Assembly (NCBI GenBank): GCA_026986905.1
Contig: JALSNQ010000012.1
Coordinates: forward strand, 1 to 34,812
Direction: 5' to 3'
From: Thermofilaceae archaeon
GTDB lineage: Archaea; Thermoproteota; Thermoprotei; Thermofilales; Thermofilaceae
DNA length: 34,812 bases
Shown here piece after piece: positions 1 through 34,812 of the stretch (positions are counted from its first letter, which is position 1; each line of letters opens with the position of its first letter). Under the pieces are notes generated by a model, which was not told the DNA's origin, did not search any database, and saw nothing but the letters and a program-made list of their open reading frames with translations. Both the position numbers and the translations under genes were made by a program.

Positions 1-429
1 ATACGGCTTACCGCAAGCCACGAGCACCCTGGGGGAGAAGGCGTCGAGCCCTACCCCCAGGTAGTCCACTAGGCTCCGCGCCTCTTTAAGCTCTTCCGGA
101 CTGACGGGCTGCGTTGCGACTCGTACGCTAAGCCCCCTCTCTCTGAGATACGCTGCAGCCTCCAGTGCTTCACGCCAGTAGTCCGGCTTTATAATAGTCT
201 GTATGCACGCCGCCTTGTATCGGCCCACGAGCTTCTCGAGATCCCTGGCTGATACTCTGGGCCACTCTACGCGGCCGAGCCTCCCAGCCCTGCGGTTGAG
301 CCTCGACAGTACACAGAACTTGCAGCTTGCAGCGCAGAAGCCGTCCTGGAGGAGGTAGAGTATGTGGGGCGGCTCCAGGCTCGGCGGCCCCAGGGAGCCC
401 TGCGATGCCCTGAGCGGAGGGGGGTGCAC
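1..429 (-). CDS. Radical SAM protein, possible LipS1/LipS2-type lipoyl synthase (partial)
   Basis: The 5' part of a gene that runs off the left edge of the window; 143 codons are visible. Near residue 35 it has CAASCKFC, the CxxxCxxC [4Fe-4S] motif of radical SAM enzymes, preceded by the hydrophobic strand ILYLLQDGF. Later segments (IQTIIKPDYW, VATQPVSPEE, YLGVGLDAFSPEVL) fit the alternating beta/alpha pattern of a SAM barrel of the biotin synthase/lipoyl synthase type. I chose the GTG at 429 because the frame carries straight into the motif; it is uncertain. The gene is divergent from a lipoate-protein ligase with only 32 bp between them, so the two may share a promoter region. From family knowledge, archaea with LplA often use the two-component lipoyl synthase LipS1/LipS2 rather than LipA. 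That this is one of those subunits is inference; a biotin synthase-like enzyme of another pathway remains possible. Confidence 0.7.
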   Translation of the reverse strand, partial: MHPPPLRASQGSLGPPSLEPPHILYLLQDGFCAASCKFCVLSRLNRRAGRLGRVEWPRVSARDLEKLVGRYKAACIQTIIKPDYWREALEAAAYLRERGLSVRVATQPVSPEELKEARSLVDYLGVGLDAFSPRVLVACGKPY

Positions 430-434
430 GGTAA

Positions 435-441
435 GATTATA
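435..441 (+). promoter_or_regulatory. Probable TATA box of the lipoate ligase gene
   Basis: The AT-rich element gattata lies about 25 nt before the ATG at 462, the spacing expected for a leaderless archaeal transcript. No Shine-Dalgarno sequence precedes the ATG, which fits. Confidence 0.4.
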
Positions 442-461
442 GGTGCACGCCTTGATATATT

Positions 462-1187
462 ATGGTGTTGAGGCTACGCCTGATATACGACGGCTTCAGG
501 CGCGCCGTATGGAATATGGCGCTCGACGAGGCGCTGCTCAGCTCATGCGTTGAGCGGGGAGAGGCGGCGCTGAGAATATACGGGTTCTCCCCCAGCGCCG
601 TGACCCTCGGCAGGTTCAGGCCCCTCAGCGACGTGGATCTAGACTATGCTTCACGTATAGGCGTGGAGGTGGTCAGACGCCCCACCGGGGGTGGAACAGT
701 CTTCCACGACGAGGCGGGAGAGGTAACCTATAGCCTCGTAGCCCCAGAAGACTGGGTGGGCCCCCCGTTGGAGGCGTATAGGAGGATATGTGGCGGCATA
801 GTAGCCGCTGCCGAGGCATTGGGTGTTGAGGCGGTGTACAAGGCGCCGAACGACGTGCTGGCGCGCGGCGGGAAGTTCTCTGGTAGCGCCCAGCTAAGGA
901 GGGGTGGATGCGTGCTCCAGCACGGCACGTTCATGTATGCTACTAGGCTTGGTCTCGCAAGGAGACTCCTGAGGAAGTGGGGCCGCGTAACAACGCTTGA
1001 GGCTGCCGCTGGGAGGAGGATAGGCTTCTACGCGGCGGCCGCCGCGCTGGTCGAAGGGATAACCGGGAGCCTCGGCGCCGAGGCCTTTAGGGACGGGTTT
1101 AGGCTTGAGGAGATAGAAGCTGCTGGACGCATAGTTGAACGCTACTTCAGGGACGGGTTCTCCATAGTACCGGGGAAACCTGTTTAA
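462..1187 (+). CDS. lplA: Lipoate-protein ligase A family, N-terminal (catalytic) domain
   Basis: Activates lipoate (or octanoate) with ATP and transfers it to the lysine of lipoyl domains. Visible motifs: WNMALDEALL at residues 17-26, RRPTGGGTVFHD at 72-83 (the lipoyl-AMP binding loop of the family), and NDV...GGKFSGSA at 130-142 with the expected catalytic lysine at 138, followed by QHGTF. At 241 aa it matches the catalytic domain only; the C-terminal accessory domain (LplB in Thermoplasma) is not fused and is not seen next door. Archaeal LplA typically needs LplB, so LplB is probably encoded elsewhere, or this protein is a LipM/octanoyltransferase-like variant. It is divergent from the radical SAM gene, which supports a lipoate role for both. 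The ATG at 462 follows a TATA-like element by about 25 nt. Confidence 0.88.
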   Translation: MVLRLRLIYDGFRRAVWNMALDEALLSSCVERGEAALRIYGFSPSAVTLGRFRPLSDVDLDYASRIGVEVVRRPTGGGTVFHDEAGEVTYSLVAPEDWVGPPLEAYRRICGGIVAAAEALGVEAVYKAPNDVLARGGKFSGSAQLRRGGCVLQHGTFMYATRLGLARRLLRKWGRVTTLEAAAGRRIGFYAAAAALVEGITGSLGAEAFRDGFRLEEIEAAGRIVERYFRDGFSIVPGKPV

Positions 1188-1216
1188 CCCGCCGGGCCTC
1201 TCCTAAAGGGGAGAGC

Positions 1217-2557
1217 ATGGCAAGAAGAACCTACGCCGTAATAGGCGGAGGACCTGCCGGCATGACAGCGGCGTCGAGGATCAAGAGGCTCCACCCAGAG
1301 TCCAGGGTTGTGGTCGTCGAGCGGAGCAGGTATGTGAGCTATGCCGCATGCGGGATACCGTACTACCTCGGCGGGCTCGTGGAGAGCCTCGACAAGCTCA
1401 TCCACTACCCGGTCAGCGTTTTTAGGGAGAAGAGGGGGATAGAGGTATACACTGAGACGGAGGCCGTGGCCTTAGAGCCCGGGAGGCTCGTCGCCCGGGG
1501 ACCGGACGGAGAGTTCACAGTGGAGTGGGACATGCTGCTCGTGGCGACCGGCGCCCGCCCAGTTAAGCCCCCGATACCGGGTGTCGAGCTGGATGGGATA
1601 GCCACCCTGCGTATACTGGAGGACGCTGAGAGGGCTAGGCGCCTGCTGGAGGGGGCTAGGCGTGTCGCCGTCGTGGGTGGCGGCTATATAGGCGTCGAGG
1701 TGGCGGAGAACCTCAAGGCGCGGGGGCTTGATGTTGTATTATTCGAGATGCTCCCCCACGTGATGCCGACGCTGGACGGGGACATGGCCTCCCATATAGA
1801 GGAGGAGATGCGGCGCAACGGCGTCGAACTGCACACAGGCGAGCCCGTGAGAGAGTTCGTGGGCGACGGGTCGGGTAGGGTCAGGAGGGTCGTGACCGAC
1901 AAGGGGGTGTACGACGTGGACGCCGTGATACTCGCTGTGGGCGTGAGGCCTGACACCAGGCTTGCCGAGATGCTGGGCCTAGAGCTAGGTGTACGCGGCG
2001 CGGTTAAGGTCGACTCGAGGCTTAGAACCAGCATGGAGGGGGTTTACGCGGCAGGCGACGTGGCGGAGACCTTCAACAGGGTTACCGGGAAGCCGGACTG
2101 GATACCGCTGGCGCCTACGGCGAACAAGATGGGATACGTGGCTGGGACTAACATGGCAGGCGGGGACATAGAGTTCCCCGGCGTCGTGGGAACCGCGGTG
2201 ACGAAGGTCTTCGGCCTGGAGATAGGGAGGACGGGGCTCTCAGAGGAGCAGGCGAGAAAGGCCGGGTTTAACCCCCTGGGCGTCCACATATCGGCGAAGA
2301 CTAGGCCAGGGTATTATCCGGGCGGCGGCGTACTCAGGCTGAAGCTCGTCGCCGACATCGACAGCGGGAGGCTCCTAGGCGTACAGGCCGTGGGCGTCGA
2401 GGTTCTGCCGAGGATAGACGCGGCGGCCGCGCTACTCTACCACGGCGCGAGTGTAAAAGACGTGTTCTTCACGGATCTGGCGTATGCGCCTCCATTTGCG
2501 CCTGCGTGGGACCCCCTCGTGATAGCCGCCAGGGTTGCTATGCGGAGGCTCCGCTAG
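1217..2557 (+). CDS. cdr: CoA-disulfide reductase / NADH oxidase-type flavoprotein
   Basis: A 446-aa FAD-dependent pyridine nucleotide-disulfide oxidoreductase. The N-terminal FAD-binding Rossmann motif is VIGGGPAGMTAAS (residues 8-20). A single redox cysteine sits in SYAACGIPYY (Cys45), the hallmark of the CoADR/Nox subgroup. A second, NAD(P)H-binding, Rossmann motif is VAVVGGGYIGVE near 150, and the second FAD motif is GVYAAGDVAE near 277. The C-terminal dimerisation domain ends with YAPPFAPAWDPL, typical of CoADR. In anaerobic hyperthermophiles such enzymes reduce CoA disulfide, oxygen or elemental sulfur/polysulfide with NAD(P)H, and which of these applies cannot be read from sequence. 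The ATG at 1217 follows a good ribosome site (ggggagagc). It lies 29 bp after lplA on the same strand. Its last 20 bp overlap the convergent gene at 2538-3080. Confidence 0.9.
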   Translation: MARRTYAVIGGGPAGMTAASRIKRLHPESRVVVVERSRYVSYAACGIPYYLGGLVESLDKLIHYPVSVFREKRGIEVYTETEAVALEPGRLVARGPDGEFTVEWDMLLVATGARPVKPPIPGVELDGIATLRILEDAERARRLLEGARRVAVVGGGYIGVEVAENLKARGLDVVLFEMLPHVMPTLDGDMASHIEEEMRRNGVELHTGEPVREFVGDGSGRVRRVVTDKGVYDVDAVILAVGVRPDTRLAEMLGLELGVRGAVKVDSRLRTSMEGVYAAGDVAETFNRVTGKPDWIPLAPTANKMGYVAGTNMAGGDIEFPGVVGTAVTKVFGLEIGRTGLSEEQARKAGFNPLGVHISAKTRPGYYPGGGVLRLKLVADIDSGRLLGVQAVGVEVLPRIDAAAALLYHGASVKDVFFTDLAYAPPFAPAWDPLVIAARVAMRRLR

Positions 2558-3080
2558 GCCTCCCCCTTTTTCTTCTGTCCACGTAGAGGCCCTTCTCGTT
2601 CATGTAGACGTGTACGCCGACGGAGGCCGCTGCTAGGCCAACTATCGCCGCGGCCGCGCTGGCTATGCTGAGCGTGGCAGTGTACGCCGGGTCGAAGGTG
2701 GTATAGTATAGCCTCACCTCGACTCCCCGGCATTCGGTGCAGTTAGCCACGGCGTAGCTGGGCCTGTGGTCTAGCAGCACGCTACCCTTCTCTACGCCGC
2801 CCATCTTCAGGGTCTTCCCGCCAACGCTCCTGCCCTCTCCGTCGTAGAAGGTTAGGGTTATGTTTCCACTCCTACCCGTGGAGTTTATGAAGTAGTACAC
2901 CCTCTCGTGGCTGCCCTCTATGGCTAGGCGCAGCGTGCCCGTCGGCCCCAGCGTGCCCGAGGCTCCCGTGCTCGGCGCCATGAGGCTTAGAGAGTAGAAG
3001 CTTAGCAGGAAGCCTACCATGAGGAGGGTGAAGCCGGTAAAAAGCGCTATCTTTGCCCTCCTGAGCCTGCCGCTAGACAT
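2538..3080 (-). CDS. Two-helix membrane protein with extracytoplasmic domain, last gene of the importer operon
   Basis: A 180-aa protein I do not recognise. Residues about 11-34 form a membrane helix, followed by a polar, beta-rich, probably extracytoplasmic segment (about 35-130) with possible N-glycosylation sequons (NST, NIT, NCT) and two cysteines four apart (NCTECRG). A second helix lies at about 132-155, and the tail is basic (RRKRGRPSG). The ATG at 3080 overlaps the end of the preceding ATPase gene by 8 bp, so it is probably translationally coupled and belongs to the ABC importer operon. A role in anchoring or assisting the transporter is inference only. Its 3' end overlaps cdr convergently by 20 bp, which places any terminator inside cdr. 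Confidence 0.75.
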   Translation of the reverse strand: MSSGRLRRAKIALFTGFTLLMVGFLLSFYSLSLMAPSTGASGTLGPTGTLRLAIEGSHERVYYFINSTGRSGNITLTFYDGEGRSVGGKTLKMGGVEKGSVLLDHRPSYAVANCTECRGVEVRLYYTTFDPAYTATLSIASAAAAIVGLAAASVGVHVYMNEKGLYVDRRKRGRPSGASA

Positions 3081-4056
3081 AGAGCCAACACTTTACGAAG
3101 TGATTGTGCTCGACCTCTATCTCCGGGGGCTCCTCCTTCCTGCACCTCTCCATTACCCGGCTGCAGCGGGGAGCGAAGCGGCAGCCCGGCGGCGGGTTTA
3201 TGAGACCTGGGGGCTCGCCCGGCGGTACCTCGCGGAACCTCTTCCTGTTCTCCGGGTCCGGGTCTGGTATGGCTGCCAGCAGGGCCTTAGTGTAGGGGTG
3301 GAGCGGGTTCCTTATGACCCTCTGGGTGGGGCCGCGCTCCACTATGTGGCCGGCGTACATTATGTAGATCCACTCGCTGAAGTACCTCGTGGTCGAGAGG
3401 TCGTGGGTGATGTAGATGAAGGTGATGTTCCTCCTCTGCTGCATCTCTCTCATGAGGTTCAGTATCTCCACCCTGACGGAGGCGTCGAGCATGGAGACAG
3501 GTTCGTCCGCGACGACGAGGCTGGGGCCGAGTATCAGGGCCCTAGCTATAGCGACCCTCTGCAGCTGGCCGCCGCTGAGCATGTGGGGGTACTTTGGCGC
3601 AAAGTCCTCGACCGGCGTGAGCCTGACCTCTTCAAGAGCCCGGTAGATCATCTCCTCGCGCTCCTTCTTGTCGCCCACCTTGTGGACTATGAGGGGCTCC
3701 TCGAGGATCCTATATATGGTCATGAAGCTAGGCATGGCGCCGAAGGGATCCTGCTGCACCAGCGCCGTCTCGCGGCGGTACCACATCATCTTCTTCTTAT
3801 CCTTGAGGTGCGTCACGTCCTCTCCCTTGAAGATTATCTGGCCGTCAGTGGGCTCGTGCAGGAGCAGCACAGTCTTGCCGAGAGTGGTCTTCCCGCTACC
3901 CGACTCTCCGACGAGGCTCACGGCCTCGCCCGGCCTAAGGGCGAAGCTCACGCCGTCTACCGCCTTTAGCCAGAGGGGCTTCGAGAAGAAGCCCCTCCTG
4001 ACCTCGAACCACTTCCTGAGGTTCTTAACCTCCAACAGGTACCCGTCGCTCGACAC
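3073..4056 (-). CDS. Oligopeptide/dipeptide-type ABC importer ATPase (OppF/DppF-like), importer 1
   Basis: One of the two nucleotide-binding subunits of importer 1. Counting from an alternative GTG at 4065, the Walker A is GESGSGKT at 53-60, the signature is LSGGQ at 163-167, the Walker B is LVVADE at 183-188 and the switch histidine is 221 (ITHDLS). The C-terminal extension is the oligopeptide/dipeptide (oligo_HPY) type, with [11 protein letters not shown] plus two further cysteines (ERC, VKCWLYV). This four-cysteine set is associated with an Fe-S cluster in some OppD/DppD proteins. The Walker B region reads ADEPVSMLDAS, slightly unlike the usual [10 protein letters not shown] prefer the GTG at 4056, which has GAGGTG 6 nt upstream; GTG at 4065 overlaps that site. 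The gene starts 10 nt after the OppD-like gene. Confidence 0.92.
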   Translation of the reverse strand: MSSDGYLLEVKNLRKWFEVRRGFFSKPLWLKAVDGVSFALRPGEAVSLVGESGSGKTTLGKTVLLLHEPTDGQIIFKGEDVTHLKDKKKMMWYRRETALVQQDPFGAMPSFMTIYRILEEPLIVHKVGDKKEREEMIYRALEEVRLTPVEDFAPKYPHMLSGGQLQRVAIARALILGPSLVVADEPVSMLDASVRVEILNLMREMQQRRNITFIYITHDLSTTRYFSEWIYIMYAGHIVERGPTQRVIRNPLHPYTKALLAAIPDPDPENRKRFREVPPGEPPGLINPPPGCRFAPRCSRVMERCRKEEPPEIEVEHNHFVKCWLYV

Positions 4057-4066
4057 ATCTACCACC

Positions 4067-5020
4067 TCACGCGTACAGCCAACATTTCACGTAGTGCCTC
4101 TCCTTAACCTCCACCTCGGGGGGCTCCTCCTCGCGGCACTTGGGCATAGCCTTGTCGCAGCGCGGGTGGAAGCGGCAGCCCGGCGGCGGGGTCAGGAGGC
4201 TGGGCGGCGCGCCAGGTATGAATTCGAGCTTCTTCTCGCTCCTGAGCGTGGGGACGCTCGCCATGAGCTTCTCGGAGTAGGGGTGCTTCGGGTTAGTGTA
4301 GAACTCGTCGGCGTCCGTGAACTCGACTATCTGGCCGGCGTACATGACGGCGACGCGGTCGGCTAGCTCGCTGCTAAGGGCTATGTCGTGCGTGATGAAT
4401 ATGAAGCTGAGCTGGTACTCCCTCTTGATCTTCTTCAGCAGGTTCATTATGTTCGCCTGCGTGATGACGTCGAGGGCGCTCGTGGGCTCGTCCAGTATGA
4501 CGAGCTTGGGGTTCGTTATGAGAGCCATCGCTATCACGGCGCGCTGCCTCATGCCGCCGCTGAGCTCGAAGGGGTAGCGGTCGGCGAAGCTCTCATGCAC
4601 ACCGACCATCCTCAGCGCCTTACGCGCCCTCGCGAGGGCCTCCTCCTTCGGCACGCCCTCGTGTATCATGAGCGGCTCGGCTATCTGGAAGCCGACCTTT
4701 AGGACGGGGTTGAGGGCGTTCTGCGCCCCCTGGAACACCATGGAGATCTGCCTCCACCTCACCTCGCGGCGGTACTCTTCGTCGCTCATCTCCATGATGT
4801 TCTTCCCGTCAAGCCTTATCACGCCGTCATAGGTGTGAACGTTCCTTGGCAGCAGCCTCGCGATGGCCTTCGCCATGGAGCTCTTGCCGCAGCCGGACTC
4901 GCCCACTATGGCGAGCGTCTCGCCCTTCTCGAGGGTAAAGCTCACCCTGTCGACGGCCTTCACGACGCCCTTCCTTGTCGCGTAGTAGAGCCTGAGGTTT
5001 TCAACCTCCAACATGGCCAT
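4067..5020 (-). CDS. Oligopeptide/dipeptide-type ABC importer ATPase (OppD/DppD-like), importer 1
   Basis: Second nucleotide-binding subunit of importer 1. It has Walker [11 protein letters not shown]-loop [10 protein letters not shown], signature LSGGMRQR, Walker [14 protein letters not shown] and switch ITHDIALS. The C-terminal domain again carries [11 protein letters not shown], a later C in MPKC and a final VKCWLYA, the four-cysteine pattern of this family. The ATG at 5020 is preferred over the GTG at 5029 because GGTGA lies 5 nt before it. It sits 13 nt after the stop of the DppC-like permease and is followed at once by the OppF-like gene. The two ATPases form a heterodimer under the permeases at the cytoplasmic face. 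Confidence 0.92.
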
Positions 5021-5033
5021 ACAGCTCACCCAC

Positions 5034-6464
5034 TTACATCTCCCTGAGCCTCGGGTTCACTATCTTGTCCAGGGCGAACCCGAGCATGGCGAACGCGAGG
5101 GCTGTGACTATCAGCATGAATGAGGGCTCGAGTATCCAGTAGTAGTAGCCCTTGTAGAGGGCGCCGTTGTTGTAGGCGTCGTTTATTATCTTGCCCCACG
5201 TCGGCAGGTAGGGGTCCCCGAGGCCGAGGAGGCTGAGCGCGGCTTCGAGGAAGACGAAGCCGGGCACCGATCCTATGAGGCCGGGCACGAGCGGCGGCAG
5301 GATCTTAGGTATGATGTAGAACGTTATTATCCTCGCGTCGCTTGCGCCATAGGCCTTGGCGGCCTCCACGTACGGGTACTCCTTTATCTGCATCACCAGC
5401 GCCCTCGTGCTCTTGATCCCGGCGCCGAAGATGCTGAGCACAATGACGACGGCGAGTATGGTCCATATGTCGAGCTTGTAGAATGCGGCCATCATGATGA
5501 GGAATGGGAGGAAGGGTATGATCATGTAGATCTCCGTTATCCTCTGGATAATGCTGTCTATTATCCCGGCGTACCAGCCGCTTATAGTGGCTATGAAGAG
5601 CTGTATAATGGAGATGGCGAGGCTCGCTGTGAGGCCGAAGGCTATAGCGACCGGCGTTCCCCAGAGGAGAGCTATAATTAGCGGCCTCCTCAGGTGATCC
5701 GTACCGGCTATGCCGTACACGGTGCCATAGACTACGAGCTTAAGGTCTACGTCGTCCCCCTTGTTGTAGGTCGTCGCGTCAACGACGAGCTTGTAGGCGC
5801 CCTTCTCCACGTCCACCTTCCCCTGGGCCATGGCCGGCGTTATCTTGCCGAAGAGTATCTGCTGCGTCGTGACCGTCTTGTAGGGGGTTATTCCCTTCTC
5901 CTTCTGGAGCCACATGACGAGGTTATTGTAAATCTGCTGGTCGACCGAGACGTAGAGTATCTGGTTGGGGTCGCGCATGGTCATCTCCGTGACAGGTATC
6001 CTTGTCCCGTCGGGCTTTATCCAGTATATCTTCACGAGCGGAGTGTTCTTGCTCGCGTTGAACTTTGCCCTGAAGAATATGTTCACCTCGCTGGGAAAGT
6101 CGTCGTAGGGGTAGTTGAAGCTCATCTCTATGTGTATCTTCTTGATGCTCGTCCCGGGAAGCGGCGCCTCGGCCTTCACTATGCCGAAGCTCTTCTCCCA
6201 GCTCGCCACTTTAAACGTCTTGGGCAGGTTCTTGTGGACGAAGAAGGCCATCCACTCCGGCGCCGCGTTCCTCGGGTTCTCTATCCACATGTTGTTCTCC
6301 CCCCTCCACATGGCTATGGCCTTCTGGGGCGGGATCGTGACGACGGTGTAGACGCTGAGGCCTATCAGAAGCGCCAGTATCACTATGCTAGCTATACCCG
6401 ACTTGTATGAGAGCAGTTCCCTGAGTATTCCTTTAAGGCTGTACTCCATCCCAACTTCGCTCAC
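5034..6464 (-). CDS. DppC/OppC-like ABC permease with a large extracytoplasmic insertion, importer 1
   Basis: A membrane permease subunit of importer 1. One helix (about residues 25-47) is followed by roughly 200 mostly polar, beta-rich residues, then the family motif GTDHLRRPLIIALLWGTPVA and five further helices. The cytoplasmic coupling motif is EAAKAYGASDARIITFYIIP. The C-terminal half contains LEAALSLLGLGDPYLPTWG, diagnostic for DppC. Ordinary DppC proteins are about 300 aa; this one is about 476, and the excess is the loop between helix 1 and the GTD motif (about residues 50-255). The usual GTDxxGRD reads GTDHLRR. I chose the GTG at 6464, which has GAGGTG 6 nt upstream; GTG 6473 and ATG 6449 are alternatives. 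The gene follows the DppB-like gene by 12 nt. Confidence 0.9.
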   Translation of the reverse strand: MSEVGMEYSLKGILRELLSYKSGIASIVILALLIGLSVYTVVTIPPQKAIAMWRGENNMWIENPRNAAPEWMAFFVHKNLPKTFKVASWEKSFGIVKAEAPLPGTSIKKIHIEMSFNYPYDDFPSEVNIFFRAKFNASKNTPLVKIYWIKPDGTRIPVTEMTMRDPNQILYVSVDQQIYNNLVMWLQKEKGITPYKTVTTQQILFGKITPAMAQGKVDVEKGAYKLVVDATTYNKGDDVDLKLVVYGTVYGIAGTDHLRRPLIIALLWGTPVAIAFGLTASLAISIIQLFIATISGWYAGIIDSIIQRITEIYMIIPFLPFLIMMAAFYKLDIWTILAVVIVLSIFGAGIKSTRALVMQIKEYPYVEAAKAYGASDARIITFYIIPKILPPLVPGLIGSVPGFVFLEAALSLLGLGDPYLPTWGKIINDAYNNGALYKGYYYWILEPSFMLIVTALAFAMLGFALDKIVNPRLREM

Positions 6465-6476
6465 ACATACCACCTC

Positions 6477-7535
6477 TTACTGGAGCTTTATCCTCGGGTC
6501 AACGAGGCCGTACACTATGTCGAGCAGGAACACCGTCACCGCGAGGAGGTAGGCGTAGATCACCGTGACGCCGACTATGACCGGTGTGTCGAAGTTCTGG
6601 ATAGCCGTCCACGTGACCAGGCCCAGGCCGGGCCAGTTGAAGACGGTCTCGGTGATTATGGCGCCGCTCCACGAGCCTATGAGGCCGAGCGCGAAGTTGG
6701 TGATTATCGGCGGCAGGGAGGGGCGGAGGATGTAGCGGCGCTCTATGAGCCTACCCGGGAGCCCCTTGGCCCTTGCGGCCTCCACGTAGTCCTCGGTTGA
6801 GAATATGAGGAAGAACGTCCTGGTGCCGTAGATGCCGAGGAAGAAGCCTGAGATAATCCAGGATGCGAGGGGGAGTATCATGTGCTTCAGCACGCTGAGC
6901 GCGTAGGCGACGGGGTCGGTGGGGGGCGGCACGTCTACGAGGCCGCCGTAAGGGAGGACGTGGAGCCACGAGGCGAATATCAGTATTAGGAAGATGCCGT
7001 AGAACCAGCCGGGGATCGTCGAGGTGGGCGCGAGCGCTATGACTATCTTGTCGAAGAGGCTGCCGTAGTTCCTGGAGAGGTAGAGGCCCAGGAAGAGGTG
7101 TATGAAGAAGTTTATAACCATCGCCGTGGTGAATAGCAGAACCGTCGCCGGCAGCCTCTCAAGTATAATGTTCCTGACAAGCTTGGAGCCGCTGTCACTC
7201 GTCATGTATAGGGCTCTCCCAAGGTTCAAGGTTATGGCGTCTTTGAGGTAGATCAGGCTTCTCTGGAAGAACGGCTTGTCGAGGCCCAGCCTCTTGATCT
7301 CCTGCTCGTACTTCGCCTTTATTATCTTCTCCTGCTCCGAGCCCGGGAGGTTCTTGTACTGGGGGTCACGCTTGACCTGCTGTGCTATCTGGAGGTAGAG
7401 ATCGCCTTTGACGAACTCGTCTATTTTGCCCCCCATGTTGGCTACGATTATGGTGATGTATATCGCGACCACGACGACCAGGAAGAGTACTATACCCCTC
7501 CTGGCCGTATATCTCACAAAGCCCTTGAAGGACAT
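6477..7535 (-). CDS. DppB/OppB-like ABC permease, importer 1
   Basis: A 352-aa permease subunit. The first helix is at about residues 12-33. A charged loop of about 60 residues (KIDEFVKGDLY... to KPFFQRS) follows, longer than the family's usual extracytoplasmic loop, then LNLGRALYMTSDSGSKLVRN and the permease core. The coupling segment is YVEAARAKGLPGRLIERRYILRPSL and the core ends with TETVFNWPGLG, typical of DppB. The C-terminus VYGLVDPRIKLQ is the family's (YxxxDPRI). The ATG at 7535 has a ggggtt ribosome site. A TATA-like element at 7584-7591 suggests the permease/ATPase genes also have their own promoter besides read-through from the binding-protein gene. Confidence 0.92.
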   Translation of the reverse strand: MSFKGFVRYTARRGIVLFLVVVVAIYITIIVANMGGKIDEFVKGDLYLQIAQQVKRDPQYKNLPGSEQEKIIKAKYEQEIKRLGLDKPFFQRSLIYLKDAITLNLGRALYMTSDSGSKLVRNIILERLPATVLLFTTAMVINFFIHLFLGLYLSRNYGSLFDKIVIALAPTSTIPGWFYGIFLILIFASWLHVLPYGGLVDVPPPTDPVAYALSVLKHMILPLASWIISGFFLGIYGTRTFFLIFSTEDYVEAARAKGLPGRLIERRYILRPSLPPIITNFALGLIGSWSGAIITETVFNWPGLGLVTWTAIQNFDTPVIVGVTVIYAYLLAVTVFLLDIVYGLVDPRIKLQ

Positions 7536-7583
7536 ATCAACCCCGCGTTTCAGCGTTAGGTGTGAAAAGAAATCTTTACAGGA

Positions 7584-7591
7584 TATTTAAA
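7584..7591 (-). promoter_or_regulatory. Probable internal TATA box before the importer 1 permease genes
   Basis: On the minus strand tttaaata lies about 50 nt before the DppB start, inside an AT-rich 119-bp gap that also holds the T-rich end of the binding-protein transcript. Separate expression of an abundant binding protein and less abundant membrane parts would explain the arrangement. Confidence 0.4.
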
Positions 7592-7624
7592 CGAATATCT
7601 CAAGCCAAGCTTACATAGACAAAT

Positions 7625-7651
7625 GTAAAAATAACTTGGTTTTGGAAAAAA
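7625..7651 (-). terminator. T-rich transcription terminator after binding protein 1
   Basis: Directly after the stop of the binding-protein gene the minus strand reads attttttcc and, a few bases on, gttattttt. Consecutive T runs without a hairpin are the usual archaeal terminator form. Probably partial, since the permease genes follow on the same strand. Confidence 0.5.
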
Positions 7652-7654
7652 TGT

Positions 7655-10318
7655 TTAGCTCTTCTTAAAGGCCTTCGCAAGGGCTATGGCGGCGAGTATT
7701 ATGCCTATTATGCCGAGTATCATCGCGATGTTCACGTTGCCCTTGACGGCGTTGATCTCGCCCTCGAGCGTGCTCACCTTGCTGTTAAGCTGGGTGATGC
7801 CGTTCTCGAGGCTGCCCAGCTTGGCCTGCAGGCTGGACTGTATCTGCGCCACCTGGCCCTTGATGTAGGCCATCTGGCTGGTCACGGTGAAGGGCTGCTC
7901 CGCCTGGGACGGCACTATGGCCTCCTTGCTGACGGCGAGGACGAGCAGCTTGTAGCTGCCCGTGCCGAAGTTTATGGTCGTGCTGGCCGGGAGCTCTATC
8001 TTCCACTTGCCGTCCGCGACCGCCTTAGCCTCGCCCTTGGCGACTATCTGGCCCGCGCTGTCGAAGACCAGGTACTTGACGAACCACATCTTGTCCATCG
8101 GGTAGGGCTTGCCCTTGTAGGTCACGGAGAGGTCGAAGTCCGCCTTGAGGCCCGATATGACCACGTCAGGCGCCTTTATCGACACCTCCGGCACCATGGG
8201 CTCCACGAAGCCGGCGAAGCGGTCGGCCTTGTCGATGAACTGCCTGAATGCCTTTATGACCGCCTGGTGGGCGTTGTAGTCGACCTTGTCGAGGTAGAAG
8301 GGCCCGTCGCCTACCCAGAAGTGGCCGTGCGCCTTGAACCAGTTCTCAAGGTTCTGGTACCTCTGCTTCACCTCGTCGACGGTTATGTACTTGCCGAGGA
8401 AGCCCTTGAAGGGTATGTAGCCCTCGGCCTTGGCCTCGTCGAGCATCTGCTTGAGCACGGGTATGCTCGGGCCGCCTATGTAGTTCATCCACTCAACCTT
8501 CAGCTTGTCCGCCTTGTCGGCGCTGAAGGCGAGCTTGTGCTCCGCGTCAGCCTTTATGCCTATGGCCATCATCTCGAGCGGGTGCGCCGGGTAACCAGCG
8601 GCCCAGTCGGCTATGAACTCGGCCTCCAGGTTGATATAGTTGATGTAGTACTCGATTATCAGCGGGTGCACGCTGACTATCTTCCAAGCCACGAAGTTCT
8701 TCCTCCAGGACTGGAACGGGCCTACAGCAGCCTCGTCGTAAAGCCCGCTCTTCGGGTTGACCCTGGCGAAGGTGAGCGGGAAGCCGACGAGCCAGTCGGC
8801 GAGCGTCATCGTGGTGCCGTCGTGGAACTTGACCTTGCCTATGACGTCGCCGTAGTTTACGACGACCTTGACCTTGGCCTCGGTCACGTTGGCCTCGCCG
8901 GCGGTGATTATCTTGTCGTTAACTGGGTCGTATGCGTACCAGGCGTCGCTGGGCACGGTTATCTTGTCTACGAAGTTGAGGTCGAGCCAGTCGCTGCTCT
9001 TAGTTATGAGCGTAGAGTAGTTGCTGAGCACGTAGACTGTGGCGTGGAGCATCCTGTCGGGCACGGGGAGGCCGTTGTACGGGTTGGGCAGGGTCGCGAA
9101 GTCCCTAGTAGCCTGGTAAACGACGGTGTCGTATACCCAGTCGCTGCCCGCGACAGGGTTCCACGGGTCTACGAGAACCTCGCTGTTGCCGGCCTTAATG
9201 GTTCCGCCCACCTTGCCAGTGAACCTGATAGTCCTGCTCCACATGTTTGTGGCGAAGCCACCGCTGAGATCGCTGGCCACCTCTACGCCCTTCCTGAGTA
9301 GGAAGGGTGCCTTCTGGTTTACGAGCCATACCCTCACTGAGTCCTGAAGGGCCATGATGAGGGCTTTTGTCATGAGCTGGTTCCTCTCCTCTATGCTGTT
9401 GAACTTGTTCTCATAGAGCTTCTTGGCCACCTCGTAGAACTGGGGGCTCGGCTTGTAGGCCTGCCAGAGCGGCAGTGGTATGCCGAGCGGGGTGTAGAAG
9501 AAGGCAAAGTTGCCTGCGTCGTCCCTGCTGATGGCCGTCTGTATCCAGCCGCCGGTGTAGAGCGTCCACTTCCCGTCGGCCGGGTTGCCGAAGAGCCAGA
9601 GCGGGCTCGCCTGCCTGCTGGTCTTGTACATGCGGTCGACTGTGAAGCCGAGCTTCTCGAGCTGGCTGGCGATGTAGTCGCCTATCTCCTTCCTCTTGTC
9701 CTCCGTCCTGATGATGAAGTGGATCACCACGGGCTTGCCCTTGTAGTACCACTTACCGTTCTTGTACTCGGCGCCGAGCTTCATCATCTCCTTGAAGATT
9801 ATCTCCTTGCCCTTCTCGAAGTTGTACTTGTACTTTATCTCGAGGCTCTTTATGACGTCGATGAACCTAGCGTAGTCGACTGAGGCGTAGGTTATGGGGA
9901 CGTACATTGGGGCTGCGAGGCCCTGCATTATCTCATTAGCGATGTAGTTCCTGTCGATGATGTAGTTCATGGCCTCCCTTATCTTGGGGTCGAAGAACGG
10001 GTTGAACTCGCCGTTCTTGAAGACGGGGCCTACGGGGTTGAATGTTAGCTCGTAGTAGAGGCCGTAGGCGAACTTGTAGTTGATGTTGGGGTCGGCCTTT
10101 GCCTTCTGGAATATCTGCGGGTCGCTGACGTCTATGAAGTAGAGGTGCATGTCGCCTTTGCTGAGCATGTCGACCGCCTTCGCCCTGTCCTTCTCAGCGA
10201 AGAAGACTACCTCGTCCACCCATGGGCCGTTGGGCGCGTTGGGCTGCGCGAAGGCTAGTGGCGCCACGATTGACGCCACAAGTAGCGCTATCACTAGAAC
10301 TGCAAGCTTGGTTTTCAT
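7655..10318 (-). CDS. ABC importer solute-binding protein, family 5, apparently circularly permuted and C-terminally membrane-anchored (importer 1)
   Basis: An 887-aa secreted binding protein. The signal peptide is about residues 1-24 (cleavage near AFAQP). The mature chain begins with WVDEVVFFAEKDRA...LSKGDM (33-56), then FFDPKIREAMNYIIDR (108-123), IASQLEKLGF (216-225), YTGGWI (254-259) and SPQFYEVAKKLYEN...IEERNQLMTKAL (291-320). In DppA/OppA these are the middle and C-terminal parts. Only then come GGTIKAGN (371-378), DPWNPVAGSDWVYD (384-397), VKFHDGTTMTLADWL (496-510) and VGDGPFYL (669-676), the usual N-terminal half in order. The order is therefore a circular permutation. Residues about 710-813 form a beta (Ig-like) domain, about 815-860 a heptad-type coiled coil, and 864-882 a membrane helix with a KAFKKS tail. 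The ligand is unknown; peptides or oligosaccharides are both bound by this family. The TATA box at 10343-10352 gives a nearly leaderless start at 10318. Confidence 0.88.
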   Translation of the reverse strand: MKTKLAVLVIALLVASIVAPLAFAQPNAPNGPWVDEVVFFAEKDRAKAVDMLSKGDMHLYFIDVSDPQIFQKAKADPNINYKFAYGLYYELTFNPVGPVFKNGEFNPFFDPKIREAMNYIIDRNYIANEIMQGLAAPMYVPITYASVDYARFIDVIKSLEIKYKYNFEKGKEIIFKEMMKLGAEYKNGKWYYKGKPVVIHFIIRTEDKRKEIGDYIASQLEKLGFTVDRMYKTSRQASPLWLFGNPADGKWTLYTGGWIQTAISRDDAGNFAFFYTPLGIPLPLWQAYKPSPQFYEVAKKLYENKFNSIEERNQLMTKALIMALQDSVRVWLVNQKAPFLLRKGVEVASDLSGGFATNMWSRTIRFTGKVGGTIKAGNSEVLVDPWNPVAGSDWVYDTVVYQATRDFATLPNPYNGLPVPDRMLHATVYVLSNYSTLITKSSDWLDLNFVDKITVPSDAWYAYDPVNDKIITAGEANVTEAKVKVVVNYGDVIGKVKFHDGTTMTLADWLVGFPLTFARVNPKSGLYDEAAVGPFQSWRKNFVAWKIVSVHPLIIEYYINYINLEAEFIADWAAGYPAHPLEMMAIGIKADAEHKLAFSADKADKLKVEWMNYIGGPSIPVLKQMLDEAKAEGYIPFKGFLGKYITVDEVKQRYQNLENWFKAHGHFWVGDGPFYLDKVDYNAHQAVIKAFRQFIDKADRFAGFVEPMVPEVSIKAPDVVISGLKADFDLSVTYKGKPYPMDKMWFVKYLVFDSAGQIVAKGEAKAVADGKWKIELPASTTINFGTGSYKLLVLAVSKEAIVPSQAEQPFTVTSQMAYIKGQVAQIQSSLQAKLGSLENGITQLNSKVSTLEGEINAVKGNVNIAMILGIIGIILAAIALAKAFKKS

Positions 10319-10342
10319 ACAAGAGAAATGGATAGGCGACTG

Positions 10343-10352
10343 CTTTATATTT
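10343..10352 (-). promoter_or_regulatory. TATA box of the importer 1 operon
   Basis: The minus strand reads aaatataaag, centred about 29 nt before the ATG at 10318. This predicts transcription starting only a few bases before the start codon. It is the best-formed TATA box in the window, fitting a strongly expressed binding protein. Confidence 0.6.
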
Positions 10353-10490
10353 ATTATCTGGCGGCTTAGAGTGAAAATACTTTAACGGGCGGGCCGTGAG
10401 GCTACAACGTGTCCACCACAGTATATATGTAGCGGCTCCCCGAAACGGCACAGATAAATCCGCCGTCCAAGTAAGCTGCAATGATAAATC

Positions 10491-11900
10491 ATGAGGAAAA
10501 CGGGGGCACTAGCCCTGCTCGTCCTCCTCATAGCCCTGCAGGCCTCCTACACTTCTGGGGCCCCTCCCACCGCCAAGGGAAGGCTGCACGTCCTCGACGC
10601 GAAGAGGATTAGCGGTGTCATAGTTTTCGCGGGGTACATCGAGAGGGGCTACGTCGAGGTGCCCGTTGCAGGCTACATTAAGAGCGGCGAGGCGCGGGTA
10701 TATGTGCTAGGCCCCTATGGCGTCGCCACTAGGGTTAAGAGGATAAACGAGAGCCTCGCCGTGGCCGTGGGCTCCACGTGGAGACACGGCGGAATGGCCG
10801 CGGTGTACGCCCTCATAGGCCCGGGGCTCAGCCCACGCGTCTTCCTCGTCGCCGCCAGGGGGGCTGAGCTATACGGCGGCGATGCGATCCTGAAGAACGG
10901 CTCCCTCATAGTAGCCGCGACGCTTGTAAAGAGTTCGGCCGGCGTGAATACGAGCGCGGTGACCAGGGAGAGCGACTGCCTAGTAGCAAGCATCCGGGCG
11001 GGGCGAGTTGAGAGGGTAGAGGTGTTCGGTAGTAGGGAGTTCGACGACTACCCAAGCGTCCTCCTAGAAAACGGGGGGAGCCTCATAGTGGTGGGGGAGA
11101 CGTGGAGCCACGAGGTAGCGCAGAGCGCGGTGTTCGTGGTTAGGCTCGGAAGAGGGCTGAGACTGGAGTCCTCATGGGCATATGATACGTCGGGGGAGGA
11201 TACTGTGTCTGACGCTAAGATCGTCGGAGGAGGGGTGGTTGTCGCTGGCTCAACCGGTGGTGAAAAGTCGCAGGCGCTGATAGTCGTTGATAGGGGGGAT
11301 GAGTGGGAGGCGTATACCTCGGCGTTCACGGGCGACGGCCACGCCGACCGCATCTACGTGAGCGGGGGCCACGTGGTGTTTCTGGGCACTGGTGGCCTCG
11401 GGGAAAAGGCCTTGAAGTACATGTACTCTGCGAGCCTCAACGGAGGCTTTACGGTGTACTCATGTAAGGGCCACGTATTATTCCCGCTGGACGGAGGGGC
11501 TAGGCCTCTTTCCATAACGGGGGGCGGCGCTATAATAGACGGCGGGCGCGCCTTCTGCCTCTCCCAGAGCTGCGGCGAAAGCCTCGAGATAAAAGTACTG
11601 GACGCCTCAGGCTACTGGGCGAAGTATTGGAGGAGAGCCGCCGACGTCAGGAGAATCAACCCCCTCTTCGTGGAGAAAGAGCCCGTAGAGATATACGTGG
11701 AGGAGGCGGCGCCTCAGAGCTACCCCATCAGTGTCTCTAGCATCCCCGTGGCGTGGAGCAGCGGCGTCTACGAGGAAAAGGTCGACTGGGGGTATAGAGT
11801 CCAGGTGTTCCTGAACAGAAACCTCCCCGCCCTCATGGTGATAGTCCCCATGGCGCTGGCGGCGCTGGCCGTGTGGATAGCGGCTAGGAGGAGGGTCTAG
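10491..11900 (+). CDS. Secreted, C-terminally membrane-anchored beta-propeller-like protein
   Basis: A 469-aa protein of unknown function. Residues 1-24 form a signal peptide (LALLVLLIALQASYTSG), and about 446-464 a C-terminal membrane helix followed by ARRRV. The body is a succession of short hydrophobic beta strands separated by Gly/Asp turns, with recurring patterns such as NGSLIVAATL, NGGSLIVVGET, GGGVVVAGSTGG and SGGHVVFLGTGG at roughly 60-80 residue intervals. This suggests propeller blades like those of large archaeal surface proteins. Cysteines near the end (CLSQSCGE and two earlier) could form disulfides. It lies between the two importers on the opposite strand and is divergent from importer 1. 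It overlaps the convergent HD gene by 4 bp. A TATA-like tatatat at 10422-10428 is somewhat far upstream. The fold call is by pattern only. Confidence 0.75.
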   Translation: MRKTGALALLVLLIALQASYTSGAPPTAKGRLHVLDAKRISGVIVFAGYIERGYVEVPVAGYIKSGEARVYVLGPYGVATRVKRINESLAVAVGSTWRHGGMAAVYALIGPGLSPRVFLVAARGAELYGGDAILKNGSLIVAATLVKSSAGVNTSAVTRESDCLVASIRAGRVERVEVFGSREFDDYPSVLLENGGSLIVVGETWSHEVAQSAVFVVRLGRGLRLESSWAYDTSGEDTVSDAKIVGGGVVVAGSTGGEKSQALIVVDRGDEWEAYTSAFTGDGHADRIYVSGGHVVFLGTGGLGEKALKYMYSASLNGGFTVYSCKGHVLFPLDGGARPLSITGGGAIIDGGRAFCLSQSCGESLEIKVLDASGYWAKYWRRAADVRRINPLFVEKEPVEIYVEEAAPQSYPISVSSIPVAWSSGVYEEKVDWGYRVQVFLNRNLPALMVIVPMALAALAVWIAARRRV

Positions 11901-12457
11901 CCCTTCCTGTTAACTATCTTCTCGAGGAGCTCCTGGAGACCTAGGAGGCGAGCCAGGTTCTCGGCCGCGTCCCTAGTTGACTCGAGTATCTCCTCCACGC
12001 CGGGGTAGCCCGCGGCCAGGTAGCGGCGAGCCTGTAGGTACGTGGAGAGATAGTCGGCTAGCCTCGCGATCCGGGCCTCCACGGTTCGCGCATCCATCCA
12101 CTCCTTAACTACCTCCTCCCCGCCTAGGAGGCAGACGTCTCCGAGCGCCTTATTCTCCAGGAGGCGGCGCGCCGCGTAGCCCAGCTTCTCTGAGGAGTAT
12201 TTTGGCAGGTCGCCCGTGAGGCCCTCCAGGATGTCGTGGAAGAGTGCTAGAACCGCCGCCCTCTCAGAGCTTATAGCCGCGCCCCGCTTCTTCAACTCCT
12301 CGGCCAGGATGTATGCGAGTATCGCCGCCTCCCAGCTGTGCTCGGCTACGCTCTCCCCTATGGCTGGCGGCACGCCCCTCGCCATCCAGCCCGTCCTGAC
12401 CAGCTCTTTGCAGGCCGTGAGCAGGTCGTAGAGGTGTGTTTTATCCTCGCAGCTCAA
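11897..12457 (-). CDS. HD-domain phosphohydrolase, YfbR/HDDC2-like 5'-deoxynucleotidase family
   Basis: A 186-aa HD-superfamily protein with the order expected of 5'-deoxyribonucleotidases: TGWMARGV (about 17-24), then ESVAEHSWEAA with the first metal histidine, LALFHDILEGLTGDLP with the HD pair and the family's E..TGD..P continuation, and the last aspartate in RLADYLSTYLQA. Family members dephosphorylate deoxynucleoside 5'-monophosphates. The TTG start at 12457 is kept because the segment before the first ATG (residue 23) belongs to the conserved domain. It is divergent from the unknown gene at 12538 and overlaps the convergent gene before it by 4 bp. Substrate specificity is not visible. 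Confidence 0.82.
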   Translation of the reverse strand: MSCEDKTHLYDLLTACKELVRTGWMARGVPPAIGESVAEHSWEAAILAYILAEELKKRGAAISSERAAVLALFHDILEGLTGDLPKYSSEKLGYAARRLLENKALGDVCLLGGEEVVKEWMDARTVEARIARLADYLSTYLQARRYLAAGYPGVEEILESTRDAAENLARLLGLQELLEKIVNRKG

Positions 12458-12537
12458 GCCCGTGCCCCCTAGTATTAGGGAGTGAGTATGAATAAGTGTT
12501 CTGATACCATTTTCTACTTAGGTAGAACGCGTATTCC

Positions 12538-13248
12538 ATGTCCCGCGAGGTGTGTGTGGTGAAGGTTTTGGGCTCCCTCTATGGTAGACGCGATAAGGTT
12601 GAGAAATGGGCTAGGAGGAACGGGGCCAGGGTTCTCCTAGCCCCGCTGCGTCTCATAGAGTATGGATCCGAGCCCGGCGAGAGGCGTGGGCTCTTCGACG
12701 AGGCGGCGTTCTACGTGGAGAAGCCCGAGAACCTGGCCTTTACGGTTAGGAACGCGTTCTTGAAGAAAAAGGTCGTTGAAGCCGAGCCCTGGCTTGGCAC
12801 GATCCTCGAGGGGTCTGAGAGAAGCAACAAGGATCTTATAGGGCTTTACGCGAGGATGGTCAGCGAGGTTAGGCGCGAGCTTTCAGGCCTCTACATGGCG
12901 AAGGTGGAGCACGCGAGGGCCACGGCGAAGAGCATGGCCGCGCAGATGTTCTTCGGGGCTAGGCGCATAAACCCCGGCCTAGAGGAGGCCGCCGCTAGGG
13001 CCTCCGCGCTGGAATTCCTGCTAAGCCTCTTCGAGAAGGAGCTCGGGTTCTCGTCGGAGCCCAGCTACGTGTCGGAGGATGTGGAGAGGATATACATGCC
13101 CATAGCCGTCGTCGAGAGCGGCGGCGTGGTGATATACGAGCTTGTAGATAAGCCCCGCAAGAGCGGTGTGCTCAACGCACTTTACAGCAGGGATCCAGGA
13201 TATAGGAAGTGGATTAGAAAAAACGCTGGTTTGAACTCCTACGAGTAG
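12538..13248 (+). CDS. Unrecognised soluble archaeal protein
   Basis: A 236-aa protein I cannot place in a family. It has no signal peptide or membrane helix. It is rich in Arg, Lys and Glu, with an N-terminal short beta strand ([12 protein letters not shown]) and a long central helical region of about residues 95-170 ([13 protein letters not shown]...[18 protein letters not shown]). A beta hairpin follows ([17 protein letters not shown]) and the C-terminus is basic. A tattcc-ATG with no ribosome site and an AT-rich element about 25 nt upstream suggest a leaderless start. It overlaps the end of the convergent importer 2 ATPase gene by 10 bp. The composition is like its neighbours, so there is no sign of recent transfer. 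Confidence 0.65.
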
Positions 13249-14210
13249 AGGTGGCAGGCAACCCAGTGGTTCTTCTCAACCTCTATGAGAGGCGGCTCCT
13301 CCACCTTACACCTGTCCATGGCCTTGAAGCAGCGGGGAGCGAAGCGGCAGCCCGGCGGCGGGTTTATGGGGGAAGGCACCTCCCCCCTGAGTATTATCCT
13401 CTTCTTCATCCTCTTCGCCTCCACGTCGGGCTCCGGTATGGCGCTCAGCAGGGCCTGCGTGTACGGGTGGAGGGGCTTCTCGAAGAGCTCCTGCGCGTCG
13501 GCAAGCTCCACTATTTTGCCTAGGTACATGACGGCTATGCGGTCGCTCATGTACTTGACGGTCGCTATGTCGTGGCTTATGTAGAGGTATGTCAGGCCCA
13601 TCTCCCTCTGCAGGTCTTTGAGCATGTTGAGTATCTGCGCCTGGACTGAGACGTCGAGGGCGCTCGTGGGCTCGTCGAGTACGATGAACTCCGGCTGGAG
13701 CGCCAGGGCTCTGGCTATGGCTATGCGCTGCCTCTGGCCTCCGCTGAACTCGTGGGGGTAGCGGTAGAGGTGTTCTCTCTTAAGCCCCACCTTCTCTAGA
13801 AGGCCTACGACGTATTCCTCCGGGTTGTCGATGTCGAAGTACTTCCTGTGAACCTGGATTGGTTCATATACTATGTCGAAGACCATCATCCTCGGGTCCA
13901 GGGACGAGTACGGGTCCTGGAACACTATCTGGGCCCTCCTCCTAAACTCGAGGAGGTCGCCGCCCCTAAGCTTGAAGATGTCCTTTCCGTCGAAGAGCAC
14001 GGTTCCGGAGGTAGGCTTTATGAGGGCCAGCATTAGCCTGCCCAGCGTGGTCTTGCCACAGCCGGACTCACCCACCAGGCCTAGCGTCTCGCCCTTACTT
14101 ATGGTCAGGTTTACACCGTCGACTGCGTGCACGTAGCCAAGGGTTCTGAAGAGCTTCCTCACAGGGAACAGCTTCCTAAGATTCCTCGTCTCCACAAGCG
14201 GCTTACTCAT
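13239..14210 (-). CDS. Oligopeptide/dipeptide-type ABC importer ATPase (OppF/DppF-like), importer 2
   Basis: Last gene of importer 2. It has Walker [11 protein letters not shown]-loop [15 protein letters not shown], signature FSGGQRQR, Walker [15 protein letters not shown] and switch ISHDIATV. The C-terminal domain has [15 protein letters not shown] and VACHLYS, the four-cysteine pattern. The frame is open back to 14246, but the ATG at 14210 fits better. It overlaps the preceding stop as ATGAGTAA with ggtggtggag just before it, and the protein then begins [17 protein letters not shown] as in the family. It pairs with the OppD-like subunit encoded just upstream. Confidence 0.93.
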
Positions 14211-15201
14211 CTCCACCACCCACCTTGTCGTAGAGGTGGCAGGCAACCCAGTGCCCTGGCGCCACCTCCTTCATTACGGGCTTCTCCCTCCTGCAGATGG
14301 GCATGGCCTTGTCGCAGCGCGGGTGGAAGCGGCAGCCCGGCGGCGGGTAGATAAGGTTTGGCACGAAGCCGGGTATAGGCTTCAAGACCACGTCCTTCCC
14401 GGCGGTTATCCTGGGCACCGCGGCCAGTAGCCCCTTCACGTAGGGGTGTAGTGGGTTCTTGAAGAGCTCCTCGGTCGGCGCCAGCTCAACTATATTGCCC
14501 GCGTACATCACGGCCACGCGGTCGCACATCTCCGCCACTAGGCCTAGGTTGTGGGTTACGAGTATCAGCGTGAGGTTCCTCTCCTCCCTAAGCTTGTTGA
14601 GGAGATCCATAATCTGGGCCTGTATCGTGACGTCCACCGCCGTGGTCGGCTCGTCGGCTATGAGGAGCTCAGTCTCACCCGACAGGGCGGTCGCTATCAC
14701 CACACGCTGCTTCATCCCCCCGCTCAACTCGTGGGGGTAGGCCCTTGCACGCTCCTCGGGTTCGGGCATCATGACCTGCTTGAAAAGTTCAACCACTCTC
14801 CTCCAGGCATCCTTGAAGCTCCCGACTAGGCCGTGGTAGACCATCGGCTCAGCTACCTGGTAGCCGACCCTGTAGAGGGGGTCGAGGGCCGCGCTCGGCT
14901 CCTGCACGATGTAGGCTATCTTGTTCCCCCTGATCTTCCTCATCTCGCTCTCAGGCAGCTCTAGAAGGTTTACCCCGTTAAACCATATCTTTCCCCTAAC
15001 TATCTCCCCGGGAGGCGGTATTAGGCGCAGCACTGAGCGCATGGTCACAGACTTTCCGCAGCCCGTCTCCCCGACGAGGCCTAGGCATTCCCCGCGTCTC
15101 ACCTCCAGGTTTACGCCGTCGATAGCCTTCACTACCCCCGCATAGGTGTAGAAGTTTACGTAGAGGTCCTCTATCTTGAGGATTATATCATCGTTCACCA
15201 C
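14203..15201 (-). CDS. Oligopeptide/dipeptide-type ABC importer ATPase (OppD/DppD-like), importer 2
   Basis: A 332-aa nucleotide-binding subunit with Walker [10 protein letters not shown]-loop [14 protein letters not shown], signature LSGGMKQR, Walker [14 protein letters not shown] and switch VTHNLGLV (N replaces the more usual D after H). The C-terminal extension has [15 protein letters not shown] and VACHLYD. The GTG at 15201 overlaps the upstream TAG by one base and follows ggagggtgg; a second GTG one codon on is equally possible. Its terminal HWVACHLY codons are identical in DNA to those of its partner ATPase gene over about 24 nt, probably old duplication or conversion. Confidence 0.92.
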
Positions 15202-16211
15202 TACTCACCACCCTCCTTGCCGCTCTTACCCGACTTCTCCTTGAATTCGAGCTTCCTCCTATACTTGGGGTCGAACACGTCTCTAAGCCCGTCGCCCAGC
15301 AGGTTAAAGCCGAGGGCGATAAGGAACAGTATGAAGCCGGGTATCAGGGAATACCACCACTTCTCTGGGAGGTACTGTAGACCGTCGTAGACTAGCCTGC
15401 CCAGCTCCGGCGTCGGCGGCTGGGCGCCGAGCCCTATGAAGCTGAGGCCTGCGCCGAGTAGTATGACGCCCGCCATGTCAAGGGTCGCGAAGATTATGAG
15501 CGGAGTGAAGACGTGGGGCAGCACGTGCTTCAGGATTATCTTTATGTCCCTCATTCCCACTGCGCGGGCCGCCTCGACGAACTGGTTCTCCTTTATCGAG
15601 AGGGTCTGGCCCCGTATGAGGCGGACGTAGCCCGGCCACCATACCACTATCATCGCGATCATCGCGCTCTGGAGCCCGGCTCCCAGGCTGGCCGCCAGCG
15701 CCATCGCGAGCACGAGCGCCGGGAAGGCCAGGAACATGTCTGTGACCCTGGATATCAGCTCGTCCACCGCGCCGCCGTAGTAGCCCGCTATGAGGCCCAG
15801 AACAACCCCTATGGGTATGCCGGCCGCGAGCACGACGACGGAGTAGGAGAGGGATATCTGGGTGCCCAGGAGCACTCTTGCGAAGAGGTCCCTACCGTAC
15901 TCGTCGGTGCCGAACCAGTGCTTCCAGGAGGGGGGCTGGAGCACGTCGTAGGAGTACTGGAACGCGTTGAAGCTGGGCATCGAGGACACGACCGCCTGGT
16001 GGTAAAGGAAGGCGACGAAGGCCTTTATGCCGTCTAGAAGCAGTGGGCCGAGTACCCCGATTATAACGAAGACGACCACCATTATTAGCCCTGCAACGGA
16101 GACGGCGGAGCGCCGGAAGGCGTAGAGCATGAGGCCGTACTCCTTTATCTTGGACTCGTTCCTTGTGCGCCACTTCTGGTAGCGCTCCCCTATGAAGGAC
16201 GGCAGCCTCAT
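15201..16211 (-). CDS. DppC/OppC-like ABC permease, importer 2
   Basis: A 336-aa permease of normal family length. The N-terminal cytoplasmic segment is basic (about 1-30). Helix 1 is VAGLIMVVVFVIIGVLGPLL, and the diagnostic motif is FGTDEYGRDLFARVLLGTQISL. Five more helices follow, with coupling motif FVEAARAVGMRDIKIILKHVLP and the DppC signature GLSFIGLGAQPPTPELGRLV. The tail is highly charged (EFKEKSGKSGKEGGE). The start is an ATGA overlap with the stop of the DppB-like gene, so the two permeases are translationally coupled. It differs from the importer 1 homologue in lacking that protein's roughly 200-residue insertion. Confidence 0.94.
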   Translation of the reverse strand: MRLPSFIGERYQKWRTRNESKIKEYGLMLYAFRRSAVSVAGLIMVVVFVIIGVLGPLLLDGIKAFVAFLYHQAVVSSMPSFNAFQYSYDVLQPPSWKHWFGTDEYGRDLFARVLLGTQISLSYSVVVLAAGIPIGVVLGLIAGYYGGAVDELISRVTDMFLAFPALVLAMALAASLGAGLQSAMIAMIVVWWPGYVRLIRGQTLSIKENQFVEAARAVGMRDIKIILKHVLPHVFTPLIIFATLDMAGVILLGAGLSFIGLGAQPPTPELGRLVYDGLQYLPEKWWYSLIPGFILFLIALGFNLLGDGLRDVFDPKYRRKLEFKEKSGKSGKEGGE

Positions 16212-17215
16212 GTTAGCCTCACCCTCGGATCAACGTAGGCGTACAGGAGGTCGACCACGAAGTTGACTATCAGGTAGACGAGGCCTATCAGGAAGGTGCC
16301 GGCCATTATGACCGGGTAGTCCATGGCGTAGGTTGAGACCACCAGGTAGCGGCCGAGGCCTGCTATGGCGAATATCGTCTCCGTGATTATTGCGCCCCCG
16401 AGGAGGCCGCCGAACTGCAGGCCCGCAACCGTGATGATCGGTATTATAGCGTTCTTCAAGGCGTGCTTAACCATTATCACCCTCTCGGGGAGCCCCTTCA
16501 TGCGGCAGTAGTCTATGAAGTCGGCGCTGAGCGTGTCGAGAAGGCTCCCCCTCATCAGCCTGGCGATGACCGCGGCGCCGGGCGTGGCGAGCGAGATGCT
16601 GGGCAGGAGGAAGTGGAGGAAATTGTCGACGAACGCGCCCCAGTCGCCGCATAGAATGCTGTCGAAGAGGTACATGCCGGTGTAGACGACCCTGGGCTTG
16701 CGGCCCAGTCCGAATCCGGGTAGCCAGCCGAGCCAGTAATAGAATATCATCTGGAAGGCTATGGCTAGTAGGAAGTAGGGCACGGAGTAGCCTATCACCG
16801 ATAGCACGCGTATGGCCTGGTCGAGCTTCGTGTTGTTCCTCATAGCGGCCGCTATGCCGAGGGGGATCCCCGCGACCAGGATGAAGAACTCGCCCAGGAT
16901 GGCCAGCTGGAAGGTGACAGGGAAGTATATTGAAAGCTCCTTGAGTATAGGCCTGCTCGTCACTATAGACGTCCCCCAGTTGCCCGTGAAGAGGTCGCAT
17001 ATGTAGAGCCAGAGCTGGATGTACCACGGCTGGTCTAGGTGGTACATCTTCTTGATCAATGCGAGGGTCTGCGGGTTCATGTGCCTGGCGAAGGCGCCCT
17101 TAGCGGGCAATGCTGGGACAAGGTGGGATATAATGAAGGTTATAACTATCACGCCCAGCAGGGTCGGCACAAACGTGAGCAGGCGCCGGGCGATGTAGTA
17201 CTTAAAATCCCCCAT
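16208..17215 (-). CDS. DppB/OppB-like ABC permease, importer 2
   Basis: A 335-aa permease with the classic DppB start YYIARRLLTFVPTLLGVIVITFIISHLVP. It also has the extracytoplasmic HLDQPWYIQLWLYICDLFTGNWG and the coupling motif FIDYCRMKGLPERVIMVKHALKN. The end of the core is ETIFAIAGLGRYLV, and the C-terminus YAYVDPRVRLT is family-typical. Six helices are predictable. The ATG at 17215 follows tttttatat closely, with little room for a leader, so it may be translated from a read-through transcript of the binding-protein gene 62 bp upstream. Confidence 0.94.
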   Translation of the reverse strand: MGDFKYYIARRLLTFVPTLLGVIVITFIISHLVPALPAKGAFARHMNPQTLALIKKMYHLDQPWYIQLWLYICDLFTGNWGTSIVTSRPILKELSIYFPVTFQLAILGEFFILVAGIPLGIAAAMRNNTKLDQAIRVLSVIGYSVPYFLLAIAFQMIFYYWLGWLPGFGLGRKPRVVYTGMYLFDSILCGDWGAFVDNFLHFLLPSISLATPGAAVIARLMRGSLLDTLSADFIDYCRMKGLPERVIMVKHALKNAIIPIITVAGLQFGGLLGGAIITETIFAIAGLGRYLVVSTYAMDYPVIMAGTFLIGLVYLIVNFVVDLLYAYVDPRVRLT

Positions 17216-17236
17216 ATAAAAACACCCTGCATCTAA

Positions 17237-17252
17237 TTCCTTAAGGAAAAAA
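17237..17252 (-). terminator. Palindrome plus T run between binding protein 2 and the permease genes
   Basis: A perfect 12-bp palindrome ttccttaaggaa (17237-17248) abuts, in the minus-strand reading, a run of six T (17247-17252) located about 25 nt after the stop of the binding-protein gene. The T run is a likely partial terminator. The palindrome could be a processing or protein-binding site. Confidence 0.4.
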
Positions 17253-17277
17253 GGGATTTGTTGTATTGCAGCGCCCC

Positions 17278-19314
17278 TTAGGGCGCAGGCCCTACGAGCA
17301 GCTTCACGCCGGCCATCTCGATGGGCTTAGCGTTCGCTACGGCGAGGCCCGCAACCTTGACCGTGGCGAAGTGCCAGCCGCCCTGCATGAGCGGGTAGGC
17401 GTAGTCGTCGGGGTCTGCGTAGTCTGGCGCCCAGCCGAGTATGGCCACGTCGTAGTCGCCGTTTGTGATCTTCTTAAGGTATGTTGGCCAGCTGAAGGTC
17501 TGGACCTTCACCTTGAAGCCTAGCTTCTGCCACTCGTTCTGGAGCAGCGTCGCAATCATCTCTCTGGGCTTGTTGCCCTGGTTGTAGATTATGGTTATAG
17601 TGTACTTGGTCGGGTCTATGCCGCTCTTCTTGAGCAGCTCCTTGGCCTTAGCTATCCTCTGCTCCTCGCTCATGGTCTTCCAGTAGTCCAGCGGCACGTT
17701 GTCTGTATAGCCGAGCATGCCCTTCGGGATCACACCCGATACGGGCATGAGGTGGCCCCTGTAGACCTGCTTGATTATGAACTCGAAGGGCGTCGCGTAG
17801 GCGAGGGCCTGCCTCACGTAGAGGTTGTTGAAGGGCTCCTTCTTGTTGTTCAGATAGATGTGCGTTATGTCGAAGGTGCCGCCCATCCACGGCATGAGGA
17901 ACTTCCACGTCTTCCCGTTGTACTGGAGCGTCTTGCCCTCCATCTTGTCCTCGCTCTGCGGCGAGACGACGCCGTAGTCGAGGTCGCCCTTCTGGAGGGC
18001 AAGTATCCTCGACTCCTCCTCGGGTATTATCTTGATAACCCACTTCTTGATTGTGGGCTTGGGCTCACCCCAGTAGTACGGGTTCACCTCGTAGACGAGC
18101 TCCTGGTTGTGCGTCCAGCTGACAAGGTAGTAGGGGCCGGTGCCGACAGGGTGCTCGTTGTACCACTTGAGCGCAAGCGGATCCTTGGTGCTGTTGTGCA
18201 GCGCCACGGCCTTCTCGCTTACTATGCTGCCGACGTTGGTGGCGAGGCAGCTCATGATGGCCAGGTACGGCCTCTTAAGCTCTATCACGACGTAGCCGGC
18301 TATCTCGGTCTTAGCCTTGTGCCACGGCACGTAGCTGAACTTTTCCTTGAAGAGGTTTATCCACTGGTCCATGCTGTTTATAGTATACTCCTTGCCCAGG
18401 ATCGGGGCCACGAGGCCCTCCTTCAACGCGGCCTCCATGTCCTTCTCGCTTATCACGTAGGCCTTCTTCACGAAGTCGCTGATTATCCACTCAGGGTAGT
18501 CCACCTTCTCGTAGTTGGCGGACTCTATAATCCTGTTAATACTGTAGGCTACGTCCTCGGGCGTCATGTCGAACGTCTTCTTGTCCCACGGGTCGTAGAA
18601 GACGAGGCCCTTCCTTATGGCGAAGTAGAGCTTGGTTCCATCCTTGCTCATAGCCCACGCATACGCGGCCTCGGGGACAACGTTCTTCGAGTCGTTGCCG
18701 TAGTAGAAGACGAGCCTGTTGTACAGCTGTATACCGGCGCCCCAGCCGGCGGTCTCATAGGTCTGTGCAGGGTCCAGGCTCTCGGGCTCACCTATGTCTC
18801 CGACGTCCACCTCGTTAGGCCTGGGGGCGTTGGGATCCTTCGTTACGAACTGCCACTGGTTGTCGGCCAGAACCGGGTTGAAGAACGGGAAGTGCATCCA
18901 GCTCCAGTAGTGCCTCCTAGCCTTCGCCTGGCCAAGCCATATCATGGGAACCTCGTAGTTCGAGATCGCCTGGATAACGTTGTATAGCTTCTCCCTGATG
19001 ACGGGGTTGGTCTCGTACTTCGCAGCCTGCAGGAGCGCGTCTACGCTCTTATTGCTGAAGAAGGCGGGGTTTATGTTAGAGAAGCCTACTAGCTTCTCGG
19101 GTGGCGGCGTGGCGCCGCTGTAGCTCACCACTATGTCTGGCTTGTACTCCTTAACCTGGACTACGGTCTGGGTCTGGTTCCTGTACACGACCTTCGTCTG
19201 GTTCCTATAGACTACTTGTGTCTTGATCTTGGGTGGAGCGAAAACGTAGCCGGCCGCGAAGCCCACTAAGAGGCCTACTATCAGGAGTACTGCGGCCATA
19301 GTTTTTGCGTCCAT
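17278..19314 (-). CDS. ABC importer solute-binding protein, family 5, apparently circularly permuted with an N-terminal membrane anchor (importer 2)
   Basis: A 678-aa protein. Residues 6-27 are an uncleaved-looking helix (MAAVLLIVGLLVGFAAGYVF), followed by a linker with a duplicated VVYRNQT (34-40, 42-48). Next comes NKSVDALLQAAKYETNPVIR...YNVIQAISNYEVPMIW (about 87-126), which in DppA/OppA is the C-terminal helical region. The usual N-terminus follows: GDIGEPESLDP (172-182), LYNRLVFYYG (197-206), FAIRKGLVFYD (231-241), MTPEDVAYSINR (250-261), then VGTGPYYLVSW (390-400) and NPYYWGEPKP (411-420). After these come ALQKGDLDYG (439-448), LYVRQALAYAT (498-508) and DYDVAILGWAPDYADPDDYA (620-639). 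The chain stops soon after, where the C-terminal region would be expected. Anchored outside the cell, it delivers ligand to the permeases downstream. The TATA-like element at 19343-19351 supports the ATG at 19314. Confidence 0.9.
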   Translation of the reverse strand: MDAKTMAAVLLIVGLLVGFAAGYVFAPPKIKTQVVYRNQTKVVYRNQTQTVVQVKEYKPDIVVSYSGATPPPEKLVGFSNINPAFFSNKSVDALLQAAKYETNPVIREKLYNVIQAISNYEVPMIWLGQAKARRHYWSWMHFPFFNPVLADNQWQFVTKDPNAPRPNEVDVGDIGEPESLDPAQTYETAGWGAGIQLYNRLVFYYGNDSKNVVPEAAYAWAMSKDGTKLYFAIRKGLVFYDPWDKKTFDMTPEDVAYSINRIIESANYEKVDYPEWIISDFVKKAYVISEKDMEAALKEGLVAPILGKEYTINSMDQWINLFKEKFSYVPWHKAKTEIAGYVVIELKRPYLAIMSCLATNVGSIVSEKAVALHNSTKDPLALKWYNEHPVGTGPYYLVSWTHNQELVYEVNPYYWGEPKPTIKKWVIKIIPEEESRILALQKGDLDYGVVSPQSEDKMEGKTLQYNGKTWKFLMPWMGGTFDITHIYLNNKKEPFNNLYVRQALAYATPFEFIIKQVYRGHLMPVSGVIPKGMLGYTDNVPLDYWKTMSEEQRIAKAKELLKKSGIDPTKYTITIIYNQGNKPREMIATLLQNEWQKLGFKVKVQTFSWPTYLKKITNGDYDVAILGWAPDYADPDDYAYPLMQGGWHFATVKVAGLAVANAKPIEMAGVKLLVGPAP
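19171..19215 (-). repeat. Short coding tandem repeat (VVYRNQT twice) in the binding protein 2 linker
   Basis: The membrane-proximal linker repeats seven residues, VVYRNQT, with one residue between the copies. Each copy holds an N-glycosylation sequon (NQT). It looks like a small in-frame duplication that lengthens a glycosylated stalk. Confidence 0.6.
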
Positions 19315-19342
19315 GGCTTATCCGCTTGATAAAACTTGGTCA

Positions 19343-19351
19343 TAATTTAAG
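19343..19351 (-). promoter_or_regulatory. TATA-like element of the importer 2 operon
   Basis: The minus strand reads cttaaatta centred about 33 nt before the ATG at 19314, in a 204-bp AT-rich divergent spacer shared with the Lrp gene. The spacer also holds a gtttaaac palindrome (19407-19414) and an imperfect gaaatatttttc (19451-19462), either of which could be a regulator site. That is inference. Confidence 0.45.
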
Positions 19352-19482
19352 TTTTTCTATCGAGCCCCTGGATGAATGTAAAGCCGGTTTATAGCTCTAC
19401 ACCGTCGTTTAAACATTTTTTACACTTATAACTGGGCGACACGTCCACTTGAAATATTTTTCTATAACGCTGTGGATAACAC

Positions 19483-19491
19483 GTTTTTAAT
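19483..19491 (+). promoter_or_regulatory. TATA-like element of the Lrp gene
   Basis: gtttttaat lies about 30 nt before the ATG at 19519. The start also has an agggta ribosome site, so a short leader is possible. Confidence 0.4.
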
Positions 19492-19518
19492 CCCACTACA
19501 GGTTATTGGATTAGGGTA

Positions 19519-19950
19519 ATGGTAATGCCTCTGGACGGGAAAGACAAAAAGATAATAGAGATACTCACGAGGAATGCTAGAAGCACCTTCACGGAGATAG
19601 CCCGCGAGATAGGCATAACGGACGTCGCCGTGAAGAAGAGGCTTAAGAAGCTCGAAAACCAGGGCGTAATTAAGGGATACACTGTAATAGTGGATCCCCT
19701 AAAGCTCGGGTACAAGAACGTGGCCCTGGTCGGCGTCGACACAGAACCCGACAAGATTCTAGAGGTGGCGAAGAAACTCGCCGAGAAAAAGTACACTAAG
19801 AGCGTGTACCTCACCACGGGTGACCACATGATAATGACCGAGATATGGGCTGGCGGCAACGGGGACATGATGAAGATAATAGAAGAGATAGGTAGCCTAG
19901 AAGGCGTCAAAAAGGTCTGCCCCGCGATAGTCCTCGAACGCATAAAGTAG
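19519..19950 (+). CDS. Lrp/AsnC family transcriptional regulator
   Basis: A 143-aa regulator. The N-terminal helix-turn-helix is at about residues 8-47 (DKKIIEILTRNARSTFTEIA, then IGITDVAVKKRLKKLENQGVI). Next is the linker strand KGYTVIVDPLKLGY and a C-terminal RAM/AsnC ligand-binding domain (ALVGVDTEPDKILEV...VYLTTGDHMIMTEIWA). Family members form dimers/octamers and respond to amino acids. It is divergent from the importer 2 operon, which is therefore its most likely target besides itself. The ATG at 19519 has agggta upstream; the ATG two codons on is an alternative. The last 44 bp overlap the convergent nuclease gene. Confidence 0.93.
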   Translation: MVMPLDGKDKKIIEILTRNARSTFTEIAREIGITDVAVKKRLKKLENQGVIKGYTVIVDPLKLGYKNVALVGVDTEPDKILEVAKKLAEKKYTKSVYLTTGDHMIMTEIWAGGNGDMMKIIEEIGSLEGVKKVCPAIVLERIK

Positions 19951-20548
19951 CCAAGAAGAGGAGTTCTGCCTGGAGCCTTAGCGAATGGTACCCGCCCTTC
20001 GCCGTGATCGCCCCCTTCTCCCTTAGCCGGGCGATAACCCCGGAGAGCTCGCCGGCGTCTACCCCGAGACGGCGCGCGGCTTCCTCGAAGCTCCTGGAAA
20101 AGGCTAACGCCTTCACGGCCTCCAAATCCTCATCCCCGAGTACTAGGGGGTTTACGGCGAAGGCCTCAGCTAGCACTTTTTCTACAGCCTTCTCGACGGC
20201 AGCGTGGAGCTGTTCGGGCTCGGCAAGCAGGTAGTCCGGGTAGAGGAGGACTTCTACTCCAAGCTGCTCGGCGTAGGCCCTAGCCGAGGCGTCGGCGAAG
20301 CCTCTAGCCACTATGAGGGGCTTTGCGCCTATTAGCTGGGCGTTGCTGTAGGCCTGCCTCACGTCTGTTGTCGACACCCTCCCAGACTTCACCTCAACGG
20401 CGTATCTCTCTCCACCCTTCTCCGCGAGTATGTCTATCTCAGCAAGCTTGACGCCGCCTTTTTCCACGACGTGCCTCCTATCCAGCAGCCTGTAGCCGAG
20501 GGCGTCGAGTAGCGCCTCGGCCAGGTATTCCGCCCATACACCCTTCAT
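19907..20548 (-). CDS. Predicted RecB-like (PD-(D/E)XK) nuclease with C-terminal winged-helix-like region
   Basis: A 213-aa protein. The N-terminal domain matches the archaeal RecB-like/Holliday-resolvase-type fold: WAEYLAEALLDALGY helix, then AEIDILAEKGGERYAVEVKSG with the catalytic D38 and E51-V-K53, then a following helix with QAYSNAQ. This is the D...ExK arrangement of the superfamily. Residues about 125-200 (DEDLEAVKALAFSRSFEEAA, RRLGVDAGELSGVIARLREKG) look like a winged helix-turn-helix. It probably cuts or processes DNA ends; the actual substrate is unknown. The 3' end overlaps the Lrp gene by 44 bp. It is divergent from the YjbQ pair by about 34 bp. Confidence 0.82.
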   Translation of the reverse strand: MKGVWAEYLAEALLDALGYRLLDRRHVVEKGGVKLAEIDILAEKGGERYAVEVKSGRVSTTDVRQAYSNAQLIGAKPLIVARGFADASARAYAEQLGVEVLLYPDYLLAEPEQLHAAVEKAVEKVLAEAFAVNPLVLGDEDLEAVKALAFSRSFEEAARRLGVDAGELSGVIARLREKGAITAKGGYHSLRLQAELLFLATLCVRGLSRGRPF

Positions 20549-20582
20549 AATCCTTATCCCGTATAGCTGCGATATAGGAGTG

Positions 20583-20942
20583 ATGGCCCGTATACTGGAG
20601 CTTGAAAGCGGGGGCAGGGGGGCCTACGACGTCACCCCTCTACTAGAGAAAGAGGCCGGCGGCGTAGAGTCGGGCATACTGGTAGCCTCCACTCTTTCCC
20701 CGCACACCAGGCTAGTCACCATAGAGTATGAGCCGCGCCTCCTGAGGGATTTTGAACGCTTCCTCGACTCTCTACCGGGGCCGGATCTGCTCAGGGAAAG
20801 CATATTCCCGGTAAGCGTCGCAGTACCCGTCCGCGGAGGGGGGCTAGAGCTCGGATCATTCCAGCAGGTGGTGCTGCTCGACCTAAACGAGGCCCCGGGG
20901 CGGCGGCGCATAATGGTTGAGGTGGTAGCCCTTGATGGTTGA
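20583..20942 (+). CDS. YjbQ/UPF0047 family protein, first of a tandem pair
   Basis: A 119-120 aa protein (GTG at 20580 or ATG at 20583) resembling the YjbQ (UPF0047) family, whose members form trimers and have been linked to thiamine-phosphate synthase activity. Recognisable parts are GILVASTLSPHTRLVTIEYEP (compare the family's G...PHTTA...NE), a helix DFERFLDSLPGPDLL, then SVAVPVRGGGLELGSFQQVVL and RRRIMVEVV (compare the family's G.SL.VPV..G.L.LGTWQ and R.R.V.V). The family's H...AH segment before the SVAVPV strand is absent (LLRESIF instead). It overlaps the second copy by 8 bp. The two are probably co-translated and may form a mixed oligomer. Confidence 0.72.
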   Translation: MARILELESGGRGAYDVTPLLEKEAGGVESGILVASTLSPHTRLVTIEYEPRLLRDFERFLDSLPGPDLLRESIFPVSVAVPVRGGGLELGSFQQVVLLDLNEAPGRRRIMVEVVALDG

Positions 20943-21315
20943 ACACGAGATAGTGACTCATGGCCCAAACGCCCTCTTCGAGCTCACGGGGGTCGTCGAG
21001 CGTGTAGCCAGGGAGCTGGGCGACGGCGTGGTAGTGGTGTTCTCTAAGGGATCTACGGGGGCGCTGGTGGTTATACCCTCGGAGGCAGCGGAGGAGTACA
21101 GGGACGCTATATGGGGCCTCGTCCCACTCGAGGGGTGGGAGCACCCCGGTAACGCGTATGCGCATCTAAGGTCGACACTCATTGGTACGAGCATTTTTAT
21201 CCCTGTAAGCGGCGGCCAGCTGGGCATACCCGAGGGCTATGGCGTATTCTTCCTGGAGAACCAGGTTGCAAATGCCAGGCATAGAAAAATATATATTGCC
21301 GGACTGCCCGGCTAG
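20935..21315 (+). CDS. YjbQ/UPF0047 family protein, second of a tandem pair
   Basis: A 126-aa homologue of the same family. It keeps the half missing from its neighbour: WEHPGNAYAHLRSTLIGTSI, IPVSGGQLGIPEGYGVFFLE and RHRKIYIAGL match the family's H.GNADAH..S.L.G.S, PV..G.L.LG...I.F.E and R.R.I. Conversely its N-terminal half reads GALVVIPSEAA where the family has PHTTA, so that histidine is missing. The ATG at 20935 is preferred over the TTG at 20932 and follows ggtgg. It overlaps the first gene's stop, so the pair is an operon. It ends 4 bp into the convergent small gene at 21312. Confidence 0.76.
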   Translation: MVEHEIVTHGPNALFELTGVVERVARELGDGVVVVFSKGSTGALVVIPSEAAEEYRDAIWGLVPLEGWEHPGNAYAHLRSTLIGTSIFIPVSGGQLGIPEGYGVFFLENQVANARHRKIYIAGLPG

Positions 21316-21653
21316 GCCTCCGAGATACTTATAGGCCTGCCGAGTGCCCTGTAGATGGCCTCTAGGAGCTCTTTTTCAGCCTTCTTCGCCTTGCTCCTCC
21401 CAAGCAGCCCTCCTGTCAGGAAGCTCCTCGTCTCGCTGGTGTCCAGGCGAAGCCCGATGTACTCCCCCTGCTGGTACGCCGTGATTGTCGCTTCACCCTC
21501 CCAGAGCAGTAGTCCTCCCCGCTTAACCTTCACGGTCGCTGGATGCATGTACTCGACCCCTCCTTTCCCGGCGCCCACGAGGGCTCTGTACACCGCGTAC
21601 GCCGCCTGCTGCGGGCTCCAGCCCGGGAGCCTGAACCAAAGTATCTTAGCCAT
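21312..21653 (-). CDS. Small protein of unknown function, coupled to the PP-loop gene
   Basis: A 113-aa soluble protein I do not recognise. It begins MAKILWFRLPGWSPQQAAYA and has beta strands with charged faces (ATVKVKRGGLLLWEGEATIT, EYIGLRLDTSE). It ends in a Lys/Glu-rich helix (SKAKKAEKELLEAIYRAL). The frame is open 22 codons further upstream, but the ATG at 21653 overlaps the upstream stop as ATGGCTAA, the same type of coupled junction used by the importer 2 ATPases. Coupling suggests a partner role for the PP-loop enzyme; this is inference. Confidence 0.65.
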   Translation of the reverse strand: MAKILWFRLPGWSPQQAAYAVYRALVGAGKGGVEYMHPATVKVKRGGLLLWEGEATITAYQQGEYIGLRLDTSETRSFLTGGLLGRSKAKKAEKELLEAIYRALGRPISISEA

Positions 21654-22752
21654 CGCGTGTAGTAGCAGGGGCGCCAGAAAATATACCGTCGGGTTTACCC
21701 GTGGAGTAAAGGCCCGCATGCAGCCACATGCTTCTAAACATCTCCCTTGCCTCGTCTAGGCCCACCATGTCTCCGCCTTCAGGGTCTTCCCGTGCGATCA
21801 TGGTCGCCAGGGACGGGGTGAAGCGCCACAGGTGGCGTCCCCAGAACGCGTCCCACTCCAGGCGGGGGCTGTAGAGCCTCCACCATTCTCTCCTGGCGAC
21901 GTCTAGGATGAGGCCCTCGTCTTCAACCTCGGTTCTGTGGGCGTAGAGCTCGTATAGGCTCCTGTAGGGGCAATACTTGCAGGAGACCCGGGGCACGCCG
22001 TCTAGGTAGTCTGGATGCACGAGGCCCTCCGACGCCACTATACCCGCGACGTCGAGCACCTCCATGTCGTACACAATGTTCAGAGTTGGGCCTTCCAGGA
22101 ATGTGTCCTTACGCTTCATCTCGCCGAGCCTACGCATCCTTTTCCCGGCCTCGTTCATTCTCTCCGCCTTCGCCTCGTAGTCGGCTTCAACGGCCTTCTT
22201 GGCGGCTCTGAGAGCCCTAGTCTTAAGGTAGGTGCACCACCTCGACCCTCTGTGAGGCAGGCCGCGCGTCTCCAAGTAGTAGAGCAGGCGTCTTCTATCA
22301 GCCTCTACTACCAGCAGCTCGACGCCCAGCCTCTCCGCGGCTCTCTCCACGAAGTCGATGTTTGACGGCGGCTCCAGGTACGGCATGTGGACGTACACCG
22401 CCACAAGTTTGAAATCCACGAGCCTGCGGAGCCTTGAGAGTAGCACCAGGCTGGCGGTACTATCCTTGCCCCCGCTGAAATCCGCCATGACCGTTTTCCC
22501 ACGGAGCCTCTCCCCGTACCTCTCGGCCACGACGCTCAGCCTACCCTCCACGTCGACGCGCGGCACCAGCGGCGGGGTATGCGGCGCCTCCCAGAAGGTC
22601 TTGAGCAGAGGCCCCCTGTACCCTCTGCCCTCCCGTCCACGCCAGAAGTAGTACTTCGACGCCCTGCCGTCATAGGTCTCCAAAAAATCGGGGATTGTTC
22701 TTACATAGCAGCATGCTTCTCCGCTCCTGTAGACAGGGTATCGCTCCCTCAT
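21646..22752 (-). CDS. PP-loop ATPase of the PAPS reductase-like family
   Basis: A 368-aa protein. The adenine nucleotide alpha-hydrolase/PAPS reductase signature is DFSGGKDSTA with SGGKDS at 93-98. It is followed by a Rossmann-like pattern (VYVHMPYLEP, LLVVEADRRRL) and HRGSRWCTYLKTRAL (Cys173). Cysteines at 14-15 (ACCYV), 173, 258 and 261 (SCKYCPYR) could bind zinc or an Fe-S cluster. C-terminal residues 270-350 are Trp/Arg-rich (REWWRLYSPRLEWDAFWGRH). Such archaeal proteins carry the PAPS reductase label, but many probably adenylate other substrates, for example in sulfur transfer to RNA or cofactors. It follows the phosphorylase gene by 29 bp and overlaps the small gene after it. Confidence 0.82.
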   Translation of the reverse strand: MRERYPVYRSGEACCYVRTIPDFLETYDGRASKYYFWRGREGRGYRGPLLKTFWEAPHTPPLVPRVDVEGRLSVVAERYGERLRGKTVMADFSGGKDSTASLVLLSRLRRLVDFKLVAVYVHMPYLEPPSNIDFVERAAERLGVELLVVEADRRRLLYYLETRGLPHRGSRWCTYLKTRALRAAKKAVEADYEAKAERMNEAGKRMRRLGEMKRKDTFLEGPTLNIVYDMEVLDVAGIVASEGLVHPDYLDGVPRVSCKYCPYRSLYELYAHRTEVEDEGLILDVARREWWRLYSPRLEWDAFWGRHLWRFTPSLATMIAREDPEGGDMVGLDEAREMFRSMWLHAGLYSTGKPDGIFSGAPATTRDG

Positions 22753-22781
22753 GTACCCTTATCCTCTCCGCCCGTCGCGGC

Positions 22782-23507
22782 CTATACCTCCGTCCTCACG
22801 GCGGCTCTGAGCGCCGCTTCAACCATCTTTAACTCAAGCTCCTCTCTCCCCTCCTCCAGCTCGGTGCCGTGCACCATGTTGTCGACCACTAGGGCCAGTC
22901 CCCCCGTCTTGAATCCGCGGAGCCTGCCTAGCCCGTAGAGTATGGCGGCCTCCATTTCGAGTATGGTTACCCCCATCTTTGCCCAGCGCTCAGCGTTCTC
23001 CTCCACCTTGTGGAACGCGTCGTGGCTCAGCGTTACGCCCCTCATGTAGCGGAGCCTCATGCTCTTCAGGGAGTCCTCTAGGGCTTCCACCACCTCCGGC
23101 GTAGCTGAAGCAGGGAAGGAGGTGTCGCCGAAGTACATCCCCATAGTGCCCCCGCGCTCGTACGCCGCGGCCTCGATGAGAACTATGGTGCCGACCTCAG
23201 CGTTAGGATCCAGGGCGCCGCAGGTGCCGGCCCTTATTATAAGCTTGGCCCCGAGCATGGCAAGCTCCTCGAAGACTATGGCCGCGCTAGGCGCCCCTAT
23301 GCCGTGCGTCGCCAGGGTGACCGGCGTGTCCTCATACTTGCCGGTCACTACGAGGTAGCCGCGGTGCCTGTTCACCACGCGTGGCTCCTCTAGGAGGCAG
23401 GTGGCCTTCTCCACCCTTCCCGGATCCCCCATAGCGACTATCCTCGGGGCTATGTCTTCGGGCTTAGCGAGTATATGGTACACCTTCTTGGAGAGGGGGT
23501 GCTTCAT
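22782..23507 (-). CDS. Purine/MTA/uridine phosphorylase family (hexameric NP-I type)
   Basis: Cleaves nucleosides with phosphate. It has YHILAKPEDIAPRIVAMGDPGR (phosphate-binding GDPGR near residues 27-31), then HGIGAPSAAIVFEELAMLGA, RAGTCGAL and a substrate-ribose EMEAA at about 184-188. This is the order seen in Sulfolobus 5'-methylthioadenosine phosphorylase and in uridine phosphorylases. The start YHILAK and the FEELAMLGA segment resemble the Sulfolobus MTA phosphorylase most, as I recall it, so salvage of methylthioadenosine and purine nucleosides is the favoured role. The ATG at 23507 is preferred to the TTG at 23513. It lies between the MBL gene (36 bp) and the PP-loop gene. Confidence 0.88.
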   Translation of the reverse strand: MKHPLSKKVYHILAKPEDIAPRIVAMGDPGRVEKATCLLEEPRVVNRHRGYLVVTGKYEDTPVTLATHGIGAPSAAIVFEELAMLGAKLIIRAGTCGALDPNAEVGTIVLIEAAAYERGGTMGMYFGDTSFPASATPEVVEALEDSLKSMRLRYMRGVTLSHDAFHKVEENAERWAKMGVTILEMEAAILYGLGRLRGFKTGGLALVVDNMVHGTELEEGREELELKMVEAALRAAVRTEV

Positions 23508-23543
23508 GCCCAACCTTTACCCCCATTTTCCTAGCTGCCCCGG

Positions 23544-24185
23544 CTATATTATCTCCACCCTCACCTTACCCTCGAGGAGCCTTGCGAAGCGCTCGGCGTC
23601 CCCCCGGTTTCCAACTATGTCGCCGTAGTGCATGGGAACCGCCACCCTCGGCGCTATGGCCTGAGCCGCCTTAGCAGCCTCCAGGGGATCCATCACGTAG
23701 ACCCCGCTCACGGGGAGAAGCGCCACGTCCACCCGCCCTCTAAGCGACTCCATTTCGGGAATATAGTCCGTGTCCCCGGCGTGGTATACCGTGATGCCCC
23801 CTATCTCGACGAGGACGCCTATCCCCCCATACCCCCTCGGGTGAAACCTTTTGCCCACATTGTAGGCGGGCACGGCCTCTATCCTTACCCCCTTCACCTC
23901 GACGGACTCGCCGGGCGAGAGGAGCTTGTACTCGAAGCCCAGCCTACCCACCTTGCCGGCGCAGTTCCTGCTCGCCACTATGATAGCCGAGGGGGCGGCG
24001 ACCTTCTTCACGTCATCGGGCGAGCAGTGGTCGAAGTGGTCGTGGGTGCATATAACCACGTCGCCGTCACGCGGCATGCCGGCGACGTGGAAAGGATCAA
24101 TGTAGACTGTGACGCCGCCACCCCTTATCCTGAAGGCGGAGTGCGATATCCTCTCTATCTCTACGCCGTCCACAGTCAGCGGCAT
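23544..24185 (-). CDS. Metallo-beta-lactamase fold hydrolase (UPF0173/UlaG-like)
   Basis: A 213-aa MBL-fold protein. Metal motif THDHFDH holds His48, His50, Asp52 and His53; the later metal ligands are in YHAGDTD and PMHYGD. The short form with N-terminal ISHSAFRIRGGGVTVYIDPF matches the UPF0173 / L-ascorbate-6-phosphate lactonase-like subgroup common in archaea. The natural substrate is unknown. It sits in the tight minus-strand run between the biotin carrier (30 bp) and the phosphorylase. The ATG at 24185 lacks an obvious ribosome site. Confidence 0.88.
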   Translation of the reverse strand: MPLTVDGVEIERISHSAFRIRGGGVTVYIDPFHVAGMPRDGDVVICTHDHFDHCSPDDVKKVAAPSAIIVASRNCAGKVGRLGFEYKLLSPGESVEVKGVRIEAVPAYNVGKRFHPRGYGGIGVLVEIGGITVYHAGDTDYIPEMESLRGRVDVALLPVSGVYVMDPLEAAKAAQAIAPRVAVPMHYGDIVGNRGDAERFARLLEGKVRVEII

Positions 24186-24215
24186 ACAGGTAGTATAGCG
24201 GCGGGGAGGAAAATA

Positions 24216-24578
24216 TTACTGCTCCGCAACCCTCAGGAGAGGATCCCCCTGCTTAACCGCGGCGCCCCGCGTCACATAGACCTCCTTTACGACGCCCTCC
24301 ACGCCCGCCTTGACCTGCACCTGGGTCTTCATGGATTCAAGCACTACGACGACGTCGTCCGGCTTAACGGAGTCTCCCTCTCCGACCAGGATGTCCACGA
24401 CGCGCCCAGCTATGGGCGCGGTGACCGCGCCCCGTATACGCGGCTGGGGGGTGACCCTCGTAATAGTACCCGTCTGGAGCGCTGAGACGAGGGCCTCCAC
24501 GGGCGACGCGCCTTCCTCGATTTCCACCTCGACGTCGTACACCTCGCCGTCGATTATTACCCGGAACTTCTTTTTCAC
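24216..24578 (-). CDS. Biotin carboxyl carrier protein of an acyl-CoA carboxylase/decarboxylase
   Basis: A 120-aa carrier. The N-terminal half (KKKFRVIIDGEVYDVEVEIE) is a beta-strand adaptor region. The C-terminal biotinyl domain begins GAVTAPIAGRVVDILVGEGD and has the biotinylation motif ESMKT with Lys84 (commonly AMKM/ESMKM), followed by the mirrored half GVEGVVKEVYVTRGAAVKQG. The GTG start at 24578 follows ggtggg. It lies 16 bp after the 52-aa OadG/MmdE-like gene and is the third member of the carboxyltransferase set. Biotin swings between the carboxyltransferase and another partner, either a biotin carboxylase or a membrane Na+-pump subunit, neither of which is in the window. Confidence 0.92.
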   Translation of the reverse strand: MKKKFRVIIDGEVYDVEVEIEEGASPVEALVSALQTGTITRVTPQPRIRGAVTAPIAGRVVDILVGEGDSVKPDDVVVVLESMKTQVQVKAGVEGVVKEVYVTRGAAVKQGDPLLRVAEQ

Positions 24579-24594
24579 GGGAGCCCACCAGCCG

Positions 24595-24753
24595 CTAGTA
24601 GCCGGCTATAGGATCCTCGTACATCGCCCTTGAAAGCCTCCAGGCCTTGAGCTGCGTCTTCGCCCCGGGCCTTCTGGAGCGCCTCTTCATTGATAGAAAA
24701 GCGAATACTGCGGTGAGTATAGCTATCCTCTTCTCCTTATCTATCCCCTCCAT
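24595..24753 (-). CDS. 52-aa OadG/MmdE-like small subunit of the biotin-dependent decarboxylase/carboxylase
   Basis: A short gene in the gap between carboxyltransferase and biotin carrier. From the ATG at 24753 (GGTGG 5 nt upstream; GTG at 24762 is an alternative) the protein reads MEGIDKEKRIAILTAVFAFL, then a basic stretch SMKRRSRRPG, then KTQLKAWRLSRAMYEDP and a TAG at 24595. The pattern of a short helix (ek.iAilTAvfAfl) followed by a basic linker and a Trp-Arg segment is that of the C-terminal part of OadG/MmdD subunits. The 55-aa MmdE of Veillonella methylmalonyl-CoA decarboxylase consists of just this part. It probably stabilises the carboxyltransferase-carrier complex. Intergenic spacing of 47 and 16 bp supports a real gene. 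Confidence 0.7.
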   Translation of the reverse strand: MEGIDKEKRIAILTAVFAFLSMKRRSRRPGAKTQLKAWRLSRAMYEDPIAGY

Positions 24754-24800
24754 CTCGTCCACCACACACCCTTAGAATATGGGGAAGGTGCTGTAAAGGG

Positions 24801-26360
24801 TTATGTGGGCGGAAGCCCGTGCTTCCTGGGGGGCCTGGGGTGCTTCTCCCTCTTGTCGAGAAGATGGGTGAGGACGCTGTAGAGTATCCTCCTCGTCTCG
24901 CTGGGCAGTATCACGTCGTCGACGTAGCCCCTGGCCGCTGGGACGTAGGGGTTGGCTATCTCCCTCCTATACTTCTCCTCCACCTCTTTAACGAACTCCT
25001 CGGGGTTCTCGGCTCTCGCGAGTTCACGCCTATATATTATCTCTATAGCCCCCCTAGGCCCCATGACAGCTATCTCCGCGGTCGGCCACGCGGCGACATA
25101 GTCGGCGCCCAGATGCTTGCTGCTCATAGCTATGTAGGCCCCTCCGTACGCCTTCCGCATAATAACGGTCATCTTCGGCACCGTCGCCTCAGCATACGCG
25201 TAGATTATCTTTGCGCCGTGGCGTATAACGCCTCCGTGCTCCTGCTGGGTGCCGGGGAGGAAGCCGGGCACGTCCACCAGGGTGACCAGCGGTATGTTGA
25301 ATGCGTCGCAGAACCTCACGAAGCGGGATATCTTATCGCTAGAGTCTATGTCGAGGCTGCCAGCCATAACGGCCGGCTGGTTCGCAACAACGCCCACCAC
25401 GTGGCCCCCCAGCCTGGCGAACCCCACCACCGCGTTGGGGGCGAAGAACCTGTGCACCTCGAGGAACGTGCCCCTATCGAATATCCTGGATATAACTTCT
25501 CTCACATCGTAGGGCTTTACCGGGTCGTCCGGCACGATGCTGTTTAGCTCCTCGTCCTCCCTGAATGGGTCGTCCCCCGTATCCTGGAACGGTGGATCCT
25601 CGAGGTTGTTGCTCGGGAGATAGGAGAGAAGCCTCTTTATCAGCTCAATGCCCTCCTCATCGTTTTCTACCACGAAGTGCGCTACACCGCTACGCGTGGC
25701 GTGAACCTCGGCTCCGCCTAGCTCCTCAAATGTCACCTCCTCCCCTATAGCGGCCTTTACAACCTTCGGGCCGGTCACGAACATGAAGCTCTTCTTCGTC
25801 ATGATTATGAAGTCCGCTAGGGCCGGCGAGTACACGGCTCCACCCGCGCACGGCCCCATTATAGCCATTATCTGCGGCACTACGCCGCTCGCCATCACAT
25901 TCCTATAGAAAATATCGCCGTAGCCCTTCAGACTGTCCACGCCTTCCTGTATCCTCGCGCCACCCGAGTCGTTTATGCCTATTACGGGGATCCCCAGCTT
26001 TACGGCAAGCTCTATCGTCCTTGCAATCTTCGAGGCATGCATCTCGCCCACGCTGCCCCCCATAAAGGAGAAATCCTGGAGGTATACGGCGGCCCTCCTC
26101 CCATTGATCGTCGCTAGCCCCGTTATCACGCCGTCTCCGTACGCCTTCTTCTCCTCCATGCCGAAGCCCGTCGCCCTATGCGTAACGAACCGGCCGAAGT
26201 GTATGAAGGAGTCGGGGTCAACTAGCATCCTTAGCCTGTCGAAGGCCGTAAGCCTGCCCTGGCTCCTCAGCTTTTCGAGACGCTCCTTTCCTCCACCCTC
26301 CTCGGCGCGCTTCCGCTTCTCAAGCAAATCGGCTATCTTATCTCTCAAAGCCGTGGACAC
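24801..26360 (-). CDS. Biotin-dependent acyl-CoA carboxyltransferase (propionyl-CoA carboxylase beta / methylmalonyl-CoA decarboxylase alpha)
   Basis: A 519-aa carboxyltransferase that moves CO2 between biotin and an acyl-CoA such as propionyl/methylmalonyl-CoA. The N-terminal crotonase-fold half contains DRLRMLVDPDSF, YGDGVITG, DFSFMGGSVGEMHA, INDSGGARIQEGVDSL and GPCAGGAVYSPAL (oxyanion Gly-Ala-Gly type). The C-terminal half contains GFARLGGHVVGVVANQP, DVPGFLPGTQQEHGGVIRHG and RKAYGGAYIAM. Length and motifs match PccB/MmdA closely. The GTG at 26360 has cggag just before it. With no biotin carboxylase nearby but an MmdE-like and a carrier gene following, the set looks like a methylmalonyl-CoA decarboxylase operon. 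A carboxylase whose biotin carboxylase lies elsewhere is equally possible. Confidence 0.94.
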   Translation of the reverse strand: MSTALRDKIADLLEKRKRAEEGGGKERLEKLRSQGRLTAFDRLRMLVDPDSFIHFGRFVTHRATGFGMEEKKAYGDGVITGLATINGRRAAVYLQDFSFMGGSVGEMHASKIARTIELAVKLGIPVIGINDSGGARIQEGVDSLKGYGDIFYRNVMASGVVPQIMAIMGPCAGGAVYSPALADFIIMTKKSFMFVTGPKVVKAAIGEEVTFEELGGAEVHATRSGVAHFVVENDEEGIELIKRLLSYLPSNNLEDPPFQDTGDDPFREDEELNSIVPDDPVKPYDVREVISRIFDRGTFLEVHRFFAPNAVVGFARLGGHVVGVVANQPAVMAGSLDIDSSDKISRFVRFCDAFNIPLVTLVDVPGFLPGTQQEHGGVIRHGAKIIYAYAEATVPKMTVIMRKAYGGAYIAMSSKHLGADYVAAWPTAEIAVMGPRGAIEIIYRRELARAENPEEFVKEVEEKYRREIANPYVPAARGYVDDVILPSETRRILYSVLTHLLDKREKHPRPPRKHGLPPT

Positions 26361-26414
26361 CTCCGGGACACAAAATTACATAAAATACAATAATAGGATT
26401 ATAACTCCTATCCT

Positions 26415-26987
26415 CTAAACCAGCTCCTGAACCCAGAGCTCGAACTCCCTGCCCCCCACCCTCACCCTCACAAGCTCTGCTCCCTTCTCCACAGCCTCCC
26501 TAGCTAGGGCTACATGCTTCTGCAGCCTCCTCACCATGTCCCTCCAGTCGGGCGCCTCAAACCTCATAGTAACCGGGACCTTTAGTGCGAGCAGCTTCTT
26601 GGCGCCAAAATCCCCGTTGACAGTATTACAGTTGAGGATCATTCCCGGGCTTAACGGCACCCTAGACCCCCCTGTCTCCACGTTCAGTCCGTGGAAGGAG
26701 GCGTAGAAGCTTCCTTTGGCCTCCACCCTCGAGCCGGGCATCAAGGTGTAGGAGCGCCACGGCTCTGCCTCTTTACCATTTATTGTAAGGGCGGCGTCGC
26801 CTGTTATAGAGAAAAGCACCTTTGAAGCTGCCTCGAAGACGAGGATCCCCTTAATGGATTCAATGGCGGGGGAGAGGGGGTTGTTTGCCGCTATTATGTT
26901 GGCCGCGGCGTGCATGTACTTCTTGGCGGAGTTCGAGGGCGAGGGCGACACGTAGACGTTCGAAACGGAGATTATCCTGACGACCAT
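26415..26987 (-). CDS. PxpC/KipA-like (biotin-dependent carboxyltransferase domain) protein, about half length
   Basis: A 190-aa protein. Segments YMHAAANIIAANNPLSPAIE, ILVFEAASKVLFSITGDAAL, TINGKEAEPWRSYTLMPGS and SFYASFHGLNVE follow the order of PxpC/KipA and of the carboxyltransferase domain of urea amidolyase (R.AN.LVGN....AALE, then l.f.....val.Ga.....nG..v.pw....v..Gd.l, then Ylav.GG). The family is about 300 aa and this copy ends soon after the GG region with a short unrelated-looking helix (DWRDMVRRLQKHVALAREAV), so part of the domain is lost or divergent. The frame extends to 27068, but ATG 26987 (aggtg upstream) and the MVVRIISVSNVYVSPSPS start fit better. It lies 54 bp before the carboxyltransferase gene. 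Function unknown. Confidence 0.68.
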   Translation of the reverse strand: MVVRIISVSNVYVSPSPSNSAKKYMHAAANIIAANNPLSPAIESIKGILVFEAASKVLFSITGDAALTINGKEAEPWRSYTLMPGSRVEAKGSFYASFHGLNVETGGSRVPLSPGMILNCNTVNGDFGAKKLLALKVPVTMRFEAPDWRDMVRRLQKHVALAREAVEKGAELVRVRVGGREFELWVQELV

Positions 26988-27035
26988 GGGGGGCACCTGC
27001 ACTTCTCTTTTCTCAGAAAGGGGGCAGCGTGAACG

Positions 27036-27045
27036 ATATTTAAGC
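27036..27045 (-). promoter_or_regulatory. TATA-like element before the PxpC-like gene
   Basis: The minus strand reads cttaaatatc about 50 nt before the ATG at 26987, allowing a leader of roughly 25 nt that contains the aggtg ribosome site. It may head the long minus-strand gene run to 21312. The rest of the 235-bp gap up to 27222 shows no further recognisable element beyond an AT-rich caatatattt at about 27130 that may serve the plus-strand small gene. Confidence 0.4.
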
Positions 27046-27221
27046 TTTGTCGAAAATACCTTCACCAAGTGTCGAATAATTTGGCCAAGGAATCGGGGAG
27101 AGGAGAATCCAGATAATAGGAGGACTAGACAATATATTTCTTACCCTCCCCCTTGGCCGAGAAACCATTATAGCCGCCCTGCCATGAATATAACTGCAAT
27201 AGGCGAAGCCGGTGGAGGCGC

Positions 27222-27452
27222 GTGGGTAGAAGTAGGGTTGAGGAGCTTGCAGATATTATAGTTAACCTGGCGAAGCGCGACGAGATGGGAGGGACAGGGA
27301 GAGTTATAAAAGACGAGCTATACGCCCTCGGCTACGAGGACAAGGAGATAAGTGAAGCTATATCGGAGGTCTCCTCGAAATTCCGCGTGGAGACTGTTGG
27401 AAACGTGATTAAGGTCTACTTCTCCAAGAGAAGGAAGGTATTCAACGTGTAG
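27222..27452 (+). CDS. Small helical protein, possibly winged-helix DNA-binding
   Basis: A 76-aa protein with a GTG start preceded by a good ribosome site (ggtggagg). Three helices (VEELADIIVNLAKRDEM, GRVIKDELYALGY, DKEISEAISEVSSKF) are followed by a beta hairpin (RVETVGNVIKVYFSKRRK). The helix-helix-helix-hairpin order and basic C-terminus resemble a small winged-helix domain, but I recognise no family. It abuts the convergent DUF389 gene with no gap. A DNA-binding role is inference. Confidence 0.6.
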   Translation: MGRSRVEELADIIVNLAKRDEMGGTGRVIKDELYALGYEDKEISEAISEVSSKFRVETVGNVIKVYFSKRRKVFNV

Positions 27453-29753
27453 CTACGGCTTAAGCGTAAACGTCACCTCAACCTGGTTACCGCTAAATCC
27501 GTACCTCCTCAATGCGCCCTCAAGTATATCCAACGCTCCTGCAAGCTTTTTCACATCATCTATACTGCGCACAGACATGGATATCTTTACCAGTAGGTGG
27601 GGGTTCCTGCCCTGGACGACCGTCGTGGTCACGTTGTCCGGGCTTGTGCCGAAGAATATTGCGACCGTATCGGCCACCACGCGGCTCTCAGAGCTGAGTT
27701 TCTGTGCCACCATGCTGACCTGGTATACCTCGATGCTCTGGAGGGATATAACAAGTATTGTGAATACGGTGAAGCCTATCACTACGTAGTGGCTCCACCT
27801 CTTCCTCACGTGCTCCCACTTATAGACCACCACCGCGTATACCACGAGTATCGTGAAGAACACCAGGTTAGAGCGCGGGAAGTATATTATCCTGGTCGCG
27901 AGCGAGGAAGTGATCCAGAAAAGGGCTGTTACCGCTAGGAATTTTCCCCTGCAGTCTTTACACCCCCTAAGTATTCTTGCCGTATAGTTAGCCATTGCCG
28001 CTAGAAACGCTAGGGAGAGTACCAGGTCTAGCCTGTACGAGGTAAACAGGGTCGCCCTGGAGGCTAGGCTTAGGAGCCCTATAGCGGCCTTGGAAAGGAG
28101 CAGCGGCAGCGGGGAGGACATCAGGACCGCGTAGCCCGCTACGACGAGTACTGGGAAGAAGATGAACTTGGCTAATAGCCTGATAAGCCTCAGGAAGTTG
28201 TACTTTATGTTTTCCTCCGTAAAGCCTTCGTGGAAGCCGAAGGTGACGTCTATCCAGAACTGTATGCTTTCCACTATGAACTCCAGCGCGTTCTCGGCCC
28301 TAGCCTGCAGGTTGCTGAAGAAGTAGACGACTGCGGGGTACACTATGTAGAGCTTTATGACGAGGATGGACGCCAGTATTATAGATATAGTGTTTATATA
28401 GAAGAGGGAGAAGGATCCCAGCGTTATGTCGGGCCTGCCGATAGCAAGCCCTATCCCGACGGTAGCTAGCGGCGGGATGAGGGCGATAGCTATAGCCGCC
28501 CCTATAAGGCCTGAAAACTCCAGCACGCCAACGTAGCTCACGGCGCAGGCGAGGCCCGCGCCTATGGCTATCGCAAGGTCGGAGAAGTTGGGTCTAGAGC
28601 GGGCCATTATCTCGCTGCCGGGCACTATGGGTACGAAGAAGGACGCTATCTTCACGGTCACCCATACGAGGGCGAGGCTGGCCAGTGTCAGGACGACGAT
28701 GTTGCGTAGGCCTTCGCTGAAGAGCTCCTCACCCCTCCTCTTTTCCCCGTCCACCACTACTTCCCTGTGGGGCATGGAGAGGCCTATCGCCGCCCCCAAG
28801 ACGACGCTCATGAAGGGCGCTATAAGCATCGAGGCTATTATCACGGCAGTGTTGTTGGTCACAAGCCCTATTGCGGCTATAAGCGCCGAGATCAGCGTCA
28901 TTATGAGCGTTTTCGGCTTCACCTTTACGAGGCCGGAGGCGCCCTGCAGTATCTCGAGCGCCCTTCTCCTAGACTCTTCCGCGGCCGTGTAGGCCGCCTC
29001 ATCCTTAACGTCGAGGCCCTCTATAACAGCCCTTATCCAGTCCTCTACGCTCGAGATGTAAAGCGGGGCCAACGCGAGTAGCAGTAGGGGTAGGATGAAC
29101 GTCGACATGAAAAGCTTGACCCAGAAGTCGAGAACCACGGGAAAGTTTAGGTTAAGGTACTCCTCTAGGTGGGAGAAGGCAGAGTACATGGGCCCCTCCC
29201 CCCTCCTCGCGAGGGCCTGCTGAAGGTAGTCCACGAGGCGCCTAGACCTCATATAGTAGTAGGCAGCGTCGTCGCCGCGGCCCTCGAGGTGGGCCTTCAA
29301 GGCCAGCCTGAAATATGTCTCCGCCTCGCCTACCAGCGGCGTCAAGTCGCTGTACATGTAGGGGGAGCCCTTTACCGTTGCGGCTAGACGTGAGAGATCA
29401 GCTAAAAGCGTTGAAAAATCTCCTTTACCGGGGCTAACAACTACTCTTTCTACCTCGCTCCACGCGCCCTCCCTAGCATTCACAATGACGTCCACGTAGT
29501 ACACGCCCGGGCTAAGCGGCCCCAGGGGGAGGCTACAGTTAGCTATACAGCTCGCGTTCTTAGAGAGGATCGGGGTTCCGAGCGCATCCCTCACAGCTAC
29601 GCTTACGTTGAAGCTTCCACCAGCCTCAACCGTGAGCACATACCCTTTCCCGATCCTGACGACGCCTATCCTAGCCCCTTGGGGCAGCCCCCATGCGAGG
29701 GGGAGCGTCAACACTATAAGCAGTAGGGGCACTAGGAGCCTTCTCTCGGCCAT
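27453..29753 (-). CDS. DUF389 polytopic membrane protein with secreted N-terminal domain
   Basis: A 766-aa membrane protein. The signal peptide is residues 1-22. A soluble extracytoplasmic region follows (about 23-205) with a beta-sandwich part (VLTVEAGGSFNVSVAVRDAL, LSPGVYYVDVIVNA) and then two or three long helices (118-185). The first membrane helix is at about 211-235. The DUF389 core has LISALIAAIGLVTNNTAVII and ASMLIAPFMSVVLGAAIGLS (289-326), the family hallmark, plus further helices. The C-terminal tail of about 75 residues (QVSMVAQKLSSESRVVADTV onward) resembles a small alpha/beta domain. DUF389 function is not established; a transport or permease-like role is often guessed. The ATG at 29753 has ggtgag upstream. 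Confidence 0.85.
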   Translation of the reverse strand: MAERRLLVPLLLIVLTLPLAWGLPQGARIGVVRIGKGYVLTVEAGGSFNVSVAVRDALGTPILSKNASCIANCSLPLGPLSPGVYYVDVIVNAREGAWSEVERVVVSPGKGDFSTLLADLSRLAATVKGSPYMYSDLTPLVGEAETYFRLALKAHLEGRGDDAAYYYMRSRRLVDYLQQALARRGEGPMYSAFSHLEEYLNLNFPVVLDFWVKLFMSTFILPLLLLALAPLYISSVEDWIRAVIEGLDVKDEAAYTAAEESRRRALEILQGASGLVKVKPKTLIMTLISALIAAIGLVTNNTAVIIASMLIAPFMSVVLGAAIGLSMPHREVVVDGEKRRGEELFSEGLRNIVVLTLASLALVWVTVKIASFFVPIVPGSEIMARSRPNFSDLAIAIGAGLACAVSYVGVLEFSGLIGAAIAIALIPPLATVGIGLAIGRPDITLGSFSLFYINTISIILASILVIKLYIVYPAVVYFFSNLQARAENALEFIVESIQFWIDVTFGFHEGFTEENIKYNFLRLIRLLAKFIFFPVLVVAGYAVLMSSPLPLLLSKAAIGLLSLASRATLFTSYRLDLVLSLAFLAAMANYTARILRGCKDCRGKFLAVTALFWITSSLATRIIYFPRSNLVFFTILVVYAVVVYKWEHVRKRWSHYVVIGFTVFTILVISLQSIEVYQVSMVAQKLSSESRVVADTVAIFFGTSPDNVTTTVVQGRNPHLLVKISMSVRSIDDVKKLAGALDILEGALRRYGFSGNQVEVTFTLKP

Positions 29754-29801
29754 GTACTCACCGTGGCGAGCGGAGCGTCACCCGGCCTAAATAAATACTA
29801 G

Positions 29802-29810
29802 GGAATAAAA
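29802..29810 (+). promoter_or_regulatory. TATA-like element of the Ogt gene
   Basis: gaataaaaa is centred about 24 nt before the TTG at 29830, as expected for a leaderless transcript. This supports the TTG start, since no ribosome site is visible. Confidence 0.4.
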
Positions 29811-29829
29811 AACTAGCTCCGACGGCGCC

Positions 29830-30327
29830 TTGAAGGCTTCATGCTTCAACACTAGGATAGGGCGCCTCTGCGCGGCCTGGGAGGGAGGGCGGGTCTACAT
29901 GATCTCGCGTCCAGGCCTCTTCTACAGGAGAATAGGCGAGGCTGAGCCCGGAATCCCCGACCAGCTCCTCGTAGAGCTCGCAGAGTACCTCAGAGGCTCC
30001 AGGGAAGAATTCACCCTTAAACCGGAGTATCCAAAGGGGGGATTCGCGGGGAAGGTGCTCGATATAGTCCGGGGGATCCCCTATGGGGAGACGTTGACCT
30101 ACGGCGAAGTCGCTGCAAGAGCGGGACGCCCTGGAGCCGCAAGGGCTGTGGGCGCAGTGCTTAGAAGCAACCCCGTGCCTCTCCTGGTGCCCTGCCATAG
30201 GGTTGTGGGGAAAAACTGGATTGGCGGCTACGGCCTCGGCGTAGACGTAAAAGTGCTCCTCCTGAAAATAGAGGGGGCGCTGCCTACTCCTTCTCGACGA
30301 CCTCGGCGACGGGCGCGTACTTTTTGA
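29830..30327 (+). CDS. ogt: Methylated-DNA--protein-cysteine methyltransferase
   Basis: A 165-aa suicide repair protein that transfers the alkyl group from O6-alkylguanine to its own cysteine. The active site is LLVPCHRVVGKNWIGGYGLG with Cys122. The helix-turn-helix before it contains IPYGETLTYGEVAARAGRPG and the arginine finger (AARAVGAVLRSNP). The N-terminal domain (SCFNTRIGRLCAAWEGGRVY) is short, as in archaeal members. Translation starts at TTG 29830. The last 15 residues (PTPSRRPRRRARTF region) are very basic and are encoded where the gene overlaps the convergent DUF1508 gene by 44 bp, so this tail may be a by-product of the overlap. Confidence 0.93.
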   Translation: MKASCFNTRIGRLCAAWEGGRVYMISRPGLFYRRIGEAEPGIPDQLLVELAEYLRGSREEFTLKPEYPKGGFAGKVLDIVRGIPYGETLTYGEVAARAGRPGAARAVGAVLRSNPVPLLVPCHRVVGKNWIGGYGLGVDVKVLLLKIEGALPTPSRRPRRRARTF

Positions 30328-30466
30328 CTGCCTCGATGCCCTTCATGGCGGCCTGTTTGCTCGAATATCCTTCGCTCACGGCTATTGTCTCATTATTCGG
30401 CGCTACAAGCCTGAAGCGCCACTCGCCCCGCGCATCCTTATATAGCTCAAACCTAGCTTTTGCCAT
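30284..30466 (-). CDS. YegP/DUF1508-type small protein
   Basis: A 60-aa protein with the DUF1508 pattern: ARFELYKDARGEWRFRLVAP, NNETIAVSEGYSSKQAAMKG and IEAVKKYAPVAEV. These match the family's F.i.kd..g.yrF.L.a.ng..i..S..Y.sk..a..gI.svk. It is a single-repeat form; bacterial YegP has two. The function is not known. The ATG at 30466 follows a gagtgaaag site, and a TATA-like taatttata at 30501-30509 lies upstream. It overlaps ogt convergently by 44 bp. Confidence 0.88.
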   Translation of the reverse strand: MAKARFELYKDARGEWRFRLVAPNNETIAVSEGYSSKQAAMKGIEAVKKYAPVAEVVEKE

Positions 30467-30500
30467 TTTCTTTCACTCACTATACATTGTGATCCAACCA

Positions 30501-30509
30501 TATAAATTA
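30501..30509 (-). promoter_or_regulatory. TATA-like element of the DUF1508 gene
   Basis: The minus strand reads taatttata, centred about 39 nt before the ATG at 30466, which allows a leader of about 13 nt. Confidence 0.4.
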
Positions 30510-30642
30510 GTATCACACATTTTTCGGGAAAAACGATTATATAGCGAAAAAAGGGGAGTCGCAAGTGTAGGGGCCTCCTCACAGCCACAGGGGCTCGGCA
30601 TAGGACCACGCGCTCATCCCCCAGCTGCTTTTAGCCCCTAGA

Positions 30643-30651
30643 AGATATATT
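30643..30651 (+). promoter_or_regulatory. TATA box of the ArsA/MinD-like ATPase gene
   Basis: gatatatta is centred about 27 nt before the GTG at 30674, predicting a leaderless transcript. Confidence 0.5.
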
Positions 30652-30673
30652 AGCCTACACCACATGTAAATCC

Positions 30674-31522
30674 GTGTATATAATTAGTTTCTGGGGAAAA
30701 GGCGGCGTGGGAAAATCCACTATAGCCTCCTCGGCAGCGGTATACCTGGCTGGGAGGGGGCGCAGGGTACGCCTAGTCTCAACGGATTACACGCCCAGCC
30801 TAGGCTTCCTCCTAGGCCTCTCGTCCGACGAGGGCGAGCTCCTTGGAGGCCGCCTCAGAGTGTCGCAGCTCTCCGAGGAGAAAATTAAGATGCTGTGGAA
30901 GAAGAGGTTCGGCGACGAGGTATACGAGGTCGCGTCGAGCCTCTTCCCCGTGGGCAGAGAAGTTATAGACTACATAGCCGGGGCGCCGGGGATAGTCGAG
31001 GAGTTCGCACTATACTACGTATACGAGGCGTGGAGGCAGGGCGGCTTCGACGTGCTAGTGTGGGACACCATGGCTGCCGGCGGAGGGCTCAGGATGCTCC
31101 GTATAGAGAGGGAGTTCTACGCCCATCTGAGTGAAGCGGCAAAAATGTACCTCAGGGTCAAAGGGGTGCTTGAGAGGATACGTAGAGGGAGCGGCGACGT
31201 GCTCGAGCTTATAGAAGAGTGGCGTAGCCTGGCGGAAAGTATCCTGCGTCTACTTTCGTCACAGGAGCATAGGGCAGTGCTCGTCTCTAGGCCCTACCCG
31301 CTAGATGTGGACGTAGCATACAAGATTCTGGGAGAGCTAAAAGAGTTCGGAATCAACGTGGCAGGCTTCATAGTAAACATGGGTGGAAACGGGTGCGGAG
31401 GCATGCCCAGCCCCTGCTGTTCTATACCGGTACTCGCGAAGCCGCCAAAGGGCGTGGGGGAACTGGCGAAACTGGCGGGAGAAACCTGCCTAGGAGACTT
31501 GATAGAAAAAGTCCTTGCCTAG
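30674..31522 (+). CDS. ArsA/Get3/MinD-like deviant Walker A ATPase
   Basis: A 282-aa ATPase. The deviant Walker A is FWGKGGVGKSTIA with the signature lysine (K9) and P-loop Lys14. The switch I segment is STDYTPSLGFLLG, and an APGIVEEFALYY segment corresponds to the APG..E of ArsA/Get3. The switch II/Walker B region is VLVWDTMAAGGGLRMLRI, compare DTAPTGHTLRLL in ArsA. The C-terminal part has NGCGGMPSPCCSIPVLAKPP with four cysteines in a short stretch (C-x8-CC region), possibly a metal or redox site. It starts at GTG 30674 behind a TATA box. Membrane-protein targeting or metal-related roles are possible, and none is shown. It overlaps the convergent small gene by 4 bp. Confidence 0.85.
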   Translation: MYIISFWGKGGVGKSTIASSAAVYLAGRGRRVRLVSTDYTPSLGFLLGLSSDEGELLGGRLRVSQLSEEKIKMLWKKRFGDEVYEVASSLFPVGREVIDYIAGAPGIVEEFALYYVYEAWRQGGFDVLVWDTMAAGGGLRMLRIEREFYAHLSEAAKMYLRVKGVLERIRRGSGDVLELIEEWRSLAESILRLLSSQEHRAVLVSRPYPLDVDVAYKILGELKEFGINVAGFIVNMGGNGCGGMPSPCCSIPVLAKPPKGVGELAKLAGETCLGDLIEKVLA

Positions 31523-31836
31523 CATACTATCTGGGCGAAGCCCCACTCCTCCTCGAATACTTCTCCCCCCTCTAGGAGCTCCTCGAACTCATCCCAGAGC
31601 TCGCTGAGCCGTCCGTCCCCTTTACTCTTCTCCATAAGCTCTCTCCATTCATCCCAGCTCTCAAAGAAGTACGTCTCTTCGAAGAGGGTCGTGCCGCCCT
31701 CCTCCCTAGCGAGGAGCGTTCTCCTAAGCTCGCTGCCCATGATCTCCCGGTACCTCGCGGCCATCTCCTCTATTATCGATAGGCAACGCTGAGCCTTGCC
31801 GCTGGGCACCTTGTAGCGGAAGCTTCTAGCGTACAT
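31519..31836 (-). CDS. Small acidic protein of unknown function downstream of adenylate kinase
   Basis: A 105-aa protein (GTG at 31839 is an alternative). It opens MYARSFRYKVPSGKAQRCLS and has a beta-alpha-beta pattern with TTLFEETYFFESWDEWRELM. The tail is acidic (LWDEFEELLEGGEVFEEEWG) and ends AQIVC. The alternation resembles a dimeric alpha/beta barrel (ABM/EthD-like) fold, but I cannot name a family. Its start codon overlaps the adk stop (TGATG), so it is translationally coupled to adk. Confidence 0.65.
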   Translation of the reverse strand: MYARSFRYKVPSGKAQRCLSIIEEMAARYREIMGSELRRTLLAREEGGTTLFEETYFFESWDEWRELMEKSKGDGRLSELWDEFEELLEGGEVFEEEWGFAQIVC

Positions 31837-32480
31837 CACTCTATACCGTAGTACTCCCTGATAACCTTTAGCACGCGCGGTATCACTATGGGCGCCTGCT
31901 CGCTAGCATCAACTTCCCTGAGAATACCCTTATCCCGGTAGTAGCCCAGTATAGGCGTAAACCTCTCCCTGTACACCTCCAGCCTCTTCTTAACGACCTC
32001 AGGCCTATCATCCCGCCTCTGGATGAGGGGGCCGCCGCACTTGTCACATATACCCGGGTACTTGGGCGGCATGTATTTTACATGGTATATGGCGCCACAC
32101 CACGCGCAGATACGTCTCCCACTTATCCTCTCGATGATCACCTCGTCGGGCGCAATGAAACTCAATGCCAGGTTTGGGGGAGCAAATGTGTCAAGAGCCT
32201 CGGCCTGGGAGAGTGTACGCGGGAAGCCGTCCAGTATGAAGCCCTTGGCGCAGTCGGGCTGGGCCAGCCTCCTCTTAACAACCTCTATTACCACCTCGTC
32301 GGGCACGAGGAGCCCCTTCTCCACGTACTCCTTGACCCGGCGGCCGAGCTCCGAGCCCCGGGCTATCTCCTCGCGGAATATGTCGCCGGTAGATATGTGT
32401 GGGACACCGAACTCCCTTGATACAGCCTTTGCGTAGGTGCCCTTCCCAACCCCCGGTGGGCCGAGAAACACCATTCTCAT
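31836..32480 (-). CDS. adk: Adenylate kinase, zinc-finger LID type
   Basis: Interconverts ATP + AMP and 2 ADP. It has P-loop FLGPPGVGKGTYA, AMP-binding STGDIFREEIARGSELG, and GFILDGFPRTLSQAEAL. The LID domain has four cysteines (CAWCGAIYH, ICDKCGG) that bind structural zinc, then RRDDRPEVVKKRLEVYRE. This is the bacterial-type Adk found in some Crenarchaeota rather than the archaeal trimeric AdkA. I place the start at the ATG at 32480 because ggag lies about 9 nt upstream and the protein then begins MRMVFLGPPG like its relatives. The frame is open to GTG 32498, about 25 nt after a T/A-rich run that is more likely the terminator of the genes upstream. Confidence 0.92.
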   Translation of the reverse strand: MRMVFLGPPGVGKGTYAKAVSREFGVPHISTGDIFREEIARGSELGRRVKEYVEKGLLVPDEVVIEVVKRRLAQPDCAKGFILDGFPRTLSQAEALDTFAPPNLALSFIAPDEVIIERISGRRICAWCGAIYHVKYMPPKYPGICDKCGGPLIQRRDDRPEVVKKRLEVYRERFTPILGYYRDKGILREVDASEQAPIVIPRVLKVIREYYGIE

Positions 32481-32521
32481 TGCCTGCAACTCCGGCACCA
32501 GTGGGATACATGCCTCCAGGG

Positions 32522-32529
32522 TAAAAAAT
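32522..32529 (-). terminator. T-run terminator after the transglutaminase-like operon
   Basis: The minus strand reads gattttttac immediately after the stop of the membrane protein gene at 32532. Six consecutive T are consistent with an archaeal terminator. The same run could be misread as a TATA box for adk. Confidence 0.45.
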
Positions 32530-32531
32530 CC

Positions 32532-33599
32532 CTACCTATAGGGGTAGAGCACCCACCCGCTTGGAGTCCTCCTACGCTCCTCCACCTTATAGGCGACCGT
32601 GAAGAGGGCGGCGAAGAGCACCAAGAGCGCTATCAGGTAGTAGAAGCCGTTCCTCTTGACGACCAGGGGGCTAGCGGGGCCCAGGGCGTAGACGTCGAGC
32701 CTCACGTCCCCTGACCAAAGCTCTACCTCCGTCGCCCTCTTCACGTCCGGAAACCTGACCTCAACGACGCTGCCCTTCCAGAGCCACACCTTCCTCGCCT
32801 CCGTCCCCTGGGGCGTCTTAGCGACTACATACACGTAGCCAGAGCTCGTAGAGTTATTCGCCACTGTCACCACTAGCCCCTCCTCGCCTATCTTGGCGTC
32901 CAGGATCTTGGCCTTCACCTCCGCCGGCCTCCCCACGTAGTGGAAGCCGGGCAGCTTCATGACGAACACGTAGAAGTCGGGCGCCTCCTGCTCATTGAAG
33001 TTTACCCACAGGAGGTAGCCGGGCTTCTTGGCGCTAGGCCCCTTAGCGAAGCTGGGCTCCCACCTATACTTCACTAGCTCCACTCCCCGGGAAAACCTGA
33101 AGGAGATAACGTCTATCCAGCTCCTGGGGTCGAGGCTCGTAAAGCTATCTCTCACCTTCACCTCGTATACGTCGCCTCCGAAGGGCCTCACATAGCTGCT
33201 CGAGTTGAGATAAACCCTAAGCTTGACGACGTAGGCGCCCTTAAAGCGGCTTATCTTCCCTGTACCCGCCACGTCGCAGAGAACCTCGGCTTTAGGATCC
33301 TTCGCAAAACGAGTGAGCACATCGAACTTTATCGTCTTCGGGTTGTCGGTGAACATTAAGAGTATCTCGTAGGCGGTCTGCTGCCAGCCCTCCTCAAGGT
33401 CCTTCTCAACATCCTTTTCCCCGAAAAGGCTCCTGCCGCTCACCGTGAAGGGGTGAAGCTTCGCCTCGACGACCGCGGTTCCGTCGGGATAAAACGTTAC
33501 GTCAAAGTTTAGCGCTATCCAGTACTGGGGCTGAGCGGCCGTAAGCCCAGCCGTGCCGACCACGAGTAGCACTATCAGGGCTGCGACGACCCTCTTCAA
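32532..33599 (-). CDS. Secreted membrane-anchored protein paired with the transglutaminase-like protein
   Basis: A 355-aa protein with signal peptide 1-22 (VVAALIVLLVVGTAGLTAAQ), a long beta-rich extracytoplasmic body and a C-terminal helix at about 323-341 (FYYLIALLVLFAALFTVAYKV) followed by a basic tail. The start is a TTG overlapping the preceding stop (TTGA), so it is translationally coupled to the transglutaminase-like gene. The body contains FDVTFYPDGTAVVEAKLHPF and later LDAKIGEEGLVVTVANNSTS, patterns of beta-sandwich domains often found in archaeal proteins neighbouring transglutaminase-like ones. I do not recognise the family. The two proteins probably act together at the cell surface. 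Confidence 0.75.
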   Translation of the reverse strand: MKRVVAALIVLLVVGTAGLTAAQPQYWIALNFDVTFYPDGTAVVEAKLHPFTVSGRSLFGEKDVEKDLEEGWQQTAYEILLMFTDNPKTIKFDVLTRFAKDPKAEVLCDVAGTGKISRFKGAYVVKLRVYLNSSSYVRPFGGDVYEVKVRDSFTSLDPRSWIDVISFRFSRGVELVKYRWEPSFAKGPSAKKPGYLLWVNFNEQEAPDFYVFVMKLPGFHYVGRPAEVKAKILDAKIGEEGLVVTVANNSTSSGYVYVVAKTPQGTEARKVWLWKGSVVEVRFPDVKRATEVELWSGDVRLDVYALGPASPLVVKRNGFYYLIALLVLFAALFTVAYKVEERRRTPSGWVLYPYR

Positions 33600-34597
33600 G
33601 GCGCGACACCCCTGAAGTTGTACTCGACGTACTGGAGAGTCATATAACTGGGCACACAGCTACTCGTGAGGGAAGTACCATAGTACTTCGTCTCCTCAAC
33701 GCCGAAGAGGACGTGTCTCTCCGAGAATATCCCAAAGTTGGGCTGCATCCCGTCTAGCATGTCGACGTCTATCCACCCCCATGGCGGCACGTAGACCTGG
33801 GGCCACATGTGGCCTCCCCAGTGGCTTAGCAGGCCCTCACCCTCCTTCCCGAGCGTCGACATGTTAAGCCACATCTTCTGGCTGTGGCTTGTCAGCAGAA
33901 AGCCGTAGGCTGTCCTCGCCGGGAGCCCGAGTATCCTAGCGAGAGTGACGTAGACGTCGGCCACCTCGACGCAGTCCCCCACTATCTGGTACCTACCATA
34001 CCTGTAGACGACCGCATGGTCGCTGCCATACCTCCCCATATTTACGTAGTATGCCACCCTTCCCACGACCCACTCCGCAAGCTTCCTCGCTGTGGTAACG
34101 GGGTTGTCCGCGTAGCCGACCTGGTAGGCGAGCCTGATTAGAGTCTCATTGTAGACGTCCCAGTAGCCCGTGGACACGGTGTACCGCTTTACCATGTCAA
34201 AGCTTGGCCAACGGGCCCTATCCTCGTCGGCGTATAGAACGTAGCCGGAGACCTCCACCCTATACTTTACGTGTATCCACGCCTTCTCACCGGGCTTAGC
34301 GTCTATAACAGTCACAGCGTACCTGTTACCGTCTTCGTCGGTCATGTACCTTATCGGTGCGGGCTTTATGTAGAGGACGTAGCTCTTCTGGAAGGTGGTG
34401 TTCTGGGGCAAAGCGACGTACACGTAGTCGTGGACGCTCACATTGTTCCTGTTTACTAGGAGAAATCGCCCCTCTATGATATACGTCTCATTCGTGAACG
34501 AGAAATCGCCGCTTGGAGCACCGATACCCCTCACCGCGGCCAAGGCTGCCCCGGCCGCGACGAAGAGGAGAAGTACCAGCGCCACATTCCTGTTCAT
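33596..34597 (-). CDS. Secreted transglutaminase-like (cysteine peptidase fold) protein
   Basis: A 333-aa protein with an N-terminal signal/anchor (residues about 3-21). A beta-rich region follows to about 150, then a transglutaminase-like core: AEWVVGRVAYYV, VGDCVEVADVYVTLARILGL with the catalytic Cys209, GFLLTSHS, GGHMWPQVYVPPWGWIDVD with His263 and Asp277. The Cys-His-Asp triad in this order defines the superfamily, which includes proteases and peptide-modifying enzymes as well as transglutaminases. The ATG at 34597 has a strong ggagggtg site upstream, better than the GTG at 34606. A TATA-like taaaaatac at 34632-34640 (minus strand) falls at the end of the upstream gene. It is coupled to the membrane protein downstream. 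Confidence 0.86.
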   Translation of the reverse strand: MNRNVALVLLLFVAAGAALAAVRGIGAPSGDFSFTNETYIIEGRFLLVNRNNVSVHDYVYVALPQNTTFQKSYVLYIKPAPIRYMTDEDGNRYAVTVIDAKPGEKAWIHVKYRVEVSGYVLYADEDRARWPSFDMVKRYTVSTGYWDVYNETLIRLAYQVGYADNPVTTARKLAEWVVGRVAYYVNMGRYGSDHAVVYRYGRYQIVGDCVEVADVYVTLARILGLPARTAYGFLLTSHSQKMWLNMSTLGKEGEGLLSHWGGHMWPQVYVPPWGWIDVDMLDGMQPNFGIFSERHVLFGVEETKYYGTSLTSSCVPSYMTLQYVEYNFRGVAP

Positions 34598-34636
34598 CCG
34601 ACACACCCTCCGCTATTCTACGCCTACAGGGTATTT

Positions 34637-34812
34637 TTAGGTGACCCGGCACTCGGAACCCGCCAAACCGCGGCGCGCACAGTACTCCTCTACAGCCCTC
34701 GAGACCACGGCGACGAGGCCATTATAGACGTCCAGTAGCTCCCTTGCCTTAGCCGTAAGCACGGTTTCACCCCCGTGTATGCCGCCCCTGGCGCTTTCAA
34801 TTAGTTTGAAGC
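34637..34812 (-). CDS. ModE/LysR-type winged-helix regulator, C-terminal end (partial)
   Basis: The last 58 codons of a gene that begins beyond the right edge. The visible part reads FKLIESARGGIHGGETVLTA, then KARELLDVYNGLVAVVSRAV and ends EEYCARRGLAGSECRVT. The GG....LT.....L...Y...V pattern is the wing and last helix of ModE-type (LysR-like HTH) domains, as found in archaeal one-domain molybdate-type regulators. Without the N-terminus the assignment is tentative. It lies about 40 bp upstream of the transglutaminase-like gene on the same strand. Confidence 0.6.
   Translation of the reverse strand, partial: FKLIESARGGIHGGETVLTAKARELLDVYNGLVAVVSRAVEEYCARRGLAGSECRVT

Follow-up and report, generated by a model that had tools for sequence, protein, structure and literature searches.

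The binding protein of importer 2, encoded in a window of 34,812 nucleotides from a Thermofilaceae archaeon (contig JALSNQ010000012.1), is very probably a real, functional-looking family 5 (cluster C, DppA/OppA-like) binding protein whose chain has been circularly permuted, with a history of ring openings of the kind proposed below. We refer to the canonical N-terminal, middle and C-terminal parts of a family 5 protein as N, M and C; their canonical order is N-M-C, and the importer 2 protein carries them behind an anchor as C-N-M (Table 1). The open reading frame is intact and begins with ATG. The sole Pfam match of the product is to PF00496 (SBP_bac_5), at residues 211-645 (E 8.9e-74; 249 bits against a cut-off of 32.4). 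The N-M-C order canonical for PF00496 is absent, and because its ring order is profile positions 431-506 followed by 4-424, we file the protein as a permuted variant of SBP_bac_5 and not as an ordinary member.

Table 1. Features of importer 2 and importer 1 in the window (position 1 is the first nucleotide of the window).
Feature	Position	Strand	Description and basis
Binding protein of importer 2	17278..19314	(-)	678 aa, anchor - C - N - M order (C-N-M permutant)
N-terminal hydrophobic anchor, residues 1-25	19240..19314	(-)	Hydropathy 2.46 at 7-25; model helix 3-25
Low-confidence linker, residues 26-59	19138..19239	(-)	pLDDT below 50 at 21-56
Head, residues 60-83	19066..19137	(-)	Distal part of inserted M/C loop; heads aligned with M-C-N inserts
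C segment, residues 84-159	18838..19065	(-)	Canonical C-terminal helical end, profile 431-506; profile mapping
N segment, residues 160-416	18067..18837	(-)	Canonical N-terminal part; segment searches, profile mapping
M segment, residues 417-646	17377..18066	(-)	GWAPDYADPDDYAYP motif at its end; segment searches, profile mapping
Tail, residues 647-678 and stop	17278..17376	(-)	Proximal part of inserted M/C loop, ends LLVGPAP; insert alignment
Permease 1 of importer 2	16208..17215	(-)	PF00528 E 1.8e-42; synteny
Permease 2 of importer 2	15201..16211	(-)	PF00528 E 2.9e-34; synteny
ATPase 1 of importer 2	14203..15201	(-)	Sequence, synteny
ATPase 2 of importer 2	13239..14246	(-)	Sequence, synteny
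Importer 1 binding protein	7655..10318	(-)	887 aa, M-C-N permutant; hhalign, hydropathy, relatives

Comparison of the importer 2 protein with DppA from the PDB (5f1q) by phmmer returned three pieces in rotated order, with residues 175-271 matching DppA 37-135, residues 342-640 matching 163-445, and residues 89-128 matching 465-504, the last of these insignificant taken alone. Against a canonical profile of 507 positions made from 77 N-M-C proteins including E. coli DppA, residues 84-159 map to positions 431-506 and residues 160-646 to positions 4-424, so that the whole ring is covered once, in its cyclic order and with new ends. The earlier note on this DNA had placed the C-terminal helical segment on the N-terminal side of the protein; that placement stands, while the extent 84-159 describes the segment better than the 90-126 given there. 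The native protein scores 361.0 bits against the profile, over positions 4-424. With residues 60-165 relocated to the end, the score rises to 388.2 bits if the tail is kept and to 399.7 bits if it is removed, over positions 6-506; 200 controls with a shuffled moved segment reached at most 360.9 bits, and relocation of other 106-aa segments gave no more than 274 bits. Simple rotation of the whole protein brings no gain, because the anchor and the tail intervene. The proposal that undoing the permutation would raise score and coverage thus holds for the 77-protein profile; DppA alone does not discriminate, being an underpowered comparison in which the Smith-Waterman score moved from 382 to 388 and the shuffled maximum was also 388. 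Iterated segment profiles confirmed the C-N-M order and detected segment C at E about 5e-25.

Residues 60-165 might instead be an extra helical domain with no more than a resemblance to segment C, and the pairwise insignificance of the likeness to the DppA C-terminus fits such a domain. The profile E-values for segment C argue against it, as do the M-C-N relatives, whose homologous segment lies between M and N. A second C segment was sought at the C-terminus of the importer 2 protein, where 62 bp separate its stop from the permease gene, and none was present; the ring begins at position 431, ends at 424 and is covered once, leaving no second copy. Nor was a relative seen that carries both an importer 2-type segment and a canonical C-terminal segment. 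We consider an added domain extremely unlikely.

Importer 2 has the two permease and two ATPase genes of a dpp/opp operon beside its binding protein gene, and the same permuted order is common to L004 (90% identity), L005 (63-66%), L006-L009 (40-43%) and many further loci. Searches by phmmer with the protein's own segments gave C-N-M in L004-L009, M-C-N in L010-L012, and M and N in that order in L013-L016; segment C of the last group is too weak for phmmer, and iterated profiles place it between M and N. In the canonical N-M-C loci L018, L020, L022, L027, L028 and L030, segment C of importer 2 matches the C-terminus directly. Most C-N-M loci with flanking sequence show the order binding protein, permease, permease, ATPase, ATPase, the exceptions being L036, where permeases and ATPases are divergent, and L040, where none were found alongside. 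Named carriers include Thermoprotei, Pyrodictiaceae, Acidilobaceae, Staphylothermus and Sulfolobales metagenome-assembled genomes (MAGs). A junction profile detected the full C-to-N junction at E <= 2e-79 in 38 of 398 Thermoproteota genomes (source genome counted), and five more of the 398 span the junction at 1e-25 to 1e-30.

These relatives also bear on the idea that a poor MAG yielded the C-N-M order through misassembly or the joining of gene fragments. The source genome has 25 contigs at 57% completeness and most relatives are metagenome-assembled, as this idea would have it; however, many genomes from several families have the order together with conserved operon neighbours, one of them a single-contig, 99% complete genome (G010, L009). 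Since relatives at 40-90% identity in syntenic dpp/opp operons are permuted alike, the order is not an assembly artefact, a reading we regard as next to impossible.

The C-N-M and M-C-N proteins appear to have a common origin. In a 'quick' tree with some long branches, for which segment alignments were re-set to canonical order beforehand, the 44 C-N-M and M-C-N rows form one clade with SH-aLRT support of 100. The linker from C to N can be aligned between the two forms and is nearly alike in L041 (C-N-M) and L048 (M-C-N). The M-C-N proteins L010-L016 and L046-L048, with further loci, have the same C-to-N junction, M/C insert and N-terminal anchor as importer 2, but their new ends fall at the N/M boundary (profile position about 213), whereas those of importer 2 lie inside the M/C insert. 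This insert is about 70-85 aa long in M-C-N proteins versus about 11 in canonical proteins such as L018. The importer 2 tail resembles its first half and residues 60-83 its second half, and the loop is uncut in the M-C-N relatives. The M-C-N locus L015 lies in an open reading frame of 1161 aa (214-3699, minus strand) in which the part before the binding protein resembles another enzyme; it may be a fusion or read-through from a neighbour.

A second C-N-M group (Acidilobaceae, Pyrodictiaceae and Desulfurococcales) has its cut closer to the start of the M/C insert by about 16 residues, with the VVVGP strand in the head and not in the tail. With test groups named after the tree was seen, an AU test rejected a single grouping of every C-N-M protein in the clade (p=1.5e-8). 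This result and the different cuts in one insert indicate that the clade probably acquired the C-N-M order on more than one occasion, with erosion of the ends complicating the exact reading of the cuts. In L247 and L309 the M/C insert is present and the ring is opened near position 260. The most likely history is one C-to-N fusion in an ancestor followed by different openings. The ancestral C end would have been joined to the beginning of N, as could happen if an in-frame tandem duplicate was later trimmed; the clade would then have re-opened the ring at different points, always keeping an N-terminal anchor, and the importer 2-type C-N-M proteins would have opened within the M/C insert of about 70-85 aa.

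Importer 1 is also permuted and is cut elsewhere than importer 2, as the earlier note had it. Profile-profile comparison (hhalign) aligned residues 29-378 of its binding protein with canonical positions 228-551 (Prob 99.6) and residues 366-731 with 3-261 (Prob 63, E 7e-5), giving the order M-C-N; its N part was missed by the segment profiles and found by hhalign. The importer 1 protein and its relatives match family 5 as importer 2 does, but differ from it in a very divergent N part, the lack of the M/C insert, and a C-terminal coiled coil and TM; the importer 1 protein also has an N-terminal hydrophobic segment. The view that the two importers record two independent permutations is not sustained, since a tree uniting the importer 1 family with the importer 2 clade was not rejected (AU p=0.36, on groups likewise named once the tree was known). 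The importer 1 M-C-N proteins form a separate, widespread and divergent Thermoproteota family of about 850-900 aa. Permease 2 of importer 1 (5034-6473, minus strand) is long, at 479 aa, with roughly 200 additional aa placed after its first hydrophobic stretch and before the usual permease region.

Recurrent permutation of family 5 proteins in archaea is well supported by further architectures. L175-L178 have profile positions 262-506 followed by 6-276, or near these, and the Methanomassiliicoccaceae proteins L065 and L108 have 343-506 followed by 4-345 and 346-506 followed by 8-339, respectively; a single clade of L175-L178 with L065 and L108 was rejected by the AU test at p=8e-61. L226 (1081-2802, minus strand) reads 70-507 then 11-65 and L234 (11-1732, plus strand) reads 68-507 then 10-65, both with a twin-arginine-like N-terminus; here roughly the first 55-60 profile positions are relocated to the C-terminus, a separate permutation. 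Ring cut points seen lie at about 66, 213, 265, 345 and 430, and a minimum-change estimate over the tree rows, with L226 and L234 as permutants and L247 outside the tree, gives seven architecture changes. A junction-spanning match was found in 8 of 243 genomes of the Methanomassiliicoccus phylum. None was found at E <= 1e-15 in 150 Pseudomonadota genomes with this archaeal profile, which may be less sensitive in bacteria, and the bacterial loci retrieved are all canonical. We think it rather probable that the archaeal family 5 proteins are a permutation hot spot, with separate origins on the order of five or more, no fewer than five cut points and an already permuted ring that was opened anew repeatedly, the N-terminal end being kept for export or anchoring.

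A young case is L174 (530-2539, minus strand; G289), a C-N-M protein known from one MAG, with positions 429-506 followed by 6-435. L218-L220 are N-M-C at 74-79% identity to it (70-79% for L218-L221), so that a mere 21% or so of divergence separates L174 from an unpermuted relative with matching operon context. Relative to L218 (G230), segment C has been placed after the anchor linker, with the cut at 'WQGY / KNPxVD'; the anchor regions align at 32 of 60 identical residues and the neighbours are syntenic on both sides. General models of permutation are permutation by duplication and fission-fusion (PMC3320104). The order in L174 could stem from a duplication that then lost two pieces (anchor-[N-M]-C-N-M-[C]), or segment C may have been moved directly; no duplication/deletion intermediate was seen for this permutation, so either mechanism is inferential.

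The earlier note also suggested that permutation moved the anchor to the N-terminus. A hydrophobic segment lies within the first 75 residues in 29/29 C-N-M, 18/20 M-C-N and 6/6 M2-C-N-M1 proteins, and likewise in 71 of the 79 N-M-C relatives. As canonical and permuted forms are alike anchored at the N-terminus, the anchor stayed in place when the chain was permuted, and the difference lies in which part of the fold comes after it. Class III signal peptides have been described in archaeal binding proteins, as has their assembly into bindosomes (PMC4371748, PMC2910488). The class III (pilin-like) motif [DERK][GA][ALIFQMVED][ILMVTAS] before the hydrophobic stretch occurs in 13/29 C-N-M and 14/20 M-C-N proteins by a custom regular expression run without a shuffled control, and is absent from the importer 2 protein.

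Permutation as an adaptation to membrane anchoring, an idea of the earlier note and of Brautigam et al. for TpMglB-2, would account for permutants among anchored archaeal proteins and none in the 150 Pseudomonadota genomes, for the N-terminal anchor retained in C-N-M, M-C-N and M2-C-N-M1 forms, and for the class III motif in many of these proteins. However, canonical archaeal relatives are anchored alike and remain unpermuted, importer 2 lacks the motif, the motif counts are uncontrolled, and the survey of anchored proteins did not take in Gram-positive lipoproteins; we hold the adaptive reading only tentatively and find it rather doubtful. There is about an even chance that permutation recurs by neutral drift, the N and C ends being close in the fold, tandem duplicates common and permutation tolerated without selection. 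The several cut points over the ring and the cutting of one inserted loop at two different places are consistent with drift, which by itself does not explain long conservation within clades or the apparent archaeal enrichment (the survey profile being archaeal).

An AlphaFold2 model of the importer 2 protein from 15 sequences (pLDDT 77, pTM 0.74) has helices at residues 3-25, 89-100 and 104-121 and low confidence at residues 75-83 and in the tail. Its best PDB match by Foldseek is DppA (1dpe; E 1.6e-25, TM 0.50/0.66), by an order-dependent aligner that is blind to the packing of the moved segment. The prediction and the match both point to a bilobed fold, in which we infer that the moved segment packs as in canonical proteins. 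Like DppA/OppA-type family 5 proteins (PF00496, cluster C), the importer 2 protein has the homologous whole ring, two permeases and two ATPases, and an equivalent of DppA D436, a residue mutated in PDB 8z1z, which aligns with D631 and is invariant in the C-N-M alignment A1. It differs from them in its C-N-M order, its N-terminal membrane anchor, and the loss of conservation at R383, also mutated in 8z1z; the ligand may therefore differ from dipeptide. The dipeptide-binding DppA equivalog NF043070 was considered and rejected, the protein scoring 145 bits against a curated cut-off of 1005. The protein probably folds as an ordinary bilobed binding protein, binds a peptide or other amine-bearing ligand between its lobes, and delivers it to the adjacent permeases; from its residues, that ligand would bear an amine, as peptides do, and its C-terminal contact would differ from that in DppA.

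A literature search, with subscription papers outside its reach, turned up no paper describing circular permutation in family 5 binding proteins. TpMglB-2 (Tp0684) of Treponema pallidum is a naturally permuted, membrane-tethered cluster B glucose-binding protein, described as 'Type Ic / Cluster Bc', which was shown still to bind its ligand and close despite the permutation and for which the authors suggested tethering as a reason (PMC4990184). The importer 2 protein shares with it permutation, membrane tethering and membership of an ABC importer. TpMglB-2 is a bacterial sugar binder of cluster B with one topology, whereas the importer 2 clade belongs to cluster C, is archaeal and has several cut points. 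Membership in Type Ic / Cluster Bc was rejected for importer 2 on its Pfam assignment and on its PDB matches, which are dipeptide, oligopeptide and nickel binders.

Natural permutation in transport binding proteins was earlier represented by one class with a single described topology, that of TpMglB-2; the present findings extend it to another large class and to different cut points. Annotation and domain-order tools misread permuted family 5 proteins, and the Pfam middle-domain model hides the rearrangement. The comparison of L174 with L218-L220 offers a young case in which the mechanism and cost of permutation are directly testable. If the archaeal family 5 proteins are indeed a hot spot, their lineage would show, as an experiment set up by nature, how a two-lobed binding protein responds to changes in attachment point and chain order.
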